The position numbers and the translations under genes are program-made. DNA of 50,202 bases from a virus, in the IMG/VR virus record IMGVR_UViG_3300023708_001009, positions 1 through 50,202 of that record; one strand, 5' to 3'. How positions within the stretch are numbered: position 1 is the stretch's first letter; each line of letters begins with the position of its first letter. The notes beneath the pieces are model-generated. The model was not told where the DNA came from and did not search any database. It saw only the letters and a list, made by a program, of their open reading frames with translations. Positions 1 through 50,202 of the stretch are shown piece after piece.

Positions 1-3000
1 ACTTCATCAAATACTTATGCCGATAAAATTTATAGCGAAAATCCAATTGCTTTGTGGGCACTTGATGAAGAGCTTCCAGAAATAATAACTGGAAATTTCT
101 CAATTCCAGAATTTGGACAAATAGCCTTTGTTCCATATTTATATACTGGAGATGAAGCAAAAGCTTATAGATATGGTTCTACAACAGATTCAGATTATGG
201 ATATTATGTCTATCTACCTTTTCCAACTGGAACAACAGAAGGTGGAATATCAACAGAACTTGCAGATGCAATAACAAATGATCAAAATATAAATGTGGAT
301 ACACTATATGGGCATGTCAGTAGTGATAGTATTCCTCTTGTCTATGGAGCATCTAATGTTGCTGAAATGTATCCAGCATATGTTCCATACAAAACTACAG
401 TTCCATCTATTCTTATTCCTGGAAAAGGATTTCTGAATGAAACTGGAAAATTCTCAGACATGACCCTAGAATTTTGGATAAAAATTATTGATTTTTATAG
501 TCAAGAAACCCCAATAAAAATTGTAGGTCCAATTGGATCAGAGGATGGATTATTTATAGACAAAAGATCATTTATATTAAAAATTGGAAATAGACAATGT
601 TCTGGTTTTATAAAAGGTTTTAACAGACCAATGCTTATAGATATAACAGTTTCAGAAACAAGTGCATCATTAATTGTCAATGGCGAAATTGTTGCTAGCA
701 TGGCAATTAATATGTCCGATACTCAGTTGCCACAAGCATACAATGGCGATGCAGAACAAGATTGGCTTGCCTTTAATGCTCATGGATCTCACAGCATAAA
801 CATAGACTGTGTTGCAATTTATAACTATTGTGTTCCAGACATTGTAGCTAAAAAGAGATTTACTTATGGACAAGCAGTAGAACATCCACAATCAGTTTTA
901 GCAAAGCATGGTGGTCAAACATATGCAATAGATGGATCATTTGCCAATTTTAAAAGAGGTGTCAAATACCCACAAACTAACCCTTGGCAATCTGGAACAT
1001 TATCAAACCTTATTATATCTGACAATAAATTAAAATTGCCAGAATATTCTTTACCAGAATTTTACTCATTGAGTGCAGATGGACAGCAAGAGTCATTGAG
1101 TTGGGATTCTTTCTCAATTGTTCCATCAACCTTTGGCACATGGGGCCAGGATATAACACTTAATGCTATTGAGTTTTCATCGTCAGTTAATTACAAAAAA
1201 CAATACATATCATTTAATGGGTTACCAATAAAATCATCAAAGCTTCACTCTTTTATGATTCAAATACAGAATGAATTATTAGATGGTGGTGATCCATTAG
1301 GTGACCAGGTATTATTTAAGTTGTTAGATAAGACCTCTCAAGATTACTTAATAGGAAAGATTCACGTTCAAAATGAAACTGACAATGAAATATATGCAGG
1401 AATTTATCTTAAGACATACTTTGTAAGGTCAAGTGTTTCTCAATACTCCTACTCTGATGAAGCACTAGATTCTGTCAATGGATATATATATAGCGAGTTT
1501 GATACTAATAGAGGATCGTATGGAGTCCACATTGGAACACCATTAACAAATGATCCATCTTCTCAATGTATTGGTATGGACATTTCATATATAAAAGAAA
1601 ATAACCCAAATTCATTCTTGAACGGAAACTCCGATAACTGGATATTCTATATTGGTGGAGACGACTCAGAATCTGCACACTATATTGGAAGAATTGCAAA
1701 GGTTATGTTTGTTGATAACGATATAGCAGACTTTTTGCCTTCAATAAATCCAAACAATCAAGCAAGATTTGTTGATGGAAGATATACAGGAGATTGCACA
1801 GAATCTACAACATATTCTTTAGTTTTTAATGAAGTTGGTGGATACCAATATCCAGATATATCTTTGTGTGGATATTGGTCACAAAATATACCATTTTCAA
1901 GACTATGCTCCACTGTAAATGAAATTAAAACTTTAGATTTTGTGCAAATAAACACTTTTACAAATGAAAAGATATACACAGATAGTTCTTATCAAGTATT
2001 TGCATCAATAGATGATACTGCAACAAATGATATATCAGCCATATTCTCTCAATATTCTGTTGGAGTAGCCGATGGAGAAATTTTAGTATCTGAAAAATCT
2101 AACACAGATCCTGATTTTGAAAATCAATACGTAAACATAATAGTTTCTTTAAAAACAAAGGGAATCTTTACAGAAAACCCATTTGTTGAAAAGATTCAAA
2201 TATCCTCAAGAATTAATGACGATGCACACTCAATTGGTTCTAAGTTTGGAATTTCTGCATATCCATTTGGTTCAGAATCTAAAAAAGTTTTATATTCAAC
2301 ATATATGGATTCAACTCCATATAACTATATGACTGGTGTTTCTGGAATATCTTTATTGGGACAGTTGCCATCAACCCATTTCGATGGATTGTGTGATTCT
2401 GGAATTAGAATTCCAATTAATTACAATAATTCAAATGATTTTTATATTCAATCGTTACAGTTCTACTACAAACCAATAAGATCAACAATAGAAGATTTCA
2501 TGACTTTGGGGTTTGGATATGACTCTAATCTGGAATCATATTGGTATCCATTATTTGATGTCTATAGTCAAACATCATATATTCCTAATGGATATGCTGA
2601 AACAATACCAATGAACCATTTAAGGGTAAAAGCTTTGAGGGTATCAGATAGACTTGTAAAATTATTGTGTGTAAATATATCAGATGGAATAGAGACAGAC
2701 ATTACAGAGCATATTAAATTTACCATAAATGGACACAATATTGTTGGTGACATTAATATAGAAACTATAGAATGGTCTGTGATTGGAATTCTATTCCCAA
2801 CACCATTAAACATGTCTGGTCAAGGATATAGCATTGATATTATTGGTCCTGGAGTATTCAACAATATTGTGTATTTAAAAATACCAAAAGATGACTTATT
2901 TAGTAGAATTGTTGCTAATACTTGGCAACAGGTCCTAACAGATCACACATGGAACAACATATTATCATTAAATACAAACTGGCAAGACGCATATCTTGAT

Positions 3001-3174
3001 CAGGTTCCTGCAATATATACAGTAACTCCAGACTATCTATATAACTTATATCAGGGAACAAACAGAATTATAGTTGCATCAAGTCCACAAAAATCTGATA
3101 TTGCTATCAGATATTCTTCTTCATCACTATACAAAAATGTTTTGTGGTTGTCTGAAAATATTAAACCTGTATAA
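1..3174 (+). CDS. LamG-like minor tail / tail fibre protein, 5' truncated by window edge
   Basis: The reading frame is open from base 1, so the true start lies upstream; a TTG at 52 is only an internal codon. The visible 1,057 residues are rich in Asn, Ser, Tyr and Ile. They begin with a YSENPIALWALDDE-like segment typical of phage concanavalin/LamG-fold tail proteins. A jelly-roll-like stretch follows (MTLEFWIK, then VNGEIVAS and IDCVAIYNY) at roughly residues 140-290 of the visible part. Several more beta-rich segments follow, with no catalytic motif and no membrane segment. By family analogy it is a large structural protein of the tail tip or side fibre that may bind host surface glycans. 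It sits directly upstream of the portal, away from the other tail genes at 12.8-27.3 kb. The family call is fairly safe; the exact position in the virion is not known. Confidence 0.7.
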   Translation, partial: TSSNTYADKIYSENPIALWALDEELPEIITGNFSIPEFGQIAFVPYLYTGDEAKAYRYGSTTDSDYGYYVYLPFPTGTTEGGISTELADAITNDQNINVDTLYGHVSSDSIPLVYGASNVAEMYPAYVPYKTTVPSILIPGKGFLNETGKFSDMTLEFWIKIIDFYSQETPIKIVGPIGSEDGLFIDKRSFILKIGNRQCSGFIKGFNRPMLIDITVSETSASLIVNGEIVASMAINMSDTQLPQAYNGDAEQDWLAFNAHGSHSINIDCVAIYNYCVPDIVAKKRFTYGQAVEHPQSVLAKHGGQTYAIDGSFANFKRGVKYPQTNPWQSGTLSNLIISDNKLKLPEYSLPEFYSLSADGQQESLSWDSFSIVPSTFGTWGQDITLNAIEFSSSVNYKKQYISFNGLPIKSSKLHSFMIQIQNELLDGGDPLGDQVLFKLLDKTSQDYLIGKIHVQNETDNEIYAGIYLKTYFVRSSVSQYSYSDEALDSVNGYIYSEFDTNRGSYGVHIGTPLTNDPSSQCIGMDISYIKENNPNSFLNGNSDNWIFYIGGDDSESAHYIGRIAKVMFVDNDIADFLPSINPNNQARFVDGRYTGDCTESTTYSLVFNEVGGYQYPDISLCGYWSQNIPFSRLCSTVNEIKTLDFVQINTFTNEKIYTDSSYQVFASIDDTATNDISAIFSQYSVGVADGEILVSEKSNTDPDFENQYVNIIVSLKTKGIFTENPFVEKIQISSRINDDAHSIGSKFGISAYPFGSESKKVLYSTYMDSTPYNYMTGVSGISLLGQLPSTHFDGLCDSGIRIPINYNNSNDFYIQSLQFYYKPIRSTIEDFMTLGFGYDSNLESYWYPLFDVYSQTSYIPNGYAETIPMNHLRVKALRVSDRLVKLLCVNISDGIETDITEHIKFTINGHNIVGDINIETIEWSVIGILFPTPLNMSGQGYSIDIIGPGVFNNIVYLKIPKDDLFSRIVANTWQQVLTDHTWNNILSLNTNWQDAYLDQVPAIYTVTPDYLYNLYQGTNRIIVASSPQKSDIAIRYSSSSLYKNVLWLSENIKPV

Positions 3175-3185
3175 TGTGGTATACT
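3168..3185 (+). promoter_or_regulatory. Tandem -10 boxes upstream of gene at 3193
   Basis: TATAAT at 3170-3175 overlaps the stop codon of the previous gene, and TATACT lies at 3180-3185. The second box is 7 bases from the ATG at 3193, which would give a leaderless or near-leaderless mRNA. No Shine-Dalgarno sequence precedes this ATG. No clear -35 was seen. Confidence 0.55.
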
Positions 3186-3192
3186 TGTGGTT

Positions 3193-3582
3193 ATGAAACA
3201 ACCACAAATGAGATTTCCTGGTCAAGTAGGCAAGACCAAGGTCCAAGTTATAAATGAATCGTTTACCAATGCAGGTATTTATGTATGGAAGTTACCTACA
3301 GGAAAATACTTTACAGATGGTGAAGGTAATGCCCTTAGCATCGAATCAATGAAGGGTGACCAAGCAAAGATTACAGAATTAACCCAAGCAGCAGCTTATT
3401 ATGGTCAGGCTGAAGGGTCAGCAGAGTTTTTCCCAGGAGTAAGAAAGATTACAGATGAAGAATACTCAGAGCAAGTAGACAGAATGGCACAAGGACTCAT
3501 TCCATCAGAGAATGACCTAGGTGCACTGATTGCAGCCAAGAAGACTCTAGACACATATGGAGCAGGTGCATTTGATGAGTAA
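3193..3582 (+). CDS. Conserved phage protein upstream of portal, unknown function
   Basis: Encodes 129 residues, starting MKQPQMRFPGQ. A GTG two codons earlier (3187) is in frame, but the ATG at 3193 is preferred because it lies 7 bases from a -10 box. The protein is soluble and slightly acidic, with no membrane segment or catalytic motif. Its middle (GIYVWKLPTGKYFTDGEGN) looks like a short beta hairpin, and the C-terminal half is predicted helical. It overlaps the portal start by 8 bases, so the two are probably translated together, which suggests a head-related or portal-associated role. I do not recognise the family with certainty. Confidence 0.75.
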   Translation: MKQPQMRFPGQVGKTKVQVINESFTNAGIYVWKLPTGKYFTDGEGNALSIESMKGDQAKITELTQAAAYYGQAEGSAEFFPGVRKITDEEYSEQVDRMAQGLIPSENDLGALIAAKKTLDTYGAGAFDE

Positions 3583-5179
3583 TGAAATTACAAAGATAGC
3601 AATTCCAATTAAGTGGGATAACGAGATTGAGGTGGAAAATCCTTTTAAGGATTCTGATCCATTTAAAAAGAACTGGGATGAAATAAAAGACTATAACGGT
3701 CTTGACATAAACTTTAAGCGTAGGACTGCAAGAAACCTTTCTAAAGTTCAAGCAACAGGTCAGTATATGGATTCAGCACTTGCTGTTCAGTCTGGATCAG
3801 GGGCACAGTCAAAAGCAATCAATCCAGGTATGGTATATAGAAATGCCTATGGTCTGTTTGACGTAATTACCCCACCATATGACCTATATGAATTAGCAAA
3901 CTATTACGACACCTCATTTGCTAATCACGCAGCTATTGATGCCAAGGTAGAAAATATTGTTGGTCTTGGATACGACTTTGTTATTTCAGATAAAACAATG
4001 ATGAAGTTAGAAGCACAGAAAGATGCAGAAGCAGTTTCTCGTGCAAGAAACAGAATTGAAAGACTCAAGGTTCAATTACGTGATTGGCTTGAGGGATTAA
4101 ATCAAGATGAAAGCTTTACTCTTGTTATGGAAAAGGTGATCACTGATCTCCATGCAACTGGTAATGGATTTATAGAAATCGGTAGAACTGTAACTGGAGA
4201 AATTGGATATGTAGGACATATTCCAGCAACGACTATTCGTGTTCGTAGACTTCACGATGGATTTGTTCAGGTAATTGGTAATAAGGTTGTTTACTTCCGT
4301 AATTTCGGGGCATCTAATAATAATCCAATTACAGATGATAAGCGTCCTAATGAGATTATTCACCTAAAGGAATACTCTCCACTAAACACTTTTTATGGTG
4401 TGCCAGATGTTATTGCTGCTATGCCATCACTCCTAGGTGATTCGCTTGCATCACAGTATAACATTGACTACTTCCAAAATAAGGCAGTTCCTCGTTATAT
4501 TGTTACTCTAAAGGGTGCACAACTATCTGCTGAATCAGAGGATAAGCTATTCCGATTCCTGCAGACTGGACTTAAAGGACAGAGCCACAGAACTCTATAT
4601 ATTCCTCTCCCAGGAGACTCTGAAACCAATAAGGTTGAGTTCAAGATGGAGCCAATTGAAAATGGTGTTCAAGAGGGATCGTTCTCTGTTTACCGTAAGC
4701 AAAATCGTGACGATATCCTAGTAGCTCACCAAGTTCCATTATCAAAGCTTGGTGGAGGAGATTCTGGAGCTATTGCAGCATCTCTTGCTCAAGATCGAAC
4801 CTTTAAAGAGCAGGTAGCAAGACCAGCACAACGCAACATTGAGAAAGTTCTAAATAAGATTATTCGTGAAAAGACAGATATCCTAGAACTCAAGTTCAAC
4901 GAGCTTACTCTTACAGATGAACTTGCTCAATCGCAGATTCTTACTAACTATGTTAAGAACCAGATTATGGTTCCTAATGAAGCTCGTGAGGTTCTAAACC
5001 TTCCAGAACGTGAAGATGGAGATAAAATTGTTCTGCCAACAGCACGTCAGTCTGCAGATGCAAATGCAAACAACAGACAAAATAGAACTCGTGATGCCCA
5101 GCGTCAACAGGCTCAAGCAGACAATACTGCAACTACTTCTGGTAGAAATCCAAAAGGAGAAGGTAGATCCTCAGAATAG
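3575..5179 (+). CDS. Portal protein
   Basis: Encodes 534 residues. The portal forms the dodecameric ring at the capsid vertex through which DNA enters and leaves, and to which terminase and the neck bind. The sequence resembles PBSX/SPP1-type portals: an N-terminal region ending in PYDLYELANYYDTSFANHAA, a stem/clip region (IHLKEYSPLNTFYGVPDVIAA), and a C-terminal part with VPLSKLGGGDSGAIAASLAQ. The last 50 residues are Gln/Asn/Arg-rich and probably disordered. An ATG at 3557 is in frame, but ATG 3575 fits better: it gives an 8-base overlap with the previous gene and has AGG/GGAG upstream. Length is normal for the family. Confidence 0.9.
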   Translation: MSNEITKIAIPIKWDNEIEVENPFKDSDPFKKNWDEIKDYNGLDINFKRRTARNLSKVQATGQYMDSALAVQSGSGAQSKAINPGMVYRNAYGLFDVITPPYDLYELANYYDTSFANHAAIDAKVENIVGLGYDFVISDKTMMKLEAQKDAEAVSRARNRIERLKVQLRDWLEGLNQDESFTLVMEKVITDLHATGNGFIEIGRTVTGEIGYVGHIPATTIRVRRLHDGFVQVIGNKVVYFRNFGASNNNPITDDKRPNEIIHLKEYSPLNTFYGVPDVIAAMPSLLGDSLASQYNIDYFQNKAVPRYIVTLKGAQLSAESEDKLFRFLQTGLKGQSHRTLYIPLPGDSETNKVEFKMEPIENGVQEGSFSVYRKQNRDDILVAHQVPLSKLGGGDSGAIAASLAQDRTFKEQVARPAQRNIEKVLNKIIREKTDILELKFNELTLTDELAQSQILTNYVKNQIMVPNEAREVLNLPEREDGDKIVLPTARQSADANANNRQNRTRDAQRQQAQADNTATTSGRNPKGEGRSSE

Positions 5180-5181
5180 TG

Positions 5182-5224
5182 TATAATGTTATTGTAACAA
5201 TTATATAAAAAGGGTCTATAATAT
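5182..5224 (+). promoter_or_regulatory. Two -10 boxes and a small palindrome before the protease gene
   Basis: TATAAT occurs at 5182-5187 and again at 5217-5222, the latter overlapping TAATAT at 5219-5224. The ATG at 5231 lies 6 bases after TAATAT, and no Shine-Dalgarno sequence stands at normal distance, so translation is probably leaderless. Between the two boxes is the 11-base palindrome ATTGTAACAAT (5191-5201), a possible operator, although it could be chance in AT-rich DNA. Confidence 0.5.
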
Positions 5225-5230
5225 AGTAGT

Positions 5231-6511
5231 ATGACTATTCAAAAAGCACATTGGGATACAGAGGGTGAAAATGTTCGCCTATCTATGCCGTTCAGCAAAG
5301 TAGATGCAGAACGTAGAATCGTTTCTGGTTTTGCTACGCTTGATAACATTGACAAGCAAGCAGACATCGTAACCACAGAAGCAAGCTTAAAAGCTTTTGC
5401 AAAGTTCCGTGGCAACATTCGTGAAATGCACAAAGATATTGCAGTGGGCAAAATGGTTTCATTTAAAGAAGATAAATATTTTGACCCAGAAACAAAGAAA
5501 TTCTATTCAGGAGTTTATGTATCAGCATACGTTTCTAAGGGTGCACAGGATTGCTGGGAGAAGGTTCTAGATGGAACTTACTCAGGTTTTTCTATTGGCG
5601 GTAGAATGAACGACTACGAGAATGCATATGATGAAAAGGTGGATGCTTCTGTTCGTATTATTAAGGATTATGATTTGGTAGAACTTTCACTAGTTGATAA
5701 CCCTGCAAATCAATTTGCAAACATTCTTGCAATTCAAAAAGTAGATGGTGTAGACACTGTTACTGGCACATCAGCTGATGTTGCTATTGAGAATGTATTC
5801 TGGGACAAGGACAATGGAATTATTACTCTTTCTGAAGAAGAAGTAGCAGTAAGTCCAGTATCAGGCAACCCAATGCAAAACATAGGTTTCGTTGAAAAAG
5901 ATGACAGCGAAAAAACAGATATGATCAAATTCTTGGTGGATAGTGCTAAAGGCATTGCAATTACCAAGAACCAACAGGAGGATAATATGACAGACAACGA
6001 AATTGTTAATGCTCCAGCTGCAGATGCTGCAGATGAAGTTGTTGTTGCAGATGTCGCTCCAGAGGCAGATGCCGAAGTTGCAGCTCCAGCCGTAGAGGCT
6101 GAAGAGGTTGCAAAGGCAGATACTAAGCCAGCTGATGAAGAGGTAGCAGAGGGCGAAGAGGATGCAACCGAATCTTCACAAGATGAAGAGAAGGAAAAGG
6201 TGTCCAAGTCAGACGAGGCTATTGCCGATCTGAAGAACAGTATTGCATCGGCCTTTAGCGATATTCTTGAAGTAGTTAAGGCACAGGCTGCCGAAATTGC
6301 TGAACTTAAAAAGTCTGTAGGCCACGTGTCAGCACAAATTGCTGATGCAGAGTCAGACTTTGGAAATCTTGGAAAGCGTATTGACGCAGTAGAAGCAGAT
6401 ACCGCTTTCCGCAAATCTGGCGATCTGGGCGAGATCGTTCAGGAACCAGCAATGGTTGAAAAATCAATATGGGGCGGAAGTTTCCTCAAATCATCCGATC
6501 TATTTAGATAA
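5231..6511 (+). CDS. Prohead protease fused to scaffold-like domain (XkdF-like)
   Basis: Encodes 426 residues. Residues 1-170 match the XkdF-type putative serine protease family used for capsid maturation. Visible signatures are REMH (His67) followed by AVGKMV, GFSIGG (Ser121), and ELSLVDNPAN (151-160). After a linker, residues 253-345 are very acidic and Ala/Val/Glu-rich. Residues 335-400 form a coiled coil (KAQAAEIAELKKS), and the end is SIWGGSFLKSSDLFR. This acidic plus coiled-coil part is the usual make-up of a scaffolding protein. The start is ATG 5231, placed 6-8 bases from a -10 box. It lies between portal and major capsid, as expected for a protease-scaffold gene. The His/Ser roles are inferred from the family. 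Confidence 0.85.
   Translation: MTIQKAHWDTEGENVRLSMPFSKVDAERRIVSGFATLDNIDKQADIVTTEASLKAFAKFRGNIREMHKDIAVGKMVSFKEDKYFDPETKKFYSGVYVSAYVSKGAQDCWEKVLDGTYSGFSIGGRMNDYENAYDEKVDASVRIIKDYDLVELSLVDNPANQFANILAIQKVDGVDTVTGTSADVAIENVFWDKDNGIITLSEEEVAVSPVSGNPMQNIGFVEKDDSEKTDMIKFLVDSAKGIAITKNQQEDNMTDNEIVNAPAADAADEVVVADVAPEADAEVAAPAVEAEEVAKADTKPADEEVAEGEEDATESSQDEEKEKVSKSDEAIADLKNSIASAFSDILEVVKAQAAEIAELKKSVGHVSAQIADAESDFGNLGKRIDAVEADTAFRKSGDLGEIVQEPAMVEKSIWGGSFLKSSDLFR
5976..5981 (+). promoter_or_regulatory. Internal Shine-Dalgarno AGGAGG
   Basis: AGGAGG lies 5 bases before an in-frame ATG (5987) inside the protease gene. It is one of the strongest ribosome binding sites in the window and would serve no purpose unless translation starts internally. 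Confidence 0.75.
5987..6511 (+). CDS. Nested in-frame scaffolding protein (internal start)
   Basis: The ATG at 5987 is codon 253 of the protease gene. It is preceded by AGGAGG at 5-base spacing, so it should yield a separate 174-residue product, MTDNEIVNAPAADAADE onwards. That product contains exactly the acidic Ala/Glu/Val-rich region and the C-terminal coiled coil, without the protease. Lambda (C and Nu3) and several other phages make their scaffold this way, as an in-frame C-terminal product of the protease gene. The ribosome binding site and frame are seen directly; use of the start is inferred. Confidence 0.65.
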   Translation: MTDNEIVNAPAADAADEVVVADVAPEADAEVAAPAVEAEEVAKADTKPADEEVAEGEEDATESSQDEEKEKVSKSDEAIADLKNSIASAFSDILEVVKAQAAEIAELKKSVGHVSAQIADAESDFGNLGKRIDAVEADTAFRKSGDLGEIVQEPAMVEKSIWGGSFLKSSDLFR

Positions 6512-6540
6512 AAAAACAAAAATTCATGGAGGTGAAAGAT

Positions 6541-7629
6541 ATGTCGGAAGAAATTCTAAAGAATAATCCAGGTGCAACCTACCCAAACTCAGAGGGTGGT
6601 TTCGCAGCTGGTGGTATTGGTGGTGTAACTGATCCAGGCTTTGCTTACCTAGGTAACACAGCTGACGCTAACTTTGGTCTTACAAGCGGTCCTAACGCTG
6701 TAAATCCATCGAACACTGCCAACCCTAATTACCCAGGTGCTGGTATCCTGCGTCCAGAGCAAGCAAAACGTTTTATTGACTATGTTTGGGATGCAACCAC
6801 ACTTGCAAATGACGGTCGCCGTGTAACTATGAGAGCTAACACAATGGAGCTTGAGAAGGTTAACGTTGGTGAGCGTGTAGTTCGTGCAGCTAATCAGGGA
6901 GATGCAAGCTTCACAAATGCTGGAGCGACATTCTCAAAGGTGGAGCTTACTACTAAGAAGCTACGTCTTGACTGGGAAGTCTCAGCTGAGGCCCTAGAGG
7001 ACAATATCGAAGGAGGTGCTCTTGAGGACCACTTGGTTCGCTTGATGACCACCGCTTTCGGTAATGACATCGAAGACCTAGCTATCAATGGTGACACTGC
7101 ACAGTCAGGAGACGCATTCCTTGGTATTATGAACGGTTTCGTTCAGCACACCAAGAATGACGACTTCGCACACCAGGCAGTTGTTTCAAATGGTGCTGAT
7201 TGGACCACTGAGGATCTACAGAAGCTAATCTTGGCTATGCCAAGACGCTACCGTGCTCTGCAGTCAGGTCTTAAGTTCTATGCTGGAACTGACACCTTTG
7301 CAAATATCGTTAAGAACAACGGAACCTCGTTCAACGCCATCGGTTCAACCGAAGGTGCACGTGGTGACTACTTCGCAGGTCTAGACCAGACCTTCGGTGG
7401 AGCACGTCAAACTCGTGTTCTAGGTGTTCCTGTTCTTGAGGTCCCTTACTACCCAGCAGACTATGTAGACCTTACATTCCCTGCTAACCGTATTTGGGGA
7501 TTCCAGCGTGACATCACCGTCAACCGCTTCTACGTTCCAAAGAAGGACACAATTGAATACACCGTATTCGTCCGCTTCGGAATTAACTGGGAAGAGCAAG
7601 ACGCTGTTGCATTCGCAACCAAGGGCTAA
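6541..7629 (+). CDS. Major capsid protein (HK97 fold)
   Basis: Encodes 362 residues. The ATG at 6541 is chosen over the in-frame ATG at 6526 because GGAGGTGA stands at correct distance before 6541 and overlaps the upstream ATG. The N-terminal 70 residues are Gly/Asn-rich and end near ILRPEQAKRFIDYVWD, the usual start of the ordered HK97-type shell. Later segments such as TAQSGDAFLGIMNGF and AMPRRYRALQSGLKFY are typical of actinophage capsid proteins. Codon use is less AT-rich than in the neighbours, as in the major tail protein, which fits very high expression. A strong terminator follows directly. Confidence 0.92.
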   Translation: MSEEILKNNPGATYPNSEGGFAAGGIGGVTDPGFAYLGNTADANFGLTSGPNAVNPSNTANPNYPGAGILRPEQAKRFIDYVWDATTLANDGRRVTMRANTMELEKVNVGERVVRAANQGDASFTNAGATFSKVELTTKKLRLDWEVSAEALEDNIEGGALEDHLVRLMTTAFGNDIEDLAINGDTAQSGDAFLGIMNGFVQHTKNDDFAHQAVVSNGADWTTEDLQKLILAMPRRYRALQSGLKFYAGTDTFANIVKNNGTSFNAIGSTEGARGDYFAGLDQTFGGARQTRVLGVPVLEVPYYPADYVDLTFPANRIWGFQRDITVNRFYVPKKDTIEYTVFVRFGINWEEQDAVAFATKG

Positions 7630-7658
7630 TACCCATTTTATAACTGAATATAGAAATG

Positions 7659-7693
7659 GAGGGGCAGGAGAAATCCTGCCTCTCTTTTCTTTT
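7659..7693 (+). terminator. Intrinsic terminator after major capsid gene
   Basis: GAGGGGCAGGA pairs with TCCTGCCTCTC around a GAAA tetraloop (one G-U pair), and TTTTCTTTT follows. The position between capsid and the next promoter suggests that it limits read-through from the most abundant transcript. Confidence 0.88.
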
Positions 7694-7700
7694 AATTAAT

Positions 7701-7708
7701 GATATAAT
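7701..7708 (+). promoter_or_regulatory. Extended -10 promoter for gene at 7735
   Basis: TGATATAAT (TATAAT at 7703-7708) lies just after the capsid terminator. A leader with AAGGAG, 8 bases from ATG 7735, follows, so this mRNA has a normal short leader. Confidence 0.6.
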
Positions 7709-7734
7709 TAAAATATTGAAAAGGAGATGATTTT

Positions 7735-8157
7735 ATGTCAGAAACTGAAAAGGTAGACGTAGCAGAGAATGCTGTAGTCGAAACTCCTGCAGAAGAGAAG
7801 GTAGAAGCAGTTGAAGCTGCACCAACTCCAGCAGTAGAAGAAGTTAAAGAAGTTCCAGCACCAGCTGCAGAAGAAACCGAAGGCAAAGGTCTTGGGGTAG
7901 TTAAGGGTGGAGCTATCGGTAGCACTGTTGTAAAGGGTAAGAAGAAGCAAGAGGTTGTGGCACCTGCTGCACCAGCAAAAGATGAAACTGTTGCTCTTTA
8001 CTCAAAAAAGAATTACCACTGGGCAGAAAATGGTGGAGCCCTAAAGAGTGGCTATAACATTGTAGATAAGGCAAAGGCTGATAAGTGGCTTACACTTGCT
8101 GGTGTTAGAGTTGCTACTCCAGAAGAAATAGCTAACGCTTTTGGAGCAGGTAAGTAA
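7735..8157 (+). CDS. Capsid-associated protein with acidic tail domain (paralog 1)
   Basis: Encodes 140 residues. Residues 1-75 are Ala/Pro/Glu/Val-rich low-complexity sequence; a Gly/Lys patch (VVKGKKKQ) follows. The C-terminal 50 residues form a small compact domain ending in GYNIVDKAKADKWLTLAGVR. That domain is related to the end of the next gene's product (pattern G-N-x4-K-x2-AD-x-WL-x-L). Position after the major capsid, its own promoter and RBS, and the extended charged arm suggest a head decoration or head-internal protein. No enzyme motif is seen, and I do not recognise a named family. Confidence 0.65.
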   Translation: MSETEKVDVAENAVVETPAEEKVEAVEAAPTPAVEEVKEVPAPAAEETEGKGLGVVKGGAIGSTVVKGKKKQEVVAPAAPAKDETVALYSKKNYHWAENGGALKSGYNIVDKAKADKWLTLAGVRVATPEEIANAFGAGK

Positions 8158-8159
8158 TC

Positions 8160-8429
8160 ATGGAAGACCAGATTATTGAGCCAGAGGCTGTAGTCGAAGA
8201 GCCAGTAGTTATTCCTGAAGTTGTCAATGAACCTGTAATAGAAGAGTCAGTTAAGGAAGAAAAGCCAAAAAAGAAATCAGAAAGCTATGTTGAGGTATTT
8301 GCACTCAAAGGAGTGTCTCAAAAAGGCCTTCCAGACATCAAGCCTGGAATTAATAGATTAACAAAGAGTGAAGCAGATGCCTGGCTGGCACTGAAATCTT
8401 ATATCACTCTTTATGAGGGAGACAAGTAA
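8160..8429 (+). CDS. Small capsid-associated protein (paralog 2)
   Basis: Encodes 89 residues. The first 42 are almost entirely Glu, Val, Pro, Ile and Lys (EEPVVIPEVV). The rest is a small domain ending GINRLTKSEADAWLALKSY, similar to the C-terminus of the preceding gene product. The start ATG is 2 bases after the previous stop, so translation is coupled. The paired arrangement suggests tandem duplication of a head accessory protein; function is unproven. Confidence 0.6.
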   Translation: MEDQIIEPEAVVEEPVVIPEVVNEPVIEESVKEEKPKKKSESYVEVFALKGVSQKGLPDIKPGINRLTKSEADAWLALKSYITLYEGDK

Positions 8430-8432
8430 TAC

Positions 8433-9362
8433 ATGGAAATTTTGAGAGTTCCACCATATCCAATTACAACTACATGGGATGTGCCATTGGCAAATCACAC
8501 GTATTTTATTTATATTGAGGACGTAGTGGATCACTCAGTTGAAACATCTACTGTAACTTCTACAGAAGATGCCCAAGTATTATATATTTTGCCAAGAACA
8601 AAAGTCCAATTTGACCGTGACTTTGTTATTAAGATCTACGATACTAACCTACTTGGCGAGGTTGTCGTAGAATCAAATTTAACAGTTTATAGACCATATG
8701 TAGATCCAAATATGCTTGGAACAACTGCTTCAGAAATTGCAGAATACAAGAGATTAGAAATTATCGCTCGTGCAATCATTGATGCCTATCTAGGGAATGA
8801 TTCAGCAACAGGTGAAGGATTCTATAACCACAAACTTGTAGTTCAAACTACAGGTCAGGGAACAGACTATATCCCAATGTGGCACAACCCTAAGAAAATT
8901 TTGAAGGTATATGAGAACAACGTTCTTGTCTATGACCCAGAAACACCAGATTCAAATGCATATACATATGTAATTACTCCAGATAACTCTGCAATCATGA
9001 GATTACAGACTGGAGAATATAACAGACTAGAGCAGCTACCTCCACGTCTTCCTATAGGAGTCGGAGACCTAGGGTTCTTTGGAAAAGTTGGTGCAGCCTT
9101 CCCACAAGGGGCAGACTATACATTCATTCTTGATGTTGGTTATAAAGCAGTTCCACCAGATGTTGAGCAAGCTGCTATTATGCTTATCAAAGATCTTCAG
9201 AATGATAATAACAGCTATTACCGAAACTTTATCCAGCAATACAGCACAGATCAATTTGACCTAAAATTTGCACCACAATTCCTAGCAGGAACTGGAAACA
9301 ATATTGTAGACAAGATTCTTGACAACTATAAGGGAAATGTTATTAAAGCAGGAGTAATTTAA
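8433..9362 (+). CDS. Head-tail connector (adaptor) protein
   Basis: Encodes 309 residues. The C-terminal half contains VPPDVEQAAIMLIKDLQNDN, which resembles the helical signature of gp6/gp15-type head-tail connectors. Upstream is a beta-rich domain with KILKVYENNVLVYD. The N-terminal 100 residues (TTTWDVPLANHTYF) look like an added beta-sandwich domain, making the protein longer than the roughly 100-200-residue adaptors of simpler phages. It lies directly after the head proteins and before the stopper and tail-completion genes, the standard order. The role is to dock on the portal and extend the DNA channel. Confidence 0.7.
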   Translation: MEILRVPPYPITTTWDVPLANHTYFIYIEDVVDHSVETSTVTSTEDAQVLYILPRTKVQFDRDFVIKIYDTNLLGEVVVESNLTVYRPYVDPNMLGTTASEIAEYKRLEIIARAIIDAYLGNDSATGEGFYNHKLVVQTTGQGTDYIPMWHNPKKILKVYENNVLVYDPETPDSNAYTYVITPDNSAIMRLQTGEYNRLEQLPPRLPIGVGDLGFFGKVGAAFPQGADYTFILDVGYKAVPPDVEQAAIMLIKDLQNDNNSYYRNFIQQYSTDQFDLKFAPQFLAGTGNNIVDKILDNYKGNVIKAGVI

Positions 9363-9363
9363 T

Positions 9364-9816
9364 ATGGCTGTAGTAGAGCAAACAGATTTTATCTATCCAC
9401 TTCTTGCAGACGTATATTTTCCAATAATTGAGCAAAGTGCTTATGGAAATGTTAAAAAGCGTTGGGTATTAGATAGAACGATTGCTTGTGCTTTCAATCC
9501 AGCAGGTCGTAAATTTAAAGAAGACATGCAGGTAAATGATGCTCTAATCAATATGGATAACTCAATGGTTGGAAGAATTAAGACAGATATTCTTACGCTG
9601 ACTCGTGAAAACCAGGTATCCATGAATAATATCCTAATCACCAATATTAGAGATACTAAAGGAAACATAATTTTTAATGAATCTGCTGGAGTTAGAGCAG
9701 GGAAAGCAACCCTATTTGAGGTGGCAACATATAACCCAATTGTTGGACCATTTGGAACAACAGAATATTATAAGGTTGTTGTTAGACGCTCAGAGAATCA
9801 GGGTGCTGATGTATGA
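9364..9816 (+). CDS. Putative head-closure (stopper) / neck protein
   Basis: Encodes 150 residues. Position (second gene after the capsid accessory proteins, between adaptor and tail-completion genes) and size fit a head-closure protein. Sequence motifs are not diagnostic: a beta-rich fold is suggested by ITNIRDTKGNIIFNES and by FGTTEYYKVVVRRS near the end. The stop overlaps the next start (ATGA). The assignment rests mainly on gene order. Confidence 0.55.
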   Translation: MAVVEQTDFIYPLLADVYFPIIEQSAYGNVKKRWVLDRTIACAFNPAGRKFKEDMQVNDALINMDNSMVGRIKTDILTLTRENQVSMNNILITNIRDTKGNIIFNESAGVRAGKATLFEVATYNPIVGPFGTTEYYKVVVRRSENQGADV

Positions 9817-10487
9817 TTACAGCTACCGTAGATATACTTTCTCTAGAAAAAGATTTTGCTAGTATTATAGGATACTCTGAAGGATTTTTAAAAGGCGTAG
9901 AATCTGGCAAAGGCAATTTCTTGAAAAATTTGGGATCTACTATGCTAGAAATTGCATATGAATTTATAGATTCAAATGCTAAAGTTGATCCTTCAAAACT
10001 TCACCATGTTTATGAATGGTATAAAACTGGTAGTCCAGCTGCAAGATTATATGACATTTCTTTTATATCAGATGAAGTAAAAATATCTTTTAAGTCAACT
10101 TTTAAAAGATCTCAGTCAATGCAAGATGGATCAAATATTCCGTTTTGGAATAAGGCAGAGGTTATGGAAACAGGTGCACCAGTTACAGTAAAACCAAGAG
10201 GTCAAAATCCATTAGTTTTTCAGGATGGTGGAGATACTATTTTTACGAAAGCTCCAGTAACTATAGAAAATCCTGGAGGCATAGATGTCCAGGGTTCATA
10301 TAAAGAAGTGTTTAACTTATTCTTTGACAAGTATTTAACACAATCATTTTTAAGATCTAGTGGTATCATTAATTATATAGAATATCCAAAAGATTTCAAA
10401 ACTGGATTAGCTATGGCAAAATCTGGAGGAAGTTCCAAAGGATTTGATACAGGCTATAAGTGGATATCTAAGGCAGGAACCCTATGA
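9813..10487 (+). CDS. Putative tail-completion / neck protein
   Basis: Encodes 224 residues. Size and position match HK97-gp10-like or tail-completion proteins of long-tailed phages, which join head and tail. It has an N-terminal helical segment (YSEGFLKGVESGKGNFLKNL), a basic central stretch (STFKRSQSMQ) and a Gly/Ser C-terminus. The start overlaps the previous stop by four bases, and its stop overlaps the next start. No catalytic motif was seen. Function is inferred from context. Confidence 0.55.
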   Translation: MITATVDILSLEKDFASIIGYSEGFLKGVESGKGNFLKNLGSTMLEIAYEFIDSNAKVDPSKLHHVYEWYKTGSPAARLYDISFISDEVKISFKSTFKRSQSMQDGSNIPFWNKAEVMETGAPVTVKPRGQNPLVFQDGGDTIFTKAPVTIENPGGIDVQGSYKEVFNLFFDKYLTQSFLRSSGIINYIEYPKDFKTGLAMAKSGGSSKGFDTGYKWISKAGTL

Positions 10488-11011
10488 CAGAATTAAATTA
10501 TGCTCCAATATTTATTAACCAATACTTGGCTGAAAAAATACCAGCAGAGATTCCAAACCGATTCTCTGGAAGTTTATTATTCTTTCCAGTATCTCCAACA
10601 GACATTAATGCTTTAACCGAAACTTTCCCAGAGGCTGCTAATAACGTATTTGCGGTATATGACAGAATGTTTAGAATGCGTCACAGAGCATTCCCTCATA
10701 CAAAATCAGAACAACTACTATACTATTTCTACAAAATGGCAGGGGATCCAGAAGCACTTATTGAAACTACACAGGTTATATACGATCTTCTTGATAGAGA
10801 AGACGAATCTGCAGAAGAAATAAATGCATGGATTCAGAGCAAACTAGTAAATGGTGTCCTTACAATTGACGGTAAAACATTTAAGCCAGTAAAGTTTCAC
10901 AGATTTAAAGTGTATCAATTACAAGAAACAAGAGATATTGTTAATTTTGCAACAGCTAGAACGTATGCTGGAAACAAGATTATCGTAGATTACGACTATC
11001 ATCAGCTATAA
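10484..11011 (+). CDS. Putative tail terminator protein
   Basis: Encodes 175 residues. It is the last neck gene before the major tail protein, which is where tail terminators normally lie; that protein caps the tail tube and joins it to the head. The sequence has an alpha/beta pattern, for example SEQLLYYFYKMAGDPEAL and FHRFKVYQLQETRDIVNFA. No diagnostic motif is visible, so the call is contextual. TATAAT at 11007-11012 overlaps its end. Confidence 0.55.
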   Translation: MTELNYAPIFINQYLAEKIPAEIPNRFSGSLLFFPVSPTDINALTETFPEAANNVFAVYDRMFRMRHRAFPHTKSEQLLYYFYKMAGDPEALIETTQVIYDLLDREDESAEEINAWIQSKLVNGVLTIDGKTFKPVKFHRFKVYQLQETRDIVNFATARTYAGNKIIVDYDYHQL

Positions 11012-11018
11012 TAAAAGG

Positions 11019-11028
11019 CTGTTATACT
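11019..11028 (+). promoter_or_regulatory. Extended -10 promoter for major tail protein
   Basis: TGTTATACT (TATACT at 11023-11028) lies about 50 bases before the start at 11081. The leader carries a strong GAGGTGA ribosome site. A second box, TATAAT at 11007-11012, lies just upstream. Confidence 0.55.
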
Positions 11029-11080
11029 TAGTAGTGAGGAAACACGCCCACTATTTCTATAGAAAAAAGAGGTGAAAACT

Positions 11081-11704
11081 ATGGCATTTACAAACAGTTA
11101 CAATCGTGGTGACGCTAAGAACATCGTTGTAGGTGCAGCTGCATTGTTTATCAATGACACTGCAGAGGCAGCACTACCAGCAATCACTACTGATGGAGAA
11201 GGTCTATCTTACAAGGAGCAACTTTCTAACACAACAGGATGGACCAGCGTAGGTTATACTACTAACGGTCTTGAGCTGACCTTCCAGCCTGACTTCGGTG
11301 AGGTTAAGGTAGACCAGATGCTTGACGTTGCAAAGCTTTACAAGCAGGGAATGAAGGTAGAACTAAAGACTACTTTCGCAGAGGCAACTCTAACCAACCT
11401 TCTTGTAGCTACAGCAGCAACAAGCACCACCCTAGGTAGCGATCTTGGTGGAGACAGCATGGACATGCTTGCAGGTGAACTTGGAGCTTATCCAATCGAA
11501 CGTTCCCTAATTGCAGTTGGTGCTGGACCACAGCCAGCTACTGGAACTACCGAGCGTATCTACAAGGCAAACCGTGTTCTGTCAATCCAGAACGTTACAG
11601 TTGCTGCAAAGCGTGATACTGCTACTGAATTTGAGGTTACTTTCCGTCTACTTCCAGACTCAACTGGATCATACGGTAAGATTATCGACCGCACATTCCC
11701 ATAA
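11081..11704 (+). CDS. Major tail (tube) protein
   Basis: Encodes 207 residues, starting MAFTNSYNRGDA. The ATG at 11081 is preferred to an upstream in-frame GTG (11072), because that GTG lies inside the GAGGTGA ribosome site. Features are a Thr/Ala/Gly-rich beta composition, the segment GLELTFQPDFGEVKVDQ, and a C-terminus ending in EFEVTFRLLPDSTGSYGKI. All are typical of siphovirus tube subunits, which stack as hexameric rings. Codon choice is less AT-rich than in flanking genes, as in the capsid gene. It is isolated by its own promoter and by a terminator. Confidence 0.85.
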   Translation: MAFTNSYNRGDAKNIVVGAAALFINDTAEAALPAITTDGEGLSYKEQLSNTTGWTSVGYTTNGLELTFQPDFGEVKVDQMLDVAKLYKQGMKVELKTTFAEATLTNLLVATAATSTTLGSDLGGDSMDMLAGELGAYPIERSLIAVGAGPQPATGTTERIYKANRVLSIQNVTVAAKRDTATEFEVTFRLLPDSTGSYGKIIDRTFP

Positions 11705-11721
11705 TAGGTAAAACCTAAAAG

Positions 11722-11759
11722 ATAGCCGTCTAGCTAATAACTAGGCGGTTATTTTTTTG
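11722..11759 (+). terminator. Intrinsic terminator after major tail protein
   Basis: A 12-base-pair stem with two G-U pairs forms from ATAGCCGTCTAG and CTAGGCGGTTAT around a 7-base loop. A run of seven T at 11752-11758 follows. It is immediately followed by the promoter of the next gene. Confidence 0.85.
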
Positions 11760-11766
11760 CTAGAAT
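11758..11766 (+). promoter_or_regulatory. Extended -10 promoter, leaderless start at 11773
   Basis: TGCTAGAAT (TAGAAT at 11761-11766) is followed by exactly six bases and then ATG 11773. No Shine-Dalgarno sequence is present. The arrangement TAGAATAGATAAATG closely matches those at 25258 and 29611. Confidence 0.6.
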
Positions 11767-11772
11767 AGATAA

Positions 11773-12480
11773 ATGGCTAATAAAGTATATCAAAGTGAAA
11801 CTCTGCAACTAATAGATGGCAGTTCTATTTATGCAATACCATTAAAAATAAAGTATCTTAGAGAGTTTATGGATTATTTTAAAAATGTAAAGAATGCTAA
11901 AGATGATGAAGATGCTATGGATAGATTGATTAAGTGTGTTGCAATAGCTATGAGACAGTATGACCCACAAAGAGCAACGGTAGCAGACGTAGAAGACCTA
12001 TTTGACATACATCTAATGTATAAGATACTAGATATATCAGCAGATATTAAGATTAATGACAATTCAGAGAAAACAGTTCAAGAAAATATCAAAGAAGCCA
12101 AAGGTGATAGTTGGGATACCCTGGATATAGTTAAGTTAGAATCAGAGTTATTTTTGCTTGGTATATGGAAAGACTATGAAGAGCTTGAAGAGTCATTATC
12201 AATAGCAGAATTACTAGCAACATTAAAAGCAAAAAGAGATGTTGAGTATGTAGAAAGAAAATTTTTAGCTGCAATTCAAGGAATCAATCTTGACGAACAG
12301 CTTGGTCAAGGAGAAGAAGACCCTTGGGAAAGAGTCAAGGCAAATGCTGCAGCTATTGTTAGCGGTAAAGATCCAGCATCAGTTAAGGTTGACCCTAATG
12401 ACATTACATCTGTATCTGGAGTTGTGGCAAAACAAGCTGGGTTTGGAATCGGCATGGGCCTTGAATATGAATCCATATAA
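11773..12480 (+). CDS. Tail assembly chaperone, long (GT-like) form
   Basis: Encodes 235 residues. The N-terminal 95 residues are homologous to the whole of the next gene product: L-x-DG-x2-I-x-A-x-PLK-x3-LREF, then DDED, then FDI-x2-MYKILD. Such proteins bind the tape measure during tail assembly. This copy carries an extra 130 residues: helical ESELFLLGIWKDYEELEESL, a linker, and QAGFGIGMGLEYESI. That resembles the extended GT product which other phages make by ribosomal frameshifting. The start is leaderless. It lies between the major tail protein and the tape measure, the usual chaperone position. Confidence 0.78.
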   Translation: MANKVYQSETLQLIDGSSIYAIPLKIKYLREFMDYFKNVKNAKDDEDAMDRLIKCVAIAMRQYDPQRATVADVEDLFDIHLMYKILDISADIKINDNSEKTVQENIKEAKGDSWDTLDIVKLESELFLLGIWKDYEELEESLSIAELLATLKAKRDVEYVERKFLAAIQGINLDEQLGQGEEDPWERVKANAAAIVSGKDPASVKVDPNDITSVSGVVAKQAGFGIGMGLEYESI

Positions 12481-12490
12481 AACTAATCTA

Positions 12491-12499
12491 TGTTATAAT
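12491..12499 (+). promoter_or_regulatory. Extended -10 promoter for second chaperone
   Basis: TGTTATAAT (TATAAT at 12494-12499) is followed by a short leader with AAAGGAG before ATG 12524. Confidence 0.55.
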
Positions 12500-12523
12500 T
12501 AAATAACCTACAAAAGGAGAATA

Positions 12524-12829
12524 ATGGCTATTACAGTTAATGAACCAACAGCTATTGCATTGTTAGATGGAACAGTGATAAATGCACGTCCACTAAAACT
12601 ATCTCTTCTTCGTGAATTCTCAAAGGCATTTGCCAAGATTTCTGAAGTAGCGGATGATGAAGATAAGTCAATTGATCTTCTTCTAGAGTGTGTAAAGGTT
12701 GCATTAAAGCAATATGCACCAGAACTTCTAGAAGATACGGTTGACTTGGAAGAGATCTTGGATATCAAGATTGTCTACCAAATTATTGAAGAAGCATCTG
12801 GGTCTAACATAGCCCAGGGCATTTTCTAA
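12524..12829 (+). CDS. Tail assembly chaperone, short (G-like) form
   Basis: Encodes 101 residues, starting MAITVNEPTAIALLDGT. It aligns over nearly its whole length with the N-terminal half of the preceding gene product, sharing PLK-x3-LREF, DDED and the LDIKIVYQIIEEASG-type helix. It has its own promoter and AAAGGAG ribosome site, which suggests a higher yield than the long form. No frame-shifted extension continues beyond its stop. It is followed by the tape measure, its expected client. Confidence 0.78.
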   Translation: MAITVNEPTAIALLDGTVINARPLKLSLLREFSKAFAKISEVADDEDKSIDLLLECVKVALKQYAPELLEDTVDLEEILDIKIVYQIIEEASGSNIAQGIF

Positions 12830-12856
12830 AAAATAAAATTAAAAGAGGTGTTATAG

Positions 12857-15800
12857 ATGGCTGAGGACATTCAGTCCAATATACGGATAAATGTTGATAC
12901 CGCTGCAGCATTAGCGAATATCAAAAATTTACAAGGAAGTCTATCAGCCTTCTATAGCCAAATGGCAAAGTCGGGTGCAGCAGCCAATGCTGTTGCGTCT
13001 GGCTTGCAACAAAACTTTATAAACTCTGTAAACATGTCTGGCAAGTTTGCTGCCAGCATTGAAACAATTAAGAGCTCTACAGAGTCATTTAATACTGCTC
13101 TTGAAAAGAACAAATTCTCTCTTGGAGAATATTTTAAATATGGCGTAGCTGCATCTAAATCATTTGGAAAAGTATTCAAAACAGAATATGAAACAGTCAA
13201 CAAAGTAGCTATTGAAAGAGTAAAAGATCTACAGACTCAATATGTAAAAATGGGTCGTGACGCAAATGGTGCGTTAAGATCTATTGCAATAAGACCACTA
13301 GCACTTGACCTACAAGATCTGGGAACAAAAACTCAGATTGCTGCTCAACGCCAACAAATTTTGAATCAGTTATTAAAGCAAGGTTCTACCAATCTTCTAA
13401 ACTGGGGTAAAAATACTCAGTGGGCTGGTCGCCAGCTTATGGTTGGTTTCTCTATTCCAATTGGAATGGCTGGAGCTGCTGCTGCTAAAGCTTATCAACA
13501 AATTGAAGAAGGATCAATTAAGATCAGACGTGTTTATGGAGACATGAACACTACAGCTCAGGAAACTGATGCAATGGTTAAAAAGATTCAAAATCTTGCT
13601 GCAGCATACACTCAATATGGAGTAGCTGTATCTGACACAATGACTATGGCTGCTAATGCTGCTGCTATGGGTAAGACTGGTGCAGACCTTCTTGCACAAA
13701 TTGATCAAGCCACAAAACTTTCTGTTCTTGGTGGGGTAGATCAGCAACAAGCATTAGATACAACCATATCACTAACTAATGCATTTGGTATATCAACATC
13801 ACAACTTGCAGACAAGATCAATTATCTAAACTCTGTAGAAAACCAGACAGTCCTATCCATTGAAGACATGACTACGGCTATTCCAAAAGCTGCTCCTATT
13901 GTAAAACAGCTTGGTGGAAACGTAGAAGACCTAGCCTTCATGCTTACAGCAATGAAGGAAGGTGGAGTCAATGCATCAGAAGGTGCTAACGCAATTAAGT
14001 CTGGTATGGCATCTCTTATCAATCCAACAAAGAAAGCCTCAGATTTCCTTAAAGGATTCGGCATTGATGTAAATGGTATTGTTCAAAAAGACAAGGGAAA
14101 CCTTAAGCAAACAGTTGTTGATTTTGCAAAATCGTTAGATACACTTGACCCACTTAACCGTGCTAAAGCAATTGAGATGATGTTTGGAAAGTTCCAATTC
14201 TCTCGTATGTCTACAATGCTTCAGAACATTACTAAAGATGGTAGCCAAGCATCTAAGGCATTAGAATTAGCAAATATGTCAGCAATTCAACGTGCTGCAA
14301 TGTCTCGTAAAGAGTTGGACAAGATTCAGTCTTCTCCAATGTATAAGTTCCAAAAAGCCCTAGCTGATTTCCAACTTAAACTTGCTCCTGTTGGAGAAGC
14401 ATTCCTCAAAGCCATTACTCCAGTTGTAGAAACAATTGGTAAAGCATTAGACTGGTTCAATAAACTTGGTGAAGGCACAAAGGGCATGATCGTTAAAACA
14501 ATTGGTATTGTAGGCGGACTTGCTCCAATCATCCTTATGACTGTTGGTCTAGTTGGAAACGGTATTGCCAATATTCTAAAATTCTTATCATGGATTAAGG
14601 CAGCATTTAATAAGGCTACAACAGCATCTCAGATTCTTGGAGAAACAACAGACTACATGACACAAGAGCAGCTAAAGGCTGCATCTGTTGCTGCATCACT
14701 TGATCAAATTCACTCAAAACTTCGTCAAACATTTACTTCTGAAGCGGAAGCTGTAACGCTATACACTAATGCTCTAAAAGCTGCCAATGCAGCAGCTGGA
14801 CAATTTGTTGGCCCTACTATGTCCTTTAGAGGTGGTGCAAAGAAACTTGCTACAGGAGGTATGGTTGTAGGTCCTGGAGGCCCTACAGATGATGCTATTC
14901 CTGCTAACTTGTCAAATGGTGAAGCAGTTATTGACGCAGCAACAGTAAAGAAAAATCCAAACATTATTAGTGCTCTTTTCCAGGGTAGAAAAATTAATAT
15001 TCCAGGATATGCAAAAAACAACTCGTCACAGTTTGCTCACGTAAATGAGAATGTAGTTGTAACTACAGCAAAAGATGTTCTAGACAGAATTTTGGAAGCT
15101 GAGAAAGCTGGAAAAACTGTTTCTATTAAGCTAAAACAGCTTATGGAAGACATTGTTACCGACATTGGTCCAGGTTTTAAAGTAAGAGCTTATCACGGAC
15201 TTGGGTTCGACCAAGATGCAAAGCTAAACAATTCCATGAAGGGAGATGCTCCTGTATCTACAGATGCATTTATTCAAGACTTCAAGGATCGTGGAGCAGC
15301 AAAATGGAATAAGTCGATATCTATGGGTGGAGGAAACCTAAAGGACAAAGAACTCCAGCAGCACCTGGCAGCATATGATGCTGAGATTACAAAAGGATTA
15401 GAAGCATTTAGAAAATTGTCTGGAGGAGCAACAATAACCTCAACTCAGTTTTCTGAAATAGAAGCTGCAGCAAGACAAACAGTTCCAGAATTCTCTCAAC
15501 TAAGACAAGCATTGGATACAGCAGAAGCTGGATTATACGAAGTTCGTGCAAACTTAAGCCAATCTGTTCTAGAAAAAGCTGGAATTAGGCTAGAGCAGGT
15601 TCCAAGCTCTAAGGGCGATGGAACAATGTCAGAAAAGAAAGTTGGGGCATTCTCTAGTGGAAGATATGTAAGAGCATCTGGAAACAGAGTAATGTCATCT
15701 AGCAAAGATTTGTTCGGTGGAATAGAGTTAGCGGAACTTGAAAATTCAGGAACTGAAGTAGTAAAAGAAGTAAAAAAGAAAGTAGTCGATGGCGTAAAGA

Positions 15801-18800
15801 AATCAACTCGTCAAGCATCTCCTTCAAAAGATGCATATGATGCAGGAGAGAATATTGGTAAGGGAGCCATAAATGCCCTGAAAGATGAAGAGCCAAAGGC
15901 AAAGGCAGCAGGAGAAAAGCTTGCAAAATCTATAACTTCTGGCGTATCTCAGTCTAGAGGAGCAGCAGGAAGAGCAACGGCAGCTGCATATTCTAGAGAC
16001 CCAGAATTAAGAAATCTATCTATTAGACGTAAGAACGCACAAATGATGGGTGCAGATACTGCAGCTATTGATCAAGAAATTAAGGCTCGTAGAGCTGTTG
16101 TAGCATCTTCTGTAAAAGAACGCCTAGCAAAAGAAAGACTTGCCACAGTAGAAGTTCAAGAAGCCAAAGCAGCAGTCCAATCTGGAATTGCTAAAAAGAT
16201 GACAACTGTTGGAGAAGGAATCGCAAAGCTTGATGGAAAGTTTACTAAGTTTAGTTCTGGACTTACAACTGCTGCATTTGCATTGTCAATGCTTCCAGGA
16301 CCAATAGGACAAATTGCACAGGTGATTACCCCTGTATTAGGAGTTGTTAGCTTACTAGGCAGCGGTCTTGAGCTGTTGACCAAGAAACAAGCAGCCTATG
16401 CAGCATTTACAGAACTTAAAGCTCTTAGAGAAAAAGGTGTCATGGCAGAAACTGAAATGGCTAGAGCTGTAGAACTTGAACTTATTGTTAATGAAAATAG
16501 AGCTAGAGGAATTGAAATTGCAGAAACTGGAGTTCTAGCTTTTATGATGGGACTTTTGGAAGCTCCTCTGTGGCCTGTAATCGCTGCTATTGCAGCTCTT
16601 GCAGCAGCCTTTGCAATTGGTGTAGGAATCTTTAATGCAATTAACGATGCTAACAAGAAGGCATTGGAGCAAGCTAGAAGACCTATCAAAGTGCAACAAG
16701 ATACAAAGAATGCAATGGGAGCATTTGGGTCTCTAACAGGTTCAGACCTAAGTATTCCTACAATTGCTTCTGTATCTGCTAGAAATCTTAGTAAGAATGG
16801 TAAGCAAGCAAATGATATTCAAACTCTTCTTAGTAGTGATGATTTTAAGAATAAAGATAGCAAGATTGCTCCTGTGATATCAGACCTAAAGAAGATGGGG
16901 TCAAAGTCAGCAAAATCATATCTTACTGGTTTAGCACAAGATTTCCTAGCTGGTGGTATGGATAAGTCTGCAGTAGACAGTATGATTAAAGCTCTTCAAA
17001 TTGCAGCAGGAAAAGAATCTCTAAAGCTTACCTTTGCAGATATAGACGTAACCACAAAAAAGGGAAGAGCAGATCTAGCCAAAAAAGTGGCACAAGATGT
17101 TACTGCTTCTGGAAACGCCGAACTTGCTAAATGGCAACGAGGTAAAAGAGTAGATGCATTTGTTGGTTCAGACCTTGGCAAGGCTAAGAATCTAACTGAC
17201 CAGCAAAGAGCAGATTTAGAATTCTTTAAGAATGCAGACTTTAATAGTTTTGTAGGAAAAGCCAATGCAGCAAAAGCTTCATCAAATAACTTCAAGCAAG
17301 GCATTGCTGACCTAGCAGCACAATTCGGCAAGGGCATTATTAACTCAAAGCAATTTGGAGCATCAATTGGAGAAATTGCTGCCAACATAAGTAAATCAGC
17401 TCAAGGAAAAGCAAATCTATTAAATACTATTGGTTCTCTTGGAGGCCCAACTGCAAGAACTGCAGCTGCAGGACTAAGAAATGTTAATGACCAGCTAATG
17501 CTTCTGACAATACTTCAGGCAGATCCTACAAAGGGTCAGAACATTGTTTCTGGTCTTATGTCAAACAATGCTGGAAAAATTGCACAAGCTAAAAAAGATT
17601 TGAAAGCTTATGGAGATATCTTTAAGATATTTAAACAGACATATACAACTCCAGATACAAGCAATAATAGTTCAGGAGCCAACAAGGTAGATGTCAAGGC
17701 TCCACTTAAAGATATGAGAGCAGCAGCTGCTGCAGCAGTATTAGGAAAACAACTTATTAGAAATAAGGACATTACAGCAGGTATGCAAGAAATTATTGCT
17801 GGAATGGATAAAAAGACTAGAGACTATTACGGATATATCAATAAGAATGGAGTATTTACCCTTAAGGCTGCAGGAAAAGCCCTTAAAGAAGCATATGATA
17901 AAAAGGTTATCCAGGAAGCTCTTAATTCTGTATCAACAAACGTAAAAAACTTTAGAGCACAGATAGGACTTCAGACCAGCCTGAAGAGTCTTGGCTTTAG
18001 CATTGCAGATGCTGCAAAACTTTCTGCAGATTCTATGTGGCAAGAAGCATGGGCATCAGCAAATACCAAAAAGAAGAGAGATGCAATTCTTGCTGCAATG
18101 AGACAGCAGATATCTCTTCAAGGAGAAATTGATGCTAATCAAAAGTTAATCGATGATGCAGCACAAGCAGCCAGCGATGCAGCAGCCGAAGCAGCAAAGT
18201 CAACCGAAGAAAAGGCTATGGATGCTGCCCAGGCAAGACTTGACTCTGCAAATGCAGAACTATCTGCAGCTGAAGCTAAGTTTGGCATGGAAGCAAAGCA
18301 GAACAAGCTTGCTATGGATAACCAGGCACTAGAAGAAATATCTAGAAAAGAAGATGCCATCAATAAGACCTATGACGAAAGAACTAAGGCACTTGATGAA
18401 ATTCAAAAAGCACAAGAAGCGATTTCTCAGGCACAGCAAGACCAACTTGACGTAGCATCAGCAATTACCACTGGTGACATGGCAGCAGCAGCTAGAGCAG
18501 TTCAACAAGCTAGAAAGAATTCTGCTGATCGTGCAATGCAAGATCAAAAAGATGCCCTTGATACTGCACACCAACGTGAACTTGATTCAATAATGGTATC
18601 GGTAAATGGAACCATGATGACACGTAAACAAATTGAAGCAGATATTCTGGCAATAGAGCAAAGCATTTATAACTTTGAAAGCTCTCAAGCAATTCTTGCA
18701 ATTAAGGCAAACATTGCTGCAAGAACTGATGAATACAATGCAGCTAAGGCTGTTTATGATATGGTCGCAGCTACAAAGGCATTAGGATCTGTAACACCTA

Positions 18801-19393
18801 TACCTGCACCTGCACCAGATACTTCATTAGATAGATCAGAAAAGGCAAGATTTGCACTTATTCATCTTCAAAGTAGCGGTGCCGATGCGTTATCGGATGA
18901 AGAGAGAGCGTTACTTGGAATGGCTCCAAAGTCTGCAACATCTTCATCATCTACAATAAGCACTACAACAAAACCACTAGTTCAGGCTCCTGCAGGACTT
19001 CAGTTCCTGCCAAAAGACGAATTGGCAAAAATGGGATATTATGCCAATGGTGGTTTTATTGCCAGAGGGTCCGATACAGTTCCTGCCATGCTAACTCCAG
19101 GAGAGTTTATTATGAGCAGATCGTCTGTAAAGAAGTATGGCTCTGGATTGATGGATAGTATTAACGCTGGAAACTTTGAAATGCCTTCATACTCTGCAAC
19201 TCCACAAATTTCGCAGGTATCTCCAGTAAACAATAACATTTCCTCAAACGTTGACAACAGTTCAGTGTATAATAATAGCTATAGTGTTAATATTCACACT
19301 ACTGGCTCACAGGATACAGACTCAATTGCTAGAGCAGTAATTGGAAAGATCCGTGAATACGATAGCCAGCGTGTAAGAGGAGTTAGAGTTTAG
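12857..19393 (+). CDS. Tape measure protein
   Basis: Encodes 2,178 residues. It sets tail length and is ejected with the DNA. Roughly: residues 1-130 are helical; 190-500 match the phage tail tape measure core (NWGKNTQWAGRQLMVGFSIP, SIEDMTTAIPKAAPIVKQLG). A hydrophobic segment lies near 545-575, and a stronger one near 1230-1265 (PVIAAIAALAAAFAIGVGIF). Long Ala/Lys/Gln coiled coils run to about 2000. A glycine motif, GGxxxGxxDxxPAxLxxGExxI, occurs near 668 and again near 2060. At about 1.5 angstroms per residue the length predicts a tail near 330 nm. It starts after AGAGGTG and its stop overlaps the next start by one base. Confidence 0.95.
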   Translation: MAEDIQSNIRINVDTAAALANIKNLQGSLSAFYSQMAKSGAAANAVASGLQQNFINSVNMSGKFAASIETIKSSTESFNTALEKNKFSLGEYFKYGVAASKSFGKVFKTEYETVNKVAIERVKDLQTQYVKMGRDANGALRSIAIRPLALDLQDLGTKTQIAAQRQQILNQLLKQGSTNLLNWGKNTQWAGRQLMVGFSIPIGMAGAAAAKAYQQIEEGSIKIRRVYGDMNTTAQETDAMVKKIQNLAAAYTQYGVAVSDTMTMAANAAAMGKTGADLLAQIDQATKLSVLGGVDQQQALDTTISLTNAFGISTSQLADKINYLNSVENQTVLSIEDMTTAIPKAAPIVKQLGGNVEDLAFMLTAMKEGGVNASEGANAIKSGMASLINPTKKASDFLKGFGIDVNGIVQKDKGNLKQTVVDFAKSLDTLDPLNRAKAIEMMFGKFQFSRMSTMLQNITKDGSQASKALELANMSAIQRAAMSRKELDKIQSSPMYKFQKALADFQLKLAPVGEAFLKAITPVVETIGKALDWFNKLGEGTKGMIVKTIGIVGGLAPIILMTVGLVGNGIANILKFLSWIKAAFNKATTASQILGETTDYMTQEQLKAASVAASLDQIHSKLRQTFTSEAEAVTLYTNALKAANAAAGQFVGPTMSFRGGAKKLATGGMVVGPGGPTDDAIPANLSNGEAVIDAATVKKNPNIISALFQGRKINIPGYAKNNSSQFAHVNENVVVTTAKDVLDRILEAEKAGKTVSIKLKQLMEDIVTDIGPGFKVRAYHGLGFDQDAKLNNSMKGDAPVSTDAFIQDFKDRGAAKWNKSISMGGGNLKDKELQQHLAAYDAEITKGLEAFRKLSGGATITSTQFSEIEAAARQTVPEFSQLRQALDTAEAGLYEVRANLSQSVLEKAGIRLEQVPSSKGDGTMSEKKVGAFSSGRYVRASGNRVMSSSKDLFGGIELAELENSGTEVVKEVKKKVVDGVKKSTRQASPSKDAYDAGENIGKGAINALKDEEPKAKAAGEKLAKSITSGVSQSRGAAGRATAAAYSRDPELRNLSIRRKNAQMMGADTAAIDQEIKARRAVVASSVKERLAKERLATVEVQEAKAAVQSGIAKKMTTVGEGIAKLDGKFTKFSSGLTTAAFALSMLPGPIGQIAQVITPVLGVVSLLGSGLELLTKKQAAYAAFTELKALREKGVMAETEMARAVELELIVNENRARGIEIAETGVLAFMMGLLEAPLWPVIAAIAALAAAFAIGVGIFNAINDANKKALEQARRPIKVQQDTKNAMGAFGSLTGSDLSIPTIASVSARNLSKNGKQANDIQTLLSSDDFKNKDSKIAPVISDLKKMGSKSAKSYLTGLAQDFLAGGMDKSAVDSMIKALQIAAGKESLKLTFADIDVTTKKGRADLAKKVAQDVTASGNAELAKWQRGKRVDAFVGSDLGKAKNLTDQQRADLEFFKNADFNSFVGKANAAKASSNNFKQGIADLAAQFGKGIINSKQFGASIGEIAANISKSAQGKANLLNTIGSLGGPTARTAAAGLRNVNDQLMLLTILQADPTKGQNIVSGLMSNNAGKIAQAKKDLKAYGDIFKIFKQTYTTPDTSNNSSGANKVDVKAPLKDMRAAAAAAVLGKQLIRNKDITAGMQEIIAGMDKKTRDYYGYINKNGVFTLKAAGKALKEAYDKKVIQEALNSVSTNVKNFRAQIGLQTSLKSLGFSIADAAKLSADSMWQEAWASANTKKKRDAILAAMRQQISLQGEIDANQKLIDDAAQAASDAAAEAAKSTEEKAMDAAQARLDSANAELSAAEAKFGMEAKQNKLAMDNQALEEISRKEDAINKTYDERTKALDEIQKAQEAISQAQQDQLDVASAITTGDMAAAARAVQQARKNSADRAMQDQKDALDTAHQRELDSIMVSVNGTMMTRKQIEADILAIEQSIYNFESSQAILAIKANIAARTDEYNAAKAVYDMVAATKALGSVTPIPAPAPDTSLDRSEKARFALIHLQSSGADALSDEERALLGMAPKSATSSSSTISTTTKPLVQAPAGLQFLPKDELAKMGYYANGGFIARGSDTVPAMLTPGEFIMSRSSVKKYGSGLMDSINAGNFEMPSYSATPQISQVSPVNNNISSNVDNSSVYNNSYSVNIHTTGSQDTDSIARAVIGKIREYDSQRVRGVRV

Positions 19394-20010
19394 TGTCAAC
19401 AAAAGACTACATCATAGGAAGACAAAAATTTGTTAATGAGGTAAGCGGTGTTCTTCGTGGTCGCCCAGCAGCATTACTATTTTCAAATAATCAGGGAACC
19501 ATTAGCAATGGATATTTTGTTCCAGATGGAAATGAGTTTGAGGATTTTATAATTCTATCAGACCATAATAGAGATCCTCTTCAAATGAAAGCTATTCGTA
19601 TTGAGCAAAGAAAAAGAACAATAAATGGTAGAATGCGTTCTTACCATATTGCAGACAAACTTTCGATGTCAGTTTCATGGAATATGATTCCATCAAGATC
19701 ATTTAATAGTGCACCAACATTTAATACATCTGGAGCATTAAGTGGAACAGACGAGGTAACCGTAGACGGTGGTGCTGGAGGCGTAGAGCTTCTAGATTGG
19801 TATGAAAACCACTATGGTTCATTCTATGTTTATTTAGCCTATGATAAGTATAACGAGTTTAACCCAAACTCTGAAAACCAATATGGACATCTTCACGAAT
19901 ACAACCAGGTATTAGAAATGTTTATATCAGATTTTTCCTATTCAATAGTTAAGCGTGGAAGTAATGAGCACGACCTGTGGAATATTTCTCTTACTTTGGA
20001 AGAGGCATAA
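19393..20010 (+). CDS. Minor tail protein, probably distal tail (Dit-like)
   Basis: Encodes 205 residues from a GTG that shares a base with the tape measure stop. It is the first gene after the tape measure and about 200 residues long, as expected for the distal tail protein linking tube and baseplate. The sequence is beta-rich, with MKAIRIEQRKRTINGRMRSY, SMSVSWNMIPSRSF and a C-terminal segment ISLTLEEA typical of the end of a tail-tube-like domain. The identity as Dit is inferred from position and length. Confidence 0.65.
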   Translation: MSTKDYIIGRQKFVNEVSGVLRGRPAALLFSNNQGTISNGYFVPDGNEFEDFIILSDHNRDPLQMKAIRIEQRKRTINGRMRSYHIADKLSMSVSWNMIPSRSFNSAPTFNTSGALSGTDEVTVDGGAGGVELLDWYENHYGSFYVYLAYDKYNEFNPNSENQYGHLHEYNQVLEMFISDFSYSIVKRGSNEHDLWNISLTLEEA

Positions 20011-23000
20011 TGTATACAGACTCAGCATTAAAAAATCATCTAGAAACAAGTTCAGCAATAAAAAGCCAAGCTTTAATTTTAATGGAATGGAATCTAAATG
20101 ATGCAACAAACATTTCAAAAATTGGAAACTACAAATATAGAAAAACAGACCCACAATATGTAACACCATATGGACAGTTCGATGCTAATGATACTGGAAG
20201 ATATTACGATAATGGAACTAATGCAGATGCCGTAATTTCTGGAGGTATTGATGGGAATAGCGAATCTGTATTCTTTACCAAAAAGAAAATAAAAGAACAA
20301 CTATACTACTCTCTTGAAGATTGTTTTGGAAGATTCAGACCACGTTCTGGAATTAATAAATTAAGATATTTGGATAAGTCTAGTCAAATTCTTCAAGTTG
20401 GACAAACTATGTCTGGCAATACATCGATCATTGAGAAACGACCAAGATACTATGCATCTGATAAAGACGACATCTTTAAGTATTGGACATCATATAAAAC
20501 TGAATGGGACACAACAGAAAAGGTTTTGGCTACTAGAGGATATTCTTCTAATACGGCATCAATATCTGGAGGATACCCAATAGAAGATGTTGCACCATTC
20601 ATTGTATATAAAAATTCAATTGCTGCAAATAAAATAGTAATTAAGATGCAAACTAATGTTGGAACTATCAACCTAGGTTCATTAAAAACATCTTCTAATA
20701 AAACAATCAATGATCCATTTTATGGAGATGCCAATAAAACAGTTCCAAAAAAATGGAAATTGCAAAAACTCCAAGGAACTGATTGGGTGGACATCGTTGA
20801 CTATTCTAACATGCCAGCAACAATTGCAGAAGATGGCTATGTAGAATTTTCTTATGGACTACAAGTTCCTGACCAATACAAAGACATATTTGTTTTTGCA
20901 GGAGAGCTATCTTCTACATCTGCATTGCCACAAACATCATTTTTGGGTTATACATACTTAATTAAAAATAGCAATACAGATATTGGAACTTTCTACATTT
21001 GGACTGATGAAGATTACAATAACCCATATAAATCATTTAGCCCAAATTATTCATGGCTTCCAAGTGAGCAAGCAATAAATAGCCAAACCATTTATCTTAC
21101 AGATCCAATTAAAACCAACACTTCCTATGTTCAATCTGGAATTACAAAGTATAGACAGTTTGACTATTTGAACGGAATTAGAATTGTTGTAGATGAAATG
21201 AATGCTCCAGGATCCAGTTTTGACCTTATTGAACTATCTCCTAGATTGTTTATGAATATATCAGATAGAGTTCAGTCATATGACATTACAAAGCCAGCAT
21301 CAGACCTATCTGGAGCAGGACTTCCAGTTTCAAAAATGTTAGCAGGAACAGGTAGCATAAGCTTGTTTGATTTTGACCAGGCATTTTCAGAAAATAATGA
21401 CTCTAGTATTTTTTATGGTCTAACTACAAGAAATATACAGTTTAAGTTTTATGAGGCAATATTTGATGTTAACAACAATGGAACTATGTATGATTACTAT
21501 GTTCCTATTAAAACAATGTATTCAGATGATGCACCTAAGTTAAACTCTTCCACAAGAGATTTATCAATTCAATTGAGAGATCTTAGCATTCTGCTAGAGA
21601 CAACAATTGTTCCACAAATGATGATGGTCAATAAGCCATTCCTTTATATAGTTTCAAGATTAATGGACTCTATTGGATTTTCAAATTATAGATTCTACGC
21701 AACAAAAAACAATAATGATGTAATCCCTTACTTCTTTGTTGGTCCAGATACAAATGTATCTCAAGTTTTAGAACAGCTAGCTATCTCTACACAGTCAGCG
21801 ATGTTCTTTGATGAAGACAACAATTTTGTTGTAATGACAAGAGACTATATGATGCCGTCATCATCAGATAGAGCTACTAATTTAGTTATAGACGGTAACA
21901 ATAATATTATTGATGTGGCATCGGCAGACACAACTATTTTTAATAGTGGAAAAATTACTTATTCAAATAAATATATTCAAAAGACTTATGGTGCTGTATC
22001 GCAATCAAGTTCTGGACTAAAATCAAAAACCTGGATATATAAACCATCATTGTTATGGGAAGTATCCCCAGAAGCAAACCTGAACCCTACAAATGGAGAA
22101 ACTGGTTCACAATCTGCATATACTTTGTCAGCCATTCCACTATCTGGCTCAAGAACAGACGGTATTGGATTATCCAAGACTCTTCCTACAGTAAATTCGT
22201 CTGGTATTGTGATTGACAACATCATGGAATTTGGAGATGGCATCCAGTTTATTTCAAAATATTCTGGATACTTCTATGCAAATGGTGAAATTATTAGATA
22301 TGATGCTGTTGAATTCTCCATATCTGGTTCTACAGGAACACCAACCCTAGTGTGGATATCAAATCCTAAAGACTTTGAATACTATTTTGCCAAATTAACT
22401 CTTGGTCAAAGAATATATCCAACAGGTAGAGTTAGAATATATGCAGAACCAAATGTTAATTCAGATGGAACATACAAGGTGGGGGCAGTTGCCAAACACG
22501 GTCGTGGTCAATTTGGAACAGATATCGTTGATCACTATTATGGGCTTGGATCGACATGGACTAATTCAAACAACCTAAAGGGCTGTTTCATGGATTCAAA
22601 AATACTTCTTAATGGAGGAACTGTATCTATCAATAATTCAAATGGTAAAGCTGGTATTGAAACATCAAATAAAAATAATACAACAATATCTGGAGTAATT
22701 AAGAATATATTTACTACTACTGATCAGGCTGTTCCAGCTACCGTTCAATCATCTGCTTTAGTTATGAATGGACCATCATTTAGTAGCTCTCAAAACCCTG
22801 TTGATTATGTTTCCTATGTGTATAAACAGTTGTCAACAAGATACACACACTTTGGAACTAGGACAAGAATTATAGGTTCAATTGGAAATGGATCAGGTTA
22901 TGACCAACAACCAGTAGGAAACTCTACAATGTATTCTCTAAAAGAAACAACATATCCAAAGACTATAACTAATGCAGATGGAACAACTACAACAGTAAAC

Positions 23001-24386
23001 GTAACATCAAAAGCACAAGTTCTTGGTGGTTCTAGTGGCGGTATTGCAATACTAATTGATCCAACAACTAATAACGGATACTACTTTGAAATAGCTGCAC
23101 TAACTAATAATAATGTTAACAACTATTCTGGATCAGTTCCAATTAATAACATGTTCTTCTATAAAATTCAAAGAAGTGCTACAGCTACCTCGGATGGAGA
23201 CAAGGCCATTCCAAATGTTCTATGGTCTGGACTTGCTCCTATCATTGTAGATGATGGCAACTTTACTGGACAGTCAAGAATGATGAACGAAACATCTCCG
23301 ACAGTATATGACCTAGCCGTTGAATATGAAAGAATTTCTGCCACTACTAAAAAATTCTATCTATTTATAAATGGTCAAGTAGTTGCAACAGTAGAAGATA
23401 AAAGTGCTCTGCCAGAAAATAATTCTTCTACTACAAATGTTGCATTATTTACCAGAGGATCTTCAAAGTTAATGTTTGAAAATGTATATGGTCTTGTGAA
23501 AAATTACTCACAAACTAATGACGCATTGCTAGATGTTCCTGTAGGAAATGACACAGCTAAGGCATTTGGATATGGATCCGATCACCTAGGATTAATTTCT
23601 GTAACAGATTCATTTAGAAAATATGCCATGAGTGGTATTGTAAATGGTGCATACTTGTCTGGAATTGGTGCTCAAGCTGATCCAAAATATAACATTTACT
23701 ACGATGAATTTGGAACAATTATGCGTGAATGTGCATACATGAATGTAAGATTTGACAAGGCATATCCATCGCTGTATTCTGTTGTATCACCAACATTTAA
23801 TAGCCTAAAGGGCTACACCATATCTGGATTTAAGTCAACTCCATATGGAGCAGAGTTCTTAATTTTCAACAATACAGACACTCTTCTGACGTTGGACGAT
23901 TCTAGTGGAAATTATTTAAGAATCCAGGGAATAGCATTTACGCAACAAACACAAAATGAATTAACTGTAGATCAATTCTTTATGAAGAATAGCGATTTCT
24001 CAAATTTCAAATTATCTTCAAAGGAAGAGTTAAAAAACAAAAAGACCTATGATGATATTAAAGCAAGTCGAATGACGTATGGGAAGAAGGAGTTTACACT
24101 AGATACTCCATATATTCAGTCTGAAGATTTGGCTAATAAGCTAATGGCTTGGATTACTCAAAAAGTAATGCGACCAAGAAAATCTGTTGGTCTTGAGTTG
24201 TTCGGGATGCCGATACTTCAACTGGGAGATATAGTTCAAATTGATTATCAATCAAACGGTATTGACGAAGCGGTATCTTCAGATTCAAGATTTGTGGTAT
24301 ATAACATTCAATACTCTAAGGGTGCTGATGGAATTAAGAATACTGTATACTTAAGTGAAATAGTAGAACCATTGGGAGGAATATAG
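20010..24386 (+). CDS. Large baseplate / tail-tip protein (hub-like)
   Basis: Encodes 1,458 residues. The ATG at 20010 overlaps the previous stop (TAATG) and follows GAAGAGG. Residues 1-420 are beta-rich. Around 440-640 comes a segment resembling baseplate hub proteins (ISLFDFDQAF, RDLSIQLRDLSILLE, PFLYIVSRLMDSIGFSNY). A long Asn/Ser/Thr-rich middle follows, with a LamG-like stretch (FYLFINGQVVATVEDKS, near 1120). The C-terminus returns to a hub-like end (LELFGMPILQLGDIVQIDYQ, then YNIQYSKG). The two-part hub with an inserted carbohydrate-binding-like domain fits a tail-tip protein that also contacts the cell. No peptidase or glycosidase motif was recognised. Confidence 0.75.
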   Translation: MYTDSALKNHLETSSAIKSQALILMEWNLNDATNISKIGNYKYRKTDPQYVTPYGQFDANDTGRYYDNGTNADAVISGGIDGNSESVFFTKKKIKEQLYYSLEDCFGRFRPRSGINKLRYLDKSSQILQVGQTMSGNTSIIEKRPRYYASDKDDIFKYWTSYKTEWDTTEKVLATRGYSSNTASISGGYPIEDVAPFIVYKNSIAANKIVIKMQTNVGTINLGSLKTSSNKTINDPFYGDANKTVPKKWKLQKLQGTDWVDIVDYSNMPATIAEDGYVEFSYGLQVPDQYKDIFVFAGELSSTSALPQTSFLGYTYLIKNSNTDIGTFYIWTDEDYNNPYKSFSPNYSWLPSEQAINSQTIYLTDPIKTNTSYVQSGITKYRQFDYLNGIRIVVDEMNAPGSSFDLIELSPRLFMNISDRVQSYDITKPASDLSGAGLPVSKMLAGTGSISLFDFDQAFSENNDSSIFYGLTTRNIQFKFYEAIFDVNNNGTMYDYYVPIKTMYSDDAPKLNSSTRDLSIQLRDLSILLETTIVPQMMMVNKPFLYIVSRLMDSIGFSNYRFYATKNNNDVIPYFFVGPDTNVSQVLEQLAISTQSAMFFDEDNNFVVMTRDYMMPSSSDRATNLVIDGNNNIIDVASADTTIFNSGKITYSNKYIQKTYGAVSQSSSGLKSKTWIYKPSLLWEVSPEANLNPTNGETGSQSAYTLSAIPLSGSRTDGIGLSKTLPTVNSSGIVIDNIMEFGDGIQFISKYSGYFYANGEIIRYDAVEFSISGSTGTPTLVWISNPKDFEYYFAKLTLGQRIYPTGRVRIYAEPNVNSDGTYKVGAVAKHGRGQFGTDIVDHYYGLGSTWTNSNNLKGCFMDSKILLNGGTVSINNSNGKAGIETSNKNNTTISGVIKNIFTTTDQAVPATVQSSALVMNGPSFSSSQNPVDYVSYVYKQLSTRYTHFGTRTRIIGSIGNGSGYDQQPVGNSTMYSLKETTYPKTITNADGTTTTVNVTSKAQVLGGSSGGIAILIDPTTNNGYYFEIAALTNNNVNNYSGSVPINNMFFYKIQRSATATSDGDKAIPNVLWSGLAPIIVDDGNFTGQSRMMNETSPTVYDLAVEYERISATTKKFYLFINGQVVATVEDKSALPENNSSTTNVALFTRGSSKLMFENVYGLVKNYSQTNDALLDVPVGNDTAKAFGYGSDHLGLISVTDSFRKYAMSGIVNGAYLSGIGAQADPKYNIYYDEFGTIMRECAYMNVRFDKAYPSLYSVVSPTFNSLKGYTISGFKSTPYGAEFLIFNNTDTLLTLDDSSGNYLRIQGIAFTQQTQNELTVDQFFMKNSDFSNFKLSSKEELKNKKTYDDIKASRMTYGKKEFTLDTPYIQSEDLANKLMAWITQKVMRPRKSVGLELFGMPILQLGDIVQIDYQSNGIDEAVSSDSRFVVYNIQYSKGADGIKNTVYLSEIVEPLGGI

Positions 24387-24387
24387 T

Positions 24388-25254
24388 ATGCCATCAGCAG
24401 ATAGTTTAGCAGCAAGTCCTGCATTAAGATCACAATATCAACAAGAGCTAGCAGCCAAACAAGCAGCAGCAGATGCCGCTGCAGCAGCAGCTAAACAAAA
24501 AGCCTTAGCAGCTCTTAGGGCAGACGATGCAGCAGCAGCAGCAAGTGCTGCCAAAGCTAAAGCAGATACCCTTGCCGTATCTAACATGACCTATTCTCAA
24601 GCAGATGCAGCTGGCATAGATCATGGTATAGTAAGAGCAGCTCAATCATATGTTACAAATTCACCAGAATTCAAGACTCCCACTCCAACATCAACATCAA
24701 CTCCAGTAATTGTAACTCCTACAGTCACCCCTACACCAACGACAATTACAACTGGTGGAGGATCTTCGTCAAATAGCGGATCATCATCTCAAAATACAGG
24801 TAATGCATCTACAACAATAAAATTGGCAACAGACAATTTGTTGGCCTTTAAGCCACCAACAATAGATGCTGAAGCAACTACGAACATGCTGTTCCAATCT
24901 ATCGGCGGTATAGAAATATTGCAATATTCTAGATCCGATATGGTATATGATATTGATAATCAGGCATTAGCATATCAACCATTATCAGATTTATCAATTT
25001 TACAAAGCAAATATTCTCCAAAGAGTTTGTCTGGATTGCAAGATGCAATTGGGGATAGTCTTAATGCATATCCAATAGACATATCAAAATATGTTCCGCT
25101 ATCACCAACAAAAGATTTTTATATTTATATGGAAGACACAATATCTTCTACTAATTTAGATAACTTAATTATTGAGGTTATAGGCATTACAGATAAAACA
25201 CAAGAGACGGTTCAGGTAGAGGTTATGGATTCTTCGGAGGTATATAGCTATTAA
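24388..25254 (+). CDS. Minor tail protein with Ala-rich helix and Pro/Thr linker
   Basis: Encodes 288 residues. Residues 15-65 form an Ala/Lys/Gln helix likely to be a coiled coil. Residues 95-140 are a Thr/Pro/Ser/Gly linker (TPTSTSTPVIVTPTVTPTPT). Residues 145-288 are a compact domain with DNLIIEVIGITDKTQETVQV. It is read from ATG 24388, one base after the previous stop, with GGGAGGA upstream. The architecture of helix, flexible linker and beta domain is that of a structural spacer or fibre component. I cannot name the family. Confidence 0.65.
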   Translation: MPSADSLAASPALRSQYQQELAAKQAAADAAAAAAKQKALAALRADDAAAAASAAKAKADTLAVSNMTYSQADAAGIDHGIVRAAQSYVTNSPEFKTPTPTSTSTPVIVTPTVTPTPTTITTGGGSSSNSGSSSQNTGNASTTIKLATDNLLAFKPPTIDAEATTNMLFQSIGGIEILQYSRSDMVYDIDNQALAYQPLSDLSILQSKYSPKSLSGLQDAIGDSLNAYPIDISKYVPLSPTKDFYIYMEDTISSTNLDNLIIEVIGITDKTQETVQVEVMDSSEVYSY

Positions 25255-25263
25255 TGCTATAAT
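25255..25263 (+). promoter_or_regulatory. Extended -10 promoter, leaderless start at 25270
   Basis: TGCTATAAT (TATAAT at 25258-25263), six bases, then ATG. There is no Shine-Dalgarno sequence. The string TATAATAGATTTATG is the cleanest example of the leaderless promoter family in this window. Confidence 0.65.
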
Positions 25264-25269
25264 AGATTT

Positions 25270-26343
25270 ATGTTTACAAGTTCTGGATCTTCCCTTTTAG
25301 CAAAATATATGCTTGGTCAATTACCTGCTTTTGCTACCCATATTGCAATTGGCTGTGGTGCCAAGGCACTTACCCAAGAGCCAACAAATAACCCATATAT
25401 ATCGCAAACCAAGCTAGGATTTGAAACATATAGATCAAAAATTATTTCACGAGGATACGTTAACAATGATGGAATTCCAGAACTATCTTTAATCGCAGAA
25501 TTGCCAACTAATAACAGATATGGCATTACCGAAATTGCATTGTTCCCAGGACTAGAAAATCCATCGGCAAAAGACTATGATAGTAGAATATTACTTAACT
25601 TTGTAGATGAAGCATATGTCTATAATTCAAATACCATTTCTGACATATCTTCTACAACAGTAAACATTCCTAATAGCGGAACAATTAGTGATGTAACAGA
25701 AACAAAACCATTCTTTATTAGTTCTTCAGACGGTCAACTAACATCTGATGATAGACAAAAAAGATTGGAAGCCCCACGATTTTTAGATAAGGCATTGCTT
25801 ATTAAATCTAATACAACTGGATCTGTAGAAGCACGAAATTTAAATATTGACTTAAGTAAAAATTCACCAGAAGACTATGTGTCGTTAGCATACTCTTTCC
25901 TAAATGACACGGTTGGCGATGGCTTGGGAGTTCAGAATACCTATACTGTTACAATAAAATTTATGACATCCTCAGAAACAGACTACTATAGACACACTTT
26001 TGACATAGATGCAAATAGTCTTTCTAGTTCAAGATACAATATTGAGCCATTTCAAATTAAAAGCTTAGAGGCTGTTGGAACAAGTCCAACACTATATAAC
26101 ATTAATAGAGTTCAATTTTCAATTGCTAAAACTAGTGGTTCTGCAACAGAAACTAACTGGCTACTACTTGACGGATTAAGAATTGACAATACTGCATCAT
26201 TCAATTCATCTTTTGGACTTGTTGCATACAAGGTAGTAGTTAATCCAGTAACAATCGGAAACACCACCATAGGATCTCCAATTGTAAAAGCTGCAAACAC
26301 AACAAACTTCGTAGAGTTTAGATTTAGCTTGGATGTGACATAA
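25270..26343 (+). CDS. Minor tail protein
   Basis: Encodes 357 residues. The N-terminal segment (THIAIGCGAKAL, then YGITEIALFPG) resembles tail-fibre-associated proteins of actinophages that sit near the tip. The rest is Ser/Thr/Asn-rich beta structure with a probable jelly-roll (YTVTIKFMTSS, then WLLLDGLRIDN). The start is leaderless from the preceding -10 box. The stop overlaps the next start (TAATG). It is probably a structural tail-tip component; no enzyme motif is seen. Confidence 0.65.
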   Translation: MFTSSGSSLLAKYMLGQLPAFATHIAIGCGAKALTQEPTNNPYISQTKLGFETYRSKIISRGYVNNDGIPELSLIAELPTNNRYGITEIALFPGLENPSAKDYDSRILLNFVDEAYVYNSNTISDISSTTVNIPNSGTISDVTETKPFFISSSDGQLTSDDRQKRLEAPRFLDKALLIKSNTTGSVEARNLNIDLSKNSPEDYVSLAYSFLNDTVGDGLGVQNTYTVTIKFMTSSETDYYRHTFDIDANSLSSSRYNIEPFQIKSLEAVGTSPTLYNINRVQFSIAKTSGSATETNWLLLDGLRIDNTASFNSSFGLVAYKVVVNPVTIGNTTIGSPIVKAANTTNFVEFRFSLDVT

Positions 26344-26870
26344 TGTCAGATACTGGAATTAAAAAAGTAGTATACTCTGCATCAAAGCTTCCAGTTCTAA
26401 GTTTGATTGGTAATAATGAACTAGTTTATCCTGTTAGATATAGGATTGTATCAAAAGATGGAACTGAAACTTCTGCATGGTCTCCAATATACGAAGTCCC
26501 AATTAGATCAATTCCACAAACAAATGTAAACATTTCTGTATCATCAACTGGAACACTTGCATCTATTGTTTGGGACAATCCTGCTAACGTAATTACTTAT
26601 GACGGTAATAATAATGTTACAAGCAAAGGCATAAACACAAATTTCTTTGATATCTATGTAAGATGGAAAGATGCATCTAATGCATATTTATCTGGTTTTT
26701 CTTCTTACAAATATGCTGGAACAGCTGGCTCTCAGCCAACATACAATCTGTTTACATTAAGAATTCCAAACACAGCCAAACACCTAGATGTTCTTATTCA
26801 GGTTGCTACAAATCCACATGAAGTAGTTTCTACTGCAAAAATCTGGGAAGAAACAAACTTCTCGGTCTAG
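26343..26870 (+). CDS. Minor tail protein with fibronectin-III-like fold
   Basis: Encodes 175 residues, translationally coupled to the previous gene. The first 60 residues (YPVRYRIVSKDGTETSAWSP, then IYEVPI) look like a fibronectin-type III or Ig-like strand pattern. The second half (FFDIYVRWKDASNAYLSG, then HLDVLIQVAT) is another beta domain. FnIII-like modules are common in phage tail fibres and help present receptor-binding parts. The fold is inferred by eye. Confidence 0.6.
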   Translation: MSDTGIKKVVYSASKLPVLSLIGNNELVYPVRYRIVSKDGTETSAWSPIYEVPIRSIPQTNVNISVSSTGTLASIVWDNPANVITYDGNNNVTSKGINTNFFDIYVRWKDASNAYLSGFSSYKYAGTAGSQPTYNLFTLRIPNTAKHLDVLIQVATNPHEVVSTAKIWEETNFSV

Positions 26871-26872
26871 TA

Positions 26873-26881
26873 TGCTATAAT
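26873..26881 (+). promoter_or_regulatory. Extended -10 promoter, leaderless start at 26889
   Basis: TGCTATAAT (TATAAT at 26876-26881) is followed by seven bases and ATG 26889. No Shine-Dalgarno sequence is present. The box lies just after the previous stop codon. Confidence 0.6.
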
Positions 26882-26888
26882 TAAATTC

Positions 26889-27302
26889 ATGAGCAGATTA
26901 CCAAATATAAGTCCTGGACAACCAGTTGACGCACTATTCTTGACAGACATGGTTGCAGCAATTAATTCACTATACGATACACAAATTACTAGTGGAAAGA
27001 ATGCCAACATTAGTGGAAACATTCTTCCAACAGCCAATCTATCTGTTGTTGCACTAAAACAGACAATCTCTGCATCAGGAACATCTGTTCCAATTAGTTT
27101 TGGAACATCTAAATTTGGAGCTCCTCCAATTGTTACCGCTGTAATTGATTCATCAGGAATTGCCAGCACTAACAATCTTTCAGTATCTGTGCAAAATGTA
27201 ACAACAGGTGGATGCAATATAGTAGCCAAATTTGATACTGGAGTATCATCTGTTGTTGTAAATGTTATTGCAATTGGATACCCCTCAGCAACTGGAGCAT
27301 AA
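26889..27302 (+). CDS. Small tail-tip protein, candidate receptor-binding protein
   Basis: Encodes 137 residues. Residues 1-60 are helical (LTDMVAAINSLYDTQITSG), a common trimerising start of short fibres. Residues 65-137 form a small beta-sandwich (FGAPPIVTAVIDSS, then NLSVSVQNVTTGGCNIVAKF, then VVVNVIAIGYPS). The pattern resembles H-type lectin-like domains at phage fibre tips. It is the last structural gene, has its own leaderless promoter, and overlaps the next start (TAATG). Lectin function is an inference from the fold pattern. Confidence 0.55.
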   Translation: MSRLPNISPGQPVDALFLTDMVAAINSLYDTQITSGKNANISGNILPTANLSVVALKQTISASGTSVPISFGTSKFGAPPIVTAVIDSSGIASTNNLSVSVQNVTTGGCNIVAKFDTGVSSVVVNVIAIGYPSATGA

Positions 27303-27832
27303 TGGCTCTAAGAACTAGAGAAGATTATAATAGTGCTCCTCCTGTAAAATCGGTAGCTAAGATCTGGTTTCTTAATGGAGACTTAGTAAGAGTTCACCAC
27401 CTAAACAGATCTAATGGAATCATGTCTGTTTTCAATATTACAAAAGATCAGATTGAAAGCTGCCTAATTGCCGACTTTAAAAAGAATCGTGAGAGAGCTT
27501 ATACTGTTAATCAGACTGCAGAACTTGTAAATAGACACAGAAAGTATATGCCACAGATTGTCAAGAAGGGCATTATTCCTGGTCCAACAGGGGCACAAAA
27601 GGGTGGAGCAATTGCTTGGCAAGTAAGAGCGTATTATTCAGAGTCGCAAGTTCGTGAGATTCGTGATATACTTGCTTCCTACCACCACGGTAGACCAAGA
27701 AATGACAAGCTTATAACAAATGATGTAACTCCCACAAAACAGGAGTTGACAAGACGTATGGGTGATGGTATACTAACATATACGAGGACTGAAGATGGAA
27801 GATATATTCCTATTTGGTCTGAATCAATTTAA
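27302..27832 (+). CDS. Helix-turn-helix DNA-binding protein
   Basis: Encodes 176 residues. Residues 67-95 (YTVNQTAELVNRHRKYMPQI) followed by VKKGIIPGP resemble a MerR/excisionase-type winged helix-turn-helix: helix, turn, recognition helix, then a wing around residues 98-112. The N-terminus is beta-rich. It is the first non-structural gene after the tail module, and its ATG overlaps the stop of the tail-tip gene, so it is co-translated with late genes. It could be a transcription regulator or a replication-origin-binding protein; neither can be shown here. Confidence 0.6.
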   Translation: MALRTREDYNSAPPVKSVAKIWFLNGDLVRVHHLNRSNGIMSVFNITKDQIESCLIADFKKNRERAYTVNQTAELVNRHRKYMPQIVKKGIIPGPTGAQKGGAIAWQVRAYYSESQVREIRDILASYHHGRPRNDKLITNDVTPTKQELTRRMGDGILTYTRTEDGRYIPIWSESI

Positions 27833-27855
27833 TTGTTCTTGAAAGGAACGTGGGT

Positions 27856-28089
27856 ATGAATAACATAGTAAACAACACAGTTGTTAACGAAGAAACTAAG
27901 GTAAAGGTAGCACTAGGTTACACCATCAATTTGGGAAACTTTCAGTCGCTACGAATTGATCTAGAGATCCAGGACAATAAGCGTGAAGGCGAAAATGTCA
28001 ACGAGGCATTTGAGCGAGTATACGCTTTTGTAGAAGCCAAGCTTCAGGAAAAGGTATCTGAAGCACAGAGCGAGATCGAAGGTAAGTAA
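27856..28089 (+). CDS. Small conserved phage protein, unknown function
   Basis: Encodes 77 residues. The ATG at 27856 is chosen over an in-frame GTG at 27850 because AGGA lies 8 bases upstream of it. After a polar N-terminus comes a beta-hairpin (KVKVALGYTINLGNFQSLRI) and a helix (NEAFERVYAFVEAKLQEKV). The pattern is seen in small proteins near the helicase of several actinophages. The stop overlaps the next start (TAATG). Function unknown. Confidence 0.65.
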   Translation: MNNIVNNTVVNEETKVKVALGYTINLGNFQSLRIDLEIQDNKREGENVNEAFERVYAFVEAKLQEKVSEAQSEIEGK

Positions 28090-28397
28090 TGGCTGAACGC
28101 AAAGACCGTATGGCTTTGCTCAGTCGCTACGCTAAGTTGCACACCAAGCATTATGAGCAAAGAGTTACTCTCAATCTAAACGTTGAGCAATGGGCTGCTG
28201 ACGCACTTATTGAATCATATACTTTACCATATTGCTATGATCTGCTAGAATATTATTTCAATGTTGCACAGTCTCCTAGTTGGAAATACTTTGCAAACTA
28301 TGCAGACAAAATTATCGATGCACGAGAAGACTATAATCAAGATTTAAAGGAGAGAGCCGAACGCCGTAAGAGGGCTAAGGAGTGGCTAAATGAGTAA
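28089..28397 (+). CDS. Small helical protein coupled to the helicase gene
   Basis: Encodes 102 residues, mostly helical and charged, rich in Tyr and Trp (YTLPYCYDLLEYYFNVAQSP), with a basic C-terminus (KERAERRKRAKEWLNE). It overlaps the helicase gene by 8 bases, so the two are made together. Context suggests a helicase accessory or loader, but no AAA+ motif or known loader signature is seen and the protein is small. The role is speculative. Confidence 0.6.
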   Translation: MAERKDRMALLSRYAKLHTKHYEQRVTLNLNVEQWAADALIESYTLPYCYDLLEYYFNVAQSPSWKYFANYADKIIDAREDYNQDLKERAERRKRAKEWLNE

Positions 28398-29610
28398 TAC
28401 AGAATCAAAGCTAATTTCAGCAGTTCTACAGGACAAGCAAGTTCACGTTTTGCTACAGGCAAATGTTGACAGCATTCTAAGAACTCACAATGATATCTGG
28501 CAATTTATCCGCAACTATGCTGACATGAACGGAACCGTTCCTCCTACTAGCTTGGTTGTCGAAAAATTCCGTGATTTCGTCCCTGTAGAGGGCGTAGGAG
28601 CCACGAAATATCATTTAGATGAATTACAGTCAGAATTCCTTACAGACAGTCTCAAGGACGTTCTGAGGGCCACTGCAGCCGATGTTCAAGCTGGTCAGGG
28701 AGCCAAGGCATTAGAGGATATCATTACCAAAACTTCTGCACTTCGCAAGACCACAACCGTAATTCGTGATATCGATGTAATTGATATTGAAGATGCTGTT
28801 GCTTATTATGAGCATGTAAAGAGGCAGAATGAACTTGGCTCTGTTGGAATTAAGACTGGTCTTGCTGGCTTTGACAACTATCTTCCTGCTGGTATTACTC
28901 CAGGTCAACTAGGCGTATTCCTAGCCTACCCAGGTATCGGTAAGTCATGGATGGCATTATACTTTGCTGTTCAAGCATGGAAGCAGGGTAAGTCACCACT
29001 AATCATCTCTCTAGAAATGAGTGAGACAGAAGTTCGTAACCGTGTATTTACTATCATGGGTGAAGGTCTTTGGTCACACCGCAAACTTTCTTCTGGTGCA
29101 GTAGAAACAGATGATCTACGCCGTTGGCACAAGAAAGAGTTGCAGGGTAAGCCAGAGTTCCATATCATTTCTAATGATGGTGCAGGAGATGTATCACCAT
29201 CGGTAATTCGTGGAAAGATTGACCAATATAAGCCAGATCTTATTATTGTTGACTATCTACAACTAATGTCTCCTAACCAGAAGTCAGATAACGAAACTGT
29301 TCGTATGAAGAACCTGTCTCGTGAGCTAAAGCTTTTGGCAATTGCTGAAGAAATGCCTATCATTGCTATTTCGTCTGCAACTCCAGATGATGTTAATAAA
29401 CTAGATACTGTTCCTACTCTAGGACAGACTGCATGGTCACGACAGATTGCATATGACGCTGACTGGGTTCTAGCACTTGGTCGTGCTACAAACTCTGATA
29501 TTATTGAGTGTGTATTCCGTAAGAACCGTAATGGATTTATGGGCGAATTCCTTGTCCAGGCAGATTTTGACAAGGGATGGTATAAGTATAAGGATTACGA
29601 AGATAACTAG
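28390..29610 (+). CDS. dnaB: Replicative DNA helicase, DnaB-like
   Basis: Encodes 406 residues. It unwinds DNA 5' to 3' as a hexamer at the replication fork. The N-terminal domain (1-120) is helical. The RecA-like core holds Walker A AYPGIGKS (179-186), the catalytic Glu in SLEM (207-210), and Walker B LIIVDYLQL (284-292). Motif ISSAT and an arginine-rich region with FRKNRNG follow. Length is a little short of the bacterial 450-470 residues. It overlaps the upstream small gene and is followed within 260 bases by the primase gene, the usual partner. Confidence 0.9.
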   Translation: MSNTESKLISAVLQDKQVHVLLQANVDSILRTHNDIWQFIRNYADMNGTVPPTSLVVEKFRDFVPVEGVGATKYHLDELQSEFLTDSLKDVLRATAADVQAGQGAKALEDIITKTSALRKTTTVIRDIDVIDIEDAVAYYEHVKRQNELGSVGIKTGLAGFDNYLPAGITPGQLGVFLAYPGIGKSWMALYFAVQAWKQGKSPLIISLEMSETEVRNRVFTIMGEGLWSHRKLSSGAVETDDLRRWHKKELQGKPEFHIISNDGAGDVSPSVIRGKIDQYKPDLIIVDYLQLMSPNQKSDNETVRMKNLSRELKLLAIAEEMPIIAISSATPDDVNKLDTVPTLGQTAWSRQIAYDADWVLALGRATNSDIIECVFRKNRNGFMGEFLVQADFDKGWYKYKDYEDN

Positions 29611-29616
29611 TATAAT
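29608..29616 (+). promoter_or_regulatory. -10 promoter, leaderless start at 29623
   Basis: TATAAT at 29611-29616 lies directly after the helicase stop and is six bases from ATG 29623 (TATAATAGATGTATG). No Shine-Dalgarno sequence is present. Confidence 0.6.
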
Positions 29617-29622
29617 AGATGT

Positions 29623-29970
29623 ATGTTTAAACACATACATCATAAGCCTATAAGAAAGTTTGGATTTGCTGGATCTATTAGAGATGATTCAGCTATCCAA
29701 CGTCTTCGTGCTGAGTATATGCGTTTAATCAATTCAGAGATGAAAATTCTGGGGTATGTTCCAAGATTGGATATTGACCCAGACTTCACAATTAGTTATA
29801 ATCATATAAGAGAACATTTTGAATTTACATTATCAGTATACGGATCATATGTAGGAAAGACGAGAGCACAATGGACAATAGGAATAGATGGAACAGAAGT
29901 AATAGCTATACAGCCGAGCAAATCAAAAGGGTCCTTACTGGATCAGGAATCAGCATCGAATCTGAAGTAG
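29623..29970 (+). CDS. Conserved phage protein upstream of primase, unknown function
   Basis: Encodes 115 residues, starting MFKHIHHKPIRKFG. It has a helical stretch (IQRLRAEYMRLINSEMKILG) followed by beta strands (EFTLSVYGSYVGK, then TIGIDGTEVIA). The start is leaderless from the box at 29611. Its last 100 bases overlap the primase gene in another frame, an unusually long overlap for this compact genome. It is sandwiched between helicase and primase, so a replication role is likely, but I do not recognise the family. Confidence 0.6.
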   Translation: MFKHIHHKPIRKFGFAGSIRDDSAIQRLRAEYMRLINSEMKILGYVPRLDIDPDFTISYNHIREHFEFTLSVYGSYVGKTRAQWTIGIDGTEVIAIQPSKSKGSLLDQESASNLK

Positions 29971-30815
29971 ACTCTGACTATATCATCTTTTGCCCATATC
30001 ACAATAATTCTCGCTCACCTGCTGGCGAAATTGATAAATCTTCTGGAATCTTTTTCTGTTTTTCATGCCAAAAAATTGCAGAGCTTAATGAGTTTGTAAT
30101 GCATACTTCTGGCAGAACCTATTTTGAGGCTGTCCGTTTTATTAAATCTAAAGAAACTGAAACAGACCTATCTAGCGAAATAGATAAGAAGCTGGTAGAG
30201 AAACCAATGTATACCCCATATGATGATGTTCTTATAAAACGACTTAATGTTCAGGCACTAGAATCTCCACGTGCTATGAGATATTACAATGGTAGATTGA
30301 TAACAGAATCATCTGTAAAAAAGTTTGGATTAGGATTTTCAGAAAAGCAGGACATGGTAACTATTCCTGTTCACTCACCAGATGGAATTGCAGTTGGCTT
30401 TGTTGGGCGTTCTGTAGAAGGCAAAGAATTTAAAAATACTCCAGGACTACCAAAATCAAAAGTGCTATTCAATTTGCATAGAACTAAAACCGCAGGAAAG
30501 GTATATGTTGTCGAATCATCATTCGATGCTATTCGACTTGACCAATGCGGTTTTCCAGCGGTAGCTACATTGGGTGCAAACGTATCCAACTACCAAACAG
30601 ACCTACTTCAAAAATACTTCAATGAGATATATGTCATTGCAGATAACGATGAAGCTGGCGGTAACATGAAAGATAAGCTTATTGAAAGGCTAGGATCTCG
30701 TGTTAGCGTTATTACATTAGATAAACAATATAAGGATATTGGCGATATGTCAGATGAAGCAATAAAAAATATTGAAGAATCGTTTGACAAATCTATCGCT
30801 GCTATGCTAAACTAA
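29871..30815 (+). CDS. dnaG: DNA primase, DnaG-like
   Basis: Encodes 314 residues. It makes RNA primers for the phage fork. The zinc-binding domain has C41-P-Y-H44 and C63-F-S-C66. The TOPRIM core has E215 in YVVESSFDAI, then TLGANVS and D258/D260 in IADNDEAG. The protein ends shortly after TOPRIM, without the long C-terminal helicase-binding domain of bacterial DnaG. The ATG at 29871 creates a 100-base overlap with the previous gene; it is the only good start before the zinc motif. It lies downstream of the DnaB-like helicase. Confidence 0.88.
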   Translation: MDNRNRWNRSNSYTAEQIKRVLTGSGISIESEVDSDYIIFCPYHNNSRSPAGEIDKSSGIFFCFSCQKIAELNEFVMHTSGRTYFEAVRFIKSKETETDLSSEIDKKLVEKPMYTPYDDVLIKRLNVQALESPRAMRYYNGRLITESSVKKFGLGFSEKQDMVTIPVHSPDGIAVGFVGRSVEGKEFKNTPGLPKSKVLFNLHRTKTAGKVYVVESSFDAIRLDQCGFPAVATLGANVSNYQTDLLQKYFNEIYVIADNDEAGGNMKDKLIERLGSRVSVITLDKQYKDIGDMSDEAIKNIEESFDKSIAAMLN

Positions 30816-30846
30816 AATACCAATTCAGATACAGGAGAAATATATT

Positions 30847-31500
30847 ATGAGTATTATTAAGGGACTAAAGGACATCAGTGCAATCCTAGACAAGCCGAAG
30901 TTTGAGTCTTCGGGTCAGAAGGTTCGCTGGGTCAAGTTGGCAGACGGACAGTCTGCAAAGATTCGATTTGTTGAGGAGCTGGATGAAGATTCGGCAAGTT
31001 ACTCAGCTGAACGTGGTCTGTCGGTTGTAATCGCAGAACACACCAATCCAAAGGACTACAAGCGTAAGGCTGCTTGCACTATGGATAGTGAAGGTCGTTG
31101 CTATGGTTGCGAGATGGCACGTAAGGATCCAAAGAGCGGATGGCGTTCACGTCTTCGCTTCTATTGCAACGTTATTGTAAATGACGGAATTGAAGAGCCA
31201 TATGTCGCTGTATGGTCACAGGGTATCAGCAAGCAGTCAGCATTCAACACTATTCGTGAGTATGCACTAGACACTGGCTCAGTATCAAATCTTGAATGGA
31301 AGATTAAGCGTAATGGTCAGGGAACTGAGACTAACTATACTCTTCTACCAATTAAGCCAGACGCAGAGCCATATCAGTGGGGTAATCTAGAAACCTTTGA
31401 TCTTGAAAAGGTTGTTCGTGAGGTTCCGTATGCAGAGCAGGAGTCGTTCTACTTTGGCTTTGATACTGGTTCGGTAACTTCAAGTAATACCGATTGGTAA
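30847..31500 (+). CDS. Single-stranded DNA-binding protein (phage type)
   Basis: Encodes 217 residues, starting after AGGAG. It resembles the ssDNA-binding proteins annotated in actinophages, related to T4 gp32 in layout: an N-terminal arm, an OB-like core (VRWVKLADGQSAKIRFVEEL), and a possible zinc site with C-x8-C-x2-C (ACTMDSEGRCYGCEMA). Ser/Thr with an aromatic end (SSNTDW) closes the protein. It sits between primase and polymerase and ends at a strong terminator. Codon use is less AT-rich than in neighbours, which fits high expression. The exact family is probable, not certain. Confidence 0.7.
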   Translation: MSIIKGLKDISAILDKPKFESSGQKVRWVKLADGQSAKIRFVEELDEDSASYSAERGLSVVIAEHTNPKDYKRKAACTMDSEGRCYGCEMARKDPKSGWRSRLRFYCNVIVNDGIEEPYVAVWSQGISKQSAFNTIREYALDTGSVSNLEWKIKRNGQGTETNYTLLPIKPDAEPYQWGNLETFDLEKVVREVPYAEQESFYFGFDTGSVTSSNTDW

Positions 31501-31513
31501 TATGCATTAGCTT

Positions 31514-31541
31514 GGGGGATAGGGAAACTTATCCCCCTTTT
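31514..31541 (+). terminator. Intrinsic terminator after ssDNA-binding protein gene
   Basis: GGGGGATA (31514-31521) pairs perfectly with TATCCCCC (31530-31537), and TTTT follows. It separates the helicase-primase-SSB unit from the polymerase unit. Confidence 0.85.
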
Positions 31542-31545
31542 GCTA

Positions 31546-31574
31546 TTGACTTTCAAAAAAAACTATGTCATACT
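31546..31574 (+). promoter_or_regulatory. Full sigma70-type promoter for the polymerase operon
   Basis: TTGACT (31546-31551), a 17-base spacer and CATACT (31569-31574) lie directly after the terminator. This is one of only two promoters here with a clear -35 box. The leader is about 20-25 bases with AAGGAAA before ATG 31604. Confidence 0.7.
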
Positions 31575-31603
31575 TTTATAACAACAAAACGTAAGGAAAA
31601 TAT

Positions 31604-34600
31604 ATGAGTTACGCTGGACTTCACGTTCACACTCACTACAGCCTATTCGATGGCATCGCTACCCCACAGGAATATGTGGATAGGGCTGTAGAAATTGGTA
31701 TGCCAGCCATCGCAATTACTGACCACGGTTCGCTATCTGGGCACCGTGAAATGTATCGTGCTGCTAAGGAAAAGGGTATTAAGCCAATCCTGGGCATTGA
31801 GGGATACATTACCAAGGATCGCTTTGACCACGAAGACAAGAAAGACAAGAACGACCCACTTGATCTAAACTACAATCACCTTATTGTGCTTGCAAAGAAT
31901 GAAAAGGGTCTAGAAAACCTTAACAAGCTAAATGAACTTGCCTGGACTGAGGGGTTCTTCAAGAAGCCTCGTATGGACTGGGCAATTCTAGAGCAGTATA
32001 AAGAGGGGCTTGTAATTACCTCTGGCTGCCTATCAGGATACCTTGCAAAGGCAATTGAGGCAGACAACCTAGCTGCTGCTAAGATGCATCTTAAGTGGGC
32101 TAAAGAAACATTTGGAGATGATTATTACATTGAGGTAATGCCACACAATCCTCCAGAAGTAAATAAAACTATTCTAGCCCTTGCAGACGAGTTTGGACTA
32201 AAGCCAATCGTCACTCCAGACTGCCACCACTCTGATCCAGCACAGCGTGAGATTCAGGAGCTAAAGCTTATCCTTAACTCTTATTCAAACAAGACTGTTA
32301 AAGATGTTACCTACGATAAGTCTGCAAGTATGGATAATCTCATGGACCGTCTAGACTACCTTTATGGTGCAGATCGTCAAATGACTTTCCGTGACTTTGA
32401 GATTCACCTATTATCGGATGAAGAGATGCACAAGGCTATGGAAGCCCAGGGTATCGATCGTCAGGATATGTATGACAATACCATTGAGATTGTAAACAAG
32501 ATTGAAGACTATAATATCAAAGATCATCTAGACCTTCTTCCTGCACAGTATCAAGATCCAGATAGTGAAATTAAGAACCTTGCTCTTGAAGGTCTTGCAA
32601 GCATGGGTCTTGATAAGAATGAGGAATATCTGGCACGTCTTGATGAAGAGCTTCAGGTAATTAAGGATAAGAAGTTTGGACCATACTTCCTAGTAGTTCG
32701 TAACATGATTAATTGGGCTAAGAAAGAAGACATTATGGTTGGACCAGGACGTGGTTCTGCTGCTGGTTCTCTAGTTTGCTATGCTCTAGGCATCACTGAC
32801 ATTGACCCCATTAAGCATGGACTGCTGTTCTTCCGATTCATTAACCCAGAGCGTAACGACTTCCCAGATATCGATACCGATATTCAGGACTCACGCCGTG
32901 AAGAAGTAAAGGACTATCTGGTTCGTCAGTATCGCCATGTTGCATCTATCGCTACATTCCTTGAGTTCAAGGGTAAGGGCATTGTTCGTGACATTTCTCG
33001 TGTTCTAATGATCCCTCTGACTGACGTAAACAAGGTTCTTAAGACTATTGACGACTGGGACGACTATTGCTCTTCAAAGCAAGCATCATGGTTCCGTGAA
33101 AAGTATCCAGAAGTTGAGCAGTATGGAGAGCAACTTCGTGGACGCATCCGTGGCACTGGTATTCACGCTGCAGGTGTTGTGACCTCAAAGCAGCCTATCT
33201 TTAAGTTTGCTCCTCTAGAGACTCGCACATCGCCAGGAAACAAAGAGCGTATTCCTGTTGTGGCGGTAGACATGGAAGAAGCAGAGCGTATTGGTCTAAT
33301 TAAGATTGACGCACTTGGTCTAAAAACTCTATCTGTTATTCAAGACACACTAAAAATTATTAAGGATCGAACTGGTAAGACTATCGATCTGCATGATATT
33401 GATATGGAAGACAAGAACGTCTACGCCATGCTGTCTGATGGATTCACTAAGGGTGTTTTCCAGTGTGAAGCAACTCCATACACGAATCTTCTAGTTAAGA
33501 TGGGTGTAAAGAGCTTTGCAGAACTTGCTGCTTCTAATGCTTTGGTTCGTCCAGGTGCTATGAACACTATCGGTAAAGATTACATTGCTCGTAAGCACGG
33601 TAAGCAGAACCTAGACTATAAGCACACTAGAATGAAAGCTTTTACCCAGGAAACATATGGCTGTATTCTGTATCAGGAACAAGTTATGCTTGCCTGTGTA
33701 GAACTTGGCGGTATGACAATGGCTGAGGCCGATAAGGTTCGTAAGATCATTGGTAAGAAGAAGGATGCTAAGGAATTCGACCAGTTCAAGGACAAGTTCG
33801 TATCTGGAGCTTCTCAGTATTTGAATCCAGCAGTAGCAGAAGAACTATGGCATGACTTTGAGGCTCACGCAGGATATTCGTTTAACAAGTCACACGCTGT
33901 TGCATACTCTACTGTGTCATATTGGACTGCATGGCTAAAGAACTACTATCCAATTGAGTTCATGTATTCGCTACTTAAGAATGAGGGCGATAAGGATGCA
34001 CGAACTGAGTATCTTATTGAGGCCAAGCGTATGGGTATTCCTGTCCGTTTGCCACACGTAAATGATTCAGACATTGATTTTAAGATTGAGGGAAAGGGAA
34101 TCCGTTTTGGACTATCAGCAATTAAGTTTATTTCAGACAACATTGCTAGCAAGTTTATTGATGCTCGTCCTTTTAGCTCATATAAAGAACTTGAAGAGTT
34201 TACTTTTACTAAGGGTAATGGTGTTAATTCTCGTGCTCTTCAGGCTCTTAGAGCTGTTGGTGCTGCAACCTTTGAAGACAATCCTAGAAATGATGAAGAA
34301 ATTCGTGAGAATCTCTATGAATATCTTAATCTTCCAGAGTTTAACATCACGGTCCCACAGCATTATTATGCATTCATCAATGATGCCGAAGACTACGAAG
34401 AAAAGGGCTCATTCATCCTCATGGGAATGGTAAAAGCTATCAAGCGTGGCAAGGGATGGTCTCGTGTAGAGATCCTAGATAAGACTGGTAGTGTTGGTAT
34501 CTTCGATGAAGAACAGACAACCATTGAGCCAGGAAAGACTTATCTAATTCTTGCCAGCGATAACCGTGTTACTAATGCTATTCCAGCAGATGAAATTAAG

Positions 34601-34882
34601 GGCAATCAGTCTGGACTAGTAAAAATTCTAAACTACAAGACTCTGCCATTCAAGGAAGATGAAAAGTTTGTGGTATCGTTTAAGCCTCGTGTAACTAAGG
34701 CTGGAAAGAAGATGGCATCTCTAGTGCTTGCTGACTCAACTCGTGAACTACAAAGTGTGACAGTATTCCCAACAAACTTCTCAAAGGCCTATATGAAAAT
34801 TGACGAGGGTGGAGTATATAAATTTGACCTTGGTAAAACTAAGGACGGAACAACAATAATGGAAGAGGTATACAATGTTTGA
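31604..34882 (+). CDS. dnaE: DNA polymerase III alpha subunit (C family)
   Basis: Encodes 1,092 residues, close to bacterial DnaE. It copies the phage genome. The PHP domain (1-220) keeps metal-ligand motifs: H7-V-H9, D40-H41-G and DCHHSD (206-211). The palm holds GPGRGSAAGSLVC (380-392), PDIDTD (421-426) and KIDALGL. A helix-hairpin-helix and an OB-fold region (GSFILMGMVKAIKRGKGWSR) lie in the last 200 residues. No separate epsilon exonuclease or clamp gene was seen. It has its own promoter and overlaps the MazG gene by 8 bases. Confidence 0.95.
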   Translation: MSYAGLHVHTHYSLFDGIATPQEYVDRAVEIGMPAIAITDHGSLSGHREMYRAAKEKGIKPILGIEGYITKDRFDHEDKKDKNDPLDLNYNHLIVLAKNEKGLENLNKLNELAWTEGFFKKPRMDWAILEQYKEGLVITSGCLSGYLAKAIEADNLAAAKMHLKWAKETFGDDYYIEVMPHNPPEVNKTILALADEFGLKPIVTPDCHHSDPAQREIQELKLILNSYSNKTVKDVTYDKSASMDNLMDRLDYLYGADRQMTFRDFEIHLLSDEEMHKAMEAQGIDRQDMYDNTIEIVNKIEDYNIKDHLDLLPAQYQDPDSEIKNLALEGLASMGLDKNEEYLARLDEELQVIKDKKFGPYFLVVRNMINWAKKEDIMVGPGRGSAAGSLVCYALGITDIDPIKHGLLFFRFINPERNDFPDIDTDIQDSRREEVKDYLVRQYRHVASIATFLEFKGKGIVRDISRVLMIPLTDVNKVLKTIDDWDDYCSSKQASWFREKYPEVEQYGEQLRGRIRGTGIHAAGVVTSKQPIFKFAPLETRTSPGNKERIPVVAVDMEEAERIGLIKIDALGLKTLSVIQDTLKIIKDRTGKTIDLHDIDMEDKNVYAMLSDGFTKGVFQCEATPYTNLLVKMGVKSFAELAASNALVRPGAMNTIGKDYIARKHGKQNLDYKHTRMKAFTQETYGCILYQEQVMLACVELGGMTMAEADKVRKIIGKKKDAKEFDQFKDKFVSGASQYLNPAVAEELWHDFEAHAGYSFNKSHAVAYSTVSYWTAWLKNYYPIEFMYSLLKNEGDKDARTEYLIEAKRMGIPVRLPHVNDSDIDFKIEGKGIRFGLSAIKFISDNIASKFIDARPFSSYKELEEFTFTKGNGVNSRALQALRAVGAATFEDNPRNDEEIRENLYEYLNLPEFNITVPQHYYAFINDAEDYEEKGSFILMGMVKAIKRGKGWSRVEILDKTGSVGIFDEEQTTIEPGKTYLILASDNRVTNAIPADEIKGNQSGLVKILNYKTLPFKEDEKFVVSFKPRVTKAGKKMASLVLADSTRELQSVTVFPTNFSKAYMKIDEGGVYKFDLGKTKDGTTIMEEVYNV

Positions 34883-35210
34883 TGACATTTGTGAACAGCT
34901 GCATGAAACTGCAGTCAAAAAGGGCTTCTGGAGCGTCTTGGAGGACGCTACACAGGAGCAGACAGACATCTTTGTAACCAAGCAGCTAATGATGATTGTA
35001 TCAGAGGCTGTGGAGGTTATGGAGGCTATCCGAAAGGATAAGGGAGAGGAAGAAGTTGCCGATGAAATGGCAGATATTCTTATCCGCACTTTTGATCTAT
35101 ACGCAGGTCTTGTAGAGCATGGATACACTACGATATCTCTAGATCACGCATTTGAAAAGAAGACTAATATTAACCAGGCACGTCCTGAGAAGCACGGAGT
35201 AAGATTCTAA
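34875..35210 (+). CDS. MazG-like nucleotide pyrophosphohydrolase
   Basis: Encodes 111 residues. MazG-type enzymes hydrolyse (d)NTPs to monophosphates and pyrophosphate and can clear aberrant nucleotides or alter alarmone levels. The metal-binding pattern ExxE...ExxD is visible: E47-x2-E50 in SEAVEVMEAIR and E60-x2-D63 in EEEVADEMADIL. The protein is a compact all-alpha single domain. It is coupled at both ends: an 8-base overlap with the polymerase gene and TAATG with the redoxin gene. The position fits a role in dNTP-pool control during replication. Confidence 0.8.
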   Translation: MFDDICEQLHETAVKKGFWSVLEDATQEQTDIFVTKQLMMIVSEAVEVMEAIRKDKGEEEVADEMADILIRTFDLYAGLVEHGYTTISLDHAFEKKTNINQARPEKHGVRF

Positions 35211-35431
35211 TGATTACAGTATATACAAAGCCATCATGTGTTCAATGTGATGCTACTAAGAGACATCTAAAGAAGCTCAACATTGAGTTTGCTACAGTAG
35301 ATATCACCCAGGACCAGGAAGCATATGACAAGATTGTTGCTTTGGGCTTCCAGGCTGCTCCAGTGGTAATTACTGACAACGATTCATGGGCAGGATACAA
35401 GCCAGACAAGCTAGATGGGCTGGCTAATTAA
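35210..35431 (+). CDS. nrdH: NrdH-type glutaredoxin-like redoxin
   Basis: Encodes 73 residues, of thioredoxin fold. The redox motif C10-V-Q-C13 follows a short beta strand (ITVYTKPS), and the cis-proline segment QAAPVV and the end motif WAGYKPDKL are NrdH hallmarks. NrdH reduces the class Ib ribonucleotide reductase NrdE/NrdF, encoded here about 8 kb downstream (43256-46314) instead of next to it. Start and stop overlap the neighbouring genes by single bases (TAATG). Confidence 0.88.
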   Translation: MITVYTKPSCVQCDATKRHLKKLNIEFATVDITQDQEAYDKIVALGFQAAPVVITDNDSWAGYKPDKLDGLAN

Positions 35432-36447
35432 TGACAACAGTCGAAGAAGCTCTCGCACAGCTGGACCCAAAGATTCGTAAACGTCTAACAACTGGAATTG
35501 GTTTTAAGACTGAGTTCCAGAAGACTCCTAGCTTTGGTCTTAATCGTGCTCTGAATGGCGGTTTGCCATATGGTAGACAGGTTCTTATTTGGGGTTCAAA
35601 GTCGTCTGCAAAGTCCTCTATGTGCCTTCAGATGATTGCCCTAGCCCAGCAAGAGGGAAAGCTTTGTGCCTGGATCGATGCTGAGATGTCATATTCTGAA
35701 GAGTGGGCAGAAAAGCTAGGGGTAGATACAGACAAGCTAATCGTATCACAAGCAAGAACAATTAACGAGATGGTAGACGTAGGTGTTGCACTTATGAATG
35801 CTGGGGTTGACCTAATTGTTGTTGACTCTATTACTTCACTTCTGCCAGCTATTTATTTTGAAAAGGGAACTGATGAACTCAAAGAGCTTGAAAACACCAA
35901 GCAAATTGGAGCTGAGTCTAGAGACTTTAGCAACGCATGGAAAATGCTTAACTATGCCAATAATAAGGTTAAGCCTACGATGCTTGTTCTTATTAGTCAA
36001 TCTCGTAATAATATTAGTGCTATGTATACAAGTCAGCAGCCTTCGGGTGGTCAAGCGACTAAGTTCTATAGTTCAACCGTTATCAAACTTTTCTCTTCTG
36101 AGTCAGACAATCAGGCTATTAAAGGCAAGATTGCGGTGGGAGATAAGCTCATTGAAGAGAAGGTAGGACGCAGAGTTCGTTGGGAAGTTCAGTTCTCAAA
36201 GACTTCACCTGCTTTTCAGTCTGGTGAATATGACTTCTATTTCCGTGGTGACGTGGGTGTAGATAGCATAGGCGATCTAGTAGACACTGCTGAAATGATG
36301 GGTATTGTAGAGAGAACTGGTGCTTGGTATATTTTGCCAGACGGCAGTGGAGATAAGTTGCAAGGTAGAGAAAAATTCGTAGCAAGAGTCCGTGAAGACT
36401 TAGACCTACAAGATTTAATTAAGGAAAAGGTCAATGGCACGGTATAA
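35431..36447 (+). CDS. recA: RecA-like recombinase
   Basis: Encodes 338 residues. It catalyses strand exchange in phage recombination and repair. The ATPase core is intact apart from a variant P-loop, GSKSSAKS (55-62), where RecA normally has GPESSGKT; the Gly before Lys is Ala. Walker B is DLIVVDSITSLLP, and the L2/catalytic region has VLISQSRNNISAMY. The C-terminal region (FYFRGDVGVDSIGDLVDTAE) is typical. It is coupled to nrdH and overlaps the next gene by 14 bases. Confidence 0.9.
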   Translation: MTTVEEALAQLDPKIRKRLTTGIGFKTEFQKTPSFGLNRALNGGLPYGRQVLIWGSKSSAKSSMCLQMIALAQQEGKLCAWIDAEMSYSEEWAEKLGVDTDKLIVSQARTINEMVDVGVALMNAGVDLIVVDSITSLLPAIYFEKGTDELKELENTKQIGAESRDFSNAWKMLNYANNKVKPTMLVLISQSRNNISAMYTSQQPSGGQATKFYSSTVIKLFSSESDNQAIKGKIAVGDKLIEEKVGRRVRWEVQFSKTSPAFQSGEYDFYFRGDVGVDSIGDLVDTAEMMGIVERTGAWYILPDGSGDKLQGREKFVARVREDLDLQDLIKEKVNGTV

Positions 36448-36619
36448 CATATACCCAGGCTCATTCGTATGTCATGTGTGTAAGGCGGAGGTTAAAACCC
36501 TCCGCTCTTACCCAGAGCTTAAGAAACTAACTTGGATGTGTCCAGAAAAACATTTAAGTGAAGTAAGTCTTAATACTAAAAAGAAAAAGGAAGACTATGA
36601 GCGAACAGAGCGAGAGTAA
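36434..36619 (+). CDS. Small zinc-ribbon-like protein
   Basis: Encodes 61 residues, starting inside the recA end. It contains FVCHVCKAEV (C-x2-C) and a later WMCPEKH, giving a possible Cys/Cys/Cys/His zinc ribbon, and a charged tail (KKKKEDYERTERE). Its stop lies inside the next gene. Small zinc ribbons are frequent beside recombination genes in phages, but the function is unknown. Confidence 0.65.
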   Translation: MARYNIYPGSFVCHVCKAEVKTLRSYPELKKLTWMCPEKHLSEVSLNTKKKKEDYERTERE

Positions 36620-36884
36620 GCGTATTGGAGCTAAACAACACAAGAACTCAGGTAGAGGAACTCATAAGGGAGATGCTACCTGGGAAAACTTTACAGTTGA
36701 CTTCAAAGAAGTTGGCAAAAGCTTTACACTTAATAAGGATGTATGGGCCAAAGCTACTACTGATGCTATTCGAAATGGCAACGATCCTGCTATCGTTGTT
36801 GTTATTGGAGATAGTGCTCCAAAGACAAGGCTTGCTATAATTGAGCTATCTTTACTTGAACAAATCCTGTCTGATGATGTATAA
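36597..36884 (+). CDS. Putative PDDEXK-type nuclease, possible Holliday-junction resolvase
   Basis: Encodes 95 residues. The segment NSGRGTHKGDATWENFTVDF followed by KE resembles small phage nucleases of the PD-(D/E)XK type: D26, then D35-F-K37. It is followed by KSFTLNKDVWAKATTDAIRN and a beta strand DPAIVVVIGD. The position between recA and the Cas4-type exonuclease supports a recombination role. A separate RuvC-like resolvase lies at 38292, so a different substrate is possible. The catalytic reading is by eye and tentative. Confidence 0.55.
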   Translation: MSEQSESKRIGAKQHKNSGRGTHKGDATWENFTVDFKEVGKSFTLNKDVWAKATTDAIRNGNDPAIVVVIGDSAPKTRLAIIELSLLEQILSDDV

Positions 36885-36885
36885 T
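36878..36885 (+). promoter_or_regulatory. -10 promoter upstream of gene at 36912
   Basis: TATAAT at 36880-36885 overlaps the end of the previous gene. Nine bases later an ATG opens a five-codon reading frame (36895-36912) that ends one base into the ATG of the next gene (TAATG). AAGGA inside it can serve as the ribosome site. Confidence 0.5.
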
Positions 36886-36911
36886 AGAAATACAATGTTT
36901 AAGGAAAACTA

Positions 36912-37217
36912 ATGGAACAAAATAAAACGACAATTGATATGGTCAACGGTCTCTCAGAGATTGCTGACTACATGAATGATGATGAACTAACTGAGGCTCT
37001 TACTTTTATTGCCAAGCTAATCATTAAGCCAGATATTCCACTAAATGTTGCCACCATAGAGATCGTTAGACTCCAGGCAATCGCTGCCAAGATGGCATTT
37101 AAAGCAACCTGGATGGTTAACGTAGACAAAGGAAATAGGGAGAAGAAGAATATTTACTTCACTGCTCACGAGGCCATTACTGACCTTGTATCAGCACTAA
37201 AGTATATTGTTCGATAA
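36912..37217 (+). CDS. Conserved small helical protein, unknown function
   Basis: Encodes 101 residues, predicted all-helical, without cysteines or a membrane segment (MVNGLSEIADYMNDDELTEA, then IVRLQAIAAKMAFKATWMVN). A weak internal repeat of amphipathic helices is possible. The stop is four bases before the Cas4-type gene, so the two are probably in one unit. Similar-sized genes precede the Cas4-type exonuclease in other actinophages. No function can be assigned. Confidence 0.65.
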   Translation: MEQNKTTIDMVNGLSEIADYMNDDELTEALTFIAKLIIKPDIPLNVATIEIVRLQAIAAKMAFKATWMVNVDKGNREKKNIYFTAHEAITDLVSALKYIVR

Positions 37218-37221
37218 CATT

Positions 37222-38031
37222 ATGGCAAAAAATTTATTACAGCAAGTAATGCTCAAGAAGATGGAAAATGGTCCAGAATCAAAACCATCTTTTCTTGATA
37301 AAGATGCTCTTATTGCAAAGATTAATTCTGGATACACCATTAACCGTGTGGACAAGTTTACAACCAAAAAGACATTTGCTCCAAGCACAATTGCATTCTC
37401 TCACGGAGAATGTCCTCGTTACTGGTATCTAGCATTTGAAGGTGCTAATTTCACTGACAATGCAGATGCTTATGGTGCTGCTAACATGACAGCAGGAACC
37501 AAGTCACATGAAAGAATTCAGGAAGCAATGGGAAATGTTCCTGGCTTCTTGGTTGATTCAGAGTTTAAGGTTACATCTAATGACCCACCAATCTTTGGAT
37601 TTGGTGACGTTATGCTTAACTGGGAAGGGTCAGAACTTCTTGGTGAGATTAAGACTATGCCTCACGATGCTTTTGAGTATCGCAAGATTTCGGGTAAGCC
37701 AAAGCTAGGACATCTAGTTCAGCTGCTTATCTATATGAAGATTATGAATAAGAATAAATCAGTTCTTATTTATGAAAACAAAAATACTCATGAACTTTTG
37801 ATTATTCCAATCGAACTAAATGAGTATATGTATCAGTGGGTGGAGAATGCATTTGATTGGATGCGAACTGTTCGAAAGGCTTGGGAAGATAAGACTCTTC
37901 CTACCAAGAACTATCGCAGCAATTCAAAGATCTGTAAGACTTGTCCGATTCGGGAAGCTTGCGATAATGCAGGAACTGGGGTATTAAAAATTAATTCCTT
38001 GGAGCCACTAGATGAAAAACAAACACTGTGA
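37222..38031 (+). CDS. Cas4/RecB-like PD-(D/E)XK exonuclease
   Basis: Encodes 269 residues from ATG 37222; an in-frame TTG at 37207 would overlap the previous gene. It has the Cas4/AddB layout: C64 in GECPRYWY, H96 in GTKSHERIQ, D129 in GFGDVML, E142-I-K144, and a C-terminal cluster C238-x2-C241-x5-C247. The four cysteines should bind an iron-sulfur cluster. No other CRISPR gene is present, so it acts as a phage DNA end-processing exonuclease with RecA, not in adaptation. It overlaps the next gene by 20 bases. Confidence 0.88.
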   Translation: MAKNLLQQVMLKKMENGPESKPSFLDKDALIAKINSGYTINRVDKFTTKKTFAPSTIAFSHGECPRYWYLAFEGANFTDNADAYGAANMTAGTKSHERIQEAMGNVPGFLVDSEFKVTSNDPPIFGFGDVMLNWEGSELLGEIKTMPHDAFEYRKISGKPKLGHLVQLLIYMKIMNKNKSVLIYENKNTHELLIIPIELNEYMYQWVENAFDWMRTVRKAWEDKTLPTKNYRSNSKICKTCPIREACDNAGTGVLKINSLEPLDEKQTL

Positions 38032-38299
38032 ATGGTGTGACCACCAATTTCAAACAAAAATAAGCTATCAGATATACTGCTCCGCAGAGTGTCGTGAAGC
38101 AGCAACTAAAGAAAAGATTGCTGCTAGATATCAGATATCAAGAATTTCAAGAAGAGCAAATGGTAAAAAACGTAACTGCAAATCTTGTAATGCTGAATTA
38201 TCAATCTATAATGACGACATTCTGTGTAGCGTATGTTCTGTAAATCCAAAAGATGTCGGTAGGGCATTAAAGGAAATGAAGAGGTTCGGACTTGAGTAA
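38012..38299 (+). CDS. Double zinc-finger protein
   Basis: Encodes 95 residues. The first finger has CEWC...CSAEC (C-x2-C, then C-x3-C) and the second has CKSC...CSVC. Between them is a basic helix (SRRANGKKRN). Such proteins bind nucleic acid. It overlaps both neighbours, the Cas4-type and RuvC-type genes, so it is made together with the recombination proteins. The specific role is unknown. Confidence 0.7.
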   Translation: MKNKHCEWCDHQFQTKISYQIYCSAECREAATKEKIAARYQISRISRRANGKKRNCKSCNAELSIYNDDILCSVCSVNPKDVGRALKEMKRFGLE

Positions 38300-38870
38300 G
38301 CTAGCACAAATAGGTAATAATAAACCAAATGTAATTATGGCTATTGATGCAAGCACCACAAGTCTGGCCTTTTCTATTTTTGAGGGCAAGTCATTAGTTA
38401 AATATGGAAAGATTAGATTTGATGGCCTTAACGCTTATCAAAAACTAGGAGATGCTGCAAGAAAAACTTTGCCATTCCTTAAAAATTTTAAAATAGATGC
38501 AATTGTTATTGAACATACAGTATTTATTAATAGCCCAAAGACTGCTTCTGATCTAGCCCTGATTCAAGGAGCTTTGCTGGGAGCTGCAAGAATTGCAGGT
38601 ATTAGAACTGCAGGTTCAATCAATCCAATTACATGGCAAACGTATATTGGCAATGGCAAGTTGACAGCAATGGAAAAACAAGCTATAATGAATGAATTCC
38701 CAAATAAAACAAAGACTTGGTATAAAGCTAAAGAGCGAGAAGTTCGAAAGCAAAAGACCATTACCTTTGTCAATGGATTCTATGACAAGAATATCCAGGA
38801 TGATGACGTGGCTGATGCTGTCGGTATTGGTCATTATGCTATCAATAACTGGGGAAAGATTGCAAAGTAA
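38292..38870 (+). CDS. RuvC-like Holliday-junction resolvase
   Basis: Encodes 192 residues, reading from TTG 38292, which has AAGAGG 7 bases upstream; an ATG at 38337 is the alternative. It has an RNase H-like fold with acidic residues D19 (MAIDASTTSLAF), E74 (IVIEHTVF), and D170-D172/D175 (DDDVADAVGIG). The middle helix and basic stretch (KAKEREVRKQK) are typical. It cuts recombination junctions and branches before packaging. The stop overlaps the next start. Confidence 0.85.
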   Translation: MSKLAQIGNNKPNVIMAIDASTTSLAFSIFEGKSLVKYGKIRFDGLNAYQKLGDAARKTLPFLKNFKIDAIVIEHTVFINSPKTASDLALIQGALLGAARIAGIRTAGSINPITWQTYIGNGKLTAMEKQAIMNEFPNKTKTWYKAKEREVRKQKTITFVNGFYDKNIQDDDVADAVGIGHYAINNWGKIAK

Positions 38871-39025
38871 TGGCTACTAAACTATATACCAGCGAAGCAT
38901 GGCTCAAGAAGAGATATCACCTAGATAAGAAGACTCCAGAAGAGATTGCTAAAGAGTGTGGGACAAGCGTAGAAACCATCTATGTTTATCTAGCTAAGTT
39001 TGGGTTAAGAAAGAGTAAAAGATGA
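38870..39025 (+). CDS. 51-residue helix-turn-helix protein
   Basis: A short reading frame from ATG 38870, which overlaps the ruvC-like stop (TAATG), to TGA 39023-39025. It encodes MATKLYTSEAWLKKRYHLDK and then TPEEIAKECGTSVETIYVYL, ending in a basic KFGLRKSKR. The core is a clear helix-turn-helix of the kind found in small phage regulators and Hin-type recombinase tails. Tight coupling on both sides supports it as a real gene. It may regulate this operon or help the terminase; neither is shown. Confidence 0.65.
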   Translation: MATKLYTSEAWLKKRYHLDKKTPEEIAKECGTSVETIYVYLAKFGLRKSKR

Positions 39026-39189
39026 AAAGAGTTTTAAAGCATTTTGTTCACGTAGCAAAGTCTTATCTAGTTAGAATTGGCTGCAAGCACGAGAACACAC
39101 ACAAGGCATCATGCCCTTTTACAGGGTATACATATGAGTCTTGTGATCGCTGTATGAAATATGTATCAGTAAGGGAAACAAATGGCTAG
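39022..39189 (+). CDS. 55-residue Cys/His-rich protein
   Basis: A short reading frame from ATG 39022 (overlapping the previous stop) to TAG 39187-39189. It encodes a basic helix (MKRVLKHFVHVAKSYLVRIG) and then a Cys/His segment: CKHENTHKASC...CDRC. The spacing suggests a small zinc-binding fold. It overlaps the next start by eight bases. Coupling supports expression; function is unknown. Confidence 0.55.
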   Translation: MKRVLKHFVHVAKSYLVRIGCKHENTHKASCPFTGYTYESCDRCMKYVSVRETNG

Positions 39190-39472
39190 ACCTAAAAAGT
39201 ATGTTGTTCCAGAAATGGCAAAAAAGTTTGTCCGTGAGGATAGGGTAATTGTTAATGGATTTGAAATTGTTAAGGGTGACCTTATAAAGGTATCTGGTCA
39301 GTATGGAACTAAGTTTAAGTTTGATAGCCTAGTTACGAATACTGAGACTGGAGCTGTATGGGTAGATTGCTTTGAGGTATTCCGTGCCTCGGCATCTGCT
39401 TATCGGTCGTTCAGACCAGAAATGGTAAAGCGTATTCCACAACGAGGAAAGAGAGCAAAGCGTGTCATTTGA
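39182..39472 (+). CDS. Small basic beta-rich conserved protein
   Basis: Encodes 96 residues. It begins MARPKKYVVPEMAKKFV and ends with the strongly basic RGKRAKRVI. The middle (VIVNGFEIVKGDLIKVSGQY) resembles an SH3-like or OB-like barrel. A similar protein appears near terminase genes of other actinophages. Its end overlaps the small terminase gene. Nucleic-acid binding is likely from the charge, but the role is not known. Confidence 0.6.
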   Translation: MARPKKYVVPEMAKKFVREDRVIVNGFEIVKGDLIKVSGQYGTKFKFDSLVTNTETGAVWVDCFEVFRASASAYRSFRPEMVKRIPQRGKRAKRVI

Positions 39473-40001
39473 GGACCTAACCGTAGAACACCTTGATGAA
39501 GTAAACAAGGTTGTAGAAAAATATCTGGCAGGTAATGAACCTACCCAGATCTCCAAAGAGCTTGCCATGCCTAGACAAAAAGTTGTGGCTTATATTAATG
39601 AGTGGCGTAGCATGGCTGCAGATAATGCTGCTATCCGTGCTAGAGCCAAAGAAGCCCTGGTAGGAGCAGACACTCATTACACTAAACTAATCCAGAAGGC
39701 ATATGAAGTTATTGATGATGCTACGACAACTGCAAACCTACAGGCTAAGACTTCTGGTATTAAGCTAGTCATGGACCTTGAGTCTAAGCGTATTGATATG
39801 CTTCAGAAGGCTGGTCTGCTAGAAAACAAGGAGCTGGCAGAAGAGATGGTTGAGATTGAGCGTAAGCAGGAAGTCCTAGTAAACATTCTTAAGGATATTG
39901 CAAGAGACTATCCACAAATTAGAGACGATATCATGCGTAGACTTTCATCAGTATCCAAAGATAAAGAAGTAATAACTGTGGTGGTGAGCAACGATGTTTG
40001 A
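39462..40001 (+). CDS. terS: Terminase small subunit
   Basis: Encodes 179 residues from GTG 39462. The N-terminal part has a helix-turn-helix (NEPTQISKELAMPRQKVVAY), as small terminases use to recognise pac/cos DNA. A long helical oligomerisation region follows (SGIKLVMDLESKRIDMLQKA, later EIERKQEVLVNILKDIARDY). It overlaps the large subunit by 8 bases. The order TerS-TerL and the architecture support the call. Confidence 0.75.
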   Translation: MSFEDLTVEHLDEVNKVVEKYLAGNEPTQISKELAMPRQKVVAYINEWRSMAADNAAIRARAKEALVGADTHYTKLIQKAYEVIDDATTTANLQAKTSGIKLVMDLESKRIDMLQKAGLLENKELAEEMVEIERKQEVLVNILKDIARDYPQIRDDIMRRLSSVSKDKEVITVVVSNDV

Positions 40002-41769
40002 TGATTTTCTAGAAGCCCTCAAGTCTGATGTATTCGCAGAACGACCAGTGGATGCCAAGACATTTGTTGAGGGTGAAGACTATCTAAACCAGCCACCATT
40101 GTCACAAATTCAGTATGATATTGTTGAAGCTATGAGTCAGATTTACAAGCTTGAAGATGTTATTGAGCTTATGGGAGATACGGAAGGTAGACGTTATTTT
40201 AAAAAGTATACTAAGAATGAAGTTATTCTACAACTTGGCAAGGGAAGTGGTAAAGACTTTACCTCTACTGTTGCTTGTAGCTATATTGTCTATAAACTAC
40301 TATGCCTTAAAGACCCTGCTCGTTATTTTGGTAAGCCCAGTGGAGATGCCATCGATATTATCAACGTGGCTATTAACGCACAACAGGCAAAGAACGTTTT
40401 CTTTAAAGGTTTTAAAACTAAGATTGAGAAATCTCCGTGGTTTGCTGGTAAGTTCTATGCGAAAGCAGAAAGTATCGAATTCGATAAGTCAATAACCGTT
40501 TACTCTGGTCACTCAGAGCGTGAGTCTCACGAGGGTCTTAACCTTATCCTAGCAGTTCTTGACGAGATCTCTGGTTTTGCTCAAGAGATTGGGACTGGTA
40601 ATGATCAGGGTAAGACAGCAGACAACATATATAAAGCCTTCCGTGCTTCTGTAGACTCTCGTTTCCCAGATTTGGGAAAGGTGGCACTACTATCATTCCC
40701 TCGTTATCCAGGAGACTTTATCTCATCTCGCTATGACGCAGTAATTGCTGACAAGGAAGTTGTCACCAAGAAACATAAATTTATTATGAATCCTGACCTG
40801 CCCGAAGATGCCGAAGGAAACTTCTTAGAAATTGAGTGGGACGAAGATACCATCTTGTCATACAAATACCCAGGAATGTTTGCTCTTAAGCGTCCAACTT
40901 GGGTTGTAAATCCTACCAGACAAATTGATGATTTTAAAGTTTCATTCTTTACTGACATGGGAGATGCTATGCAACGTTTTGCTTGTGTTCCTACGTTCTC
41001 GTCTGATCGCTTCTTTAAGCAAGAAGATAAGATTCGTTCTGCCATGAGCATTAGAAATCCTATTGACGGCTGGAAGAGATTTGAGGAATCATTTGAGCCA
41101 GACCCAGATAAGACTTATTTTGTCCATGCTGACCTTGCACAGAAACATGACAAGTGTGCTGTTGCAATTGCTCACGTAGACAAATGGGTAAATATTCAGG
41201 TAGTTAAGGATTATAGCCAGGTAGCACCAATTGTTGTAGTAGATGCTGTAGCATGGTGGGAGCCAAAGGTAGAAGGCCCTGTAAACTTATCTGAGGTTAA
41301 GCAATGGATTCAAAATCTACGTAGACTAGGTTTCAATATTGGAATGGTGTCATTTGACCGTTGGAACTCATTTGATATTCAGAATGAGCTAAAACAGGTT
41401 GGTATTAGAACAGATACTGTTTCTGTTGCCAAGAAGCACTACGAAGATATGGCAATGCTTGTTTATGAAGATCGTCTTATCATGCCAGCTATTGAACTAT
41501 TGTTTGAAGAGCTTACAGAATTAAAGATTGTAAAACAAAATCGTGTAGACCACCCTCGTAAATCTTCCAAAGACTTGGCAGATGCTGTTTGTGGAGCTAT
41601 CTTTGGAGCCATATCGCACACTCCAAAGGATCTAAATCAAGTTGTTGAAATTCATACTTTTAAAGATAGACCTAAAAAACAACTTGACATGGATAATGAC
41701 AATGTGATAAGATTGAATCCTATGCCAAAAGAGGTAAAAGAATACCTGGCTAGATTCGAATTAATCTAA
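39994..41769 (+). CDS. terL: Terminase large subunit
   Basis: Encodes 591 residues. It is the ATP-driven packaging motor and headful/cos nuclease. The ATPase has QLGKGSGKDFT near residues 80-90 as Walker A, with Asp where Ser/Thr is usual, and LILAVLDEISG as Walker B. The RNase H-like nuclease domain has HADLAQKHDKCAVAIAHV, MVSFDRWNSFDIQNEL and KDLADAVCGA. Unusually, it lies about 35 kb downstream of the portal and capsid genes, at the end of the recombination module. Length is normal. Confidence 0.92.
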   Translation: MFDDFLEALKSDVFAERPVDAKTFVEGEDYLNQPPLSQIQYDIVEAMSQIYKLEDVIELMGDTEGRRYFKKYTKNEVILQLGKGSGKDFTSTVACSYIVYKLLCLKDPARYFGKPSGDAIDIINVAINAQQAKNVFFKGFKTKIEKSPWFAGKFYAKAESIEFDKSITVYSGHSERESHEGLNLILAVLDEISGFAQEIGTGNDQGKTADNIYKAFRASVDSRFPDLGKVALLSFPRYPGDFISSRYDAVIADKEVVTKKHKFIMNPDLPEDAEGNFLEIEWDEDTILSYKYPGMFALKRPTWVVNPTRQIDDFKVSFFTDMGDAMQRFACVPTFSSDRFFKQEDKIRSAMSIRNPIDGWKRFEESFEPDPDKTYFVHADLAQKHDKCAVAIAHVDKWVNIQVVKDYSQVAPIVVVDAVAWWEPKVEGPVNLSEVKQWIQNLRRLGFNIGMVSFDRWNSFDIQNELKQVGIRTDTVSVAKKHYEDMAMLVYEDRLIMPAIELLFEELTELKIVKQNRVDHPRKSSKDLADAVCGAIFGAISHTPKDLNQVVEIHTFKDRPKKQLDMDNDNVIRLNPMPKEVKEYLARFELI

Positions 41770-41788
41770 CTATAGAAAAGGAAAATAC

Positions 41789-42772
41789 ATGACTTCACTA
41801 AAGAAGCCACTTATCGCTATTGCCACTGCAGTAGCACTTGCTACAACCGCACTAGTTGCTGCACCTGCAAACGCTGCAGTAGCAACTGGTCTAACTGTTA
41901 ATGCTGTAGCAACCACCACCGATGGTCTAACTGAGGCAACCGCCGTTATCCTTCCAGTCCCAGCAGATAATGCTGTTCAGGTAACTGATGCAGTTCGTAT
42001 TGCTGTTACTGGTCTAGACAACAACGTAACCGTAACCGCTACTGCAACCAATGCACTTCTTGTATCCACTGTTGGAGACTCTGTTACTGCTTCTGCAGGA
42101 ACCGCATCTGCTTCTGTTGCTACTGGAACTGGAACTAGTGCTACGTTCTATGCCTACACTAAGTCAACTGCTGTTGGAAAGATTGTGATCACCGCTGGAA
42201 CTGCTACTATTGGAACTTATTACGTAAAGGGAACTGCAGGTGCACTAAATACTATTGCACTTTCAGCACCAACTGCTGCTCTTGGCACCACTGCTAAGGT
42301 AACTGTAGCTGGAACTGACGTATTCGGAAATGCTGTTGCAGGTTCAACTGTAGCAATTCAGGTAGTTAGTGGCACTGCCACCAATACCTATTCGGTAAGC
42401 ACTGATGCAAGAGGCGAAGCTACCAAGGAGCTGACTGGTCTTGCTGTAGGTTCGTATGATTTAATTGCAACTGCTACTGTAGCAACTGCTATTACTGGTC
42501 TTGCTGCTCCTGTAGGTTTCGTTCGTGGAACCCTTAAGGTTGTAGACCTTGCTGCTCTAGTAGCAGAAAAGGATGCAGAACTTGCTGTGGCAAATGGCAA
42601 GGTAACTGCACTAACTGCTGAAAAGACTGCTCTATCTGCACAGGTTGCAGACCTTACTGCAAAGCTTGCCCTTGCAGATGCTGCTACTGCTGGCAACAAG
42701 GCTAAGTATAATGCTCTTGCTGCAAAGTGGAACAAGGCTAATCCAAAGCACAAGGTTGCACTTCTCAAGTAA
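41789..42772 (+). CDS. Secreted Ig-like surface protein, host-like (possible moron)
   Basis: Encodes 327 residues, starting after AAAGGAAAA. A clear signal peptide (MTSLKKPLIAIATAVALA, then cleavage after PANA, residue 29) is followed by Ala/Thr/Val-rich beta sequence. A Big-1/invasin-like Ig domain occupies about 150-250 (KVTVAGTDVFGNAVAGS, STDARGEATK). A short coiled coil lies at 255-300, and the C-terminus is KYNALAAKWNKANPKHKVAL. In memory this resembles secreted surface proteins of freshwater actinobacteria. Codon use is less AT-rich, as in the capsid and tube genes, suggesting high expression. It ends at its own terminator. It may coat the cell, block superinfection or decorate the virion; none is shown. 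Confidence 0.75.
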   Translation: MTSLKKPLIAIATAVALATTALVAAPANAAVATGLTVNAVATTTDGLTEATAVILPVPADNAVQVTDAVRIAVTGLDNNVTVTATATNALLVSTVGDSVTASAGTASASVATGTGTSATFYAYTKSTAVGKIVITAGTATIGTYYVKGTAGALNTIALSAPTAALGTTAKVTVAGTDVFGNAVAGSTVAIQVVSGTATNTYSVSTDARGEATKELTGLAVGSYDLIATATVATAITGLAAPVGFVRGTLKVVDLAALVAEKDAELAVANGKVTALTAEKTALSAQVADLTAKLALADAATAGNKAKYNALAAKWNKANPKHKVALLK

Positions 42773-42789
42773 TTGGGATAAAATAGATT

Positions 42790-42816
42790 GGGGAAGGCGA
42801 AATATCCTTCCCCTTT
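42790..42816 (+). terminator. Intrinsic terminator after surface-protein gene
   Basis: GGGGAAGG (42790-42797) pairs perfectly with CCTTCCCC (42806-42813) around an 8-base loop, and TTTCTT follows. It separates the surface-protein gene from nrdI. Confidence 0.82.
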
Positions 42817-42852
42817 CTTGTCCCTGGATATCAAAAAATGGAGGTAAAATAG

Positions 42853-43255
42853 ATGTCTATCACTATTGTGTATTTCTCCAATTATTCGGGGAACACAAAA
42901 CGATTCGTAGAAAAGGTTGACAATGGACAATACGATATTATTCGGATCCCTATATCTTGGGACGATTCTGACCCTATCATTGCTAAGAACAAGTATGTTC
43001 TTTTTGTCCCTACCTACGGAGGCGGAAGCGAAAGATCCGCCATACCCAGACAAGTAAGAAGCTTCCTTAACATACCTGAAAACAGAGAATTGTTAATAGG
43101 AATTGTAGGTCTGGGCAATACTAATTTTGGTAATCATTATTGTAAAGCTGCAGAAATGATTTCAGGGAAGACTGGCATCCCCATAATTGCCAGGGTAGAA
43201 ATATTTGGAACATCAGAAGATGTCCAAAAAGTAAGAAAGAGGTTGGAGAAACTAA

Positions 43256-43263
<8 letters not shown>
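42853..43263 (+). CDS. nrdI: NrdI flavodoxin for class Ib ribonucleotide reductase
   Basis: Encodes 136 residues, with GGAGG upstream. The flavodoxin signature [13 protein letters not shown] lies at 7-19. [20 protein letters not shown], with the glycine-rich FMN loop, and [14 protein letters not shown] follow. NrdI supplies superoxide or reducing power to build the tyrosyl radical on dimanganese NrdF. It overlaps nrdE by 8 bases and starts the nrdI-E-F operon, the usual actinobacterial order except that nrdH is elsewhere. Confidence 0.93.
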
Positions 43264-46314
<3,051 letters not shown>

Positions 46315-46320
46315 CTAAAC

Positions 46321-46348
46321 AAGGGGGGGCGAAAGCCCCCTCTTTTTA
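46321..46348 (+). terminator. Intrinsic terminator after nrd operon
   Basis: A GC-rich stem (AAGGGGGGGC with GCCCCCTCTT, one G-U pair) around a GAAA tetraloop is followed by a T run. It lies directly after nrdF. Confidence 0.9.
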
Positions 46349-46361
46349 TTTATCTAAATAA

Positions 46362-46392
46362 TGTTATAATTATTTTGTTGGAAACTTCCAAC
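46362..46392 (+). promoter_or_regulatory. Extended -10 promoter and 5' terminal mRNA hairpin
   Basis: TGTTATAAT (TATAAT at 46365-46370) puts the expected +1 six bases downstream at 46377. That base is the first of a perfect inverted repeat, GTTGGAA/TTCCAAC (46377-46392). The mRNA should therefore begin with a short tetraloop hairpin, one base before the AGGAG ribosome site, which may protect the 5' end or modulate translation. Confidence 0.6.
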
Positions 46393-46407
46393 TAGGAGAA
46401 ACCCCAA

Positions 46408-48411
46408 ATTAAAACTCTTAGATTTTTAACAGCAATAACACTAGCAACTATATCCCTCTTTATAATAACCCCTGCAAAAGCACAAACACTAGAAGAAGCT
46501 CAATCGGCTCTTTTGGCAGGGCAGCAAGAGCTATCTGACGCTACCCAAGCTAAAGCAGATGCAGACTTATTGGTTGTAAATAAATTAGCAGCCGTAGTTG
46601 CTGCTCAAGAAGAACTAACAATAGCACAAACTAACTATGATACTAATTTAATTTCACAAACAACTTCTAGTGGATCTGGACTATCTGTAGATATTTATAA
46701 TAATATAATTAGCAGAACTCCAGAGGCATGGCAATTATGTCGTCACGACACTGTTAGCCAAATCTCTGCTAACTGGGGTAGTGGATCTGTCATGGGATGT
46801 AATTCTGACTGGGTAACTATTCATTATTATGGAACATTAACTGTGCCGACAAGTGGACAATACTATTTCCGCAACATAGCAGATGATGGGTTTTACATGA
46901 CCTTAGATGGTCAGGTAGTTATTCCCGAATGGCGAGACAAAGGTTGTGGAGGTAACTGGTATCCAATAAATCTTGAAGCTGGTCATGCTTACACTCTTGA
47001 TGCCTGGTTCTATGAAAATGGTGGAGGGGCATGTTCTACTTTATATTATCAAAATTCAGGTAACTGGGGGGTAGTTCCTGCAGCATGGTTTGGTCAAACA
47101 GCTACTACTATAATGGTTAATGATCCAGCATTATTAGTAATAGTCCAAGAAAAACAACTTATTTTAAATCAAGCACAACAAGAATTGGATGCTGCTCAAA
47201 TCGCACAACAACAAGCACAAATTAGACTAGACACTGCAACTCAAGCCATGCCATTACTGCAACAAGCTGTTGATGATGCTCAAGCATTAATAGATGCAGA
47301 AAATGCTAGAATTTTGGCAGAACAGCAAGCAGCTCAGGCTCAAGCAGATGCAGAAGCTGCAGCGTTATTAGCAGAACAACAAGCAGAAGCAGATAGGATT
47401 GCCCAGCAAGCAGCAGCAGATGCTCTTGCAGCACAACAAGCTGCTCAAGCTGAAGCAGATAGGATTGCTGCAGAACAACTTGCACAGCAACAAGCAGAGC
47501 AAGCAGCAGCACTTCAAGCAGAGGCGGATAGGATTGCTGCAGAGCAAGCAGCTATTGCTGCTCAAGCAGAAAGAGATAGACTTGCCGCAGTCGCAGCAGC
47601 AGAAGAAGCAGCTAGACAAGCTCAATTGGCAGCAGAAGAGGCTGCCAGACAAGCTGCAGAAGCAGCTGCTAATGCAACTCCTACGCCTACTCCCACACCT
47701 GCACCATCTGAAACAACAGGTATAATAGAACCAACACCGTTACCAACGGTAGAGCCAACAGAGGAGCCAGTAGTTGTCCCAACTCAAGAACCAACCGTGG
47801 AACCAACCATTCCACCTACGGAAGAGCCAACATCTACACCTACGCCGTCCTCGGAACCTACTCAAGAGCCAGCAACGCCTGAGCCAATCCCGACACGAAC
47901 TCCAGAGCAAGTATCAACCCCAGAAGTTCAACCAGAACCTAAGCTACCTGTAGACATTTCTTCAATTGATCCTCAAGAATTGTCTTCAGCCGAAGTAACG
48001 CAATTAGTCTTAGCAGCAAATGAAGTCTTGGCGACAGCCAAGGAAGGCTCTCCAGAATATGAAAAAGCCCTAGATGCCCTGTTTGTTGCTGCTCAAGCAG
48101 ACGATATTCAAGTTGATCCAGCCCTTGCTGCTATTCCAGGTGTAGGGCAAGCTGCCGTAGCAGCCATTGCAGCTATTAACTTTATGGGAAATGTTGGTGC
48201 AGACATGGCACCAGCTACTCGTGAGAAAGCCAAGAAAGAGGTTATCGCAGCCGTTGTAGCCACAGGAGCAGCCGTAAGTGCTGCTACAGGTGCAGCAACC
48301 TCAGCAGCTTCTACAGGGTCCACAGGAGGCTCTGGTGGCTCGTCAGGCGGTAGTTCTGGCGGTAATGAAAAAACAGAAACAAATAAACCTAATAGGAGGG
48401 AAACAAGATGA
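46408..48411 (+). CDS. Secreted PA14-domain protein, apparently started at ATT
   Basis: Encodes 667 residues. In-frame sequence upstream of the first TTG (46513) encodes a signal peptide (KTLRFLTAITLATISLFI, cleavage after PAKA, near residue 25). The only initiation codon for it is ATT 46408, with AGGAG (46394-46398) 9 bases upstream. Residues about 85-225 form a PA14-like sugar-binding domain (GTLTVPTSGQYYFRNIADDG, YTLDAWFYENGGG). Then come a long Ala/Gln coiled coil with DRIAAEQ repeats (to about 430), a Pro/Thr/Glu linker (to about 520), a helical segment and a Gly/Ser tail. It overlaps the next gene, a holin-type gene. It may act at the host surface; no lytic motif is seen. Confidence 0.75.
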   Translation: MKTLRFLTAITLATISLFIITPAKAQTLEEAQSALLAGQQELSDATQAKADADLLVVNKLAAVVAAQEELTIAQTNYDTNLISQTTSSGSGLSVDIYNNIISRTPEAWQLCRHDTVSQISANWGSGSVMGCNSDWVTIHYYGTLTVPTSGQYYFRNIADDGFYMTLDGQVVIPEWRDKGCGGNWYPINLEAGHAYTLDAWFYENGGGACSTLYYQNSGNWGVVPAAWFGQTATTIMVNDPALLVIVQEKQLILNQAQQELDAAQIAQQQAQIRLDTATQAMPLLQQAVDDAQALIDAENARILAEQQAAQAQADAEAAALLAEQQAEADRIAQQAAADALAAQQAAQAEADRIAAEQLAQQQAEQAAALQAEADRIAAEQAAIAAQAERDRLAAVAAAEEAARQAQLAAEEAARQAAEAAANATPTPTPTPAPSETTGIIEPTPLPTVEPTEEPVVVPTQEPTVEPTIPPTEEPTSTPTPSSEPTQEPATPEPIPTRTPEQVSTPEVQPEPKLPVDISSIDPQELSSAEVTQLVLAANEVLATAKEGSPEYEKALDALFVAAQADDIQVDPALAAIPGVGQAAVAAIAAINFMGNVGADMAPATREKAKKEVIAAVVATGAAVSAATGAATSAASTGSTGGSGGSSGGSSGGNEKTETNKPNRRETR

Positions 48412-48584
48412 AAAAAATAATTAAAGATATTCTTGAACAAGCCTGGACTCTTCTAGGTATGTTTGTAGCATGGATTGTTCTAGAAGGTTCAGCCAAAACT
48501 ATAGTAGGATACTGCATTCTAGGAACACTAGGTTTGTGGGCAGTAACTTACCCATTTAGAAATTCACAAGGAGAGGAGGAGTAG
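48408..48584 (+). CDS. Small two-helix membrane protein, putative holin
   Basis: A 58-residue reading frame from ATG 48408 (ATGA overlap with the PA14 gene) to TAG 48582-48584, with AGGAGG upstream. It encodes a basic N-terminus (MKKIIKD), two likely membrane helices (WTLLGMFVAWIVLEG and TIVGYCILGTLGLWAVTY), and an acidic end (GEEE). Size and topology fit a class II holin or holin partner. It is followed one base later by the second membrane protein. Confidence 0.65.
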   Translation: MKKIIKDILEQAWTLLGMFVAWIVLEGSAKTIVGYCILGTLGLWAVTYPFRNSQGEEE

Positions 48585-48585
48585 T

Positions 48586-48966
48586 ATGAAGTTATTCGGA
48601 AATGTAATAATGCGTATTGTCGCAACATTCGTAGCATCAGCACTTGGAGTAATTGGTGCAGGAGCAATCGGTGGAGTTCCACCAGTGCTTGCAGCAACAA
48701 TGGGAGGTATTTTGGCGGTAGCTAAAGTAATCGAACTTCTATCTCTAGCATTCCTAGAAGATGGAAAGTTAACTAAGGATGAAATCAATGCAGCTTTTCA
48801 ACAGACAGTCAAGCTTAAGAATATCGATAATCCAGAAGCAGCAGTTAAACAGCTTGCGGAAGGACCACTTGATCTTCCAATTGATCACCCTTATGAGGCT
48901 GTTTCGGGTTATGTCCCAGATAAGAAATACAAACACCCACCAGTAGATGAAGATACAGTTGTGTAA
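48586..48966 (+). CDS. Actinophage-type holin
   Basis: Encodes 126 residues, with GGAGGAG upstream. The N-terminal half is hydrophobic (IVATFVASALGVIGAGAIGG and AATMGGILAVAKVIELLSLA), giving two membrane segments. A conserved FLEDGKLTKDEINAAF and an acidic/basic tail with KKYKHPPVDED follow. This matches the layout of holins from mycobacteriophage-like and other actinophages. Holins time lysis by permeabilising the membrane. The usual endolysin partner is not adjacent. Confidence 0.75.
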   Translation: MKLFGNVIMRIVATFVASALGVIGAGAIGGVPPVLAATMGGILAVAKVIELLSLAFLEDGKLTKDEINAAFQQTVKLKNIDNPEAAVKQLAEGPLDLPIDHPYEAVSGYVPDKKYKHPPVDEDTVV

Positions 48967-48976
48967 CGAATCTATA

Positions 48977-49013
48977 ACAACCCCTTGACAACCCCTTGTA
49001 GTTGGTATAATAT
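48977..49013 (+). promoter_or_regulatory. Consensus promoter with tandem 11-base repeat
   Basis: TTGACA (48985-48990), 17 bases, TAATAT (49008-49013, overlapping TATAAT at 49006-49011). The -35 box straddles two head-to-tail copies of ACAACCCCTTG (48977-48987 and 48988-48998). An inverted part copy, AAGGGGTT (49029-49036), overlaps the ribosome site downstream. The repeats look like operator sites. Confidence 0.65.
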
Positions 49014-49041
49014 ATATATATCACCTAGAAGGGGTTTTCAC

Positions 49042-49221
49042 ATGAGTGAAGTAAATTATACAGAAATGTATGAATGGCTTGATGTTGGTATTAAGAATGG
49101 TTGGGTAACTGAGCCATTCTGTTACACGCATGATGGCGATCCATATATGACAGAAGAAGAAGAAAAAGAATGGGAAGATGGCGGAGATCCATGTGCCCCA
49201 GTAATAAAAATTCTTGTTTAG
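49042..49221 (+). CDS. Small acidic conserved actinophage protein
   Basis: Encodes 59 residues from ATG 49042, with AAGGGG about 8 bases upstream. It is strongly acidic, with the pattern FCYTHDGDPYMTEEEEKEWE followed by GGDPCAPVIKIL. I recall the Cys-x2-HDG...DPC pattern from small proteins in many actinophages, always of unknown function. The two cysteines and His could bind metal. It has the best consensus promoter in the window plus repeats, so it may be an early, regulated gene. Confidence 0.65.
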   Translation: MSEVNYTEMYEWLDVGIKNGWVTEPFCYTHDGDPYMTEEEEKEWEDGGDPCAPVIKILV

Positions 49222-49232
49222 TTTAACAAGTA

Positions 49233-49241
49233 TGCTATACT
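49233..49241 (+). promoter_or_regulatory. Extended -10 promoter for endonuclease VII gene
   Basis: TGCTATACT (TATACT at 49236-49241) is 8 bases from ATG 49250, and no ribosome site is present between them. Transcription may start at or just before the ATG. Confidence 0.5.
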
Positions 49242-49249
49242 GTTAACAT

Positions 49250-49681
49250 ATGAAGATATGTAATAAATGTAATCAGAGCAAGGACATTGAGCTTTTTGCC
49301 AAGGGTAAAGCCTATAAAGATGGCAGAAGAAATATTTGTAAGCAATGCCACTCTGATTACATGGTTAATTACTATAAAAATAATGACGAACAAAGAACAA
49401 TTAAAAATAGAATAAATACAGGTAAAGATTTTAACTGGAAAAGGCATCACATTTCAAAAGAAAAGTTCGATGAAATGGTTGACAAATTTGATGGCAAATG
49501 CTATACTTGTAAAACAAACAAAGCTACAAATATAGACCATGACCATTCTTGTTGCCCAGGCAATAGAAGTTGTGGAAGTTGTATTCGTGGCATACTTTGT
49601 AATCAATGTAATACGGCATTGGGATTGTTAAAAGATTCTAAAGTCGTTTTACAAAGACTTATAGAGTATCTTGGTCCATAG
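49250..49681 (+). CDS. Recombination endonuclease VII
   Basis: Encodes 143 residues. T4 gp49-like enzymes cut Holliday junctions and branched DNA before packaging. The HNH core is clear: C84-x2-C87, then NIDHDHSC (96-101), then RGILCNQCNTALGLLKDS with C117-x2-C120 and N121. An additional N-terminal zinc ribbon has C4-x2-C7 and C30-x2-C33. Its last three codons form the 5' strand of the tRNA-Asn acceptor stem. The start has little leader. Confidence 0.88.
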   Translation: MKICNKCNQSKDIELFAKGKAYKDGRRNICKQCHSDYMVNYYKNNDEQRTIKNRINTGKDFNWKRHHISKEKFDEMVDKFDGKCYTCKTNKATNIDHDHSCCPGNRSCGSCIRGILCNQCNTALGLLKDSKVVLQRLIEYLGP

Positions 49682-49744
49682 CACAATTGGCGGTGCAATC
49701 GGCTGTTAACCGATCGGTTGTAGGTTCGAATCCTACTGGACCAG
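49672..49744 (+). tRNA. tRNA-Asn (GTT)
   Basis: Full cloverleaf: acceptor TGGTCCA/TGGACCA, D stem GCAC/GTGC, anticodon stem ATCGG/CCGAT with loop CTGTTAA (anticodon GTT), T arm GTAGG-TTCGAAT-CCTAC, and discriminator G. A 5' T and discriminator G are normal for bacterial tRNA-Asn. CCA is not encoded. The first ten bases overlap the end of the endonuclease VII gene, so processing of the tRNA removes that mRNA's 3' end. Confidence 0.95.
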
Positions 49745-49908
49745 CGTTGATAGATAATCACTATCACAACCGTTTCATTTCGGACAAATGAACGCCCTTA
49801 CAGCGATACAGTAAGCGTGTAGGAATCTCTCGTTATCGGTTCGGAGTTGGTCACTCGTCTTAGGAAACGACTCAGAGATGTAGATCTGATTAATCTGACA
49901 TCTCAACT
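49745..49908 (+). ncRNA. Structured spacer A between tRNA-Asn and tRNA-Gly
   Basis: 164 bases with no supported gene. Hairpins visible: GATAG/CTATC (49749-49765); CG-TT-CATTT/AAATG-AA-CG with one bulged T (49771-49794); CTTAC/GTAAG (49797-49815); and an 11-pair stem GAGATGT-AGAT/ATCT-ACATCTC with one bulged G (49875-49904). The last stem ends four bases before tRNA-Gly. Phage tRNA spacers are usually much shorter. Whether this is a stable RNA is inferred. Confidence 0.45.
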
Positions 49909-49979
49909 GCGAATATAGTTTAGTGGTAAAACTTCTGCCTTCCAAGCAGATAATGCGAGTTCGATTCTCGCTATTCGCT
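49909..49979 (+). tRNA. tRNA-Gly (TCC)
   Basis: Cloverleaf: acceptor GCGAATA/TATTCGC, D arm GTTT-AGTGGTA-AAAC, anticodon stem TCTGC/GCAGA with loop CTTCCAA (anticodon TCC), T arm GCGAG-TTCGATT-CTCGC, and discriminator T, as in bacterial tRNA-Gly. CCA is not encoded. It reads GGA and GGG; GGA is a common glycine codon in the phage structural genes. Confidence 0.95.
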
Positions 49980-50171
49980 CAAACAGATCTCTGACGAGAG
50001 GTCTGGAGAATGGCTGAACGAAGTTCCTTGTCTAGATGGAATGAGAAAGGCACATGGCTGGGATTAGCGTCCCTGCTCTTAGCGGAGCAAGGCTGTGGTA
50101 GGATTAAGGCGATATCTAATGGTATCTAGACTTCTCCTTGGTGGTAATAGACAATCCACCTTCTCACATTT
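49980..50171 (+). ncRNA. Structured spacer B between tRNA-Gly and the third tRNA
   Basis: 192 bases with no supported gene but dense pairing. There is a 9-pair hairpin at 49984-50005 (CAGATCTCT/AGAGGTCTG). GGAGAA (50005-50010) can pair with TTCTCC (50132-50137), and GTCTAGAT (50030-50037) with ATCTAGAC (50124-50131). GAAC/GTTC makes a small hairpin at 50016-50026. Two abutting hairpins share the loop TTAGCG (50060-50073 and 50074-50089). GGTGG/CCACC lies at 50140-50160. The long-range pairs enclose a multi-branched fold. It is a candidate non-coding RNA. Confidence 0.5.
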
Positions 50172-50202
50172 GGTCTGTTAGCTCAGTTGGTTAGAGCACC
50201 TG
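50172..50202 (+). tRNA. Third tRNA, truncated by window edge
   Basis: GGTCTGT (acceptor 5' strand), TA, then the D arm GCTC-AGTTGGTTA-GAGC and the start of an anticodon stem (ACCTG). The D-loop AGTTGGTTA and the leading GGTCTGTTAGCTCAG are typical of tRNA. The anticodon lies beyond the window, so the amino acid is unknown. Confidence 0.85.

Follow-up and report, generated by a model that had tools for sequence, protein, structure and literature searches.

Weinberg et al. (2010, PMC2864571) published the manA RNA motif, which they found in marine metagenomes, in cyanophages and in two gamma-proteobacteria and put forward as a candidate riboswitch located in 5' UTRs; it was later listed for cyanophage S-CREM1 (PMC9964418). 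Our literature search, which covered little of the subscription literature, found no paper that places manA RNA in tRNA arrays. Bacteriophage T4 has RNAs C and D (species 1 and 2, rnaC/rnaD), small structured stable RNAs arranged head-to-tail with tRNAs (PMC3014915, PMC9697503), and GOLLD and ROOL are non-coding RNAs of phages and prophages often found near tRNA islands (PMC12286853).

We analyzed an entire IMG/VR record of 50,202 bases (the window), whose major capsid protein shows 43-45% identity to those of Streptomyces phages of Stanwilliamsviridae, consistent with the tailed-phage, actinophage-like source proposed in a preliminary description of this DNA. The locus at 49981-50171 (plus strand, as are all features below; 191 nt) is a real, evolutionarily conserved structured RNA and a member of the known manA family, not a new class. 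The manA model of Rfam release 15 (RF01745, gathering cut-off 55.2 bits) matched 49987-50170 over its whole length (model positions 1-192 of 192) with 65.9 bits (E = 1.2e-14), and we took the whole inter-tRNA interval as the expected processed RNA. The preliminary description had recognized a structured RNA here, as this match and covariation in 41 homologues bear out, but its statement that the RNA fits no class is superseded by the passing of the cut-off for a family published in 2010. Besides the score over the whole model, the locus has the P1 hairpin, the closing helix and the 3' hairpin with covariation in relatives, and the marine core nucleotides at 21 positions common to both branches, which were partly fixed by our scan patterns. 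What it lacks is the 5' UTR setting, ahead of a protein gene, that goes with the Rfam type cis-reg, since tRNA-Gly and a partial tRNA flank it. As the 5' UTR position is a contextual trait and not part of the model definition, membership in manA holds, whereas the cis-regulatory label is not transferable. No open reading frame (ORF) of at least 60 amino acids lies within the RNA region or downstream of it in the window, and ARAGORN called no tRNA or tmRNA inside the RNA region and no tmRNA anywhere in the window.

When viral contigs were scanned for the manA core, 119 stretches were obtained; 117 belonged to the marine type, and the remaining two (L082 and L099) had twin TTAGCG loops and lay inside tRNA arrays. 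A second scan, requiring two TTAGCG loops and the core GGTA-N6-AATCC, gave 77 stretches, of which about 71 were real and formed 35 clusters at 90% identity, the window included; matches discarded by eye as coding or chance were L124, L134, L135, L147, L175 and L195. Two scans blind to the loops yielded 29 clusters. Among 36 related records, 35 matched RF01745 at E<=1e-9 and 17 scored above its cut-off, which shows that the branch is divergent within manA; about half of it would be missed by annotation because of scores below the cut-off. Conversely, our branch model R1 matched all sampled marine manA loci over the full length with E values of 1e-12 to 1e-18 (its score of 168 bits for the window RNA is high by construction). 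The RNA of the window thus belongs to a distinct, divergent branch of manA that lives in phage tRNA arrays. Among 84,980 species of bacteria and archaea, the twin-loop pattern was matched 12 times, always by chance and never with the manA core. Blastn of the window RNA against phage records found only short unrelated matches, and the single homologues L181 and L132 found none as queries.

The RNA region is more stable than 197 of 200 dinucleotide shuffles (z = -2.39), and 52 of 60 base pairs show two-sided changes in a 41-sequence alignment of loci from viral contigs, on the window row of which the structure was drawn. Both the random-sequence comparison and the covariation check named in the preliminary description were in favour of a structured RNA. 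Compensating cells numbered 479 in the alignment, as against 180 +/- 11 in shuffled alignments and 84-149 when the partners were slid, and 82% of the cells were paired (63% shuffled, 38-49% slid); note that the comparison with the slid controls favours the drawn structure, which was chosen on the same sequences. The Rfam match and the reciprocal R1 search, however, support this structure independently.

Each helix contains pairs that change on both sides. The P1 hairpin with its GACG loop (49984-50005) is 80-88% paired, with two-sided changes in 9/9 pairs, and is followed by the 5' strand GAGAA of the closing helix (50006-50010), whose partner is TTCTC at 50161-50165 (87% paired; two-sided changes in 5/5 pairs). 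The preliminary description had instead paired GGAGAA (50005-50010) with TTCTCC at 50132-50137; both strings are present, but the conserved partner is the downstream one, and 50135-50138 pairs with AGGA at 50100-50103. Next comes the core TGGCTGAA (50011-50018), which is common to marine manA and was partly built into the scan patterns. The letters GAACGAAGTTC are likewise present at 50016-50026, but the small GAAC/GTTC hairpin described previously is not conserved; instead, GTTCC (50023-50027) pairs with GGAAT (50038-50042) in a hairpin supported by covariation (50023-50042). The loop of this hairpin holds the strand GTCTAG (50030-50035), which forms a pseudoknot with CTAGAC (50126-50131). 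This long-range pairing, described earlier between GTCTAGAT (50030-50037) and ATCTAGAC (50124-50131), proved sound (86% paired; two-sided changes in 5/6 pairs). The same applies to the two abutting hairpins, GGGATTAGCGTCCC (50060-50073; GGGA-U(UAGC)G-UCCC) and, with no gap between, TGCTCTTAGCGGAGCA (50074-50089; UGCUC-U(UAGC)G-GAGCA), which recur in relatives, also in the loop-blind scans, and are paired in 96% and 79% of the alignment cells, respectively. The 3' terminal hairpin GGUGG-UAAUAGACAAU-CCACC (50140-50160), with the invariant GGUA..AAUCC, is 100% paired. The core TGGC.GAA / AAGG / GGTA..AATCC is common to both branches, from cyanophages to actinophage-like phages; this comparison is circular to some degree, as parts of the core were specified in the scan patterns.

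In the window, the RNA lies in an array in which the order tRNA-Asn, RNA Y, tRNA-Gly, manA RNA and next tRNA leaves zero free space. According to the tRNA search, tRNA-Asn(GTT), the first of the visible array, occupies 49672-49745 and tRNA-Gly(TCC), immediately 5' of the manA RNA, occupies 49909-49980; the gap between them is filled by RNA Y, a second unannotated structured RNA of 163 nt (49746-49908). On the 3' side, the record ends 31 nt into the next tRNA (50172-50202), the 5' part of which was recognized in the sequence and is probably from tRNA-Asp; the near relatives L174 and L192 run on into tRNA-Asp(gtc). An ORF resembling recombination endonuclease VII (49250-49681) extends over the initial 10 nt of tRNA-Asn; this gene and the tRNA array thus also adjoin without a gap.

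The association with tRNAs extends to the relatives. A tRNA lies within 100 nt in 32 of the 41 branch clusters and in none of the 38 marine clusters (Fisher P = 2.7e-14), while 12% of random positions in the same loci have one as near. The upstream tRNA ends within 20 nt in 18 clusters and the downstream tRNA starts within 8 nt in 14. The flanking tRNAs vary among relatives (Asn, Gly, Trp, Thr, Pro, Leu, Ser, Met and Glu), suggesting that the branch RNA is a movable gene. Where no tRNA follows, many members have a strong terminator-like hairpin next. In L139, L148 and L152, an ORF of 69-143 amino acids begins 28-37 nt past the AATCC core, and some branch members, such as these, may have a leader role.

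The branch also has a member in a cultured phage. In the Streptomyces phage TunaTartare (NC_070784), the branch model matched 67811-67976 (E = 2.4e-17), and the RNA (67812-67972; L300:2313-2473) exactly fills an unannotated gap between tRNA-Gln and tRNA-Trp. Judging from DNA similarity, not from the branch model, its relatives Sham, Blueeyedbeauty, Beuffert, Faust, Annadreamy and Limpid appear to carry a member as well; the branch model found no match in BillNye, Circinus, Coruscant or T4. A Ro-like RNA-binding protein, near the RNA in TunaTartare, was considered as a partner and rejected, as no TROVE protein was found in 25 records including the window.

We consider it likely that the manA-branch RNA is a free-standing non-coding gene of the tRNA array, which is processed and acts in trans, and not an mRNA leader. 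The order of the elements implies one precursor transcript, and the location of the RNA suggests that it is probably excised by the tRNA-processing enzymes: RNase P would generate the 3' end of the RNA by cutting where the downstream tRNA begins, and an RNase Z type enzyme, maturing the 3' end of an upstream tRNA in which CCA is not encoded, would generate its 5' end. Once released, the RNA (about 190 nt) would adopt a closed, pseudoknotted body consisting of the P1 hairpin, the GAGAA/UUCUC closing helix, a pseudoknot (GUCUAG/CUAGAC) involving a hairpin loop, a stack of two tetraloop hairpins and the 3' hairpin. It would probably act in trans via the core common to the cyanophage manA leaders (UGGCNGAA, AAGG and GGUA..AAUCC), the conservation of which suggests a functional surface; our guess is that it most likely binds one protein or translation component.

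The main alternative is a true manA riboswitch or other cis-regulator, with ligand-dependent control of the expression or processing of the downstream tRNA. Such a role would agree with the proposal of riboswitch candidates in 5' UTRs in the 2010 description (PMC2864571), the complex conserved core would suit an aptamer, and the marine branch does precede a same-strand ORF in 100 of the 105 loci with room for one, at a median distance of 60 nt; in the Prochlorococcus phage P-SSM2, for example, a marine-type copy ends 12 nt before the annotated purL. We also considered marine manA as a stand-alone transcript, but a terminator-like hairpin occurs in only 16 of the 100 loci with a same-strand downstream ORF, and the 5' UTR reading therefore stands for the marine members. 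In the tRNA-array branch, however, what follows is a terminator-like hairpin or a tRNA of varying identity (Trp, Asp, Gly, Asn, Thr, Pro, Leu or Met), an abutting tRNA leaves no space for an expression platform, and in the window no ORF of at least 60 amino acids follows to which such a platform could be coupled. We regard control in cis as unlikely for this branch; with marine members preceding ORFs and the branch of the window in tRNA arrays, the same RNA family serves in two settings.

As for the genes downstream of marine manA, 26 of the ORFs form one family and, to judge from their sequences, look like T4 gp32, and others look on the same basis like transaldolase and Hsp20. About a quarter of the marine manA RNAs (within L002-L120) lie directly upstream of an ORF resembling gp32, a single-stranded DNA-binding protein; gp32 is not named as a manA target class in the accessible part of the 2010 description (PMC2864571).

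Phage tRNA arrays help to withstand host defences that cut tRNAs, and the RNA could be a structured bait for a tRNA-cutting nuclease or another RNA-sensing defence protein. A decoy might well share compact arrays with tRNAs and other structured RNAs and have broadly swapped neighbours, as the branch RNA does. Nevertheless, we found no sequence or structural likeness to a cleaved tRNA arm, ARAGORN makes no call in the RNA, and a decoy would leave unexplained the marine branch that precedes diverse protein genes, so that we think this reading quite improbable. It is also conceivable that the RNA is a passive element, namely a spacer or a cluster of stability or processing hairpins with no partner of its own, given its dense local hairpins and its position next to tRNAs. 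A spacer, however, would not need the invariant unpaired and loop nucleotides (TGGC.GAA, AAGG and GGTA..AATCC) or the conserved pseudoknot, and in these arrays adjacent tRNAs mostly lack such an element between them, which makes a passive role very hard to defend.

The twin loops deserve separate consideration. A better reading of TTAGCG is a UAGC tetraloop with a U.G closing pair, because C-G and U-A close it in relatives. Since the second scan required TTAGCG twice, we judged the conservation of the loops on the loop-blind scans only, in which UAGC occupies both loops in 23 of the 29 clusters and other tetraloops are found in six (for example, UAAC and UAGU in L321, and UCGC and GCAA in L323). 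Its occasional replacement makes a structural role of the loops likelier than base-pairing with a target. The preliminary description had suggested a kissing-loop or titration role and a search for loop matches; within the window, TTAGCG occurs 12 times (12.25 expected), and neither it nor its complement is enriched elsewhere. A sequence-specific antisense or kissing site (complement CGCTAA), for which the UAGC loops of the 23 clusters would speak, is scarcely credible in view of the other tetraloops, GCAA and UAAC among them, and of the chance frequency of both strings in the window; nor can the twin loops kiss each other, being identical and not self-complementary. We infer that the loops are structural, and they might, at a guess, serve as docking or dimerization contacts.

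The manA-branch RNA is accompanied by other RNAs in these arrays. RNA Y has no Rfam match at E<=1, and its 3' half was found in 15 other viral loci, in each of which it directly follows the upstream tRNA wherever one was called. Its 3' hairpin shows compensatory changes (GAGATG/CATCTC, GGGATA/TATCCC, GAGGCA/TGCCTC and GAGGTG/CACCTC). RNA X, of about 150-173 nt, occurs at L174:12312-12480, L188:310-480, L140:592-760 and about 80 other viral loci; its position in the near relatives L174 and L192 is immediately past the point where the contig of the window ends. It starts directly after a tRNA, ends with GCCA...TGGC before the next tRNA, and has a hairpin loop, CTGAACA, complementary to GTTCAG further downstream. 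RNA X forms 35 clusters; both neighbours were called in 34, and all of these have a tRNA on either side. In its consensus, 94.5% of cells are paired (73.5% shuffled), with 304 compensating cells, a number that in 200 shuffles never exceeded 115; it has no Rfam match. Further structured-looking spacers of 110-260 nt between tRNAs, which match neither X nor Y clearly, were seen at L082:4249-4401, in the Thr-Glu spacer of L130, and in L129, L133, L164, L181 and L193.

On balance, we lean towards the view that the tRNA arrays are general carriers of interchangeable, unannotated structured RNAs placed between tRNAs (the manA branch, Y and the widespread X), which would be excised by the enzymes of tRNA processing and act in trans during infection. 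If so, the cyanophage manA 'riboswitches' would be one branch of an RNA that has a free-standing original or alternative form. For manA, an orphan among riboswitch candidates since 2010, a large branch outside mRNA leaders alters the likely role, which the member in TunaTartare makes testable in a cultured phage.

In comparison with described manA, the branch of the window shares P1 with its GACG loop, the closing helix, the TGGCTGAA core and the GGTA..AATCC 3' hairpin. It differs in having two UAGC tetraloop hairpins where marine manA has hairpins with GUGGUG and ACCA loops, in a pseudoknot that joins a hairpin loop to the CTAGAC strand, and in its position between tRNAs instead of in an mRNA leader. 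Phage tmRNA is likewise a structured RNA of tRNA arrays, but neither a tRNA-like domain nor a tag frame is present in the RNA of the window. In another locus, a spacer of 282 nt that separates tRNA-Arg from tRNA-Glu (L183:275-556, on the RNA-carrying strand) resembles phage-encoded tmRNA, as judged from its sequence.

The closest functional analogues would seem to be T4 RNAs C and D and GOLLD/ROOL, none of which was homologous by the tests run. GOLLD and ROOL are far larger (many GOLLD RNAs exceed 800 nt, compared with the 191-nt interval of the window) and belong to other Rfam families, neither of which matched in the window. Homology to rnaC/rnaD was rejected, since the branch model had no match at E<=10 in the tRNA clusters of T4 and T2; against the whole T4 record, there was none at E<=0.01. 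The likeness to T4 RNAs C and D is one of setting, both being in a phage tRNA cluster. Since the arrays hold further families with no Rfam match, non-coding RNAs of the kind of T4 RNAs C and D seem to have been largely overlooked in phage tRNA clusters.
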